Positions 1-64,000 of a stretch of DNA of 64,000 nucleotides are shown here, piece after piece. This stretch comes from Pontederia crassipes (Eukaryota > Streptophyta > Magnoliopsida > Commelinales > Pontederiaceae), in the NCBI GenBank assembly GCA_030549335.1, contig CM060187.1:58486203-58550202 (forward strand). The letters are read 5' to 3'. A program made the position numbers and the translations under genes. The stretch's first letter is position 1, and each line of letters opens with the position of its first letter. The notes under the pieces are model-generated. The model saw only the letters and a list, made by a program, of their open reading frames with translations. It searched no databases and was not told the origin of the DNA.

Positions 1-1730
1 ATCTCATACTTTTCTATTAGATTATCAAACTTTAATTTGGAAATTTTATAAATAATAGTATTTATATGATATAAAATTTATGTTATTTTAAATTTAATAT
101 ATATTTTTAAATATATAATTATATAAAAAACTACATGAAAAAATCAATATGCTAGAGGGTGATTTTTATTTTTTAAAAATAATTTTAGTGTAATTTTTTA
201 TTTAAAATCTGATTCGAAAAATAGCAAACGATTTTTTTGACAAAAAACTACGATCCGAACTATTTTCTCCCCTAATTTAAAGTGAGAGAACAATATATGA
301 TAATAATGTTTTATTCTCATTTTTATTATCAAACATTAATTTTACATTAACGATTGTAGAACAAAAAAATAGAGATAATTTTATTCTTGCTTTATAAAAA
401 AAATAAAATGAGAACAAATACATCTTCTTCTAGAACTTACTAATCTTTTGTCAAATATGGCAGTACTTTAAAATTTGAATTTTGGATTCATCACATCTTA
501 GTCAGGAATATACTATCTTCTCAACTTCGAATTAATTATTTTGGACACTGAAGACCTCTCGTTGACCCAATATGGCACAAAAAATAATAAAATATTTATT
601 GTTCTGAATTTTAAAAAGCATACATTGGTGCCATAGTGAACTAGAATTATGCATACTTTTTATGCCTTAGGGGGTTTGTTTACATGCCATTTTATTCTAA
701 AATTTTAAGATCCATCACATTATCACATTCCTATTTAATATATTATTATTATCATCATTTTTAATATTTTTTGATAATTTTAGTTACCATCATGGTGATC
801 TGGATGGCAAAAAAAAACTTTTTTTTTCAAATTAACAAAGGAGTATAATTCATTTTGATCAAAATATTCGGTTAACTAGAATTTCAAAATTTAAATATTT
901 TTTAATAAATAATACGATTTCACTTTTTTTTTCAATCTTTTATGATTTACCCATGACCTTAACTTGTCAATATCAATTTTTTTTACTCTTTTACTTTGTT
1001 TATCTTTAAATAACATGTGTCCAAAAGTTTAAATAAAAACTGAAGATATTTTCGTAATTTTAAAATATTTTAATTATTATTTACATCATCAATAATATAT
1101 ATTTTTGGTAAAGTGATAATATATTTTAGTGGAAAGCTGAGTAATCAATTAATTAAATTAATAATACACCAATTCATCCTTAATTTACTCTTTTTATGTT
1201 TTAATGGACTTTTTAACTAAGGTTAATAACAAATTTGTTATCTTTAAATATAAAAAAACAATTACCTCATATTTTTAGTAATATATCTGTACATAAAATA
1301 CGATAACGTAAAAGCATTACGAATCATTTAATTATTTTTTAAAATTACAAATGGAGACCAAATGACTTAATAATAGACAAAGAAAAGTTGAAATAAAAAT
1401 GTAGTGAAACTTGGATTGATTATTTATTTATTTATTATACATTAAGAAATGTGTCATTGCAGTATTGCATCACACCCTCGTTCCCCCAATCATTTAATTA
1501 TGGATATAATAAAGAGGACAGAAGAGTACAATGAATTATTTAAATGAGTTCACACCATTTTTTCGAGATAAATAATTGAATAAATAAATAATGTCTGAAA
1601 TATTTAATCTGATGTTCATGTCAAAAATCATTTTATTACTTTCAATAATTAACTTAATTATTAGCGGAATATATGATTGCAAACTTTCATTTTTGTAAAA
1701 AAAAAGTAAACAATTTTATTGACCTTGAAC
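1..1730. other. AT-rich intergenic DNA without a recognisable gene
   Basis: No coding or RNA gene is visible. The stretch is strongly AT-rich with many poly-A and poly-T runs. A block at about 130-275 resembles, in inverse orientation, a block at about 41405-41520 (shared core around 'gctagaggg' followed by A/T runs and a 'tagc...gattttttt' segment), so both are probably copies of one dispersed repeat. A possible MITE end ('ttagggggtttgtttac') lies near 667, but I could not find its partner. Confidence 0.5.
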
Positions 1731-1747
1731 AAAGTCCTTCCTCATAC

Positions 1748-1920
1748 GACCACAGTGGAAGTGGGCTGCGTCTCAAGTGGTTCGACGGGTGCTAGTAGTC
1801 CCGGGATCGATCCTTGGAGCCACCGCGTTGGTCAGGAATTTATCGTTCCGCTCTCGTCCCGAAATTGAATTAGTTAGGTGCTAATAGTCTTGAACACCGA
1901 TTGGTTTTGACCGAAAAAAA
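1748..1920 (+). mobile_element. tRNA-derived SINE with poly(A) tail, copy 1
   Basis: A 173-bp element ends in a run of A and is flanked by the direct repeat AAGTCCTTCCTCATAC (1732-1747 and 1921-1936), which marks target-primed insertion. Near its 5' end it carries the B-box-like 'ggttcgacgg', followed by 'gatcgatcc'. The 5' end is slightly eroded relative to the copy at about 27177, which keeps an A-box-like 'tggcgcagtg'. I cannot assign it to a named family. Confidence 0.8.
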
Positions 1921-2319
1921 AAGTCCTTCCTCATACATCAATATTTTATTTTGTGACCTTCATTATTTTATGAAAATTCCCCTTATACACACCAAATAAA
2001 ATAATATAAAATTAAATTATATTTTTACAATAATATATGCATTTAAAATTCTAAGAAAAAATAAAAAGCATCAAGTATTTTAAAAATTAGCACTCAATCT
2101 CATTTTGTTACAATTCATGAAAAGAAAACTTGTTTGCTTAAATTAAAATTAAAATGGTAGCCCCGCACAGGAAGCTGTCCGCGTGCGGACGCCCCTATAG
2201 GAGCTCTGGTCGATAGGGCTTTAGGCCCTTTTGGCGCCTAGTGAGGGAGCAAAAGTAGTGTCAGAAGCCGGTCGAAGGGGATTTGAAATTTCAAACAGCC
2301 CCCAGCTTTTTAATTATTA

Positions 2320-2362
2320 TTATAATGGTATAATATATCGATATATTATTATACCATTGTTA
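2320..2362. repeat. AT-rich near-palindrome upstream of the TRM-like gene
   Basis: The sequence reads 'aatggtataatatat', then 'cg', then the near-complement ending 'ataccatt'. It is an imperfect hairpin of about 17 bp per arm with a three-base offset, roughly 430 bp upstream of the predicted start codon of the following gene. Just upstream (about 2155-2290) is an unusually GC-rich patch in otherwise AT-rich DNA. Confidence 0.45.
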
Positions 2363-2784
2363 CTATTTCCTGTTCCCAACGTAAAAAACTTAGCAACAAG
2401 AAAAAAAAAGAAATTAGTAAATATATTTATCCTCTCTCCTCCTTCCCTCAAAATCCAGTACGACAACAAAACAAAACAAAACCCACTTGAATTCCTATTC
2501 TCTCTCTCTTTCTCTCTCCGAAAGAAGGAAAAACAAAAATTGAAAAAACTTCTTTCTTTTGGGCTTCCTTTCTCTCTCCGCAACGCCGTCATTAATTGCG
2601 CCCGCCCTCCCATCACTTACTCGCCCACCACCACGCTCTTCTTCCTCCTCCTCCTCTGCTCCGTTTCCCTTTTCCGCATTTTCTTCTTGGCTTCTGGTTT
2701 TGAGAGCTCGTCGTCGGAGACTCACTGGAGCGGTCGATCGGGGGGCGGGCGTCCTGAGAGGAGGGATTCGCTCGGAATTGCGCA

Positions 2785-5700
2785 ATGTATCCGAGTCTGA
2801 GCCGATCCCGGCGCAAGGAGAAGAGCGGGCGGCACGACGAGCTCGTCTCCAGTGGGATCGCGGCGAAACCTGCTCGGAGAAATGGTACGGTTCTTGCTAC
2901 TTCTCGTTTTGAAGGTTTTTCTCTTTTATATATGCTCGAACGTGGGTTTCTTGTGAAGTAAAGGGTTCCGGTACGGGTGTGGTGTTATGAAAGACCGGCA
3001 TTTTCTGTGCAATTTGCCAACTCAGTACTGTGAATTATTAATGTCTGGTATCCTGCTGTTCCACGATGTTAGCTGATATGCAGCTGTTCTTCTTAGTTAA
3101 AGAAATAGGCCCTGCAAGATGAGGAAAACTTAACAATTATGATAATTTTTTGTTTTCCAAATGGTTCTTTTTCCATTGCTGAGTAATAACTGTATGGAGA
3201 GATTTTTTTTCCTTCTCTTTGTTTTGGTTTTGTTTGCCTTATCCTTTGGTAAATTGCTAGTTTTACTTTGACCCACTAATGGGATGATCTGACTTATGTT
3301 GTGCTGGTAGAACTGTGATTTGCGCACTATCACATATTGGGTTATATACTTGTATATGCTGTTTGGATTCACCAGCTACTTTTCGAAGTAGAATGGATTC
3401 GTGCCCTAAATTCTCTTCCTCATGGCATGATTAGGTGATGCTCTTCTATTGTGGTTTAATTTGTTTTGATGATATTTCAGAATGATAGGATGTATGCTAT
3501 CAATCATTTAGGGTCAAAAGGGTTGGTTTTTTGTTAATGGTCCCTGGTTTCCTTTGTCTTGTTTATTTTCTTTCCTGCTTATATTTTGGTTGTAGAGTCT
3601 ACCTCATTTTTCTTCTGCAAATTGGTCTTTATCTGTAAAACTTGCCATCTTTCCTCCCTCTCATTTCCCACTACATTTCTTCACCCTCCTATACTCCGAA
3701 GGCTGACGGGCTATTAGTGTGCTAATCTTCCTTTATTAGTTTTGCTAAAATGTGTCTAGGTAGACAAAGCTCGTTTGCAAGTAATATCATTCCTCTCAAA
3801 GAAGAGGTAATGTATTCTCATTCCACATGGATGTTTGTCGATACGTACCACTGATAGCAGATGCTATCTCTGTTGCCATGCCATCTTATGTGGAAATATG
3901 TTATTTTGACGTTCCTTGGGGCTGCAGGGATATAAATATTGATCAACATCATTTGGTTTATTTTGCAAATGCAATCTAGTTGTACTTTCCATTTGATGAA
4001 CGTCATTTTACATAAATTGGTAATAAGACGAAATTTCTTTTCTTTTTTTCTAGAGAGAGATGAAATCTCTTTCATATGCTTACAAATCCTTTGCGACATT
4101 AACGTTAAGGTAGCTGCAACCAGAGCTCTTTTTTTTTTAACGAGAGCAACCAGAGCTCTTTGTCCAATGTTTATGTGCTTGAAATCTTAGCTAAATTGTA
4201 GTAAAGAATTTCAGCTTGAATGCAAAAATACTATAACATTTGTTTCATTTCATGATTCTGTGGTTCTATTAACTGTATCGTCAATGATCTCTTTTTTCAG
4301 ATAAAGTTCAGTTTGCAAGAGGGAGAAATGAATCAGATATCACGTATGATTCTGTTCATCATGGTGTCTGCACACTGGAAGAAAAATCCGTAATGATCCT
4401 GTTTGACTTATTTATTATCTTTCCATTTACTTTTGAAAAGCTTTTTTTCTCATTCTTGTGATGTTTCTTGAAAGTTAAATTCATAAGAGCTAAAATGCAA
4501 GTTGGTTGAATGACTATAACTAGTGCGATTTCCAGTTTTGAATGACCAAGCCTTCAAGGGATTCCAACTTCGATGAAGAACTGGAGATCCATAATAAAAT
4601 ACACATAAAAAATGGAGATCACATTATTTTAAGATGCTGATATAATGATTTCATTTTCAACAACCATTGGATGTTTGACTTATTTCTGTTAGCAGATTTT
4701 TTACCACAATATTTGACATTGTTTGCCTTTTGTAGGGAGTCACTAACATGAATCAATATTTCTGTGCTTGTAGCTTTCACTTGGTTTCAAAAGGCATTCA
4801 TCAAAGAAGGCAAGCGGGATTCCAATTAAAGCATTAATAGATGAAGAGGTAACAAAAGAGATGGAAACTAAACGTACTTCACCAAGTTTGGTTGCAAGGT
4901 TGATGGGTCTTGATACACTTCCTGCTCAAGCTGTTGATAAGCATGCGAAGCATTTATCTCAGAACATGAACCCTAAAGAGAGCCAAGAATACAAAGATGT
5001 TTTTGAGGTTATGGAGGCATCAAAACTTAAAAAACACAGGAATCAATCGACAAGGAAAGGATTGTTAAGCTCCAAAAGAGCTGAGACTGACATTGATCTT
5101 ATAAGGCAGAAATTCATGGACGCAAAGCGTCTCTCAACTGACGAAGCACTTCAGAGCTCTAAAGAATTAAATGATGCATTGGAAATCTTGGATTCCAACA
5201 AGGATCTTCTTCTAGAATTTCTCCAGGACCCAAAATCTTTATTCACAAAGCATCTCCAAGATCTTAACCATGAGTCATCCTCTCCCGTTCCTGGACAGAT
5301 TACAATATTGAAATCATCTAAAGGTGCCAAATTTGGAGCTACTGAAGTTTGGTTTAGACCGGAAGATAATCATGGAAAATGTTCCCATATACAGAAATAT
5401 GCAACAAACCATGTGGACAGCCATAGACAGAAGTCATCAGTATCTCGATTTACGGACAATACAGAGACCCGTAGTCATGCCACCCACATAGTTGTTCTAA
5501 AGCCAAGTCTTAAAAAGGCTCAAAAGATGGCGGGATCTGTTTCGTTTGGATATGAGAATTTCGATTTTGGCTCCAGAACACAAAAAGAGATACCCAGGGA
5601 AGGAAGAGAAAGGCAGAAATTTTCTACTAATTTGGAACATTCGAACGCCAAAACAAAAGTTTCAAGAGAAATTACAAGACAGGTGCGGCAGAATGTTACT

Positions 5701-7941
5701 ACCCGTCCTAAAAGAGGAAATATCTCAGAGTTAAATGCTTATCTTCAGAGTGAATCCTCTTTGTCAGATTTTTCTAAGATGAACAACTCTGGAGCATTTT
5801 GCAAGCTTCCTGACCCCTTTGATGAGTGGTGTAATGGCTTGAGCCCATTATCCTCTTGTTCAACTGAATCATCGATGAATAGAGAAGCTAGAAAACGATT
5901 GTCTGAAAGATGGAAGATGAGTTACAGATTACAGGAGATGGGGCTTATAGATAGAGGCTCAAGCACACTGGGTGAAATGCTTGCGTTATCTGACATAGAG
6001 ATGCCAAGCTCAACTGTTGATTCCACAGGAAAGAGGAAAGTGTCAGGTGTGAAATTTTCTAAGAATGAATCCTTTGGTGCCTGTGGTTATCCATTGGGCA
6101 TTAGCAGCAAAGACGGCTGGAAGGACGGGAACTCCAGAAATCTGCAACGGTCGAAATCTCTTCCTACTTTGTCTTCTGCTTCTGAAGGTACAAAATCAAG
6201 CAAAATAAAGCGCCATGGTGGAAGTAATAGCTACTGCATGCTGAAAGATGTCCTACACATGGGGCCAGAAAATATTCCAGAGAGGACATCTAACATCCAG
6301 GAAAGATTGCTGGTTAGGAAATCTCCTCATCATACGAGCAAATTCCAAGCATTTCATTCAACCAGGGAGGACATTATGGAACCTGAACGTGAAATTCATG
6401 TACATTCAGAAGAACCAAGGAAGACTGCTGATGTAGAGCATTTCTCAGAAACTACGCTTTTGCACTCTGTACCTGTCGATGAAGCTGTTGACAGAAAGGA
6501 CATGCATGAGACTGCTTCAATTCCTCTGTGGGAACATGAGATGCATTCTTCCAATTCTCCCATAGAGCAAGTGAAGCAGTCATTTCTAGTTCCAATAGAA
6601 AACGAAGAATTGCCTGGAAAGGAACAGAATGATGTTGTCATTCAGGTGCATTTCCAGTGTCATGCATGGTTTAATTAGAAATTATGATTGGTTCACTGAT
6701 GAATGTTTTGTTTTTTGCTATACTGTTTTGGTGGATCTCTTGTTTTGTATTAAATTTAAGGCCATATTATGCTATGACATTTGTTGAAAGGTTGTTTGTT
6801 TATATTTCCCATTTGCTAGATAACATAAAGGTTGTAGGTGTAGTTGACTCTGGCATATAAAAAATTTGGGTCTTGTCCTTTGGTGCAGGTTATTGCTTCA
6901 GTCTTCCATGTATTTTATGTGGTTTCCGTGCACTCATTGCTTTCATTTATTGTTGTACAATATTAGCCCATTTCACTTAATAGTAAATTTTATGCCTCCA
7001 GGAAACATCAGTCTGCTGTCCTCAAGTAGATCCGATTCTCTATCAACCAGAGGTTGATGAAACTTGTCCTTCTCTTTGTTCAAAGGAGTGTGAGCAACCA
7101 AGCCCTGTCTCTGTTCTCGAGCCACCATCTGAGGAAGAAAGTTCTGCTTCAGGATGCTTTGAGAAAATAAGCGCAGATCTTCAAGGCAAGCTACAACTTA
7201 ATAATTTAAACTTTTATTTTCAACTCCTGCATATTGATGATTTGTTCCTGGATTTTTCACTTGATCTCAGAACTTAGAATGCAACTCAAACTTCTTAAGT
7301 TGGAGTCTGGTGGCAATGCAGATGACTCAGACATAGGCGCATCGAGTGATGAAGATTGTGCTGTTGAGAATCACTTATCTATACCAACAGGACAGATAAT
7401 TCAAGCATTTAGGAATGAAGATGACAGAGACTTTTCATATGTGCTAGATATGCTAATTGATTCTGGTATACATGGTGCAAACCAAGACTGCCTCCCTGAT
7501 TGCTGCCAATCAACAAGTTATCCAGTGGACCGCCATGTCTTTAATAAACTTGAGAAAAAGTACCGAGCAATTACATCATGGTCAAGATCAGAAAGAAAGT
7601 TGTTGTTTGATTTAACCAATTGCATATTATCTTCTATGGTTGAACCGTGCATGGATCTGGATCCATGGATTATGTCAAAGAGATATCGACATGCCTATGG
7701 CCGTGATGATCTTGTTGAAGGATTATGGCAAATGGTGGTCAAGCAAAGGGAAAATATAGGTAATGGACCTGAGAACGTCCTTGATCCGAGGTGGTTAAGC
7801 CTGGAAGATGAAGTACAGTTCATTGGTAAAGAGATAGAGACGATGTTGAATGATGACCTCTTGGAAGAACTTATTGCTGACTTTTCTGGAAGTGCAGGTT
7901 CAGCTAAAGTTATATTGCTAAATTTAGAATGTTCAAACTGA
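2785..7941 (+). CDS. TRM/LONGIFOLIA-like protein (VARLMGL motif plus DUF4378)
   Basis: The five-exon model is 2785-2884, 4301-4389, 4774-6645, 7002-7185 and 7271-7941. All phases agree and give 971 residues. The start (MYPSLSRSRRKEKSG) is the first ATG in a frame that stays open across the first splice. Residues about 99-113 hold SPSLVARLMGLDTLP, the hallmark of the TON1-recruiting-motif/LONGIFOLIA family. The last 170 residues (FSYVLDMLIDSGI ... LDPRWLSLEDEVQFIG ... LLEELIADF) match DUF4378. Known members bind TON1 and microtubules and affect preprophase-band formation and cell elongation; a cortical microtubule role here is inferred. The middle is Ser/Lys-rich and probably disordered. Intron 4 starts with GC (CAAG|GCAAGC), and the phase requires it. 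Introns 1-3 are GT-AG. The subfamily is not resolved. Confidence 0.9.
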
Positions 7942-8430
7942 AGGGAAGTGCTGATATACTGATTAGTCAGTCTGGAAACAACAAGCTATCCTGTTCACTA
8001 ATCTTGGCTGCATTTAAACTCCAGGCAGAAGCTGTGGGGCGCCTCCTCCATGTAGCAGATGTCAACTTTTACCCATGTAACATCCAAGAGTCTGTTCTAT
8101 AGGGTACAAAGATAATAAATCAAATGTTATTTTCTGCAGAATTGCCTATATGGCCATCTCCATAGGGCCATGTTAAAACTCATGGCACTTTGAACTACTT
8201 TGTTAGATATATGACGAGACACAGGAAATGCACTTGATTGTACATATTTCTGAGAGTGTACCTTTTAGCTGAAGTTAGTGATATCTCTTTCTCTCCCTCC
8301 CTCCCCCCTCTCTTTCTCTCTGTGGAAAAATCTGTGAATCTTACTGGGCCACTGGGTCATCCGAGTCAATTTGTTGGAACGTGCAGGCCGTCTAAGTCAA
8401 TGGTATGAGTCTGTTCCAGAACAAATGTAA
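7942..8430 (+). other. Probable 3' UTR of the TRM-like gene
   Basis: The stretch follows the TGA stop at 7939-7941 and has no other gene. It contains AATAAA-like words near 8115 ('aataaatcaaa') and a CT-rich run at about 8285-8325. The cleavage site cannot be fixed from sequence alone. Confidence 0.4.
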
Positions 8431-8481
8431 ACCTTTTTCTATGATAGGACAAACTAAAATGATAATGATTTTTTCTATTAG

Positions 8482-8769
8482 TTACTTTTTTGCCTTATTT
8501 TCCATGTTCGGATCCAAATATCCTTCACAATCCCTGTCACATTGTAACTCGTAAAAGAAGCCTTCAATAACTTGCAGGAGGCAAAAGATACAAATAAGTA
8601 GGGTAGCAACAGATACTAAGTAAAGTACAGGTGGTACCAACTTAGCATTATGGGTGTTGCATTTATGATGCTTCACTTCCATGTCCAACCATGGTTCCTC
8701 TGCCTTTGGGTAATGCAACTTGGCAGGGATATCACGGTATAGTTTTGGGTTGTCCTCGCTCCTCAACAA
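8482..8769 (-). other. Orphan reading frame with one membrane segment, unrecognised
   Basis: A 95-codon frame on the minus strand is open through a plausible hydrophobic segment (VPPVLYLVSVATLLICIFCL), preceded by a charged stretch. Just upstream in sense direction is 'attttgcag', a good splice acceptor, so this could be the terminal exon of an unseen or lost gene. I see no upstream exon, and I do not recognise the protein. It may be chance or a gene remnant. Confidence 0.2.
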
Positions 8770-9716
8770 TCTGCAAAATCATTGCAGAGGACCCCATGCA
8801 AGCCATGCTGTGTTTGGTTAAGATCCATGTTTGCTTGATAGATCTCAACAAAAAAAAACTGCTTTTTTAATTTCGAGAACCCCAGAGATTCATAATTTTG
8901 TTCGGTAGATTGTTCATTACATTAAAGTTGATAGGTGTTCTTTCTTGTATAAATTTCTCCATCCTCTATTTGTCTACTTTATTTTGAAGACCCATTGCAG
9001 TTTTCCCAGATCAAGTCCACAGTTCACCCTTCAACAAAATTTTGGAATTGTAATATTCACTAATCATATCTTACTGAAGCGGATGAAATATCCAATATAA
9101 AAAAGAGTTTTAGCGTTAAAAGGTTCTTCTAATGACGAGCTTAATTTATTTTCTTGATGTGAACTTCTCCCTAAGAATAAATAAAGGAAATGGATAAAAT
9201 AACACATCAAATGAGGTGTTCTTGTAAATGGTGAGATGCAAGATTTCCTAACATGCATTTCTTGAGAGTCTCAGACACTATAATTACTTTCCTATGTGCA
9301 AATAAATAAATATGAAATAAAAAATAGCAGTGCAAATGCCGGTAAGAATGAGATTCTTCAAGGATCTGTAGATATCTAAAAGTAGAGGATCAACTCTTAT
9401 CAACAAGCATCATTACTTTGAGCTAGGCAAGCTTAAAGCAAGCATGCTTAGGACTAATTATGAGACTTTAAGCCCAAGGAGCTCCCTTGTGAGGAAAAAA
9501 GGCCAAGGAAGAATTCAAATACAAATTTCAAACATGAATCATCTGGTCACATTATTCTTCCTCTCTCCTCTCTTTCTGCCGCCAAAAGGACACAGAAACC
9601 ACAAGGAACACACTTGGAGGCCCCCCACTGTACAATGTCCAAAGCAAAACTTTTACTTTTTTTTAATTTTTGTCTTAATCAACATGTAATTAATCTCCGT
9701 TATCTTGTATTCGTCA
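8770..9716. other. Intergenic DNA, nothing recognised
   Basis: I see no gene, RNA or clear mobile element here. The DNA is AT-rich with short low-complexity runs and ends at the target duplication of the SINE that follows. Confidence 0.5.
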
Positions 9717-9845
9717 ATAACAACAACAACAACAACAACAGAGCCTTATCCCACTAGGTGAGGTCGGCTACATGGATCATACGACGCCATTCGTTGATCC
9801 ATGTTCATAAGATTCAACATCATTTTATGCCGGCTGTCGGAGCCT
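9717..9845 (-). mobile_element. (TTG)-tailed SINE, partial copy
   Basis: The tail reads (CAA)n on the plus strand, followed by the reverse complement of the family 3' end ('gccttatcccactaggtg'). It is flanked by TATCTTGTATTCGTCA at 9701-9716 and 9846-9861. The 5' part of the element is missing, as expected for incomplete reverse transcription. The 3'-end motif CCCACCTAGTGGG plus (TTG)n resembles the plant Au-SINE type. Confidence 0.85.
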
Positions 9846-9861
9846 TATCTTGTATTCGTCA

Positions 9862-10807
9862 TTAAATAAAATTTCTCCTTGAGACATGTAGGGAATCTTA
9901 TATGCCTAAAGCAAATCCATTTGCTCAGCCAAGTGCAGATCATAATTTCAAATGTCATGTTTGGAGTCAAAAGGAGGTGTAAACAATGTCCGCAGAGGAT
10001 GAAAAGATGCACAGGGCAGTGATCAACATGCAAGCACAAAAAGAAAGTACTCACTGTACATAAAAAGAATTGGTAGTGATGGTGGCAGGTTGGAATCGAG
10101 AGGCCCAGTAACCAGGGGGCTGAGAAGGATGGCAAGAAACAAGACATGCCTTTAGGATCCACTGCTCATTGGGAAGTTCCTTTTTTCTTCTGATGATATT
10201 CAGTGTTTAATAAGTGAATGATGAGGAACATCACATGACATGAAACATTACTTACTTTGATTACATGATCGCACAATTCGAGTAGTCTAATTCGAGCTCA
10301 ATCTTCACTTTGTGCCAATAATGTGACATATGTCAGTTTAACATTAGTATGGTAGCATCGGCTCACCTGTGACCAACTTTGTTTTTTTTTTTTTTCAGAT
10401 CAAAATTGTTCATTTCACATCGAATGACTCAGATGATGAAAGTAGTGCTGCTAACTCAGGGTACAAACTTTGTCAGCAAAGCATCCGATTCCAATATTTT
10501 GTGGGTAGAGAATCGGTGATGTTGGCTAGGAAAAGTCTCATCCTGGATCTTCCTAGCTAGGATTTATTACTCAGATTTACTGCCCATGGCAAATACATAT
10601 TATTCCCTCTCCAATTTCTCTAGAATCAGATTCAGGTAAAGTGTCTTTTAATTCAAGTGCTAATTTGTCGTGTGCAATGAATAGGTAAGACCGCACTCTT
10701 CTGCTACTGTATGATAGTTAAAGTTTTGAGAAAAGGATTGCTAAACGAAGCTTCTAATAGTAAAACCACACTCTTCTGTTACTGTGGCTATCTCTCAATG
10801 AGAACAT
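9862..10807. other. Intergenic DNA, nothing recognised
   Basis: A 17-T run followed by CAG at about 10382-10399 mimics a splice acceptor before a short open frame ending at 10560. No partner exon or family could be found, so no gene is called. Confidence 0.4.
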
Positions 10808-10815
10808 GAGTCTCC

Positions 10816-11436
10816 CTATGAAGCATGGGTACGGCAAAAACACTGAAGTACCCGTACCCGATACGTACCGGGTACGGGTACACGCGGGGTACGTTGGGTA
10901 CTCCTGGCTTATGTTAAAACATAGTTTGCAAAGCACAAGAATGGAAGAAGAGAGAAGTCAAAGAAAAAAAAGCAAGAAAAACGAAGTCACCGAATTGGAG
11001 AAAGGAGAGAGAAATAACAAAGGGTTCGGTGATACAAAAGAGAGAAAAATGGAAAAAGTGAGACACGTGGAATGGAGAGAAAGTGGAGTGGAGATCCGCA
11101 GGACAAAAAAGAAAACTGATTTGCACTATAATTTGTTTTTCTCATGGCAAGACTTAAAGTTATTTACTTAGGTTTTTTATTTACTGCCTTAATTAAAGAC
11201 AAAAAAGTATATATGATGTGATAAATTATTTGATATTAATAGAAATATGATATCTTTTTGCAAAATAGCTTTGTTATTTATCATTATAGCTTAATTTGTT
11301 ATATTATATATTATTTTTATATAAAATTTATATATTATATATAACGTACCCGTACCCTAAATTTTAAAAAATTAACGTACCGCGTACCCGTACCCGTATC
11401 GGGTATCGGTACCGTATCCGTACCTATGCAACATAG
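10816..11436. mobile_element. hAT-type MITE with perfect 8-bp target duplication
   Basis: The element is bounded by the 8-bp direct repeat GAGTCTCC (10808-10815 and 11437-11444). The termini are inverted: the left end starts CTATGAAGCATGGGTACGG, and the right end reads CTATGTTGCATAGGTACGG on the other strand. Both subterminal zones are packed with TACCCG/CGGGTA words in both orientations, as in hAT transposase-binding regions. The core is AT-rich. The internal frames show no transposase, so it is non-autonomous, 621 bp. Confidence 0.9.
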
Positions 11437-11444
11437 GAGTCTCC

Positions 11445-11978
11445 TAAAGATGCATATGAATTAGTCCGGGAGATATGTGTAACACATTTTGGTAAAATCA
11501 GACCAAAATCCAGAGAAAACAAAGAGACTAAAGTCTGATTTTAAAAAAAGAAAGAAAGAAAAAGAAGCTATTGCAAACTTTGAATCCCCGTTCAAAAAAC
11601 AGCTACTTCAGTACACAGAACGTTTCAGCAGAATTTGGTTTAGTTCTCAAGGCACGTAAATAAATTTGTGACCAAGTTTTTATTGAAGTTTAACTCGATA
11701 GCCTATTGGGACAACTTAAAGTTAATTATGCAGTCATATTCATATTATTTGTTATAGAAATGATGAAATAGTACAGTCGTAGCCCAAGTCCTGAGGCAGC
11801 ACTAATTAGTATCAGTGTTGAGATAGGCGAGAATCTGTTTGATTGGTTAATTATGATATTGAAGACAGTGCAATGCAAACTTTGCCACCTTTTTGCGACC
11901 TTTAAAAGCACACCAGGCCATTCTCCCTTGTGAAGCTTCTCCTCCCCCTCCATCAAATAAACACAGTTATATGCAGCC
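11445..11978. other. Upstream region of the HMA gene
   Basis: No separate gene is visible. The last 100 bp ('ctcctccccctccatcaaataaacacagttatatgcagcc') probably hold the promoter and short 5' leader of the following gene. I cannot place a TATA box with confidence. Confidence 0.4.
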
Positions 11979-12861
11979 ATGGCTCCGCTAAGAGTTCAGA
12001 AGATGAGAGGGGTGAGCTTCTCCTGCGCATCTCCTTCTTCTGCAGCAATCTGCAAAAGCATAGAACGTAGATCTGTCCTTCAGCCTCTAACGCTAAGAGC
12101 CATTAATGATCTTAGCGCACCTCCTGTCCATCTCAGAGACCCCCAGAAAACAAAATCGAGGGCATGCAACTCCAAGCTTGATATCCATAACCAAATCGAT
12201 ACCAGACAAGGCTCAGATAAACAATCTTCTCGCCTCGTGGGTAGCCCTGTTGATTCCTCTCGGTACCTCCTGCACTCGTCCAGGTTCAAAGTGAACGATA
12301 AGACCGGAGGATTTTTCGATTTCTTTCATGTTCCTGAGCCGCTTTCTCCTCTACTACCTGTTCAACGTGCTAAGCCTCAACGTATCGGAAGCGATGAACC
12401 GGCTGTTCTGAGACCGTCTTCTTCTACCAGAGGACAGGAAGACCAGGTACATGCTCCAATACATCTATCTATCTATGCTCTTCAGTTCTTGATTTTTACT
12501 TCAATAATGTTCTGGAAGTAACGTCTGATTTCATCCATGTCCAGACTGTGGAGCTGAGAGTATCCCTGCATTGCAAGGGCTGCGAAGGGAAGGTGAGGAA
12601 GCACATCTCCAAGATGCAAGGTGACAGTTCTCTAGTATTCTGATCATTTTGTTTTTTTAGCGCAGAAGAATGTCACACACTGTTTTGGTGTTTTCTAACC
12701 AAGTTGATGTAGCAGGGGTGTGATCCTTCAGCATAGACTTGCCGAAGAAGAAGGTGACAGTGATCGGAGACGTCACGCCTTTAGGAGTGCTCAACAGCGT
12801 CTCCAAGGTGAAGAACGCGCAGTTCTGGTCGTCGCCCCCGCGCTACTCGGCATCGTTCTAA
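11979..12861 (+). pseudogene. NaKR/HIPP-like heavy-metal-associated protein with in-frame stop
   Basis: The exons are 11979-12446, 12545-12620 and 12716-12861. The Ser/Pro-rich N-terminus includes SSRYLLHSSRF, typical of sodium-potassium-root-defective (NaKR) proteins. Exon 2 begins the HMA fold (VELRVSLHCKGCEGKVRKH, metal-binding CxxC). Exon 3 completes it (SFSIDLPKKKVTVIGDVTP) and ends YSASF plus TAA. Family members bind metal ions, and NaKR1 acts in phloem. With the natural acceptor at 12715, the third codon of exon 3 (12721-12723) is TGA where relatives have Thr or Ser. A downstream acceptor after 12736 would keep frame but delete about seven residues of a beta strand. It is a recent nonsense allele, an alternatively spliced gene or a sequencing error; everything else is intact. 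Confidence 0.75.
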
Positions 12862-13029
12862 TTTGAGATGAAGTGTGACAGAAACTTGTTTTGATCACGG
12901 TGTACAAGGCAAACTTTTGTTGTCTTACTACAAGTCTGAAGCCTTCCTACCAAGGAAGAACTTAAAGATGAAAGCCAAATGTACTCATCTATCAAATTAC
13001 CTCACCTCTATCGTTTTGTTAAGTAGTTA

Positions 13030-13683
13030 CGGGGCGTTTCTCTAAAGGTAATCTTATAGATTACTAGGTAATATTATATTAAATTATCTGGACCCACCAC
13101 ACCTTGTTCACTTATGACAAGTAATAGGTAATCTGCATTGTCTAGACAATCCACGTTGCCTATGAAGTGGCAATGCAAATTGCCTATTGAAAGGCAATCT
13201 ACATTATCACTTGAGTTACAATTTTTTAAATTTTACTTTCCACATTTATCCTTTCTAGTTTTATTTAAATAAATTCTAAAACACATTGAATAAATTATAA
13301 TAATTAAATAAAGTATAAAATTAATCAAATAAATACTATAATTATTATGAACATATTATTATCATATTTTAAAATATATTAATTATTTTATAAATTTTAA
13401 TTTTATAGGTGAGAATATATATTTGTGATTTAAGTTTACGAAATTAAAAATAATTTATATATCTAAACATAATTTTTTTGATTAGGTGTATGTTGATAAA
13501 AACTGTATATTAACTCATAAACCTGTATTTTCTTATAAATAATTAATATGAATTGTTAAATAGATTACTTATGCATAGTAAATAAGGTAATGTACATTGC
13601 TGGTAATTTAATAAGTGACAATCTTTCTGAGAAGCAATATATATTGTTAGGTAATGTTGAATGACAATGCAGTAAACACACCC
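13030..13683. mobile_element. PIF/Harbinger (Tourist-like) MITE
   Basis: The element is flanked by TTA (13027-13029 and 13684-13686). The left end reads CGGGGCGTTTCTCTAAAGG, and the right end on the opposite strand reads GGGTGTGTTTACTGCATTG. Both inner flanks contain repeated 'ggtaat/attacc' and 'ggcaat/attgcc' words in inverse orientation. There is no coding capacity. The TTA target duplication and G-rich ends fit PIF/Harbinger MITEs. Confidence 0.7.
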
Positions 13684-13686
13684 TTA

Positions 13687-14940
13687 CTATAAGGATGATA
13701 TTCCTATGTTTGGATACAGGGTGCTCAAAGTTGCTTGGGCACATGCTGAATAATCCAGAAGAAATGTATGTTGCATAACTCGATCATGGAAAGAGAAAAA
13801 AAACATAATCAAAGCTTTTAGCATATGTTCACATATTCAAAATATTTTGCTGGAATTTCGACAACCTGCCTGACCTTCCAATGTCAGTGACCTTATTCCA
13901 TTTGACATACAACCTGAATGTACACAGAGTTCACCAAAAAATATATAAGAAAAAGTTAAGCAATTTGATCAAGCTAGCGCTGCTGTTTGTCATTTGTCTC
14001 GAAATTCGCAATTTATCCTAATAGAAAGCAGTGACGATCTCATATTCTAAAACATTCCTTCCTTTAGGTCCTGTCCTCGGTTTTTTAAAGCAAAAGTTGC
14101 AGCTGTTCCCAGCAGCCACGTCAACCAGGCAGCATTGGAAAAGGGTAATTAGTGAAGCATCTGATCTGTGTTTGAATCCGGAGCAACCTAAAGACCAACA
14201 ACAGCAGGCAGCAAAGTGCATCACCCAAAGCTCACCTATCAGGAACAGCAGTGCACCTCAAAAGGAACAGATAAATATGTGGTAAAAGGAATCAGTTCTT
14301 GGGCTGAGGCGCATGACAGAATCCTTATAGAGTTAGAGAGGACTCCTGGCACCTGTTGTCATGTGGTCATGAGACATATATTCTTTTGACCTCAGCGGTG
14401 TTCCATACATTCTTCGCAACCTTTGCATGTCCCCTGGCTGCAGCTTTGTGCTCATCTTCAAAGGCAGGGGTAAAGTCAGGTGCAGTAAGTCAGGGATTCA
14501 GAGTGACGCATTCATAATTTGTTGCCCTTTTGAATTGGGTCAAATCGAACAAGAAGTTTCATTGTTCACCAATAACTAAATTCTTGATCTGCCCATGACA
14601 AGGATCCCTAGCTTCTTTGTTCTGCCGCTTGCTGCAACAGAGTTAAAACTTAGCACAGTTTTTTTTTTAATCTTAGTTCTTGGATAGTTCTTTGGTAAGA
14701 TCTTTCCAAAAAATTACACCAGAGGATTCCAACTACTCCTTATATGAAGGTTTGTGTGCAGTGAATGTGATTTGTCAGATGCAGAACCATGAAGTGTAAA
14801 ATTTTCAGCACAAAACAATCTGCAACGTAGCAGTTCCTCAACTGCACTCAGATGGGTTTAGGTTGCTACCTAATGCAATATCAAAAGAACAACTCCATGA
14901 CATGTTACAAGCACATTCTGGAGTCACAAAGACAAGTTGT
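13687..14940. other. Intergenic DNA before the dirigent gene
   Basis: Short open frames overlap at 14018-14285 on both strands but match nothing known, and I see no splice context for them. No repeat was recognised. Confidence 0.45.
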
Positions 14941-14945
14941 ACCGC

Positions 14946-14952
14946 TATATAA
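14946..14952 (+). promoter_or_regulatory. TATA box of the dirigent gene
   Basis: TATATAA in the context 'accgctatataagcg' lies 87 bp upstream of the start codon. Transcription would be expected to begin about 30 bp downstream, leaving a leader of about 55 bp. Confidence 0.65.
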
Positions 14953-15032
14953 GCGTAGGATTTCTGCAGAAGCAGAATCAAATCGTTTACTGCATTTCAC
15001 TAACTTCTACCTCCAGCTTGTAGCTCCAATCA

Positions 15033-15947
15033 ATGGCCAAACACCCCGATTCCAGTTCGACAGCATTTGCACCAGCAATGTACTTGGTGTTGTTGTTTGC
15101 CATGACAGAGTGCATCAGCTCATCTCGCATCCTCCTCGATGAGCAACCGATTCCAGCGGCTGCACCGGCAGCCACGGCACCACAGCCTTATCACGCAAAC
15201 CCCGGAGCAACTGATCCGTCAGCTGTTGCCTCTCCCTCTGCACCCTCGCAGGCAAATGCTGCCAGCCCTGCAGCAAACAGTCCACTATCATCAATGGCAC
15301 CAATGTCGCTTATTACCCCTCAGCCTGCTGATCCTGCAACCATCCCTACCATGATGACTCCACCAGAAGTTTCCCCTTCGGTGCAGCAGCCGCTCATTGT
15401 CGGCGGAGCCGCAGGAACTGATCGACCTTTGACATTTTTCATGCACGATGTACTTGGCGCCTCAACGTTACTTCCAGCTCATATCCATGACAATACTAAT
15501 GGTGTCAAACCTGCAAGCACTGGTGCTCCAATGGGCAATGCATTGAGTTATCCTGCGGCAGGAGCAGCTTCGCAGAGTACTCTTCTGTTTGGCACGACCA
15601 CTGCTGCGTTCGACGAGGAGCTTGCTGAAGGGAAGGAGAAGGGCTCCAACGATGTCGGAAGAGCCCAGGGGTTCTTCGTGGTGAGCTCCAAAGATGGAAC
15701 CAGTATGACGCTGATGATGACAACCGCCTTCCATGGAGGCGGCGAAGGTTCCGTGGACACCCTCAGTTTCTTCGGCGTCTACTGCACAACTGTTGCAGAG
15801 TCCAACGTCGCCATAGTTGGAGGCACAGGAAAGTATTTGAACGCCAAAGGATATGCCACCATTCGAGCTGTTCATCCAACTGGGCGGCAGAATGCAGCTG
15901 AGGATGTTGCGGAAACCCTCTTGCAGTTCTCCATCTCTCTCTCCTAA
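15033..15947 (+). CDS. Dirigent protein with Ala/Pro-rich spacer (ESB1/DIR10-like)
   Basis: An intronless gene of 304 codons. Residues about 14-30 (MYLVLLFAMTECISSS) form a secretion signal. Residues about 40-125 are an Ala/Pro/Ser-rich spacer. The dirigent barrel starts at PLTFFMHDVLG and includes LLFGTTTAAFDEELAEG, GRAQGFFVVSSKDGTS and AIVGGTGKYLNAKGYATIR, all landmark segments of the family. The long spacer and the FMHD start place it with the ESB1/DIR10/DIR25 type, known for positioning lignin in Casparian strips. Dirigent proteins steer coupling of monolignol radicals without catalysing oxidation, in the apoplast. The first ATG of the frame precedes the signal peptide and fits the TATA box. 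Confidence 0.93.
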   Translation: MAKHPDSSSTAFAPAMYLVLLFAMTECISSSRILLDEQPIPAAAPAATAPQPYHANPGATDPSAVASPSAPSQANAASPAANSPLSSMAPMSLITPQPADPATIPTMMTPPEVSPSVQQPLIVGGAAGTDRPLTFFMHDVLGASTLLPAHIHDNTNGVKPASTGAPMGNALSYPAAGAASQSTLLFGTTTAAFDEELAEGKEKGSNDVGRAQGFFVVSSKDGTSMTLMMTTAFHGGGEGSVDTLSFFGVYCTTVAESNVAIVGGTGKYLNAKGYATIRAVHPTGRQNAAEDVAETLLQFSISLS

Positions 15948-16387
15948 TTATTAAGAACAGCCATTTCCTGCATGATGTAATTTGAATCCTTGCATGGATC
16001 TCATATTTACATATAACTATGAAGCTATACATTGTTCTAATATAATTAAAATACCTGCATGGCATGATGGTATCATATAATTATCCAAAGACATCATATG
16101 GGAATTGGAAAGGAGGTGCAAAAGAATATATATTTTTCAAGTGTTTGAGATAACTCAAATAATGAGTACAAGGCTGTTTTCACTTAAAAGCATCAATACA
16201 TGAACTTGCCCACAAAACAAAAGAAAAAGCTATGAATGCATAGTTTTTGTCTTTACAACAACAAATGAACTTCCGCTGCAGGAAATGGTAGAAGAATATA
16301 TACCTAACTTAATAATGGAAATTAGCTATATAAAATGAGATGATGGCACATCGTATGATACAAAACTTAGTTTCATGTTTTTGAGAA
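15948..16387. other. Shared 3' flank of converging dirigent and UXS genes
   Basis: About 440 bp separate the two stop codons, which face each other. The region probably contains both 3' UTRs. No other feature was recognised. Confidence 0.5.
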
Positions 16388-19300
16388 TTATTTCAAGTCT
16401 TCCAGGCGTTTTTGGAAGTCGGACACCATTCGTGGTAGCCCTTGGCGCAACGTAATCTTTGGCTCCCAGTTAAGCAGTTCTTTTGCCTTTGTGATATCAG
16501 GTTTTCTCATATGAGGGTCGTCCTCAGTGTTGGGTTTGAACTCTATCGTTGCAGAAGGGTCAATTGTCTCTTTCACAACCTGAAGAAAGTTGACCACATT
16601 TTAGAACAAAACAGAAGGTACAAACAATATATAGTTGTCCTGAGCATACCTCAGCTAACTCCAGCATGGTGAACTCCCCTGGATTCCCCAAATTGAATGG
16701 TCCAATATGTTCACCTTCCATCAGTGCTATCAGTCCATCGACCTGACGGATTTGTGCAGGAAAAGAAAAGAGAAATTTACATTGCAAGAGCACTTTCAGA
16801 GCTAATTGTTTTGGATAATGGAGGTGTAAGACAGTATCAACACATGACAAGTTTCTAAAAGGAATCTTTGATGATTTTACATATGTCATGTCATAAGAAA
16901 AGTACATTTATGTCGAAACCTACGGATGTCCCAAATTATGATAAGTTGATAACTATGCTGAATCACAAGATAAAAATGAGTTATATGAATAAAAGAGATG
17001 CAACATAGAGTGAATGAAAAAAAATATAATGAATGATTGAAACAAATAAAGTTGCAACATAGAGTGAATGAAAAAGATATGAATGACTACAACATAGCAC
17101 GCTGGAAATATTGTTGAGATTGTCCCTTGCAGAAACAATATTTCATACCAAGTCTGAAACATATTGGAAACTTCGGGTTTGCTTGCCATCACCATAAACT
17201 GTCATTGGTTGTTTACGGAGGGCCTGAAAATCATGGAATATGAGTGTTTTATTACATAGTATGATTTTAATGCTTGAAAGCCAGAACAAACCTGCATTAT
17301 ACTGCAAAAAGAAGATACCTGCGCAACAAAATTGCTGACTACACGTCCATCATCTAGACACATGCGAGGGCCATAAGTATTAAATATGCGTGCAATACGG
17401 ACCTGAAATATGGTTGTGATACTTCAGTTCCATTAATATTACTCCAAAGAAATGGAAAGTTGACAAAGAAAACAAATGTTGACAAGAGGAGGCATATGGC
17501 ACTACGAAATCAAGACACCTCATGTGGTACATAGAATTTTAACCAATGAAGGAGCTTAGCATCGACCCAAAAAAAAAGAACAAAAAATGTCAAAGTCAGA
17601 TGGAACTTTCTAGTTGTTTATTCATACAAATTGTAATACACAAGTCAGAATGCACTCATGCAAGAAATCACTATCTTTTTCACTGGATTATGCATGCATT
17701 TTTTTTTTTTGGTGAAAAAAGAAGGCATAACTCATGTAATACACAACTCCGCCTATGTTTTATAGCCGGTCCCAAGCCCGGATAAAGGAGGAGGGTTGTG
17801 TTAGGCCCCGACAGTCAGCGTAAAACCCTGTCGAATCTCATGAACATGGATCAACGAAGGCGTCGTATGATCCATGTAGCCGACCCCACCTAGTGGGATA
17901 AGGCTTTGTTGTTGTTGAAAAAAGAAGGCATAACCTTAGTACAGTAATGAATAAAAAGAAGGTTAAAATTCAAAGTGGGGAATCGTGACCCCAATGATGT
18001 CTCCGAAGAAATATTGGCTTATGCATGCATATGATAGGACAGTCAACAGGCTTGGATATCTCCAGTTATTATAACATAATACACTTGAATTTAATCAATT
18101 TCTTTTTCCCCTCAAAGATTCAATACACCAACGTCTCTTTTCCAACTTACTTAGAGCTTACACAAGATTAATTTGACAACATATCATGGCATTCCAAAGA
18201 AGGCAATAGGTTTCGAGGCACCAAAAGCTTTAACTGAATTTACTAGTGACAGGTGTCCAAGCTCATCCGCAATATTACCTAACATCACCAACAGGCAAAG
18301 GGACTTAATAAGAAGTCCCTTTAAAGCATGGCGTTTGGCATTTCACAACTTGAGCTCAAAATATGCCATATCAAATTAAATTTTACAGATCAGAGTCCCT
18401 AAAAAGAAAATCTACGGACCAGAGTCTGTTCTATGATAGTTTTGGAAGATTGTCACACTGGTAGAACCGGAACTGCACAGAGGCAAGAGTTAATGTAACA
18501 CCATAATCACATGTCTTCCCCCAATAGAGCCACAAGGAAAAAGTATTATCAGTAAAAGAGTTATTTATCACTACGTGAATACAAACTACATTTTTGGGGC
18601 CTCAAGAGTATATTTATCCAAAATGGGAATACATATTTTAGCAAAACATAATGAGTTAGAAATGAATAATTTCATGTGTAGTTCAAGGAAACACAATATT
18701 TGGTTTGGTTAATTGTGACGATAAATATAACTACTGTCAGGCCAATTAGTATTCTGAGCCTAGGACCAAGTTACCTCAACATCTGCACCTCGATGGTAAT
18801 CCATGGTCAAAGTTTCTGCAGTTCTTTTTCCTTCATCATAACAACTCCTCACACCTGAGGATGCATACTAAATCTTACAAGAGCTACAATTGAAGGAACT
18901 CAAAACATGGAAGACCAAAGGTGATGAACTACTAACCTATAGGGTTAACATGACCCCAGTAAGTCTCCTTCTGAGGATGCTCGAGTGGGTCACCATAAAC
19001 CTCGCTTGTACTTGTCAAGAGAAACCGAGCTCCAATTCTCTTTGCTAACCCAAGCATGTTCAACGTTCCCATCACATTTGTCTTGTAATAAAATGTTAAG
19101 TTCACAAAGCAATTCTTCCAAACCAAAAACTGTTTCTTATAAAAAAAAAGAGAATTAGATAATTGTCTACGAGGAGCATATATATGCACTCTCGTGTTGC
19201 TCACTCATTAAAAATGTTTTTGTGATCGGAACCTGAGAGGCTGAGACCTTGTGGTCACCAAAGCATCAAAGTAACACTTGATCCACAACTATATTGAAAA

Positions 19301-20539
19301 TGACATCTTTACAAGTAATAAAACAAGTTAAGAAAGGTAGCGGAATCAAGTAGAACAATACCATGACAACGATCTTTTTTTAGGGGGTCATATATTTGTC
19401 TCCTGGCTTCCTTATTTTTACACTTCTATTCACACAATGGTAAAATTCACACTAATTTTATCAATTCGGTTACTTAGGTTTCAAAGAATGTGCCTTCGTC
19501 TATGAACCTTCGTTCAGCACAATCAGTGACATCAGGAATTCATGAAAATAAGTAAGAGGCATACGATATAATTCACTCCAACCCAATAAACAGACACACA
19601 ATATCAGATTCTACCTTGAATAGCTAAGCAGGGACTCTCGCTAAGCAATTTAGAACATCATAGCCTCTGAACTAAAGCTATAAGAGAGCTAACAGAGACT
19701 CAATCTAAAACCAAAAGTTTCGCAACCTGGAATCTCGTCTTGCACTAAATTTTTTTGCACATCTGGGCTCATATAAGAAAAGATAATGTCACAATGGTGA
19801 GTGCAGTAATAAGTCAACGGCTGTCCTACAGATCAAGATTTGAAATCGTATGATTCAGATCAGAAAACACGCAGCCAAAATGAAATGAAGAGAAGGATAT
19901 GATGGTCTTGATGGGATTGAACTTGTAATGCACCGGTGACGCCGGGCACGCCAGATGGTAGATCTGGTCGACCTCCAGCAAGATCGGCTCAACGACGTCG
20001 TGTCGGATGAGCTCGAACCTCGGGTTTCCGAAGTGGTGGACGACGTTGTCCTTCCGGCCGGTGAAGAAGTTGTCGATTACGATCACGCTGTCCCCCCTCT
20101 CGATCAGCTTGTCAACGAGGTGGCTCCCGACGAACCCCGCCCCTCCCGTCACCACGATCCGCTTCGACGGCTTCCTCAGCCCCACCGGCACCCTCCTCCC
20201 GGCCGTCGCCTCAACGCCGGTGCCGTAGGAGGAGATGGTGGAGGGATGGCGGAAGACACGGTGGCGGTGGACGGCGCCGGCGGAGGTCGACGCGGAGGCG
20301 GAGAGGGAGGATGAGTAGAAGGGTTGAAGGAGGAAGAAGGTGGAGGCGATGAGGGCGCCCGCGAGCACGAAGAGGAGGCGCTGCTCTCGGAGGAGGTACC
20401 CGGCGGCGGAGCGGAGGAAGGAGGAGGTGCCGGAGGCAGAGGAGCGGTGGTGATGGTGGGTCGGCTGCTTCGCAGGCTTGGCGGCGTAGGTGGGGATCTG
20501 GGGCTGGTTGATGCTGGGCTGCTTGTAGAGCTGCTTCAT
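16388..20539 (-). CDS. UXS: UDP-glucuronic acid decarboxylase, membrane-anchored type (UXS)
   Basis: Seven exons, 5' to 3': 20539-19901, 19084-18937, 18854-18775, 17402-17319, 17223-17149, 16742-16650 and 16579-16388. Phases agree throughout, giving 436 residues. Converts UDP-glucuronate to UDP-xylose for xylan and other wall polymers. Residues 1-54 are a short cytosolic tail starting MKQLYKQ. Residues about 55-73 are a signal-anchor helix, so this is the type II Golgi form rather than the soluble one. [11 protein letters not shown] (131-141) is the NAD-binding glycine motif. [10 protein letters not shown] and SCYDEGKR carry the catalytic Ser and the YxxxK pair. The first intron (19900-19085) is AT-AC with U12 signals. 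The others are GT-AG. The intron between exons 3 and 4 holds an antisense SINE. Confidence 0.95.
17732..17916 (+). mobile_element. (TTG)-tailed SINE, full-length copy in UXS intron
   Basis: Flanked by GAAAAAAGAAGGCATAAC at 17714-17731 and 17917-17934. The conserved body starts 'actccgcctatg' at about 17747 and ends in (TTG)n; 15 bp at the 5' end are not family sequence. It sits antisense in the third UXS intron. Family features are an inverted pair ACATGGATCA/TGATCCATGT and the terminal hairpin CCCAC-cta-GTGGG just before the tail. Confidence 0.9.
19085..19900 (-). other. U12-type AT-AC intron of UXS
   Basis: In sense orientation the intron starts ATATCCTT, the U12 5' splice-site consensus, directly after codons for KTI. 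It ends with a CTTAAC branch-site match followed within about 12 bp by terminal AC, directly before codons for KTNVMG. The protein joined across it matches the UXS family without a gap. No GT donor near this point could give the family sequence. Confidence 0.93.
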
Positions 20540-22673
20540 CGTGGGCCGCCGGTGGGAGATCAGACGGCGAGGGCTGATACAGCACGGAGATCTCCGGCAG
20601 TTCCGGGCGGAGGGACGCGCTTGCTTCTTCTGCTACTACGTCTCGGTATCGTCGTGCTCGTCCCTCCACTTCCTCTTCGCAGCTTGAGATCGAGAGGAAA
20701 AAAAAAATACACACTTGAAGAAAAGAAGCGTGCCAAATTGACAACTGACTGGTGGATCACACGCTCCGCACGTGCAAAGGTTGGTTGCTTTGAGATTAGG
20801 TCTCTGTCCATTGATTCTTTAATTTATTTGGCTTTTTTTAAAAGTAATAATAATATTGAAGAAATAAATGAAAATATATTAGTTAAAATATGGGATAATT
20901 ATTGAGGTAAAGCAATAGGAAGTAAGTGGAGTAAGGTGAGATGATGATTTAGTACCTTATGCATTACATTACATAAAGATAAAAAGCCAGGTTTAGGTAA
21001 AGTGTCTCCATCGTCAACATCCAAGTTGAATTTATGAAAATGGAAGTTGAACGATTCTACAGTAATTAACAAAGAAATTTGTTTTAGTTGATGACAAAGA
21101 TGTTGCATTAGATGATAAATAAATATAAATAATGTAAATGAAAAAGCATAATATTTAACTTAGGCGCTCTATTATTATAATGATACAATTTATATGTGGT
21201 AATAAGAATACTTTGTGATGTGTATTTTATTCCATCTGCATAACATATATGTTCGATAATATTTTAGATCTTAATTCAATTGTAGACATCTTTTTTGCTC
21301 TCGTACGTTCAAATAATTCTGTGGAAGAATTCCAATTAACAGTGAATTTAATATATTTTTACGTTCTTTTGTATCATTGAAATAAAGGAGAAATATTTTA
21401 TATTAATTCTAATTATCGAATTTAGTCAAGAAACAATTTAACATGGGAAAAAAATAAGTTATACACAATGTACCAAGGATCGTGTATGGAATGCACTCAA
21501 AGAAGTGATAAACTTGACTATTATTATAAAGGAGATTGAAATTGAAGAACATATATTGCCATTAGAAAGGTGTTTCCTACTAATAATCTTTTACCCATTC
21601 GAGTCCATCGTATCTTTCCATTCACTTGCATTAAGTTAATGATAAATTTCAATTATATATTTCGATGTGATGTGAGATTTAAATTATTTTGAACATAGTC
21701 CATCCATATTTGTCACACAAAGTATGTTAATAGAGCGTATCATACTACTCGGTAGAATTAACTTGTCATTTGCATTAGAAACATAAAATAAAAAATAAAA
21801 AAGATGCAAAAATCTTATGGATAAGGATGAAATAGTCTTGAACAGAAGCTTATCTTTTATGGTCCTTATTAGTTGCCTTAGATTTTGAACCCCCAGGCCT
21901 TTGGGCAGACATCAAAATCATCCGACTTGGTCTTTTGTCATTTTTTTTTTCGTTATATTAAGACCTAAACAAAGAAACTTTTCATGTTAGATAAGTTCAT
22001 AAATAAGCAAAAGAAGACGAAAGAATGATCGAATAAAATCGAGTACATGCTATGATTCTATAACTCTCCGAATTACACATTGACTATGAAGAATAACACA
22101 CACACAACGAAATGTTATTATATTTAATGATCGCACTTCTCATGTCAATAATTTCACAACATAGTAAAGTATTAAAAAAATAATTATATCCATAAGATTA
22201 TAATGTCTAAAAATTTTAAGAAAAATTAAAATATAATTATTGTTGATAATTTTAATAATTGTATTAGCATTATCAATGACCTTCTAAATTATAATTAAGC
22301 AATTTTTTTAAAAAAAAATATATACATAAGATATCATCAGTGATCACAGGATTCAATATTTCCCTTCTATTGAAGTCTCATCAACGGTGATGTTCCAGTT
22401 GTTTTCGTTTAGTTTCAGGCTGCCCATTGCAAGTTGTCCCATGCATGCATGCGTTTGTGATGCCTGTTCCTTGATCAGAAACGTGTGACTGCGAAACGAT
22501 CGCAGCAGGTAGGTCATGCAGATTGATCCGCATCCGGACAACTCCCGTACATAAATACGTCCGGTGGTGCCACTTGAATGCTCCAGAAAAGTAGTGCACG
22601 CTGCTCAGTACGAGAGTACCCCCACAAATCCATCACAGTTCCCTGCAAAGAACAGTTCACCGGCGAGAAGATA
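20540..22673. other. UXS upstream region and intergenic DNA
   Basis: The first 200 bp (20540-20740) are GC-rich and are probably the UXS 5' leader and promoter, reading to the left. The long frames there on both strands are products of GC-rich composition. From 20800 the DNA is AT-rich with no gene, RNA or recognised element. Confidence 0.5.
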
Positions 22674-23082
22674 ATGGCCGCTGCTAAGGTCACCTCCGGC
22701 GTATCCAGGCCGCTGTTGTTGGCGGTGGCGGTGCTGCTCACGGTGCTGTCTTGGCATGCTCAGGTGGCGCGGTCTCAGGACTGCGCGGCCCACATCGGGC
22801 AGCTGATGGCCTGCGCGCCGTACCTCGTCCCCGGCGGCGCCGGCACCCCCAGCCAGGAGTGCTGCGGATCTGTGGCCAACATCAACCAGACCTGCGCCTG
22901 CAGTGCGCTCGACATTATCTCTCGCCTGCCGCTCATGTGCCACGTCCCCGCAATCACCTGCAGTAAGTACTATATATATGTTTTTTCGGCTACACAAGTT
23001 CTATATGCATGTGTCGATTGATGCTTAATTGCATCAAGCTTAACTCTCTGCTCGTTTTGGGATGCACGTAACAGGTGCTTGA
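22674..23082 (+). CDS. Lipid transfer protein, eight-cysteine, anther/tapetum-like
   Basis: The exons are 22674-22962 and 23075-23082, and the last coding exon holds only eight bases. The protein is 98 residues. Residues 1-34 form a signal peptide (PLLLAVAVLLTVLSWHAQVARS). The mature part carries the eight-cysteine pattern C-C-CC-CxC-C-C: DCAAHIGQLMAC, ECC, TCAC, MC, TC. Such proteins bind lipids in a hydrophobic cavity and are secreted. Small size and spacing recall tapetum-expressed types such as FIL1/A9, but that is from memory. The ATG in 'gataatggcc' was chosen over an upstream in-frame ATG at 22578 because it directly precedes the signal peptide. The donor is CA|GTAAGT, and the second exon supplies Ser, Ala and TGA. 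Confidence 0.88.
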
Positions 23083-23357
23083 GATGTACGTGACTACGTG
23101 GAGTAGTGCTGCATGCATGCATCGCGAAGGCCTTCGAATAAATGGCGACTAGAGCTATCCATCTTTTGCTGTCCCATCCACTCTCCTCTTTTAGAAACTA
23201 TGTAGTCCTTATAGAAATGCATGTCATGAGCTGGACCTCGTGAATCTGAATGAATCGGTTGTACTTGGTAGTGGAAGTTAAAAAATCAATAAAATATTAG
23301 TTTGTTTATGGTTTTATGAGTTTTTATTTGTGAAAATGTTCTAATGAAGACAACAAT

Positions 23358-23431
23358 GACCGCATAGCGCAGTGGATTAGCGCGTCTGACTTCGGATCAG
23401 AAGGTCGTGGGTTCGACTCCCACTGTGGTCG
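23358..23431 (+). tRNA. tRNA-Arg (anticodon TCG)
   Basis: The acceptor stem GACCGCA pairs with TGTGGTC (one G-T). The D-arm contains 'agcgcagtggattagcgc'. The anticodon arm CTGAC-ttcgga-TCAG has anticodon TCG at 23393-23395. The T-arm is GTGGG-ttcgact-CCCAC, with A and B boxes intact. No intron; the discriminator is G. It is encoded without CCA, as usual in nuclear genes. The 3' end coincides exactly with the start of the tandem repeat array. Confidence 0.95.
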
Positions 23432-25544
23432 CTATTTATTATTTTTCCCTTTTTTCAGTTTTTATTTAACTTTTTATAGTAGACACTTCCTTCCTTAGAC
23501 AAAGTTGTTGAGGTGTAATGGATGGTTATTAGACTAAACAGCTCAATAACGAGTCATTCAATAAGTTATCGGACTTGACGCATAACAAGTCAGACATTAT
23601 ATTTCAATAGTGTGTCCAATGTCCGAGGGTATCCGTCCAATATCTATCTATTCATTAACAAATTGTCTGATAGGCTATTTATTATTTTTCCCTTTTTTCA
23701 GTTTTTATTTAACTTTTTATAGTAGACACTTCCTTCTTTAGACAAAGTTGTTGAGGTGTAATGGATGGTTATTAGACTAAACAGCTCAATAACGAGTCAT
23801 TCAATAAGTTATCGGACTCGACGCATAACAAGTCAGTCGCTATTTATTATTTTTCCCTTTTTCAGTTTTTATTTAACTTTTTATAGTAGACACTTCCTTC
23901 CTTAGACAAAGTTGTTGAGGTGTAATGGATGGTTATTAGACTAAACAGCTCAATAACGAGTCATTCAATAAGTTATCGGACTTGACGCATAACAAGTCAG
24001 ACATTATATTTCAATAGTGTGTCCAATGTCCGAGGGTATCCGTCCAATATCTATCTATTCATTAACAAATTGTCTGATAGGCTATTTATTATTTTTCCCT
24101 TTTTTCAGTTTTTATTTAACTTTTTATAGTAGACACTTCCTTCTTTAGACAAAGTTGTTGAGGTGTAATGGATGGTTATTAGACTAAACAGCTCAATAAC
24201 GAGTCATTCAATAAGTTATCGGACTCGACGCATAACAAGTCAGTCGCTATTTATTATTTTTCCCTTTTTCAGTTTTTATTTAACTTTTTATAGTAGACAC
24301 TTCCTTCCTTAGACAAAGTTGTTGAGGTGTAATGGATGGTTATTAGACTAAACAGCTCAATAACGAGTCATTCAATAAGTTATCGGACTTGACGCATAAC
24401 AAGTCAGACATTATATTTCAATAGTGTGTCCAATGTCCGAGGGTATCCGTCCAATATCTATCTATTCATTAACAAATTGTCTGATAGGCTATTTATTATT
24501 TTTCCCTTTTTTCAGTTTTTATTTAACTTTTTATAGTAGACACTTCCTTCTTTAGACAAAGTTGTTGAGGTGTAATGGATGGTTATTAGACTAAACAGCT
24601 CAATAACGAGTCATTCAATAAGTTATCGGACTCGACGCATAACAAGTCAGTCGCTATTTATTATTTTTCCCTTTTTCAGTTTTTATTTAACTTTTTATAG
24701 TAGACACTTCCTTCCTTAGACAAAGTTGTTGAGGTGTAATGGATGGTTATTAGACTAAACAGCTCAATAACGAGTCATTCAATAAGTTATCGGACTTGAC
24801 GCATAACAAGTCAGACATTATATTTCAATAGTGTGTCCAATGTCCGAGGGTATCCGTCCAATATCTATCTATTCATTAACAAATTGTCTGATAGGCTATT
24901 TATTATTTTTCCCTTTTTTCAGTTTTTATTTAACTTTTTATAGTAGACACTTCCTTCTTTAGACAAAGTTGTTGAGGTGTAATGGATGGTTATTAGACTA
25001 AACAGCTCAATAACGAGTCATTCAATAAGTTATCGGACTCGACGCATAACAAGTCAGTCGCTATTTATTATTTTTCCCTTTTTCAGTTTTTATTTAACTT
25101 TTTATAGTAGACACTTCCTTCCTTAGACAAAGTTGTTGAGGTGTAATGGATGGTTATTAGACTAAACAGCTCAATAACGAGTCATTCAATAAGTTATCGG
25201 ACTTGACGCATAACAAGTCAGACATTATATTTCAATAGTTTGTCCAATGTCCGAGGGTATCCGTCCAATATTTATCTATTCATTAACAAATTATCTGATA
25301 GGCTATTTATTATTTTTCCCTTTTTTCAGTTTTTATTTAACTTTTTATAGTAGACACTTCCTTCTTTAGACAAAGTTGTTGAGGTGTAATGGATGGTTAT
25401 TAGACTAAACAGCTCAATAACGAGTCATTCAATAAGTTATCGGACTCGACGCATAACAAGTCAGACATTATATTTCAATAGTTTGTCCAATGTCCGAGGG
25501 TATCCGTCCAATATCTATCTATTCATTAACAAATTGTCTGATAG
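23431..25544 (+). repeat. Dimeric tandem repeat array abutting tRNA-Arg
   Basis: Units all start 'gctatttattatttttccc'. Long units (A): 23431-23673, 23839-24080, 24246-24487, 24653-24894 and 25060-25301 (243, then 242 bp). Short units (B, 165 bp): 23674-23838, 24081-24245, 24488-24652 and 24895-25059. A final B-type unit (25302-25544) keeps the full tail. A and B differ at fixed bases (for example 'ttccttag' against 'ttctttag', and 'ggacttgacg' against 'ggactcgacg'), so the true period is the 407-bp AB dimer. Dimers are almost identical, implying recent amplification. No protein is encoded. Confidence 0.95.
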
Positions 25545-25870
25545 GTCATCCGCTAATAATATTAAGTATTTAAACAAAACTACTTACTTCTTATTATTAT
25601 TTAACTTTTTATAGTATTCATTTCCTTTTTTAGGCAAAGTTGTTGAGGTGTAAGGGGTGGTTATTAGACTAGACAGCTTAATAAGTCATTCAATAAGTTA
25701 TCGGGCTCGACGCATAACAAGTCAGACATTATATTTCAGTAGTTTGCCCGATGTTCGATAGTCCGGTATCCATCCGATATCTATCTATTCACCAACAAAT
25801 TGTCTGATAGGCCATCTGCTAATAATATTAAGTATTTAAACAAAACTAATTACTTATTTAGTGCCTAGCA
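25545..25870 (+). repeat. Degenerate older copy of the tandem unit
   Basis: From about 25590 the sequence again follows the unit ('tttaactttttatagta', 'gttgttgaggtgtaa', 'cgcataacaagtcag', 'aattgtctgatagg') but with many substitutions and small indels. It represents a copy that has escaped homogenisation and marks the old edge of the array. Confidence 0.8.
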
Positions 25871-27170
25871 AAAATAGCTAATATACTTATATAACAATAT
25901 TTACCTAATAATAGAATATAAAAAGTTAACGATATTTACCTAGCAAAATAGCTAATATACTTAATTTGGTTTGTTCTATAGTTAACGAAAAAAATAAAAT
26001 AGACAAATGAGTAAAAAGATCAAATATTTAAAAAATGAGAAAACTGAAGAAAAATAATGATTGCTTATTTATTATATTATTATATTAATGCATTAAGAAA
26101 ATAATATAATAAAGTTTAGAAAAGGAAATGCCAATTTTTTTTAAAAAATAAAAGAATAATTTTTAAAAAAAAGTTAATGGACTTGCCCGATTCGTCTGTT
26201 AGCCGATCTGTCCATTAAAACCTATTAGACCTTGACGGGAAAATAAGTCAAAAATTTTATTAGGTTGTTCGATAATAACCCTTTCAATTAATGGGCCTAT
26301 TCGATGTTCGAACAAAATCTAATTGACCGAAGCTATGAGGAGTCTGTCCAATCCGTTAAATACCACTAGGTGCAACACCTCGTTTAGCAATGTGTTAACT
26401 TAATTTACAAGTGAAAACACAATTGTACTGTTATAATCTTTGCTTGACTTACGAAAAATATATTTATTTATTTTGAGCAAGATATCTTAGTTAATCTAAA
26501 GACACTGATTTAGTATTTCATATTTTTATTATTATTTTGACTAAGATTTCTTAGCTACCAAATAGAAAACTAAAAATATTGTACAAAAGTATGGACCACA
26601 TACTTTCATGGGGGCCAAGCCCATAGGATAGGATTCAAAAATGAAGATATTTAATCAGTTACCAACTAAAATAAAAACAAAGTATGAACTACATACTTTA
26701 ATGTTGGACCAAGCCCATAGGCTTAGATTCAAAATGGAAAAATATTTAAGTGGATATATAAAAAATCCTTAGGATCCCTTTGAGGGATGTGGTGAGAAAT
26801 GAGATGATGAAGTGTGGTATATGTTTGGACTTTGGATAGTAATTTGTAAGAAAATATAAAGAATCAAAAAACAAAATTCTATTTATTAAAAAGTTATTTT
26901 TACTTTTTATTATATAAAATTTAATGAATAATAAATATTTATTTTTACCACATTTTTTTCTTTTTTTGGTTCTACCTATTTTTTCTATTTTATTATATCC
27001 TAGATTTTTTAAACTATTTTATTCATCTAATTTAAAAAATAAAATGAGAGATAAATATTTATAAATAAATAAATATTTTATCAAATGTAATATTCATAAG
27101 ATAGAAAAAGATAGTACGGAAAAGAAAGAAATAAACCAAAGACGATAGTATGGAAAAGAGAGAAATAAAC
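25871..27170. other. AT-rich intergenic DNA with unit-like vocabulary
   Basis: No gene. Around 26160-26400 the words 'cttgcccgattcgtctgttag', 'cgataataaccc' and 'tgtccaatccgtt' resemble those in the tandem unit, suggesting that both derive from one larger old transposable element. A short direct duplication ('aaataaaccaaagacgat') lies at about 27130-27180, just before the next SINE. Confidence 0.4.
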
Positions 27171-27176
27171 CAAAGA

Positions 27177-27353
27177 CGATTGGCGCAGTGAAAGCGGACT
27201 GCGTCCCAAGTGGTTCGACGGGTGCTAGTAGCTCCGAGATTGATCTTTGGAGCCACCGCGTTAGCCAGGGATTTACCGTTCCGCTCCCGTCCCGAAACCG
27301 GATTAGTCAGGTGCTAGTAACCCTGAACACCAGTTGATTTCGACCGAAAAAAA
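27177..27353 (+). mobile_element. tRNA-derived SINE with poly(A) tail, copy 2
   Basis: Same family as 1748-1920, clearly related over its length. It starts 'tggcgcagtg' (A-box match), has 'gtggttcgacgg' 30 bp further on (B-box match) and ends 'tttcgaccgaaaaaaa'. I found no convincing target-site duplication, so the insertion is probably older than copy 1. Confidence 0.75.
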
Positions 27354-27979
27354 TTGATTTAATTTGCTAAAAAGAGAAATAATTTAATTTGATAACAAAA
27401 AATGAAATATTTTGTCTACCATACCAACGTATTGAAGGACTTAATAATTCTACCCCTGTTATTAATATATAAAAAAATTATTTAATCCGTATTCTCCATT
27501 GTTCCTCCACAAAAAAAAAAATGATCTAAATTATTTTTTCAATATTTAAACATTTATTGTCATTGTGTATGGCCTTAGTTATATTCGAATATGTATCCAA
27601 TGATTTTTGTCATATTTTTTATCCAGTCGATCATAGTTATGGTGCATGCAGAACCAAAGCATCACTTCTCTTTTACACTTCGTTGCAATGTGTCATGGCT
27701 TACACGTCAAGAAGTTCTGAACAAGCCGTTCCCTCATGGAAAAAATCATGTCCATTTTCAGCATCATAAACAACATCGAACCGCACTAGAAAGGAGACGA
27801 GGAAAGGTATCAATGTAACCACTCAAATACTACAAAACATCATGAGATAAATGTTTGAGACAACATATCATCCATAAAACGAGAACAGAATCTAGAAAAA
27901 CATCAAACGTCACTAATATCAAAATCCAGGTAACTTTTCAGGCCTAAGAATTCGACATCTCTCTTTCATTCGACGACCC
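27354..27979. other. Intergenic DNA and 3' flank of RPL35
   Basis: Short frames at 27557-27818 are not recognised and lack gene context. The last 150 bp are probably the 3' UTR of the ribosomal protein gene reading from the right. Confidence 0.4.
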
Positions 27980-29275
27980 TTAAGCCTTGACGGCGAACTT
28001 CCTCAACGGAAAATACCTCTCCCTCTTTTTCTCCCTTTCTGTCTTCAAAGATTCCTGCTTGGAAATAGCAAACGTCAATGGATCCAATCACATAAAGATG
28101 GATCTATAAAACAATCAAAACTAGCATGGGCATCCACTAGGAGAGACACTGCTAATTAAATCATGGGGCATGAGTATAACACTGATATAGCTATGGAAGG
28201 AGAATTCAGATGAAGAAGAACCCTACACATCAGCATATATTTTTGCATAAACTAAGGTGTGCACTATTATAATCTTTGCTTGGTTTACAATTTCCTGAAC
28301 TCCAAGCAAATACATGAAGAAACAATTGCACTTTCCGTGTGAGTTTTCTACAGCTCAATTTTGCAGTAATTTAGCATCTATTTTAAGAAGACTCGAATTA
28401 ATTTCGTAGCCATGCTAATATATTTGAGGAACAAGGCTACACGGAACGTGTACTAATAGCTGGTATAACAAAGTACAGAAAGCACCAAACATGGAATAAA
28501 GAACAAATTGGCCATGATGGAAGAAGAAATTTGACGAAATTAAATGATAGTGTATATTGCATCACAAATATCTCGTCAATCAAGTGATCACAGGAACATT
28601 TGAAAAATGTAAAAGGAAAGGGCACATGCATCCAGGTAGCATTCGACTTGTACTAGAATGTATGCTAAAAATTGAGTTCCGTGATGCGATGAAAGTTCAA
28701 TATATTATATTCCCTGCATCGAGGGAACCATAGAAAGAAATGAGGAACGAGGGACGTGAGAGAGTACCTGGTGCTTGGTGAGGCGGCGGCGGATGGCGCG
28801 GGTCTTCTTGGGGCGGAGATCGAGGGGGATGTACTTCTTCTTCTTGTAGACCTCCCGGAGAGCAGCCTTCTGCTTCTGGGAGATCACTGTCAGCACCCGA
28901 GCAATCGACAGCCTCACCACCTTGCTGCAATGTCCCAGTTCATACGATTAAAAAAATCCAATCTTTACAGCACAAAGCCGAAACATTATGTCAGCCGAAT
29001 CAGGAGAGAAGCATGGGATGCCGCATCGTCTTACATCTTGGAGAGCTTGTTGGGGGCGCCGCCCGTGACCTTGGCCACGCGGAGGCCGGAGAGTTCTGCC
29101 TTGAGGTCATTCAACTGCGCCTGGAGCTCCGCCTTCGTCTTCCCCCGGAGCTCGTGCACCTTGATGCGTGCTGCTCAGCATCGCCGGCGGAGAAAAGTTC
29201 GAGATGTGAGATTGACGAAGTAATAAAATAGAAGGAGGGAGAGAGAGGGAGGAGATCGACGGCTTTCTTACCCAT
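27980..29275 (-). CDS. RPL35: 60S ribosomal protein L35 (uL29)
   Basis: Four coding exons, 5' to 3': 29275-29272 (ATGG only), 29170-29035, 28924-28768 and 28054-27980, encoding 123 residues, the usual plant length. The protein starts [17 protein letters not shown], continues with [19 protein letters not shown] and [20 protein letters not shown], and ends RKFAVKA. It is a component of the large ribosomal subunit near the polypeptide exit tunnel. All splice sites are GT-AG. The four-base first coding exon (ATGG|GTAAGA) places the intron directly after the start codon. Confidence is high because every exon joins in phase to the family sequence. Confidence 0.97.
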
Positions 29276-29346
29276 TGCTCTCGCTGCGTATCGCCGGAGA
29301 CGGTGAGGGAGGAGAAGAAATTCAACATATGGTGGCGGCGGAAACA

Positions 29347-29449
29347 ATTTATAAGTTAGTATAAAGCCCTAATTCTTAGGGTTTGGGCTTCGGTGCTCGT
29401 TTACAAGTTTTTGTGGGCCTCATTTTACCCTCTATCGCTGATTGGCCCA
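29347..29449 (-). promoter_or_regulatory. RPL35 promoter: telo-box and site II elements
   Basis: In sense orientation the region upstream of the RPL35 start carries AAACCCTAA (29384-29376), a telo-box. It has TGGGCY-type site II words at 29384-29389, 29414-29419 and, inverse, 29444-29449. A TATA-like TTATAAAT lies at 29354-29347. Telo-box plus site II is the known signature of plant ribosomal-protein and other growth-linked promoters. Confidence 0.75.
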
Positions 29450-29784
29450 TTTTGTAGCTGCCGAAGAGGTTGGGGTAAATATGTGAAAAGACAAAAGTTA
29501 GAAGGGGTACATAGCAGAATTTGATACAAAAATTGGTCACAGGAAGGCAAATTAAAATATTTCTTAGAGGCAAATTAAGATTAACCCATCTTTTTTAGTG
29601 AATCAAACATATTCCTTGGTGCATAATAAAATAAGAAAGAAAAGGATCAATCTTTAAAAGATTCATTGCAAATGTGAAATACTCATATATCATATAAATA
29701 TAAATGTGGGAGAATTCAAAAAAATGTGGCTAGGTCGTTTATCTGATCGAATAAAACATGTTGAATAAAATCTTTTTCATGGTC
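29450..29784. other. Intergenic DNA between RPL35 promoter and plastid insert
   Basis: No gene or repeat recognised. AT-rich sequence continues up to the first identifiable plastid fragment; the exact insertion edge cannot be seen. Confidence 0.4.
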
Positions 29785-29888
29785 CACTATAGAATGAATA
29801 CGTTTATTTTTCAAGTGATTCATATCGTCAAGTGTACTCATACCAAATTTCATTCCGATCAAATAATTCATGGCAGCTAATACATCTC
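29785..29888 (-). pseudogene. rpoB: Plastid rpoB fragment (nuclear plastid DNA)
   Basis: Translated on the minus strand, the fragment gives [20 protein letters not shown] and LKNKRI in one frame, matching the plastid RNA polymerase beta subunit around its conserved [14 protein letters not shown] segment. It is a short, non-functional piece and immediately joins plastid 23S rRNA sequence, which is not its neighbour in plastid genomes. Confidence 0.85.
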
Positions 29889-29891
29889 GCG

Positions 29892-30056
29892 TGATCTATG
29901 CTTATTTTCAACTCCTCAAAGCATTTCGATGTTTACTACGCCCTTCCTCGTCTCTAGGTGCCCAAGTGTCCACCGTAAGACTTTTCTCGTTTGATCCTTG
30001 CCATTAATGCTAAGGTTATGCCATCCGTGCTGCTAAATGGAAGGATCTTATCAACA
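29892..30056 (-). pseudogene. Plastid 23S rRNA 5' end plus trnA-rrn23 spacer fragment
   Basis: On the plus strand 'gatctatgcttattttcaac' through 'cccttcctcgtctctaggtg' and 'caccgtaag' is the reverse complement of the 5' end of plastid 23S rRNA. It runs into the spacer upstream of that gene ('gctgctaaatggaaggatct'). Several substitutions show decay, so it is not a functional rRNA. Confidence 0.85.
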
Positions 30057-30059
30057 AAC

Positions 30060-30214
30060 CTACCCATATATGTCCTCCAATAATATCTTCTAAATCGTCC
30101 ACCCTAACAATCCATCCTTCTCATCCGAAAGGATATTTTAGTAAATAACCAAATACGATACTTGAGCTCAGGGTCAAATTGGTAATCTTTCTTACATCTC
30201 CACCCCCGTATTAT
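30060..30214 (-). pseudogene. psbC: Plastid psbC (CP43) fragment
   Basis: The minus-strand translation gives GDVRKITNLTLSS, then VFGYLLK, then [19 protein letters not shown], matching CP43 of photosystem II. One in-frame TGA and small indels break the frame. It is another plastid piece not adjacent to its neighbours here in any normal plastid map. Confidence 0.88.
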
Positions 30215-30227
30215 AGATCCCCCAAAT

Positions 30228-31232
30228 TATCTAGAGATGTGAATCATTCAAAGCACATTAGCATGACAGATTTAAAACCAAACTTCTCCTTAAAAAAATA
30301 GATGGTGTGATTTGGGTGAGATCTAATATAGATCTATCTTTCTATTCGCTTGTGAGATCTAGGCGGTTCGAAGGAGACCACCATGGCTCCTCTCTTCTCG
30401 AGAATCCATATATCCCTTCTTAATGTATGGACTGCTATCTCTTGAGCATTAATTTGTCTGATTCTTTGAAGAAACTATCCGTAATAACGAACTTGTAAAA
30501 TGTGTCTGTTTATTATAAATAGATTCGTTATTTCTGACCTTGCTTCATCTTAATTATTATTTGAACAAAAAGATCACAATAAACTTTTGGCAAAAGTTAT
30601 GTTTATGGAGTTTTGAAAAATCCAAACATCTTAAAGATAAATATATAGGTAGGAATTTATCGAACGAACTGCACTCCTTCATAATGATTTTATCGTATTC
30701 ATAATAATACCAATCCACCCTTCACAGATCAAAAACTACGAGATCACCCCTTTCATTCTGGGGTGACAGAGGGATCATAACATTCGAGCATTTTTTCATC
30801 TTTTTGCGAAGAAAGCAATAATCAATATGATTTTTCTAATCCTCCCTTTCCGAAAGGAAGAACATGAAATTATTTTTCCTTTCCGTAGGGGCCAGGAGAT
30901 TGGATCTACCCATAAGAGGAATACTTGGTACAAATAACTAACTTCTTGATCTTCGACCCCCTCAGTCATTACGAGCGCCCTCGATTAGTGCAATGGGATG
31001 TCTCTATCTATCTATCTCTTGACTCGAAATAGGAGCAGGTTTGAAAGAGAATCTTAAAGTGTTTAGGTTTGGACCAGAGGGTCTCTTAACTCTTTATTTT
31101 TTATTCCCATCAAAGTTATTTCACAAAGACTTCACATGGTATGCTAAGGACGAATCACTCCTGAAAAAATCTATTGATTCTCTCCCAATTGATTGAATCA
31201 TAGGTGTGATGATTTACTTCACGTGCAAGGTT
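30228..31232 (+). pseudogene. Plastid trnI-GAU group II intron fragment, interrupted
   Basis: Two blocks in the same orientation match the plastid trnI intron of the rRNA operon. Block one is about 30228-30446 ('gcacattagcatg', 'accaccatggctcctctctt'). Block two is about 30718-31232 ('ctacgagatcacccctttc', 'gcgatgattt'-like end). Between them, about 270 bp (30447-30717) are unrelated to the intron as I know it. The orientation is opposite to the 23S piece alongside, so the operon is rearranged. Confidence 0.8.
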
Positions 31233-31687
31233 TTACTTTTTATTCAGTAATAAAAACTCCTTGCTTTATTCATTATTTAAATAAAATCTGGTTATTTATC
31301 CTAAGTCGAATGACTAAAAAATGATAGAAAATTTCTTTTTTATTTACAAGAATTTGGTTCAGGTATGAATCCTCCTCCCCCTCATCACATGATTCAAGAA
31401 AATCTTTTGAATCTATGTGTATGTCAGATTGGTACATGTATCAATCAAATAAATTTAGTTTTGATGGGTTGGTAAAAAAAGGGTAAACAAGTGGATAGGT
31501 ATTAAAAAATTCATTAGACCTATCTATAAAAAAGAAGGATTTTTGGATTTGAACAAAAAGATAAATAAAAAATTTATTATTTTCATTTTAAAGAAATTGA
31601 AAATGAAAAATCAAATTATAAAAAATGAAATAAAAAACAGATATAAATAAAGAAACAACTTTGCTGAAAATTATATATTTATGCCTC

Positions 31688-31755
31688 TTTATTATTCCTT
31701 GGTGCAGTCGCTAAATCTGCACAATTTCCTCTTCACGTCTAATTACTTGATGCGA
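31688..31755 (+). pseudogene. ndhF: Plastid ndhF fragment
   Basis: The plus-strand translation gives FLGAVAKSAQFPLHV followed by a stop where Trp is expected, then LLDA. This is the NADH dehydrogenase subunit 5 segment FxGAVAKSAQFPLHVWLPDA. The piece is short and broken. The intervening DNA (31233-31687) looks plastid-like in composition but I could not assign it. Confidence 0.8.
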
Positions 31756-31770
31756 TACTTCTTATATCCA

Positions 31771-32077
31771 TCGTGAAGACTCTAGAATAAAAAAATATCT
31801 ATGTAACCATGATTATATGACCAATTGTATATTACATTTTTTTAATTGATCCTAGGACTCCTTTTCAAAATAAAATTGATTAAGTCAAAATTGTGGAAAA
31901 ATAAATAAATGGACCCATATAAAATATATGCTATAATATTATATTATAAACATTTTTATATTTTCATAATTTACAAATTAATATCAATAATATTTTATTT
32001 CCAAGTCAATAAGTGATTTTTTTTATAATGTTGTAGTTCACATCTTTAACATGAATCATATAAAATAGAGTAAAATA

Positions 32078-32132
<55 letters not shown>

Positions 32133-33998
32133 AGTATGGGGTAAGAGAGCATGACAAGTGGCTTCATAACAAAATGACATGTGTCATCTACATAAAGTAT
32201 TAATATTTAAGATAATAACATTACTTTGTTTCACATTATAGATAAATATCTATAATTCAAATAACATGGAAACAAATCAACATACGTAATCTAAGATGAC
32301 ACATGTCATTATCTTATAAAACTTATAATAATATACAAATCTAGTTTATTTTCACAAAATAAAAACTTATCATATAATAGTTAGTTATATAAGGTAACAA
32401 AAATAAAAGAAGATTACATTTATAAACATATTTTGATTAGAAACAAAGTCAATTATCTTATAATAATTAAAATTTTCGGAATTAAAAATTAATTCAAAAT
32501 AAATAATCCAATTTGAGTCAAATTGAAATTAATCTTTCTTTTTTTATCAATTAGAGTATGTTGAAAATAAATAATATTTTTCTCTAAGAAATAATGTGCA
32601 AGTAAACAATCTTTTTTGTCAATCCAACGATTGGACTACACATGTAAATTTTTTATGAGTTTACACATGCATTTTTCTCATTTGAGTATGATTAAAATAA
32701 ATAATATTTTATTTCCAAAATATAAGCAGTTATTTTATGAGTATGACTACAATAAAAATAACATACTAATCTAAGGTGGCACATGTCATTATCTTATAAA
32801 AACTTATAATAATATACAAATCTAATTTATTTTCACAAAATAAAAACTTATCTTAAAATAGTTAATTATATAAGGTAACAAAAATAAAAGAATATTACAT
32901 TTATAAACGTATTTAGACTAGAAACAAAGTCATATTATAATTAAAATTTTCGGAATTAAAAAAATCAAAATAAATAATCCAATTTGAGTCAAATTGAAAT
33001 TAATTTTTCTTTTTTTATCAATTAGAGTATGCTGAAAATAAATAATATTTTTCTCTGAAAAAAAATTGCAAGTAAACAATAATATCTGTCTAAAAATTAA
33101 TTTTTTATTTTCAGAATAAAAATCATTTCAAAGAGATAATTCAATTTGAGACAAATTAAGATTAATATTTGAGTAAAAATAATTATTTATTATTTATTAT
33201 AATTTAGTCCATATAATTTTAAATAAAGAATTAAAATTTTGAGTTCAATTAAGATTAATCTATTCTTATATTTTCTTTTTCAATGACAATGGACAAGTAT
33301 ATAATTTTAGAAAACTAAAATTTATCTTATAATGGTTTGTTATATGAACTAAAAAAAATAAATGGATACTAAATTTATGAGAAGAATTTAATTAGAAAGA
33401 ATTTTTTTTACTATGATTAAAAAATAAATTTCCTTTGCAAAATGTACAACTAATAAATTTCCCTTCTGAAACATAATTTGTTGTTTTTAAGTAAAAATAA
33501 TTTTATTTGAGTAAGTTAATATTAAAAGTTTAATTTCTAAAAGATAGAATTTTAATTTCTAAAAGATAGTGGACAAGTATAATAAAATAAATAATATTTT
33601 ATTTTTAAAAAACATTGTATTATTTCAGTAATAAAAAATAAATAATTCCATTTTATTATGATTACAATAAATAAAATATTAAATTTGAGTATGATTAAAT
33701 AATTTTTTTTCTTTCTAAAAGGCAATGTACAAGAATAATAAAAGTTTATACTATTACATTTTTTTAGAAGATATTATTTTATTTTCAAAATTTAAAAATA
33801 ATTTAAAACAAAAATAATTCAATTTGAGTCAAATAAAAATAATATTTCCTTATAAAAGTAATTAAAATATTATAAATAATACAATAAGTCTATTTATTGA
33901 AAAAATTAATTAATAAGAAGAAAAATAATTTAATTAGATTTTGGAGTTTGATATATTCAAATTGAGTTTTGAACTTTTTAAAATAAGCTAACATTTTG
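31771..33998. repeat. AT-rich region with microsatellite and a 480-bp-spaced duplication
   Basis: A compound (TA)n(GA)n microsatellite lies at about 32078-32126. A block beginning 'catacgtaatctaaga' at 32281 recurs at 32761 ('catactaatctaagg') and runs parallel for about 320 bp to near 32612 and 33085, with scattered indels. It is a decayed tandem duplication with 480-bp spacing. No gene is present. Confidence 0.75.
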
Positions 33999-34557
33999 TA
34001 GAGATGGACAACGGATTGTGTCATACCGTACTGGGGTCGGTTAAATCATGTTTGATTGATTGTGACACAACCCATTTTAAAAATAAGTCGTGTCATTTTG
34101 AATTAACATTATGTCAATCCGACATGATTGGTGCATGATCCGATCGAGTTAACCGAGTTGGCTCATGTCATGTCGGATGACTCATTTATTTTGTCCAAAG
34201 TTAATTTTATATTAATAATAAAATAATTAAAGTATTATAATATATGATATTAAAAATAATAAATGGTATTATGATAACTAGAAATATAATAAACTTTTTT
34301 AAATATAATATAGTTATAACATATTATTAAATATTCAAATATGTAATAAAAATAAATTAATAATAAATAATGTGTTCACTATATTAGACTCAATTCTTTA
34401 GTCCGGTGTGAGCTCTTAACATCTTATTGGGACCCGAGCACGGTCTAGGCCGAGCCTAATCCAAATATTGTGCCCGTACCGAGTTCGTGTCGGGCATGGT
34501 TGGCTCGATTGAATTTCATGAAGGTCGCGTGTCGGGCCTGACAGAATTTCACCTTTA
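33999..34557. mobile_element. hAT-like non-autonomous element (tentative)
   Basis: Ends start TAGAGATGG on the left and, on the opposite strand, TAAAGGTGA on the right. Subterminal zones are GC-rich with repeated 'gtcggg', 'gggtcgg' and 'cgagcc' words inside an otherwise AT-only region. Candidate 8-bp target repeats ACATTTTG and CCTATTTG agree at five of eight bases. No transposase frame is visible. The element looks old. Confidence 0.5.
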
Positions 34558-35097
34558 CCTATTTGTCACATTTAAGTGATAATAAATTAATTTTGAGAAT
34601 TATTAAAAAGTATAATATTATAATTATGTGTTACATTTTTATAATATTGATAATCTTTTGATAATAATTATATATTATAATATTATAATTATAAAGTATA
34701 TATTTTTTGTAATATTCGTGATCCGCTCGCATGGGATTTAGGACTAGTAATATATAATGTGAACAGTAAACTATATTTATATTTTTTATAATAATATAAA
34801 AAAGTTACCTAACATCAAATACTATAATTTGATTCATGAACCATCATATTAAGAGAAAATTGATTTTCAAATTAATTTATTAAAATACAGGTAATTTAAA
34901 TTTATCATAAAATCGAACACATTAAATTAAAAAGTTTGTAAGACTTTGTGGGAAAAAAACTATCACCGGTGCACAATGTTAAAAAGCATTAAAATGTTGG
35001 CGATGAGATGAGAAGTGTTTATTAGTTTACAGTAAAACTAGACGACTTCACAATAAATCTACCTCGAGTTATAGAAGATATAAATTCACTGATCGAG
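34558..35097. other. AT-rich intergenic DNA, nothing recognised
   Basis: No gene, RNA or repeat could be identified in this stretch. Confidence 0.5.
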
Positions 35098-35262
35098 CTA
35101 ACGCAATCTTCTGCTGCCAGGCAGCACGTAGCTGAAGAAGCTCTCCCAGGGTGGGGAGATGAAGGTTCCATTGTCCATCGTATTCTTCAGTTCCGAAAGC
35201 ACTTGCTGCACCGATGAGAAATATTTCTCCTTCAGATCTTCTCCATCGATATAAACATGCAT
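35098..35262 (-). other. Possible terminal exon, 54 codons, unrecognised
   Basis: The minus-strand frame from ATG at 35262 to TAG at 35098 encodes MHVYIDGEDLKEKYFSSVQQ and ends PPWESFFSYVLPGSRRLR. Its composition looks protein-like (amphipathic, balanced, ordinary residues) and unlike the surrounding AT-rich DNA. The frame extends upstream through GRREFP before a stop. It may be the last exon of a broken or unannotated gene. I do not recognise the family. Confidence 0.35.
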
Positions 35263-36016
35263 TGGAAATTCACGTCGCCCGGCATATTACTCCTTGTTTT
35301 TATTATTCTGTCTGATTTTTTTTTAAACATGTACGCATCCATCAGTCACATGGCTACCATGTATGATCCAATTAACATTTTGTTTCGTCAAAGTTCAAGG
35401 TCAAATGCATCTCCGTCAGATGTTTAATGGCCTCACGATCCGCCATCGAAATTCAATGTTAGCACAGTATGTGTTTCTTATCATATTTATCATGTTGAAG
35501 ATTGTAAGATATATCTTGTAGCCAATTCTGACTACTTGCGAGCCCAGCCTAGCAGTAGCAGTAACCCGATAAGCAAGATTCTTTAGTGTTTTACTAACCA
35601 TGGAACTCTCATGCCATCCATGAATGCCCTACTTGGAGCAGTCCCAAAATTCCATCATCATTTTGCTTCACCATGCACATTCCATGGAGAGGGAATCATT
35701 GAGGGTGTCAAACAGGATACACACATCTTTGTTGAAGCATATCTTCAGTAGTACTTATTCTCTTACTAAAGTGGCCCTTTGCTAACTGTTGTACTCATAC
35801 AAAAGGGTCCAACTGTGGGATTGAGATGGCAAGTATAAGCCTCAGATGAAGCATCTCCCTGATATTAGCTACTTGCAAGTTACAAGAAGTTCATCGTAAG
35901 GTACCAAATACAAAGTCATTAATACTTCATTGTAAGGGAGGTCAAGGCGGACACTTGGCGAACTAATAGAGCAAGATCTATTGGTGAATAATATACCGAA
36001 AGGTTTGATTACTAAT
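35263..36016. other. Intergenic DNA, nothing recognised
   Basis: Short minus-strand frames at 35416-35601 and 35869-36057 have no family match or gene context; the second runs into a SINE fragment. Confidence 0.4.
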
Positions 36017-36094
36017 AGAGCGGAATGGCGTCGTATGATCCATGTAGCCGACCCCACCTAGTGGGATAAGGCTTTGTTGTTGTTGTTATTGTTG
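36017..36094 (+). mobile_element. (TTG)-tailed SINE, 5'-truncated (about 78 bp)
   Basis: Starts within the family at 'gagcggaatggcgtcgtatg', runs through 'gatccatgtagccgacccca' and ends in a TTG-rich tail with one TTA variant. No clear target duplication remains. It lies just downstream of the ankyrin gene. Confidence 0.8.
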
Positions 36095-36194
36095 GTTACT
36101 TCTAAACGCTGACAGATTCTGATAGATATGTGTTAAGCAGGTTCAGCGGCCATGTCTGGAAAGAATCATGGTTGTTTGAAAATAAAGCATTCCA

Positions 36195-39100
36195 TCAAAT
36201 GGCATAAATCCTGTCAACCTCTGAGTCAGATATCTCAGAGTTGTGATTCCAGGAGTTGGAGCAACTTCTCCTTGAATATTTCTCCCTCTTCCTAATGGAA
36301 CGATTGCGTTTGGACTTTACGACATAGAAAGTCATGGTCCCAAGAACACCAGCTATTGTCAGTCCTCCTATGAGTGTTACCAAAATAGCTGCCCACTGGT
36401 AGTGCCGGTCAACCACAATGTAACAGGATGCTATAAAAGCCACAGTAGTGCACACAGAAGCCAACCACATCAACTTGTTGATGATCTCAACAACCCGCCT
36501 CTCCGCTTTCGTCTCTCCTCTGACAAGGGTTATCTGGACCACCACCACAGCCAAAGAAGTGAAGAGTGCAATTGCATTGAAAATGAAAAATATCTTGAAC
36601 GATGCTCTTTCCAGAACTACTGCTGTTCCGTCGTCATTAGTTCCTCCAGGCACTGTAAAGATGGCTGCAAACGCCACGGTTGCGAAGAGAACAGCCACCA
36701 CAGTAACAGAATTTGTGGCATTATTTATGCCTATCCTGTGAAGCTTCCTAAGATCCTTTGCGATGCCATGGACATTCTTGTTTGTTTTCCTTGTCTGTTC
36801 TAGCTGAATATGGACATCTTTTTTTATCTGGGTCACAGTATTCCTCAATTCATCTCGTGGTTGATTTAGTTCGTTGGCTCTAACTGCGCCATGGCGAGAC
36901 AAGGATTCCTTAATCTCAGCAGACTCTTCTGATAGCGGCAGGCCTTCAGCAATATCGAATGCAGTTTTATGATCTCTTGTCAGAGCATTCACATGTGTAT
37001 CCGGCAGGAGGAGGAGAAAATTTACTATCTGCAAAAGTGAAAATTTCAAAACATAATGAGAAAAAAATATGATTCCATAGAGTTTGATACTGGTTCATGC
37101 CCATAACGACCTTTACTAAATTGTCAATAGAAAAGAACAATGATTTTAAGATCATATCTGGGACTGGACATCCATCATTGACATAGGACATCACAAAGTA
37201 GAAAGAAGAAAATAAACACATTTGACTAATATTCCGCCTATGTTTTATAGCCGGTCCCAAGCCCGGATAAAGGAGGAGGATTGTGTTAGGCCCCGACAGC
37301 CAGCGTAAAACCCTGTCGAATCTCATGAATATAGATCAACGAATACGAAATGGCGTCGTATGATCCATGTAGCTGACCCCACCTAGTGGGATAAGGCTTT
37401 GTTGTTGTTGACTAATATTCACTGAGCAAAAATGAAACCAGCGAATGAACTGTAATTCATCCGGAGATGGCAGTAAAATTATAGAGATAATAGTAAAAAT
37501 ACAGTAAAATGATGATCGCAGAAGAGCTCAAGAATGATACCTCTGCTCTTTTTTTCCTTGTTGCTATGTGTAAAGCCGTGTTTCCCGCTCTATCTGGAAG
37601 CATTACAATGGCTGGATCAGCCTCCACAAGTGCTTTAACCACATCGCAGTTTGTTCCTTTGACTGCCATGTGCAAAGCAGTTTGGCCTTTTTTATCAGTT
37701 CTTCTGGCAAGCTGCGGATCTTTTGCAAGCAATGCTCTTGCAATTTCTGCATGCCCTTGCCGTGCCGCAAAATGAAGAGCATTTTTTCCATTGTTCTTTG
37801 TTAGCTCAATCAAGCTTAAATCTCGGTCAAGCAATAGATTGACAACTTCAATGTGACCTCTTATTGATGCAGTGATAAGGGGAGTTGCATTTGATTGACC
37901 AAATGTCTTGACAAGGGTTGGGTCATGATCCAAAAGTACCTGGATTATTGCTGTATACGACTAATAATTAGTGAACTTCCTGAATATTTTCCACATACAA
38001 GAAAAAACTTGAGAGGAATATGCTGCCAACATCACACTAAAACAGATGGTTCTTGGTTGTGTCCTGAGCTTTAATTGGTGATTATGCACGATAACAGCGT
38101 GATGTGCTACTGTAATTTCTCTATTATACTTATTCTTGATAAAAAAGAAACTCTCGGAAACAACTAAAGAATTGATGTTTCTGTTGTACTAAATCTAGTT
38201 TCAGAGGGAGTAATTAGATTTTGAAACACATTTACCTTTTTAAACTCGTGATTCGTAAAGCATATCAGTCTAAACATTCAATGAAGTTCTTTGAGATTCC
38301 TCAAGTACAACTTTAAAAGCAATCAAAGAGACATTCACTACTGCAGAACTAAAGAGGAAAGCTAGGTAAACTTACTAGTAAGGTACCCCAATGCTACCCT
38401 AAATAACTAGGCATTATTATAAAACATGGGATATGTCAAAAAAAAATTTTAAAAGATTACAGTAAGAGACAGTCCCCATAAAAAAGACTAGACAGATGAA
38501 GCAAAAAGAAACAGCAATGAATGTCAAGGAGGTGCAGATAGAAGATGCAGGAATTCAATTTATAACAAATGGAAGACAAAACCCAAAGAAACGATGTACT
38601 TTCAGATAAAAGTGTGAATCATGGGATGCTACAACATGAGGACATACATGTTTTTACATCTCTGAATTACCCATCCCACGACAAAGCCACAAGATTTGTA
38701 CTTCGACTGTTTCTGATTAATCTCAAAGTTTACAGGAACATCTGGTCCTTGTCGGCAAGTTTGCTTCCAAAGTTGTACCTTTTGTTGTACTACCAGAACT
38801 TGTTTATTGTTATTGTTCTAAGCCAGTGAGATAGAGAAAATTTGCAAAAGGCGGAATTTTTATGAGAACATTACGCAGAGCAATTCAATTGTTTCCGCTC
38901 ACCTCGATGACCTTCTCTCGTGGCCACATGGAGGGGATCGAATGAGGACTTGTTCTTCCTGGCAAGGCTCTCCCGATCGGAGTACTTGAGCAGCTCCACC
39001 ACCACGTCCAGGAAGCCCTTCTCGGCGGCGATGAACAACGCCGTCTCGTCGACCTCGTTGACTTCATTCACGACGGCCGCCCGGATCTCGGCGACCTCCG

Positions 39101-39614
39101 CGTCGAACTCCGCACCACCGGGGGTTCCCGTCATCTGCGCGTCAATCTCCCCTAGGATCTGCCGCACGCCGTCGAGGTCTCCCCGCTGCGCCGCGAGGTG
39201 GAGTTCCGTGTCGTTGTGCCGCCCGGTCACCTGCTTCACATACTTCTTCTTCGTCGCCGACTGGTCCATCCTCTTGCCGGAGTTCGACAGCACCAAGGAC
39301 GGGGAGGCCGGCTCAGTCAGCCGCTTTCCGGAGTTCGACAGGACGAGCGCCGGGGTGACCGAGGCGCCCGCCCTCGGAGTCGACGTCTGCGAGGCTGACG
39401 GCGACGCCCCCGCCGCCTGGTCGAGGCGTTTGCTGGAGCCAGACAGCAGCAGGACCGCCTTGGACGAGGGTGGCGTCGGCGGATCCCCGGATGCCGATTC
39501 GATATCCTTCTCCTCGCCTCCGCCTGCAATAAGAATGGATTCATAAGCGTAAGAAACCAAAAAAGATCAAATGTTTTGGAAGGTTAAGAAGTTAAAGCTG
39601 ACACCTTTATCCAT
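36195..39614 (-). CDS. Ankyrin-repeat membrane protein with PGG domain (ITN1-like)
   Basis: Four exons, 5' to 3': 39614-39605, 39523-38903, 37950-37541 and 37028-36195, in phase, giving 624 residues. The N-terminal about 120 residues are low-complexity. Ankyrin repeats follow from TELHLAAQRGDLDGVRQIL through ARRTDKKGQTALHMAVKG and RAGNTALHIATRKKRAE. The C-terminal part has the PGG motif (AAIFTVPGG) and about four membrane helices (IFFIFNAIALFTSLAVVVV, LMWLASVCTTVAFIASCYIV, AAILVTLIGGLTIAGVLGTM). ITN1 of Arabidopsis acts at the plasma membrane in salt and ABA responses. A similar signalling role here is inferred. The first exon encodes only MDK plus one base. A full-length SINE sits antisense in the last intron. 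Confidence 0.93.
37235..37407 (+). mobile_element. (TTG)-tailed SINE, full-length copy in ankyrin-gene intron
   Basis: Flanked by TTGACTAATATTC at 37222-37234 and 37408-37420. It begins 'cgcctatgttttatagccgg' directly at the duplication, so it is close to full length. The terminal hairpin and (TTG)n tail are intact. Confidence 0.9.
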
Positions 39615-41165
39615 CTGTCTCGTACTACTCGGTCCGATCGAAAGCTTGGCGTTCGTTGTTGCCAGTGGTAGTTGTAATTTGTAAGAGAGAACTAGAAGTG
39701 AGAGGGAGAGCAGGATAGAGAGAAGACGGCCATGTGGAGCAGGTTAAGAAGAAGCAGAGAGAGAGAGAGAGGAATTTGGAACAATTAACTTTATTATAAA
39801 AGTAGATCAGTAGATGTAATACCCCTCGAAATGGTACCCACCTCCGTCCATTAATTTATTATAATAAAAATATAACAGCCAAAGTAAGCATAAAAGAATA
39901 TTTATTTAAATATAACAATTATCATGTAATGTAAATTCTTAAATAGTTTTACTAAATGTTATTAATATTGAATATATGAATATACACTTCATACAGCTGA
40001 ATTTTCACCTATTAGTTATTATAAAAGATATATATATTCTAATGATGATGACTTGATGAGCATAAAAGAATTCATTATTATACATTAACAAGAACATCCA
40101 GAATATCACATCCATCATTATGGCATCATAGCATAAGGTCACCCTTCCATATGTATCTTCATTCTTATCATTTATATATTATTTTCATCATATTATAATT
40201 TTTTGGGGGACACTTTATAATTTTTTAGACGTAATTTTTCTTTCTTTATCATCTTAAAATATTCAATTTACTTTGCAATATTTATCACATGGTACTTTTG
40301 AACTCAATATCTATCACAGACTCTGTGTCATTTTTTCTTACAAAGCAGTCATTCTAGAAACATATTATTTTAAGTTCGTGATCTTGTACTTAATTATTAA
40401 GCACATACATAAAGTTACAGAAGATGTAAGATTTAGGTGAAATTTTGCTCTCAGGTGTAAGATTGTGTTCTCAAAAAGCTACACAAGTATAAAACTTTTA
40501 ACTTTACTTTCTACTTTAACTTTGACGAGTGATATAAACATAATTCTTTAGTTTAAACTATATCATCCATCAAATAATAAATCAAGCATTTATGTCTCTC
40601 AATTTTTTTTTGTTTTTGGCATTTTTGCATAAATTGATATCAAGATGATCATCAAACATAATATGACATATCTTAGATCAACCATTATAATCAACTAGGG
40701 ATTTATTTTTGGAATAAATTAAATCATCTAGACCTAATACAGATATAGAGCTCCCATCAATTTACATAAAAAAACTTGTTGTCTTTATGCTCCCCAATTC
40801 AAACAAGCTAATAATGAAAATGAAGAAAATTGTGTGAGGAAGAAAATAGAGAAGATTATAATTGTGGACTCTTTATATACGGTTAATTATCATTAGGAAT
40901 TTCATTTGAAAAAGTCAGTATTCTCCTTGTTGAAGTTGCTAAAAGATGTATCCAATTGGACAGAAGACATATAATACAAGTAAATTAAAGGAACATGATG
41001 ATTGGATTGGTACTGAAAATAATAATAGTTAGAAAAGGAGAGAAAAAGAAAGAGAGCTGCAGATGGCTGATAAAAATATGGTCATATTGTAACATAAATA
41101 TTATAGTCTGCATGTCAACTAGGTGTTTCAACTTGGAACAAGTTAATTATGTTTAATGTGTTGTT
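39615..41165. other. Promoter side of the ankyrin gene and intergenic DNA
   Basis: The first 170 bp hold a purine-rich (GA)n stretch (about 39755-39770), probably in the 5' leader or promoter of the ankyrin gene. Beyond it no feature is recognised in AT-rich DNA. Confidence 0.4.
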
Positions 41166-41209
41166 CCGACCCCACCTAGTGGGATAAGCTTTGTTGTTGT
41201 TGTTGTTGT
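41166..41209 (+). mobile_element. (TTG)-tailed SINE, about 44-bp truncated copy
   Basis: Only 'ccgaccccacctagtggga' to the (TTG)n tail is present. Tentative flanking repeats GTGTTGTTCC and GTGCAGTTCC (41158-41167 and 41208-41217) agree at eight of ten bases. Confidence 0.7.
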
Positions 41210-42599
41210 GCAGTTCCAATTGCTTTTAAAGAGTTCTCAAATTTTAGACAGCAGAACATGAATTGTTTTAGGACAAAATTATAGTAAGAATTAAAATTAA
41301 ATCAAAGATATACAAATTGTTAAAACTTCTCAAGGAAATAAAATTCACAGAATCAACCAAATATTTCACCGAGCATAAAAAGAAAGTTTATGTTGTGGTA
41401 TTTTTTGGGTCAGTTCAGATGTTTTGTCCAAAAAAATCACCCGCTATTTTTTAATTAATTTTTTAATTAAAAATTATCCTAAAATTATTTTACAAAATTA
41501 CCCTCTAGCAGATAGCTTTTTACGAATAATTTTGTGGGGCCATATTTTTATATAATTATATTATTTAAAATATAATAATTGAAAATAGCATAAAAGTGTT
41601 TAATTTTACATTAAATATAAAATATACTACTAAAATTTTAAAGTTAAGAAATTAAAGTTGAATAATGTGATAGAAAAGTATGAAACTTTATACAAAAATA
41701 TTATATCTATAATAAAAAATGAATAATTTATGAATTAATTATATAAATAAAAAATGGACTCCACGTGCCTTACCGATTTTTTTTGAATGTGTCCTAATCT
41801 TAGCGGGTGAATTTTAATTCATTGAAAATCATTCTAAATTTTTAATTTTTTTTAATTCGATTTTTTCAGATCAAATAATGTTTTTTTAATCGGTGGAGCT
41901 TTTTTAGTATGTTACATGATTAGTACTAAGTTCAGATTAACTCTCTTGTTCCTCAATTCGAAGTCTGTCTAACTCCCTCACCAGCTTCATTGACAGGTTG
42001 ACATCTCATAGGAGCTTTTCCGAGAAAGGCCAACTCATAAAGCTTAGATTCTTTTTTTTTTCTCTCTCTCTCTCTCTCCTCAAAGCAACCCCCCTTGAAA
42101 GATCTGTTGTTATACAACTGATGGACCTTGACAAATGCAGTTGTCTTCTTCTACTTAATCAGTCTTTTCTTTTGCTTCGAATTCCTGTTACCTCAGGTGT
42201 CATTGTTACGATTATCAAACTGCAGGGGTAATAATTTCTTGGGCAGACATGATTCCTCGTTCATGCCAATGTGTCAACGGCAATAAGATTTGTGAGAGGA
42301 AACAAAAGGAAAAGAGGAAAATATATAAATATTGGAAATGAACTCCGCACTTTGACCATTAATTTATCCGTATGCATCACATAATTGGATCATTGAGAGC
42401 CAATATTTAGAGCACTTTGTACAATATCTTCTGTTAGGACAATGAATCAGTCACAAAGTCGCTGCTTCATATATTTCCTCAAATAAGAGTATACTGACAT
42501 GTACCTGAAAGGACCTGATATATCTTTATCTTATAATTCGCATTAAATTTGCTGCCAATTCTATTCATCAACATACTAGCCATTATGGTAAAATTTTAA
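41210..42599. other. Intergenic DNA with dispersed repeat and CT microsatellite
   Basis: About 41405-41520 resembles, inverted, the block at about 130-275. A (CT)n run lies at about 42060-42080. A frame at 41998-42231 crosses this low-complexity run and is not a gene. No other feature. Confidence 0.45.
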
Positions 42600-43025
42600 T
42601 GTTAAGATTTTTGTACGAGAGAGATTAAGAAAATTTGAGAAATTTAAAATGACGCATAATTTTATTAGATGAAAAAATCGAAAGAGGATTATAATATTAA
42701 ATTACTTTCTGTTTGAACTCCTTGAAAGTTTATATAGGCACTTTCTTTTATAAATGATAAGAATTACAGATCGATACTCTAAATTAATTCCTCAAAATTA
42801 GAATATCTATATTGTGATAAGGAAATAAATCAATTTCGAATCACATATAGAATACTCCATAAAATTTTCGTCCAGGGGGTTCCACCTGCTGTAAGTCTTG
42901 GATCGCTCTAGATCATTCACAGACTCAATGACTAGACTCCCGTAGTGCGATGGCGCTTTTTATTTCGAAGTGTTTTGGGGTCACACGGGTTTTCAGTTAG
43001 GATAGGATTCAAGGTATTATTAACA
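42600..43025 (-). repeat. Copia 3' LTR
   Basis: Pairs with 48286-48704. Shared landmarks are 'attttattagatgaaaaaat', 'gtttatataggcac' and 'gtagtgcga'. It is 426 bp with TG...CA termini. Confidence 0.88.
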
Positions 43026-43369
43026 AATCTTCATATTGAGTTGAATCATCTAATCAAATATCTAACATTTTGTCATCGCCAATCCCAACTTGGGACTAGT
43101 GCCATCTATCAATATTTAGCAAGTACAAACAATGTTGAACTTTGCTAGTAGGAACCGACTTGGTGAACATGTCCGTTGGGATATTTTTTGTGCTGACCTT
43201 CTTCACCTTGATTCTCTTCTCAGTACGGATGGAGTGATATATGATGTCGATGTGTATTGGTTCTTTAATTATGCACTTGATTCTTGACTAAGCATATTGT
43301 ACTTAAACTAACACATTATACTATAGCTAGATCTTATTGTAGTTCAAGATCTCCGACAATATTTTTTAA

Positions 43370-43560
43370 CTAGGTGTCTTTCTTAGCAGCTTCTGTCAAT
43401 GTCATGTATTCTGCTTTTGTGGTAAACAATGTAATTGATGATTGGAGCGTGACTTTCCAACTGATAACAGAATTGTCAAAAGTGAAAACATAACATGTCG
43501 TTGATCTTCTCTCATCAACACCTGCAGCATAATCTGAGGCTGAATGACATGCAATCAAAC
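43370..43560 (-). pseudogene. Copia RNase H segment
   Basis: The minus-strand frame contains SDYAAGVDERRSTTCYVF and TKAEYMTLTEAAK, the classic copia RNase H end region with its acidic residues. It is a fragment of the dead element. Confidence 0.9.
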
Positions 43561-43599
43561 ACTCTTTACCACTTCTTTATATGAGACCAATGTCAGACG

Positions 43600-44420
43600 T
43601 TTCTCTCAAATATCGAAAGATGTGCTTTACTGACAATCACTAACGGCATACGTAATATCAAGTCTGGTGTATACCACATCATACAACAGATTTCCGACTG
43701 CACTGGCATATCAAACTCTAGACATGTACTCCTTTTTTTCATCAGACATAAATTCAGTTGCAGAAATGTGCATATTTGAAGCTGACGGAGTACTTAAGAT
43801 TTTCGCTACAGACATATCAAATCTGGATAAAATCTTCTGAATGTAATATTTTTTAGACAAAAAAGTTTATCCTTTACATGATCCCTGTAAATCTTCGCCC
43901 CTAAAATTTTCTTTCTGCACTAAGAGCTTTCATATCGAATTATGAACTAAGGAGCTTCTTCAAATTATGAATGTCTTCCATCTTCCTGGCAGCAATCAAC
44001 ATATCATCAACGTACAAGAGCAGATAGATGATAGAATCATCCTTCACCTTCTTGTGATAGACGCAATAATCATAAGGGCTCTTGTTGAATTCTTTACTAA
44101 TCATAAAACTATTGAATCTATTTTACCACTGTCTCGGTGATTGCTTCAAGCCATATAATGACTTTTTCAATTTGTAGACTTTGTCTTTTTTTATCTGGGA
44201 TATAGAAACTCCCTGGCTAACTCATGAGGATGTCTTCTTCGAGTACCCCTGTAGAAAAGCTGTCTTCACGTCTAATTGCTCAAGCTCCAAATTCTGATGT
44301 TCTCCAATGACAAGTAGCACTCGGATGGAAGTGTACCTAACAACTTAAGAGAAAATCTTGTTGTAGTCTACTCCCTCTTTCTGGTTGTAGTGTTTAGCAA
44401 CTAGACGTGCTTTGAATCAT
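43600..44420 (-). pseudogene. Copia reverse transcriptase segment, broken
   Basis: The catalytic box YVDDMLIAARKMED is readable on the minus strand at about 43977-44018. Surrounding conserved stretches are split over frames by indels and stops, so no active polymerase is encoded. Confidence 0.88.
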
Positions 44421-44924
44421 GCCTTCAGCTTTTGGACTTTCAATCTTTTTTTTAAAGATCCACTTGCATACAACGACATTTTTACCTTTTGGTAACTTAA
44501 CCAACTCCCAAATCTAATTCTTGTGAAGAGACTCCATCTCTTCACTCATTGCCGTAATCCACTGTTCTAATTAAGCACATGTGATAGTATCCTTCTAGCT
44601 CGATGGTTCTGATGACTTCACCTCTTTAGCTACTTCGAATGTATATGCAACCATGTCCTCAGTGTCATAATGCTTAGGAGAACCTACTTTCATGCGTGCA
44701 CGTTCAGCAGGTAAAGTTGTCGTTTCTTCTGCTCGCTTTCTGGTTGTTCAACTTGATGAGATTCTTCTGCTCCATTTTGAATTGGAGTTAATCCAAACTT
44801 CACATGTTTGTTGAGTTAACAAATTCTTATTTCTACTTGAGCATAAACATCTCATAACCTTCTGCTCTGAAAGAGACCAGATTCTGAAGCCTTTTACACA
44901 TGCATCATACCCCACAAAAATTCA

Positions 44925-45175
44925 TTATTCAACACTTGGTTTCAACTTTCCTTCGCTGACATGATAATATGCTGGATAACAAAAAACTTTCAAATTAGTA
45001 TAATCAGTAAGACTTTCTGACCATACCTCGATAGGAGTCTTCAGATCGACCATGGTTGTAGAACTCCAATTCACAAGGTCACATGTCGTGCTAACAGTTT
45101 CAGCCGAAAATAACTTATTCAGACAAGAACTAGAGAGCATGCATTGTGCCCTCTCCAAAAGAGTTTTGTTCATGC
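44925..45175 (-). pseudogene. Copia integrase C-terminal segment
   Basis: The frame starts MNKTLLERAQCMLSSS and continues with LVNWSSTT and KTPIEVWS, typical of the copia integrase core end (N-R-T-L-E-R ... T-P-E-E-V-W). Upstream zinc-finger and core parts lie at about 45180-45650 in other frames. Confidence 0.88.
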
Positions 45176-46049
45176 GTTCTACTATATCATTTTGCTATCG
45201 TGTATCCCTGAAGGTGTGATGCCTCGCAATGCCTTCATTCTTACAGAACTGATCAAATTCAAATGAACATAGTTCTAAGTCGTTATCGGTACGAAAGAGT
45301 TTCATCTTTTTGGATGTCTAATTGTCCACTAGAGCATTTCATTGTTTGAAAATTTTGAATGCCTCGCTCTTGTGCTTCATCTATCACAGATAGGGAGTAT
45401 CTAGAACCTTCTAGAGATGGAACACGAGAGGGGCCCTAACAGTCAACGTGGATGTAATCGAGTGTTGACTTCGTCTTGTGCACAACTTTACTGAATTGTT
45501 GTCGTTTTTACTTATCGAAGACGCAGTGGTTGCAGAATCCGATTTCAGATATCTTCTGACCATCTAGAGGATTACGCTTAGTGAGGATGTCCATCACTTT
45601 CTGGCTCATATGTTATAATTTGGATGCTTCTGATTTTGATTTGAATGAACTACTAGTGTAGTTATGCCAGAAATTACTGTGCCTTATAGTATGTATAAGA
45701 ACTTTTATCTGACTTCTCTCATGACTTCAACATCATCCTGGGTGACTGTGAAAACACCCCTTGCAGCATTCATCCGACATCATTTGGAGTCCAGAAATCC
45801 TAACGAAATTATATTTTTCTTCAATTGCGGAACATGACAGACTTGTGTCAATGTCCTCACCCGATTGTCATGAGTTCTGATCTGAGTTGAGCCGATTCCA
45901 ACTATTTTATAGGATGCATCATTGTCCATGATGATGTTTTCGTCATCAATATTATGATAAGTTGGGAACCATTATATGTTTGGAGTTATATGATAGGAAC
46001 ATTCTGAATTCAGAACCCAACTCTCCTCCAAACATCTCTGATTCTTTAG

Positions 46050-46435
46050 ACACCATGAGAGCCAAAATCGTCATCAGATTCGTTATTCTTGTGTGCTACT
46101 GCAAAAATCGTGTCCTTCTTCTTCTTTTTGGAGCAGTATCTTTTTTCAGTGATTAGATTCTTTGCAGTAGTTGCAAATGCTCTTCGGATTGACGTTCTTC
46201 TTCTTCTTCGACTTACCCTTCTTAGAGTTTGGATAATGTCCCTTCTATGTGGTTGTCACCAACCTCGCGGCCTGAGTCTCCATAACCTTACCAAATGTTC
46301 TATAATGAAGTTCACGAGTATGTAGACTCGATTTTACTTCTTCCAAAGTAATTGTGTCTCTTTCGATGATAACAGACTGAATGAAATTTTCATATGACAG
46401 AGGAAAAGACACCAATAGAAATAGGACAACATCTT
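46050..46435 (-). pseudogene. Copia gag, C-terminal part
   Basis: The frame contains LPLSYENF-like and RDTITLEEVKSSLHTRE segments common to copia gag. A degenerate zinc knuckle (CNYCKESNH followed by a stop) lies at about 46145-46180. It is separated from the N-terminal gag part by the solo LTR. Confidence 0.85.
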
Positions 46436-47780
46436 TGATGCGTATAAGATTGATAGGAGACGCTAGCAAGTGCACTAGTCGCTCAAGTAATAAAGTGAAT
46501 GACTAGAGTTATCGTTCCCACGATGACGGTTAATAAGTTAAATTTTATTTTAACTTTGTTAATTGAGAAATTAAAAAATAATATAATTTTAGATGTGAAT
46601 AAAAATAAAGGAAATGATCACCCGGAGAAATAATGATTTGATGATTAAGGCACCTAATTATCACCACTAACATGTAATGAATTTTCTCAATTTAGAATTA
46701 GTCGAATCAATAACAAAGTGAATTCCCAAAATTAGTTAATCAATGTTTCAAGCTTTAACTACTATCTTATAAATAATTAGAATAAATCAATTCTTTCATT
46801 TTTTAATTTACTTAATTAAATCATAAGATGCATTAAAAATAGAATTAATATTAAGAATTTTCTCAAGTCACCTTAATAACTACACAAATTAGGTCTCTTT
46901 CGATTTCCCTATTGTGGCATGGAATAAATAAAATCAATCCTATAAACTATTACGAAAATAATCACTTCTTCTCATATAGCAATCAAATCACAAATCATGG
47001 AATGAAAGGAAAACATTAAACATGAAATTGCAATGCTATTAAAGGTTCAAATTAAACTAATATTAAGAAAGATTTCAGAATATAAATAAAGTTCAACTAA
47101 GATGACCCTAATAAAGGAATAAATATGAGAATAATAACATCAAATCTAATATAAAATATTGGAAAAAGAAAACGAAGAACTCTGACAGCCACTGTGCACG
47201 TGCTCTCGCAAGTTTTCGACAGAGCTTCGCTATTGTTCTCGATCTTTTTCTCTTTGTATGCTTCAAATTTATGCTCCAGGGATGCTTTTTCAGATTTCTT
47301 TTGATTCCTTTTATAGATTTTTTCGTCTCCAAAGGAAAGAAACCAAAATTCTATCGAAAAGTGAATAAAATCGACTTTAAAACTGCTTAATCGTCCGCCG
47401 TCACGACCTTTCAAGGTTGTCATGGCTGAAAATTACTTAGAAACTTTTCTGTTGAAAAATCTTTCTGTCACGGCCATGACTGAAATTGTCACGGTCGTGA
47501 CAAGGACTTAGCCAATTTTCTGATTGCAACATCGTTCTGTCATGGCCATGAAAAGAATTGTCATGACTGTGACAATCTTCTGAGTTATTTTAGGGTCTTT
47601 TCTTGCATTGATTTTGACGTTTTCTCATATCCTGTCATGAATAATTTCCAAACTTAGGTAAAAATCAAATATAAAGAAAAATATATAAAAACAAAACAAA
47701 ACTCCCCTTTTCTAAATAAAAAATATATTCTAAAATGCTAATCAAATTGCCTAAACTAATGCATGATTTTTCGTGCATCA
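46436..47780. mobile_element. Solo LTR of an unrelated retrotransposon, nested in copia gag
   Basis: The 1,345-bp insert begins TGATGC and ends GCATCA, so it has inverted TG...CA ends. It is flanked by ATCTT (46431-46435) and ATTTT (47781-47785). It contains no coding domain, as expected after LTR-LTR recombination. The gag frame resumes correctly across it if the insert and one five-base repeat are discounted, which fixes the boundaries. Inside are repeated 'gtcatggccatga' and 'gtcacggtcgtgac'-like words. Confidence 0.85.
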
Positions 47781-48180
47781 ATTTTCATCTTCAATTTTTA
47801 CATCTATGTTTCGTAATAAAATCAACAAAGTATTCATCTGATCAAGATGATCTTTTAGAGGAGTACCTTCTTGTATGCAAAGGGCGAACAGACATTGCTT
47901 CAATAATAACTTGTTGGTTAGAGACTTTGTCATGTAAAAATCCTCAAGTTTCGACCACAAATCAATCGTCGTTTCTTGATCGGTGACTTCGATAATCACC
48001 TCGTCCGTCAAGCACAAAAGGATAATGAATGCGCATTCTCTTCTTGCGCCGTCAAATTTGCAAGGTCGACCTCTTTATTTTTGCCCTTCGAGTCTTCCTC
48101 GTTTGATTTCTTCTTCAACACGTTCGCGAGCGACGCCACTCCTTGTTGTTTTAGAAGTGTCCGCATATTAATCTATTAGA
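47781..48180 (-). pseudogene. Copia gag, N-terminal part
   Basis: The frame reads DLWSKLEDFYMTKSLTNKL and KDHLDQMNTLLILLRNIDVK, a well-known copia gag pattern. It ends at the solo LTR insertion point. Confidence 0.88.
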
Positions 48181-48285
48181 GATTGAAACTATTTCGCCTT
48201 ATAAATTTTTCGATATTCACGTTGTGTGATGTCATCTCTATGTCTGATGGAGAATCGATGATGAAGCTTCGCTCTGATATCAATT

Positions 48286-48704
48286 TGTTAGGATTTCTGC
48301 ACGAGTACTGCAAAAAAATTCGAGAAATTTAAGGCGACGTAAAATTTTATTAGATGAAAAAATCAGAAGAGGATTAAGATCAGATTACTTTTTGTTTGGA
48401 TCCCTAGGGAGTTTATATAGGCACTCTCTTCTACAAATGATAGGAATTACAAACCGACTGAGACTCTGAATTAATTCCTCAAAATTAGAACACCTATGTC
48501 GTGATAAGAAAATAAATCACATATAAAGTACCCCATAAAATTTTGCTCAGGGGGCTCCTCCCCCAGTATGCCCTAGATCCCCCTAGACTCCACAGGCTCG
48601 CTAAAAGAGCAGCGAGACTCACGTAGTGCGAGGACGTCTTTTACTTCAAAGTGTCATGGAATCTGACAAGTCCAATTAGAATAGGATTCAAGGCGTTATT
48701 AACA
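48286..48704 (-). repeat. Copia 5' LTR
   Basis: The 419-bp partner of 42600-43025, with TG...CA ends. The primer-binding-like site lies immediately inside it at about 48272-48283. Confidence 0.88.
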
Positions 48705-50552
48705 CTTAACCTATTAGAAATACATTCATCGCTATATTTATCTTCTTAACAACTCATATAAGCTTGATATTTCATTAGTACTCGGGGCAGGTTTCAGAGT
48801 ATTTATTCATAGTTGTATTTATCAATTCAGTTCAGTGATTAAGCAGGCAATTGCTGAGACTGTTTGGTTCACTGAACCCCAACCCAAGGGAATCTCAAGA
48901 GAGCACGTTGGTTGCTGCAGTTCAACCTGCAAATAAGGAATAGGAGAAGACCGGGTGTTGGATGCTCTTCGAGGCAGATTTTCAGAAAACTCCAAATCCA
49001 GAGGCCGAGGTAGAGATCACCAACAAAGGAAGGCACACGAGCGATCACTAGAAGGAGCCTGTACTGCTATTTTGTGGGTGGTTTAATCCGGAGCAATTGC
49101 CAAGTGACCTCACTTGAGGAAATATACTACTGCTAGTCCCAGTTTGGCTTGAGAGCTCTTGTTGTTGCAAATTTTGTCGAACGCCAATTTTTTTAAGATG
49201 GTGGACCTTAAACTAATGATGGCAAAATTAAAAAAAAAATTGTGAGAGCAATGAATTCTTGCTCCTTCCACGAACACTTGCTCTCATTGAATTATCTGTC
49301 TCTCGCTCCAAGAACAACAAAAAAGGCTATAATAAAGAATAAAGTGCAATTTTGCTCCTTTTTTTTCTTTCTTGTTTTTTCAAAAAAAAAATTTGCCAAA
49401 CGGGGCAAATTAGAGGATTGGAGTTCGTGACTGTGGAACAAATTAGATATTAGAGGTTTAATTCTACAAGGACTCTTAACAAAAATATATTAGACGTACA
49501 ATTCAGAGTCGATTCATTGGTGATCATTAACATTGTCTGAGAATAAAACTTCCTTCCAATTTGGATAGAGTGCCTTCTTTTTTTTTTCTCTCAGATTAGA
49601 CTATTTTCAGAGGCGGGATGGGAGGGCGTCGGATGGACGTGGAGCCTTCGGATAAGGTCAGCAGAAGGCTCAGTCAGCACTTGCTATCAGCTTTTTGTTT
49701 TCTTTGTCGACGAGGAACAAGAGTAGCTCAAAAAATCACACCTACCAAGGAAGAATCCAATCCAAGTGTGTTGACTCGGTGGACTCGAAAAGTAGAATGG
49801 GGTAAGTGAAGGCTATCACAGTATTACTGCAGTCCTGCGGTAAGATATATTTTAACTCAAACGTAGGGGATAAAATTACATTTCTTTTTTTTTCCTTTGT
49901 TTCGAGGGTAATTTCTTGGACCCTTTTTTTTCCTCTGAATCTATGATAAGTAAATTCTAGGAACAAAGTATTTACTTAACATTGAATCATTTTGCACTTA
50001 ATATAAAAATAAGAAGGTTTTAGAGGTACACGCGTACAGGAGTGCAAAACTGCAAAAGTATGGTGAATCTAACGGGGTCTTCGTGAAATTGGAGTCAGCG
50101 TTGGAGTTAAGATCAAGGGACAAAATATTTGAATCCAACTGTGGCGACACTGGTGACATTTTCTCTATTGTCATGCCAACTTTACAGCCAGGATGATGTC
50201 TACGTAAAAGAGGTAAAGAAAAGTCACACAGACGCTGACAAAATACTTGTTCGTGACCTTCCATTTCAACCTCCATAGTGTGTGTGAGAGAGAGAGATAA
50301 TATGACGCCACTGGCAGAAAGACCGTTTTATCAAAACATCTTGTACGGATTGGAAACGTAACAGTCTGAGCATGTTGAACATACATACAGAGAATATACA
50401 ATTTGAATGTACACTCACATAGAGAATAATTTACAGACCCGTTAGAATAGAATGTGCTCATCGGAGCAGCAGATGGGAAACAGTCATTTTATTACAATAG
50501 TACAGGATCACGAGAAAAGAAAAAACTTAAAACCAGTGCTATATGTACTCCA
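48705..50552. other. Intergenic DNA, nothing recognised
   Basis: Short frames at 49242-49430 and 49618-49809 have no recognisable family. The last 500 bp include the 3' flank of the coiled-coil gene reading from the right. Confidence 0.4.
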
Positions 50553-53500
50553 TTAGGAGACACTAGATTTCAGTTCCTGCTCGAGTTCATCAAACTCCCA
50601 GCCCCCTATCTCATCAGTTGAATAATCTCTGGTCACTTTTCCAAATTCCATTTCCAGTCTAGCGATCTCGGATTCAGGATCAAGGTGCTCGTCAGCTGTG
50701 CCTGAAGATAACCGTCGCGAATCAACTTTGGACCTTGGAGAAATAGCCTGTGGAGTAGATGATGCTCCTTCTTGCAACGTGTCCTGCAGCTGAGTTGATT
50801 TATCTTGGGGCATCTCGATCTCTAACAAGGGTCTTTCGATAGATCCAAAATCCACTCTCATTTTTTCAACGGACTCAAACAATTCCTTGACCCCAGAATC
50901 ATCTCTCCTGCATGGACGATAGACATAAATCAAATGAATTTTCATGAAAAAAAATGAGTTTCCTTATCATTTACTCTAGGAATTGTAGTACCTGTAACCA
51001 TTTTCCCTGTCTGCATAAAAGAGCTCCTTCATGTGATCAACTACACTGAAGGTGGCAACAATCTAAAGGATAACATCATTGAAATCCAGTTACAATACAA
51101 ATATTTTTAGTAGTCACCAAAGTGATTTTTTTTTTTTTTTGAGAAGGGAAAGGATGACTACCCTTAGGTTGTCATCCAGATGTATATATAACACCAAAAA
51201 TACCAAAGTGAAAATAATTTTTGGGTGGGACGTGATTTTTGAATTTTTTTTTTTTTGAGAAGGGAAAGGATGACTACCCTTAGTTGTCATCCAGATGTAT
51301 ATATAACACCAAAAATACCAAAGTGAAAATAATTTTTGGGTGGGATGTGATTTTTGAATCATTTCAAAAATCACATCCCACCCAAAAAAGGGATAAAAAG
51401 CTTATTCTCTCAATCAATGCCTAGAGCTTACCTACACCCATGCCAGATTCATCAAATAATAGATCAAAGAGGTAGAGATTCAACAAGAAAAAAAATAAAG
51501 AAAATGACTACCTGGGATGGGAACACTTGTAATTATCTTTATAGTGTCCTACCAGAATAATATTCCTTCGTAATATATACAATTGAGAAGATAGAAGAAT
51601 GGCATAGCTCAATTTAAAAAACTGCAAGAAAACTAATCAGACGGTAGCCAATTTAGTGGTAAAACAAAGGAACTTTATAGCGCAATATGTGTGACTGAAT
51701 TATTTTTTTTATATAATAAAATATATCTATTCTGATTCGATATGATTCATTTATTAAAATCATCCTTATTTTTGAAATTTTAAATAATTGTTATGAGATG
51801 TGAAAAGGCAATATGTTTTGAATAAATATGATCATTAAGTTGACATAAATCTAATGCTGATTAATGAATCATTGCATTTATTTATGATCATGTCACATTT
51901 TGTTGTTGTTGTTGTCACATTTTGTAATATTTTTTATGGAAGAAAATTTAAAAAATGAAGAAAAAATGGTCAAAGGAGATGACACTTCACCTAACTAAAA
52001 AATTATCATGAAACATTATCTCATATTACACGTTAATGATTGTGTCTACGAGTTGAATAACATGCATCATACATTTGAGAAGTGTCATGACATACTAGTT
52101 AACATTAAACTAATTTGTTCAGTAAGTACCCAAAATAAAATTGAGTTTAATTGTAAAAAATGCCATAGTTGCAGAAAATCTACATCACTACCCAAGATAA
52201 AATTGTTAAAATCGTGTCAGTTGCAGAAAACTGTATCACAAATCACACTACCATAGTAGTCTCTTTCTAAAAGGAACTACCATACTTTTGTTTTGAAAGG
52301 TAAAAGAACAACCAAACTTATTCAGCAAGCATGGTTGAATAACGATACTGAAAGAAGAGATCGTGACTACCTTAGTCTCTACTTGCAGATATTCTTCCTC
52401 AAGATGTTTCCTTGGATTTGATTCCTTATTTTTTTCTCCATCTGAACTCGATAGCATGTCTGAGCTGCAATTTGCAGATTATGGAAGGAAATAAGCAACC
52501 AAAAAATGTGCATTTGCTGAATCAATAGATGGCAAAACACAAGAGCACCGTACCTTTCAGCGATCATTTTAAGATTATCCACATATGTTCTTATACGGAT
52601 TATAGAAGGACCTAATTCTTCCTGAAAAAGAACAGATCCAAAGTCATGTCAACACTTAGGAGCATTTAATTGGTAATATTAGTGAGAAAAAAGTAATTAA
52701 CTTCTGGACATCCTCAAATAAATAGACAGAAAAAATGTAAACCTTGCAAGCAGAGAGGTAATGCCTAATCAACTTTAGGAAGCAATCTCTGTGAGTCTCC
52801 AGCTCACCACTTTTAACAACGACAATGTACATGAAAAGCACAGGTGATGCCACATTTAGATATCAGAAATAAAATGCATTTAAATAATAATGTTGCGGGG
52901 AATGAACACATTTAGTAACAAAACAATAATAGGATTACATACACATCCTCCCTGTCCTTCAATTCTACATATGACGTCTGTAACTGCCAAGTATCTTCTA
53001 AGAAATTCATCCATGTTTGAATAACATCAGCTTCTATTTTGCATGATGAAATGGATTTTAAAAGTTCAACCTCCTAACTCCATGCCAAAAGAGCACCAGT
53101 TAGAAAAACAAGATTTGAGACTTGTGTTGACAAGGAATTTTGACAAGGTATAGCAAAGGGATGCGTATAATTAAATCTGGAAGACCTTTGCTTTAAGATG
53201 CAAAAGAATCTGATTGCTTGCTTCATCAAACTGGTCCCTCTCCTCCCTGGTCTTGTTGAGTCGTGAAACAGCAGCAGCCAAGGAAATATTAACCTAGATT
53301 TCATGACACAAAGTTAGTGAAGGATATTGGCTTAAGATAATTGAATCTTACAAATAAGCCAAGAGCCTAAATTATTATCCATAGATAGTGTATTAAATCT
53401 CAACAGGTTATTTAAAAAAGCTCTCAAGGTTATAGCTCAGATAATAATTATTAATAGGAGCATATTCATTTTTTAGACTATATGTCAATAAAATTCTGAG

Positions 53501-56500
53501 TCAGTGCTTATACCTATTTGACAACACATGGAATATATAAGAGTATCTTATCTTTCCCGAGAGGTAAAAGGCATCTTAGTTTTTTAAGGAGGTAAAGTAC
53601 ATCAATAGGTCAAAAACATCTTTGTTTTTATGCAGTAAAAAATATCTTTTTTCTTAAGGGGTAAAGAAAATCTTGTAAGGTCCAAAGTCAGTCTAACAAC
53701 AACAACAAAGCCTTATCCCACTAGGTGGGGTCGGCTAAAAGTCAGTCTAACACTAAACTTAAACAATATGATCAGAACAGCATCCTAAATGCAAAGTACA
53801 ATTGCTTATTACATTTGCAACAATTACTTCATCATAGTCTAGCATACTCCTACTAACAAGAGTTTTAATTCAGCAAAAAGTGCACCTAAAAACTTCTTTC
53901 ATTACACAAAAATACAAAAGTCATACCAAATTCCTCATAGTCAATAATACAACTTAAAAACTGATTAGATTCAGTATATGTACATATTATTCGACTAGTG
54001 AATGCCCCAAAACAAGGAAGCTGGGATACTAAGGGGCCGTTTGGTTCATAGATAAAGTGTGGAATAGCTTCCTATTCTGATGATTATCGCCAAACGGGTA
54101 GCGGATTAAGGTTAAGTCGGTCAACGTACGTTTTCTTTGAAACCACCTTGGAACTCGTGATACCACTATTTTATTCTACAAAACAGCAAGATTTTTATTC
54201 CACCAGAACAAAGGAATAGACATATTCTCACATTTTTCATCTTTTACCATTTCTTTTATTTTTTTATAATTTAACCATATATTATTATTTAATTATTTTT
54301 ATTATAATAACAATAATAAATGTCAATTAGTTATAATAAAATAATTTAATTATAAAATGTAATATATTTAAAAGTTATTCTTTTTCCACCAAACAGAGAA
54401 GAGAATACGAATATGACAAGAATATTATATTCTTCTGAATAATTTTTATTATTCTTCAAAAGTTATTCTTTGTCCAAACGGCCCCTAAAGGCTTGTCTCA
54501 GCCTACAAGAAAGTGTGTTTTAAAACCTAAAATATGATTGAACAGTTTTTTTGTCGAACAAACAGTTTGGTAGCTTCTATAACAAGTAGCAACAATATTA
54601 AGACATTTTTTTGAGAGGGAACAATAATAAGTCATTAAATTGCATACGTCAGGGAATAGCATCATGAATCTCATATTCCAATGGCACTTAGTGACTTACT
54701 AATCGCAACAATGCAAGTTAATCCAACATTCTGCATACAACTCTTTACAACGTCTATTTAAATCTTCTTTCAGAAAGCAATACTAGTTTTTCATTAAACC
54801 CGCTTTGAGATGCCCAAGCATGATTTACAAAATGCATGAAAGGAAACATCCCATGAGTATGAAAGTAAAATGGAGAAAGAACAGTTTAAGACAAAAACAG
54901 ACAAAAGCTATAAAAATAACTTTTTAAATAAGAAACCATGTGAACGGTTGCACATTGCTATAAACAATAACCAATTAGACTCCTTATCCAAAAAGGCAAC
55001 CCTAGCATTGTTAATCAAGTGTGCATAATTCTCAAAAAAAAAATCCAGCATGCACAGAACATCTCTAACAATCCCCTGTTGTGGAGAGCTAATGCCTATA
55101 TTGATCTTTGAACTAAGACAACCTTAAAAACATCCAGCATGCACAGAACATCTGTAACAGTCCCTTGAATTAAGATAACCTCAAAATTTTGAAGAATGAA
55201 AAGTACCTTTTTTAATTCAGCCTCTAAGTCATCTCTTTGCTTTTCAAGTCCAGCAATCTCAGAGTGAAGCTCCTGGTTAAGATTGATAATTAATCAATTG
55301 ACTCTATATAAGATACTAGATCTGGAGATATTAGCAATTCTAGATGAAAGTTGATACAGCACTTTTTTCATGGCAGACGTGCCAACTCCTAAACTAACGG
55401 AAAAGGAAAAATGAACACAAATTTGATGCTTGAATCACTATTACGGATGCCTGCCAAATTATGCTCCATGACTAGGTCATTATCCTTGACTGAAGGAAGA
55501 TCCAGATTTAATGCCAGAAAACACCCCAGAATAGCAGGAGAAAGAGCTTCCCCAGGAGCGAGAACACTGACTCTTAAAACATTGGATGTGACGGCTTCAA
55601 ATGGCAGAAAAATTTAACTACAATGTAACAATAAAAATATTTTCTTACATTTTTGTCGCCCTTGCAAAGAAAAAAAATACGACATTAGGATGCGTTAAAA
55701 CTTGAAAGCAACATAATGATCCGATTAACATGTGAAATAAGACTCTTCATGGCACCGTAACCTTGTAGGACTCATATTTTTATGCATAAATTTGGTTTCT
55801 TTTTGTGGAGCTCAATATGATATCAATGTAACCACAAAAATACTTCATATTAACTACAAAACAGTAAGCATGCAGAGGTATATGCATGTACCTAAAAACA
55901 TCTAAATTGAATGATAAGAAAGGACTAAAGGAAGATGAGATATTTTCTCTCTCCATAACCAACAAAATAGTAAAAAGGGAATTGCTTCAAAGATGCAAGA
56001 AACTCTTCTTAATAACCAGTGTTATGAAAGTACAAAGGTAATAATATTCCCTTATGATAAGTAGAATGGTTGGTACAACATTATGATTGCCCAGTCATGT
56101 AAAAGAGTCATTTCACTCGCAAAGTAAATTTTTACCTGCTCGATATCACCAACTTCCTTGGCCTTGGATACACGAAAATTAAGAGCCTCTTCCTTCTGAT
56201 TCCTGGATATCACAACAGAAATGTAACAGAATACTCAGATCCAAATGGTTCTCAAAATGAAAAGGGCTTTGCTCAGAAGCGCATGTTTATTAGGCAACAA
56301 AAATTCAATGGTTATATCCACATAAGCAATGGTGGATATTCATTACATTGTAGAAATGTTCTGAATAATTCCTCTCACGTAAGAACAAGGGCTCCAATAT
56401 GCGATCAGCAACCTTTGTTCATATAAGATGAAAGATATAATGACACAACATGTTCGGATTCACATTCAAAAGTTTTTTGGATAGGCATGCCGCATGCAAA

Positions 56501-59500
56501 TCTTCGATATCTCAGAAATAACATTCACAAGTATGTGGTAAATTTGCACATGTATCACATATTTATAACAGGGCTTCACATTAGAGGCGTGCATAATCTC
56601 TTCACTTCTTGCAAATTTGATATGACATCTAGAAACTCATTCTGTAATGAATAAGCATTTTCATGTATTAGACTTCTTCAAAATTGCAGATGTTCATATA
56701 GGGTAAAAGGTATTGTATGAATTTTGACCTGTGCTCTAAAATCCGCTTTTCTGCCTTAGAGGAAGAGTTGGCAAGAGATTCAGCAAGAATCTTCAACTTC
56801 TCAACCTAGTTATGGGGAAAAGATTAGCAAAAACAGATATAAAGTTGGCAAAACATGTATGGACTCGTTGATTCATGAATAGAAATAGAAATGCAACATA
56901 AACAAAGAAAAAAAATCAAAATACATGCAAGCCTTTTTCTTTTTTAGAGAGGTTTCTTTTTTGTTTAAGGTGGAAAGGATAACTATTCAATGTCAGTCAC
57001 TACTCCCTATTTATTAATAGAGAGACTTGTACCACATAACAAGCATTCACCCAAATCCTGGACCCCCCATAAATTACTTCATTTAGCTGGACAAATAGCC
57101 TAAAGATAACTTTATTCCACAGAAGACGCTTACTTCCACATATTTAAATGCACAACATAATTTCCAAGGCTAATACAACCAAAACTATAAAGAAGGATGA
57201 TTAGAAAATCTGCAAATATTTACTGTGCATAATCAGAAGTCAGAATTAAAGCAACATTTTAGCATAACTACACATATCAAGATATTCAGTGCCCAAAACA
57301 TTAGCCTTGTTTGTCCATCATTAATTCACTAGATCCGTGTGATATCTCACATATAATTGACTAAAGGTATCATTTGATCTAAAAATAATGAGATCCCCAA
57401 TTTCAGAGCATATCTTCTTAGCCAACAGCACAATAGCATGTTTATCTGAGCTCCCACGTAATAACCGACTCTGCCTCTGCTATTCTAAGGGTCAAATCCA
57501 TTAAGACACCTAAAAGTTAGGCTATAATTTCCTATTTGCCTCAACAGGTAAATGGATATATCATCACTAAAACAAATGTTATATTTATATGACTCTGCCT
57601 CTGTCATTCTAAGGGTCAAACTCATTGTAACACCTATAAGTTAGGCTATAATTGCCTATTTGCCTCAACAGGCAATTCGATAGATCATCATTAAAACAAA
57701 TATTATATTTAACTCTTCTGTAATTTGTCATGCATCTAATGTGCAAACAAAAAAATATCCATAATTCAAGCACAAAAATTTGGAGAAAATTGGAGATTTG
57801 CCTTCTGAGAATGGGCCTCTATAGAGTCCCCACTTCTTATGGTTTTCTTCTTCAACAGCATATCTTCCAGATTAGAGCACAGGCGAACTTCTGACAGAGC
57901 TACTTTCAGATCCTAAAAGACAAAATCATGAAGATAAATCATACAATTTTGTGGAAAAACCATAAATCGTACAGTTCACCAACAGAAAGCTACGTAGAAG
58001 AGAACGAAACAATATGTGAAACATCTCCTCAAAAAAAGCAATATATGAAACAATTTGCATTACGAACTGGATAAGGTAAAATAAAATAAAACGATGAGCT
58101 AATATACAGGTAATTTGTGGTCTTCACACCTTAGCTTAACAACAAATATTCTTAGCTTATCAATTTGCAACACATTTTACATTGGAGAGGACATGAAAGA
58201 GCAAACTTTTTCCATCCTGTCAGTCTATCCAACTGACTCTAATACTCTATCATCTTATGCTTAAATCAATCCATAACCCGATGGGCTGACCAAAATTTAG
58301 AGCAACCAACTTGCAGTATTAACATAAGCACAACAACAATATGTACCCATTCAAACTACCCAGTCCTTGTCGACATCCATCCCAACTCATTCAACTCTAC
58401 TTCAACAACCCAAAAAAACTCTACTTGAACAATGTAGCTTATCGTCGTAACATCTTGAGTTTCCTCACCATGTCTCTAACACTCAATTTTCTTCAATCCT
58501 AGACAAAGTAGATTAAATCTTCCTAATTGGTATCCGTTTCATTCTTTTTTGAGGGAATATCCATTCTATGATGCACAATGCACATAATATATAGCGTTGA
58601 TCAACTCCATAATGTAAAACATAATATTGGGTTTGGTTGTGATGTGAACTTGAAATTGTTAGAATGCATTAGGTCAATCACAAGAATACTAGCTAAAGAA
58701 TACTGTTAGATATAGGCGGTCTCCTCCTATATCTTAGAATACTAGCAGTTACATATGAAAAGACACAAGATCTAGCTAAAGAATTACAATCTGTTGGGTG
58801 CGGGGATTTGGATGTAGAAGGTAACCACTTTCATATTGGATCAATTTTTTTGTTTTTTTCATCTTGATATCTAAGGCCATGTTACCATCACTTCCCCAAT
58901 ATTACCAAGTAGGACTGTGTAGGATGTTCTGTTATATTTTACTCTGGCGTTACTAGAGCTTATAACTTTTGTTCATAGAAATTTTTTTATCTTTAATCTA
59001 AAAAACTTGAACTCTGTAACACAGCATTTTCTAATTCAGAATAGGCTGCTTTGATTTTACAATTTGTCTGCAAGAATATGAAATACCAACATTAATTTGA
59101 TTACAGATATGAGGTTAAATTGCCAATTGATGACAGAAGATTCATTGTGAAGTTAGAGCAACATATTTTATTTATGTTTATTTTTCCTGAGCCTCATGGA
59201 CACTTGTCAACTAATGCCATGAATACCTGCTTACATGTGTTGTTCCGTTTCATTTTTTAGCATTTTTTTAGTTTTCCTTTGTTGCAAAAGCTACTTTTTA
59301 TTCTCTAAAAAAATGCTACGTTTATTGTCCTGTTACAGACCTTTCTTCGCCTTTATTCTCTAAAAAAACTCCGCCTATGTTTTATAGCCGGTCTCAAGTC
59401 CGGATAAAGGAGGAGGGTTGTGTTAGGCCCCGACAGCCAGCGTAAAACCCTGTCGAATCTCATGAACATGGATCAACGAATATGGCGTCGTATGATCCAT

Positions 59501-62500
59501 GTAGCCGACCCCACCTAGTGGGATAAGGCTTTGTTGTTGTTGTTGTTGCATTAGGTCAATCACGTAAGGACCTTTGAATGTTCTGCATTCATAAAATCTT
59601 ATTTAAAATAATCCTGGGTGTGAAATTGACATAAATTCACACAGCGTAAGACCACAACTGCTTTATTGGAGGAAAAAAGGATGATTAGAAAGAATTTATC
59701 ACTAGGTATGTAACCAGGAAACATAACAATGATAAATAAAATTAAAGAAATGAGCTTATATGCATGATTGATTGTTTTCAGTAATCTTTTCCAAGAGCAG
59801 CAACATATCTTTTTGAAAAAAAAAAAACACAAGATTTACCTCTACAGAACCAAGTTTTGCCTTTTCATCATAGTCTGCACCTGAAATAGCTTGCAATGTG
59901 GTTATCTTAGGTCGTAATTTTGAGACTTCAGATTCTAACCTGAAATCAACATGAATCAGAACTGAGAATAGTTCATGCCTATCCATCCTTGGAACAGGAG
60001 CTACTACCAATTAATTGACAGAAGACTTGTGCGGATCATTTTTTACTTCATACATATGACAAACTATTGATTTTAACATGTAACCCAACTTCTTACTTTA
60101 GATGAAATCCTCCTCTTTTGTATATAAAAAATCAAATAACTAGATGCTGCTACCCTAACATAGATAGATAGTAGTACACAAACATATACATAGTATAAAC
60201 ACAATGGGTCTAATATAGGTGTGGCATCCTTCAGATGCTACAATGTCTAGCATATTCCTATCAGCTGTCAATTAAGCTAATGATTGATCTGAAGTTATTA
60301 TGCAGTGCAACATTCAATGAACAATATGCCTATATTTTCCCCCCATACATTTGTGGATCAATACATATTTACTATTGCAACAGCTGCACAAAATACTCGA
60401 CTCCAAGGCAGGTCGAGTGCATACAACACAATCCATGTCCTGACATAGTGATTTTTTCAAGGGGATGGTAGTCATAAGTTAGCAAAAAACTCCGAACAAC
60501 TACATGGTGCAAGTAAAGGATGATCATTATTAGAAGAAATGCATAAGATGAAAAGAATTTCCATGTTCGTACAGTTTTTCTTGATTTTCTAAATGAATAT
60601 TTTTGCCCAACAAGGAAAAACATCAATCAAGGCACTCTAACTTTTCACCTTAAGACTTCTGCATTTATTTTCAGTCCTGAAATTGCAGCTTGAGCAAACT
60701 GAAGAAGCTCCTCACGCTTAACCTGAAAAATAAATGGATGTCACAAGAGCCATCAAGTATATGCTTAAGTGAAATACTTGTTTTCAAATTAAAATCCACA
60801 AAGCATGCCTAAATTATCTTTACTTATAGACACAGCACACTAAGAGCTAAAGAAAAATGCTAATTTTCCTCGGTAATGGGAAAAATAGTCGTTTAACAAA
60901 ATTGTGCAATTAGCCAACCCCACCTAGTGGGATAAGGCTTTGTTGTTGTTGTTAACAAAATTGTGCAATAAGATAACAAGCAAACTGTGGTGAATTGCCC
61001 CTAAAGACATAAAGTAAACGATTATTGTGTCCAAAATGCTAATCAAAGTTAGTGATCATCAAGCAACGAATAAGAAAGAATATATCGTACAAGAAGTCAG
61101 AAACAATAAGCGAATATCAGCAAATTGCAATTTCAACATTTTCACATGAGCTTATCACATGCCAGGAGTTAATGAAAAGTTTAATGAATAATTAGTAAAT
61201 AAATTAAATAATGTAGATTTAAGAAGTAAAAAGAACAGATTCCATAGCGAAATAAAAGAAAAAAATGACGAGATATATACCAAAACTTCATCCTCGTAAT
61301 TCGAGAATGCTTTTGCCAGGTCTTGTATGCTACTCATAATTGCATCATGAACTTCCTTTCCTCCTGTAAGACAGATTCTGCACATCATCAACCAAAATAT
61401 TAATTTGAGTTACAAACTCATTAGCTCCAGAATGTTAATTTGTAAAGAAATGTCAAAAGAAAGCAAAAGCGAAGTTTAAAAGAAATAGAGAGACCACACA
61501 GTGCATAACTGTGAACCTAAATGTTAAAGATCTAACTTCGAGAAGCATATAACTTATATGGAACTATGGATGTGAAAGTTTTTAGGGACAAATGAAACTT
61601 TGAAGTTCCAGTAAAGACTATTAGGACCTACTGCCGCGGGATAAGTAACCATGAAATTAACAAAGTCACATTTCCGGAGATATGCATGATCTTTCAAGGC
61701 ATATTTAAGGTTGGAGATTAAACTTTGCACTGCCCTGTGATGAAGTAACCAAGGAAACTTTACAAAACAGGAATATAATTGCATGCACTAATTCCTGTGA
61801 TCACTTTCGATTTTCAGATAATAATTATAAATCCAATCATGTTAGAGCTCAACAACAACAACAAAGCATTATCCCACTAGGTGGGGTCAGCTACATGTTA
61901 GAGCTCATCAAGATTTTTTTTTTTTGCGAAATTTTCAAGTACTTGGTGGTTTGGTTTGCTATGATCGCCGTAGGAAGAGTAGCTAACTGGATCTCGGACA
62001 ACTCACCAAAGCACAAAAGCCAAGATCATTCACAAAATGGATTACCAATTTGAAGAGTGCATAGAAATTTGATAAAGCTGAACTTTTGTGAATTTCCTTT
62101 TCAACCACACCACAAGATTAATCAGTCGAATTCCAAAGATGTAGCATGATCTAGGGAAACTTCTCAAAGCTACTATTTCAACCAATGCACACATGGATCA
62201 AACATAAACCTACAAGATGTTTCCAAGAATCAACACCTCCATAACGGAGGAGAACATAGCATCACATTTATGACATACTCATCACAATATATAACAAAAG
62301 GAAAGGTTTGTGGAAATAACAGTATAAAAGAAGTAAAAAGTGTTTGTAGACCCACCCAAAAATCTCCAAGAGCAAAGAAACTTCTTCATCATTTGGAGCT
62401 TCAATAATCTGAGTCACAGAAAAGAGTTAACCTGTGGTTAACTTCCATGATCAGCAAGAAAAAACTACCATCAGAGTACACTAAAAAAACAGAGTATAGT

Positions 62501-62743
62501 CATCACATGATAGATGCAAGTAATCATGCACGAACTTTAAGTTTTTTTTTCGAGGAGAAAAGGATGACCACCAAAGCACGAACTTTAAGATCCCATGTAG
62601 AAGTTTCAAAGTCTATGAATGTGAAAAGCAAACAGGACAACACTCACCATGGACAATGTAATGCCTTCAAGAGCTTGGCTATGGAGAAATACATCCCTGA
62701 AGTTCATGGGTTCACCACCCACATCGGAATCATAAAATAAAAT
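50553..62743 (-). CDS. Plant-conserved coiled-coil protein, 16 exons seen, 5' end missing
   Basis: Exons 5' to 3': 62743-62648, 62408-62356, 61377-61281, 60722-60649, 59939-59840, 57912-57802, 56805-56729, 56202-56136, 55272-55207, 53293-53186, 53073-52943, 52809-52743, 52621-52554, 52464-52371, 51062-50992 and 50907-50553. All phases join, giving 544 residues. The visible N-terminus is [20 protein letters not shown], then a compact [20 protein letters not shown] segment, then long heptad-rich coiled coil ([40 protein letters not shown]) and an acidic end ([19 protein letters not shown]). It may belong to plant proteins annotated as kinectin- or myosin-tail-like, but I cannot confirm this; function unknown. 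The intron 57801-56806 begins with GC. The start codon lies upstream, possibly past 64000. Its introns carry many retro-insertions. Confidence 0.87.
51121..51388. repeat. Tandem LINE-like 3' ends with terminal hairpin
   Basis: Two direct copies of about 120 bp each start with a poly-T run followed by 'gagaagggaaaggatgac' and continue to 'gtgggacgtgattttt' or 'gtgggatgtgattttt'. On the minus strand this is a poly(A)-ended retroelement 3' end. The second copy ends in a perfect 26-bp inverted repeat (51333-51358 and 51363-51388) with a four-base loop TCAT. It lies in the intron before the next-to-last visible exon. Confidence 0.8.
51892..51924 (+). mobile_element. Tail-only (TTG)n insertion flanked by target duplication
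   Basis: GTCACATTTTG occurs at 51892-51902 and 51914-51924, separated by only TTG repeats. The spacer equals the tail of the (TTG)-tailed SINE, which has many copies nearby. It is interpreted as an insertion that stopped within the tail. Confidence 0.55.
53699..53737 (-). mobile_element. (TTG)-tailed SINE, 39-bp truncated copy
   Basis: Flanked by AAAGTCAGTCTAACA at 53684-53698 and 53738-53752. Only the (CAA)n tail, the 'gccttatcccactaggtggg' hairpin and four more bases are present. Confidence 0.92.
54033..54485. mobile_element. Tourist-like (PIF/Harbinger) MITE
   Basis: The inverted ends GGGGCCGTTTGG and CCAAACGGCCCC are perfect, flanked by TAA (54030-54032 and 54486-54488). It is 453 bp, AT-rich inside and non-coding, and sits in an intron of the coiled-coil gene. 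Confidence 0.93.
55046..55195. repeat. Short tandem duplication in intron
   Basis: 'ccagcatgcacagaacatct' occurs at about 55047 and again at about 55134, followed by similar 'taacaatccc' and 'taacagtccc'. It is an imperfect duplication spaced about 86 bp. Confidence 0.7.
57466..57716. repeat. Tandem duplication of about 125 bp in GC-AG intron
   Basis: A block starting 'gactctgcctctgctattct' is repeated as 'gactctgcctctgtcattct' about 125 bp further on, both running to 'caaatgttatattta' or 'caaatattatattta'. There are scattered substitutions, so the duplication is not very recent. Confidence 0.8.
58682..59547 (+). mobile_element. 866-bp chimeric insertion ending in a (TTG)-tailed SINE
   Basis: GCATTAGGTCAATCAC occurs at 58666-58681 and 59548-59563. 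The interval between them holds about 685 bp of unrelated, non-repetitive sequence followed by a complete SINE (59367-59547, starting 'actccgcctatg') with its (TTG)n tail touching the right duplication. No duplication flanks the SINE alone. The unrelated part contains splice-like sites but no long reading frame. Confidence 0.8.
60911..60951 (+). mobile_element. (TTG)-tailed SINE, 41-bp truncated copy
   Basis: Flanked by TTAACAAAATTGTGCAAT at 60893-60910 and 60952-60969. It includes 'ccaaccccacctagtgggat' and the tail. Confidence 0.92.
61852..61893 (-). mobile_element. (TTG)-tailed SINE, 42-bp truncated copy
   Basis: Flanked by CATGTTAGAGCTCA at 61838-61851 and 61894-61907. The insert is the (CAA)n tail and the 'tatcccactaggtgggg' hairpin. 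Confidence 0.92.
62542..62575 (-). mobile_element. 34-bp poly(A)-tailed retroelement fragment
   Basis: Flanked by GCACGAACTTTAAG at 62528-62541 and 62576-62589. The insert, a poly-T run then 'cgaggagaaaaggatgacca', resembles the LINE-like 3' end at 51121-51388. It is an extreme 5' truncation. Confidence 0.85.
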
Positions 62744-63539
62744 CTGCATGTGAAAATAGCGAGAAACAAATACAAGAAATTAATAGAGTAAATCATCAAG
62801 TTTTAGCAAGTTATGTTTCTTAAAACATGATAAGAACTACAGCTTGACACTTGGTAATGAGCAAAATTATTATCATTTTTTGAAGTCATGAGCGAAATTA
62901 TTTTGGAAAGTAGTAATGAGCAAGAATAATATATCTAAGAAAATTATTTAGCAAGGTTCAAGAAGAATCAATAGGGCGATCAAACAAAATGCAGTGTATG
63001 TCAGAAGAACATAAAAAGTGAGATCTGACATGAAGCATTCTCTGGAAATATGTTTTCACAGAAGCAAAATGAATTTCCGAAACTAAGAAATAATTTACTT
63101 TGAGCATATTATATAACTAATGGCTGCAAAACTGGACAACCTATATAGGACAGCCCATTCAAATGAAATGCATTAAACAACTCTTCCTCACAACTGAACC
63201 AAGCAATGAGATTGTTTTATAAACCAGCATCTATAATCTACATTTATCCACCACAAACGTTCTAAAAAGAAAATTTGGAACCCCACTGATGTAGGACAAG
63301 AATAGAATTATGGGATTTCTGTCCAAATAGTTGGTCACTTGGTCTTTAGTTATGGACTTTCAGCCTATGGTTTAATTAGGAGTCCATTATGAATTTTTCT
63401 TACATTAACTTTACTTTTTATTCAAATTTTCTTCTTATTTGGTATTAGGGTGTTTAAAACCTTATAGATACCCTCTATCGGTTGTATTTGAACGATAGAC
63501 TTCATTAATAAATATTTGTTAATAATACATTTATCCCTA
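62744..63539. other. Intron or upstream region of the coiled-coil gene
   Basis: No further exon with the expected phase and splice sites was recognised, although a first exon with the start codon must lie upstream of 62743 or beyond the window. Confidence 0.4.
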
Positions 63540-63751
63540 GCCCGGATATGTTCATAGACTTCATTAAGAACTCCGCCTATGTTTATAGCCGGTTTCCAAG
63601 CCCGGATAAAGGAGGAGGGTTGTGTTAAGCCCCAACAGCCAGCGTAAAACCCTGTCGAATCTCATGAACATGGATGAACGAATGAGCGGAATGGCGTCGT
63701 ATGATCCATGTAGCCGACCCCACCTAGTGGGATAAGGCTTTGTTGTTGTTG
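63540..63751 (+). mobile_element. (TTG)-tailed SINE with 31-bp 5' filler
   Basis: Flanked by TAATACATTTATCCCTA at 63523-63539 and 63752-63768. The SINE body starts at 63571. The 31 bp before it are foreign to the family and include ATAGACTTCATTAA, a copy of flanking DNA at 63495-63508. Confidence 0.9.
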
Positions 63752-64000
63752 TAATACATTTATCCCTAAGAAGATTCAAATCTTCATCACCTGCTGCATG
63801 GAGTAATGGTTTAAGTGATCATTTGGGTGCCTAGGCTATGTCATGAATGACAAACCTCAGTATATGTTGGCCGTCATTGCCATGAGGATGATTTATCTTA
63901 TGCAGCTACAATGCATAAATCACCTCCACAAGTACATTTTTGTAGTTTTATTATGCTGAATAGCTAAACTGCTCACATGAACTTTAACTATCTATGTTAA

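Follow-up and report, generated by a model that had tools for sequence, protein, structure and literature searches.

A SEC10-SINE fusion present at two sites in Pontederia crassipes and its probable origin by a process like 5' transduction

Introduction

At one locus of Pontederia crassipes, 685 bp of other sequence and a SINE are enclosed together by one target-site duplication. How did the two come to be inserted together? The element may have been the end of a longer RNA, two RNAs may have been joined before or during copying, or two insertions may lie side by side. A preliminary description of the locus called SINE-driven 5' transduction, the first of these, rarely documented in plants. 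A 2026 review (PMC13317346) agrees, stating that no 5' transduction has been reported from plants. Literature searches of open-licence papers, some of which returned mostly unrelated papers, recognised no plant case.

The window, meaning the whole 64,000-nucleotide stretch of DNA that was analysed, is C5:58486203-58550202 in a 1.13-Gb assembly. Contigs of this assembly pair by matching (C5/C6, C7/C8, C11/C12), as would be expected for an allotetraploid plant.

Structure of the insert

The direct repeat GCATTAGGTCAATCAC has 16-bp copies at 58666-58681 and 59548-59563. With the preceding T its length is 17 bp, but the extra T is ambiguous with the TTG tail. Between the copies lie 865-866 bp, whose 3' end is a full-length (TTG)-tailed SINE, taken here to be Au-like. 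The preliminary description had proposed a 16-bp duplication around 866 bp, a complete tailed SINE at the 3' end and no separate duplication for that SINE. All three proposals held, and no duplication was found next to the SINE start. Rfam searches of the window at the gathering threshold returned one tRNA and nothing else. The parts of the insert are:

58665..58681, + strand: left target-site duplication, 17 bp (16 bp without the first T); a single copy stands at the empty C6 site
58682..58713, + strand: 5' filler, 32 nt, in part a second copy of SEC10 exon sequence of the insert itself (13 nt identical to 58772-58784; equally good shuffles 0.2-0.3%)
58714..58729, + strand: end of SEC10 exon A, 16 nt, from donor comparison
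58730..58820, + strand: SEC10 exon B, 91 nt, joined to exon A with the donor's 93-nt intron removed, from donor comparison and the Pfam Sec10_HB match of the spliced donor frame
58821..59348, + strand: retained SEC10 intron, 528 of 544 nt, ending 16 nt before the 3' splice site, from donor comparison
59349..59366, + strand: junction filler, 18 nt, GCC plus a copy of intron sequence 55 nt upstream (59297-59313), identical in the C8 copy
59367..59533, + strand: SINE body, full-length, Au-like, with 65 nt of its 3' end shared with a LINE
59534..59546, + strand: (TTG)n tail, read from the sequence
59547..59563, + strand: right target-site duplication, from the repeat pair

The SINE start was placed at about 59367 (AACTCCGCC) from other copies whose duplication abuts that start: in most full-length copies read, the duplication stops directly 5' of (A)ACTCCGCC. 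The stretch 59352-59368 is an exact repeat of 59297-59313 and corresponds to the junction filler. At the 3' side, the terminal 65 nt of the SINE match the 3' end of a LINE of this genome, for example in L056, at 98.5% identity. The element therefore has both a TTG tail and a 3' end common to a partner LINE, as an Au SINE should, and this identity makes the enzyme of that LINE the natural candidate for the machinery involved. Pfam and PDB searches of the reading frames of the partner LINE gave nothing useful on its clade.

The preliminary description also suggested comparison with an empty site. The homoeologous site on C6 is such a site: it has the same surrounding sequence, exactly one copy of the 17 bp and no insert. 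The whole 865 bp therefore came in through a single insertion event.

Origin of the upstream part

In a genome search the 685-bp segment was found at five other places. The closest match is at C11:9763988 (99%), followed by C8:57973103 (98%), where a SINE comes directly after it. A 191-bp match lies on C12 (96%), and two matches of about 165 bp each lie at C8:69381192 and C7:8645902 (80-81%). At the C11 locus three exons, the middle one of 91 nt, are separated by two GT...AG introns, the first of 93 nt and the second of 544 nt. After splicing, the reading frame of the locus scores 36.6 bits against Pfam Sec10_HB (E 2.6e-9, cut-off 26), and by this match the donor on C11 is identified as an exocyst SEC10 gene. 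The 93-nt intron has been precisely removed from both the C5 and the C8 copies, and the intron after it is retained up to a point 16 nt short of its 3' splice site. Judged from this pattern, the copied molecule is an RNA, spliced at one intron and unspliced at the next. The carried sequence thus bears the mark of an RNA intermediate, though not that of a processed retrocopy: one intron is retained and the tail is the TTG of the SINE. The upstream part is indeed not SINE sequence, as the preliminary description had it in calling these 685 bp unrelated, but it is not one foreign block either, being composed of spliced SEC10 exon sequence, retained SEC10 intron and two fillers.

In the assembled C11 locus the donor junction (C11:9764606) is without a SINE; two partial SINE/LINE 3' ends are located about 840 and 1640 nt downstream.

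A second copy with the same junction

The SEC10-SINE junction, filler included, is identical letter for letter in the C5 and C8 copies. The duplication on C8 is not cleanly readable, as the site is an AT repeat, and the homoeologous site on C7 lacks the insert, which rules out C8 as an unmoved source locus. The SEC10 parts differ at 7/616 sites between C5 and C8, 4/619 between C5 and C11 and 5/616 between C8 and C11; so few differences indicate that all three sequences are recent. Private changes of C5 are missing from C8, and those of C8 from C5. One junction at two sites implies a fusion encoded in DNA: by this comparison a DNA form of the SEC10-SINE fusion must have preceded at least one of the two insertions.

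Several more specific relationships between the two copies were considered and rejected. If C5 had been derived from C8 together with C8 flank, the 32-nt filler should match that flank, but it is not convincingly matched there (left p 0.086, right p 0.064) and matches the insert's own exon. The sole candidate for a derived change shared by the C5 and C8 SEC10 parts is ancestral, since C12 has the same base. In the SINE part C8 and C5 differ at 8/172 sites, against 7/616 in the SEC10 part (p 0.007). That C8 carries another SINE subfamily was rejected as the reason: of its seven specific changes five occur in 1/44 copies and two in 2/44, and divergence is more likely.

Further fusions among SINE copies

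A genome search gave 36 other SINE places (three short fragments were excluded), of which 25 were read. The places were ranked by similarity to the present SINE, so they represent young copies and not a random sample. The duplication lies at most 7 nt from the SINE start in 14 of the 25 loci. Two others (L041, L054) have a filler of about 40 nt, two (L042, L043) a tandem SINE pair that is seemingly duplicated, and two (L006, L047) are fusions with gene or low-copy sequence for which donors were identified. The remaining five were left unsettled by the duplication scan.

The second fusion (L006, C6:51975865-51976841) has a 19-bp duplication enclosing 761 nt of low-copy sequence and then the SINE, the two joined directly. 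Its homoeologous site on C5 is empty, with one copy of the repeat in which one base is changed. Three related places (C17, C18, C17; 95, 95, 92%) had no SINE match in the stretch read.

The third fusion (L047, C9:2635701-2637045) has a 17-bp duplication and 1.1 kb 5' of the SINE. Its donor is a tubulin binding cofactor A (TBCA) gene (Pfam TBCA E 1.1e-15; PDB 3mxz E 1.5e-23), and the carried part is the 5' region of the gene, whose end lies some 100 nt 5' of the start codon and, as judged by eye, probably within a 5'UTR intron. A second TBCA fusion (L063 on C11) has the same junction, its own 21-bp duplication and a shorter 5' end; this common junction indicates that the TBCA fusion, too, existed as DNA. 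Substitutions common to the C9 and C11 copies and missing from C4 and C3, seen by eye in an alignment, also point to a common DNA intermediate. The TBCA junction is without a SINE on both C4 and C3; in the C3 locus a SINE lies at a distance of over 1 kb. Upstream host sequence and element lie within one target duplication in the C5 insert, in L006 and in the TBCA fusions.

Among the unsettled loci, L048 has 126 bp directly 5' of the SINE, and no duplication was found there. This joined form occurs at six places, L048 included, with 97-100% identity, and the 126-bp sequence is also present at a seventh. Some of the six (two on C17; those on C3 and C4) may be copies of one insertion. In L051 the 190 bp directly 5' of the SINE match C15 at 98%. 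The L052 duplication scan gave a 13-bp match 2.1 kb away, and the segment is a mosaic of repeats also found at C4:6380274. Two loci were dismissed as fusions: the 10-bp match of L056 falls within a LINE fragment, and the flank of L007 is ordinary and common to C6.

Junction fillers and nick sites

In the filler between SEC10 and the SINE, 16 nt are an exact copy of SEC10 intron sequence 55 nt upstream, and 0/300 shuffles gave a match as long. Four ordinary SINE insertions with filler were tested for a template in the same way. The left target flank was the template of two of these fillers, with exact matches of 11 and 14 nt (0/300 shuffles as long); measured back from the end of the duplication, the sources begin at 100 and 45 nt. 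The other two are mainly SINE-templated, one of them also having a weaker left-flank match (10 nt, p 0.03). From these letters, the SEC10-SINE junction looks like an ordinary SINE integration.

A nick-site model was built from 41 duplications (65 element ends were examined and 5 of 46 duplications dropped); its feature is a stretch rich in T that precedes the duplication by about 5-11 nt. Log-likelihood ratios of 1.05, 2.64 and 2.21 bits were obtained at the three donor junctions, with p values against window positions of 0.132, 0.064 and 0.079. The combined p of 0.023 (0.024 in an earlier version without length prior) comes from a post hoc test, as the motif was first noticed by eye, and from a training set that includes the fusions' own target sites. 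The fit of the SEC10 junction alone is weak (p 0.13). Taken together, the fit at donor junctions modestly favours transduction.

At the 5' ends, SEC10 sequence upstream of the exon-exon junction is kept for 16 nt in C5 and 17-18 nt in C8. Exon junction complexes sit about 24-27 nt upstream of such junctions, according to the available part of one paper (PMC10630996), which would place the 3' edge of the complex near the stopping point of the enzyme. That such a complex halted the reverse transcriptase is only an idea, drawn from one exon in two copies. The 32-nt 5' filler of C5 shares an exact 13-nt run with the insert's own exon (p 0.003). That of C9, 53 nt long, shares an exact 16-nt run with its own element (0/300) and also has a 12-nt match to the left flank (p 0.013). 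By these matches, both fillers show a template that was re-copied at the end of synthesis.

Proposed mechanism and alternatives

The insert is probably a retrotransposed SEC10/SINE fusion RNA that behaves like a SINE 5' transduction. In an allele outside this assembly, the SEC10 intron would earlier have received an Au-like SINE, 16 nt short of the 3' splice site. Introns tolerate SINEs, and the SEC10 part ends within an intron. In the pre-mRNA of that allele the upstream intron would have been spliced and the SINE-bearing intron kept. The enzyme of the partner LINE would have recognised the SINE 3' end inside the fusion RNA, so that copying would begin at a new nick from the TTG tail, internal to the longer RNA. 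It would then pass through the SINE into SEC10 and halt 16-18 nt upstream of the exon-exon junction. The SEC10-SINE RNA would have been retrotransposed at least twice. The preliminary description had read the locus as one target-primed event with a longer RNA that ended in the SINE, and this reading agrees with the duplication around the whole insert, the empty site, the spliced junction and the second insertion with the same junction. Chimeric transcripts at a low level from wheat introns that contain Au SINE (PMC5787218) also speak for it.

The chief competitor is template switching, which we consider less likely. The LINE enzyme would have copied a SINE RNA to its 5' end and jumped to a partly spliced (nascent) SEC10 RNA, and the first insertion would later have been transcribed and re-copied into a second site. 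In its favour, the SINE part of the fusions is complete at its 5' end, fillers at other ends show an enzyme able to re-copy its template, and LINE-driven chimeras of this kind, some of them with a SINE, are described in a Magnaporthe study (PMC2104539). The reference donors for SEC10, the second fusion and TBCA, moreover, all lack a SINE at the junction, which counts against transduction, as do the two ordinary fillers with mainly SINE templates and the near-identical 5' ends of C5 and C8, which need a special stop. As to the junctions by which a switch may be judged, that of SEC10 has 18 nt of templated filler and that of the second fusion is direct. However, two of the three fusion types were inserted twice with one junction, which supports transduction and, under switching, demands a second round from a copy without a known promoter. 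The SEC10-SINE filler would require two jumps on the same RNA, and the donor junctions fit the nick-site model modestly above chance. Transduction is favoured because one junction is present at two sites and looks like ordinary SINE integration, with a left-flank-templated filler and the nick-motif test on the same side. The preliminary description had proposed that a donor without a SINE would support switching; the C11 donor is such a donor, but a junction that recurs at two sites requires a fusion encoded in DNA, and the balance shifts to transduction. Nor do SINE-less assembled donors exclude it, because source elements are also missing from the donor genes in examples of human LINE-1 5' transduction, where the available part of the report has a lost allele as one of the authors' options (PMC13174262). 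A SINE 16 nt before the SEC10 splice site may have been harmful and hence lost. In none of the assembled donors does the element stand directly downstream of the carried sequence; the process is therefore claimed to work like 5' transduction and is not filed as a proven case.

Joining of two RNAs by ligation or trans-splicing, followed by retrotransposition of the product, is improbable. For LINE-1, chimeras with an exact joint at an RNA end have been described, and trans-splicing is discussed in the same report (PMC13174262), but the SEC10 sequence does not stop at a splice donor, the parts are separated by 18 nt of templated filler, and one joined RNA would not suffice for two insertions with the same junction unless one was re-copied. 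Least credible of all are two independent events, a SEC10 retrocopy and a SINE landing beside it. Nested insertions are common in plant genomes, but a single duplication surrounds the whole, the C6 site is exactly empty and the same compound occurs at a second, unrelated site on C8; this explanation was rejected on the empty C6 site and the C8 copy.

Implications

One plant genome thus contains three independent fusions of a SINE with gene or low-copy sequence for which donors were found, two of them inserted twice, and two insertions (the C5 insert and L006) have an exact empty homoeologous site. SINEs can therefore shift gene fragments about a plant genome. A broader proposal, put forward tentatively and with more doubt than confidence, is that host pre-mRNAs are repeatedly made mobile by SINEs landing in introns, the resulting gene-SINE RNAs being re-inserted more than once, and that some fusions give rise to new SINE lineages, such as the form headed by 126 bp at six places. 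Should this hold generally, SINEs, being short and frequent in the vicinity of genes, would be an overlooked route for relocating exons, introns and 5' regions, and their fusions a route to the birth of new SINE families. As the source alleles are predicted, the mechanism is directly testable by genotyping.

Relation to known systems

A close parallel is the 5' transduction of mRNAs and lncRNAs by human LINE-1 (PMC13174262). There, too, gene RNA stands at the 5' end of a near-complete element within one target duplication, the gene part is spliced and no source element was found in the donor gene. LINE-1 is autonomous, belongs to primates and has a poly(A) tail, and several of its fusions end at splice donors. 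The present case differs in having a plant SINE with a TTG tail, an intron-internal end with templated filler and two insertions with one junction. SVA 5' transduction, in the portion of the review available (PMC13317346), shares a non-autonomous element with upstream host sequence and the amplification of some groups, but SVA is a primate element.

The MGL LINE and Mg-SINE chimeras of Magnaporthe, in the part of that study available (PMC2104539), are likewise LINE-driven transcript fusions, one with 14-bp duplications and some with a SINE. They were interpreted as template switches without microhomology at GCC sites, and they combine LINE, SINE and non-coding RNA, with no spliced coding-gene RNA that retains an intron. 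The wheat Au SINE, in the available part of the work on it (PMC5787218), is a plant SINE of recent activity, present within introns and also in chimeric transcripts of genes, its intronic copies occurring in such transcripts at a low level. Those are transcripts of resident insertions, whereas the fusions in Pontederia crassipes are gene-SINE sequences that were re-inserted.

SEC10-SINE fusions and the sites around them

The SINE part of the SEC10-SINE fusion on C8 (L009 2755-2930) has accumulated 7 changes, all of them transitions, against 1 in the C5 fusion, and it is more changed than its SEC10 part would predict (p 0.007). The SEC10 intron on C11 (the donor locus, L010) exceeds its C12 homoeolog (L011) by several hundred nt, and this extra stretch falls within the piece carried by the SINE fusion. 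At the C6 homoeolog of the insertion site (L019) a separate SINE lies in the flank on the opposite strand (2172-2364); none is found in the window's flank there. Elsewhere in the window (23358-25858) a tandem array of ~407-bp units, ~99% identical to one another, comes immediately after a tRNA-Arg (TCG) gene.

Further SINEs joined to other sequences

An Au-like SINE joined to a 126-bp head was found at six places in the genome with 97-100% identity:

C15:3522367-3522672 (L048:2371-2676), headed SINE
C17:3573243, headed SINE
C17:9390966, headed SINE
C9:9601324, headed SINE
C4:2485117, headed SINE
C3:18584677, headed SINE

The 5' start of the head agrees within 3 nt in five of these, and head and SINE together possibly constitute a new composite SINE lineage. 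One more possible fusion is L051, with its SINE at C6:6071013-6071193; the 190 bp immediately 5' of it are a 98% match to C15:5112753-5112942.

The likely partner LINE

The last 65 nt of one LINE in the genome match the SINE at 98.5%, and this LINE is likely the partner of the SINE. 3' ends of it are located at:

window 36018-36094, LINE 3' end
L056 (a further SINE locus) near 3449-3889, minus strand, LINE 3' end
L009 near 959, LINE 3' end
L010 near 6251, LINE 3' end

The window also contains very short elements consisting of just the last 40-50 nt common to SINE and LINE:

window 53690-53737, short 3'-end element
window 60911-60957, short 3'-end element
window 61846-61897, short 3'-end element

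Each of the three has a 14-18 bp duplication of its own.
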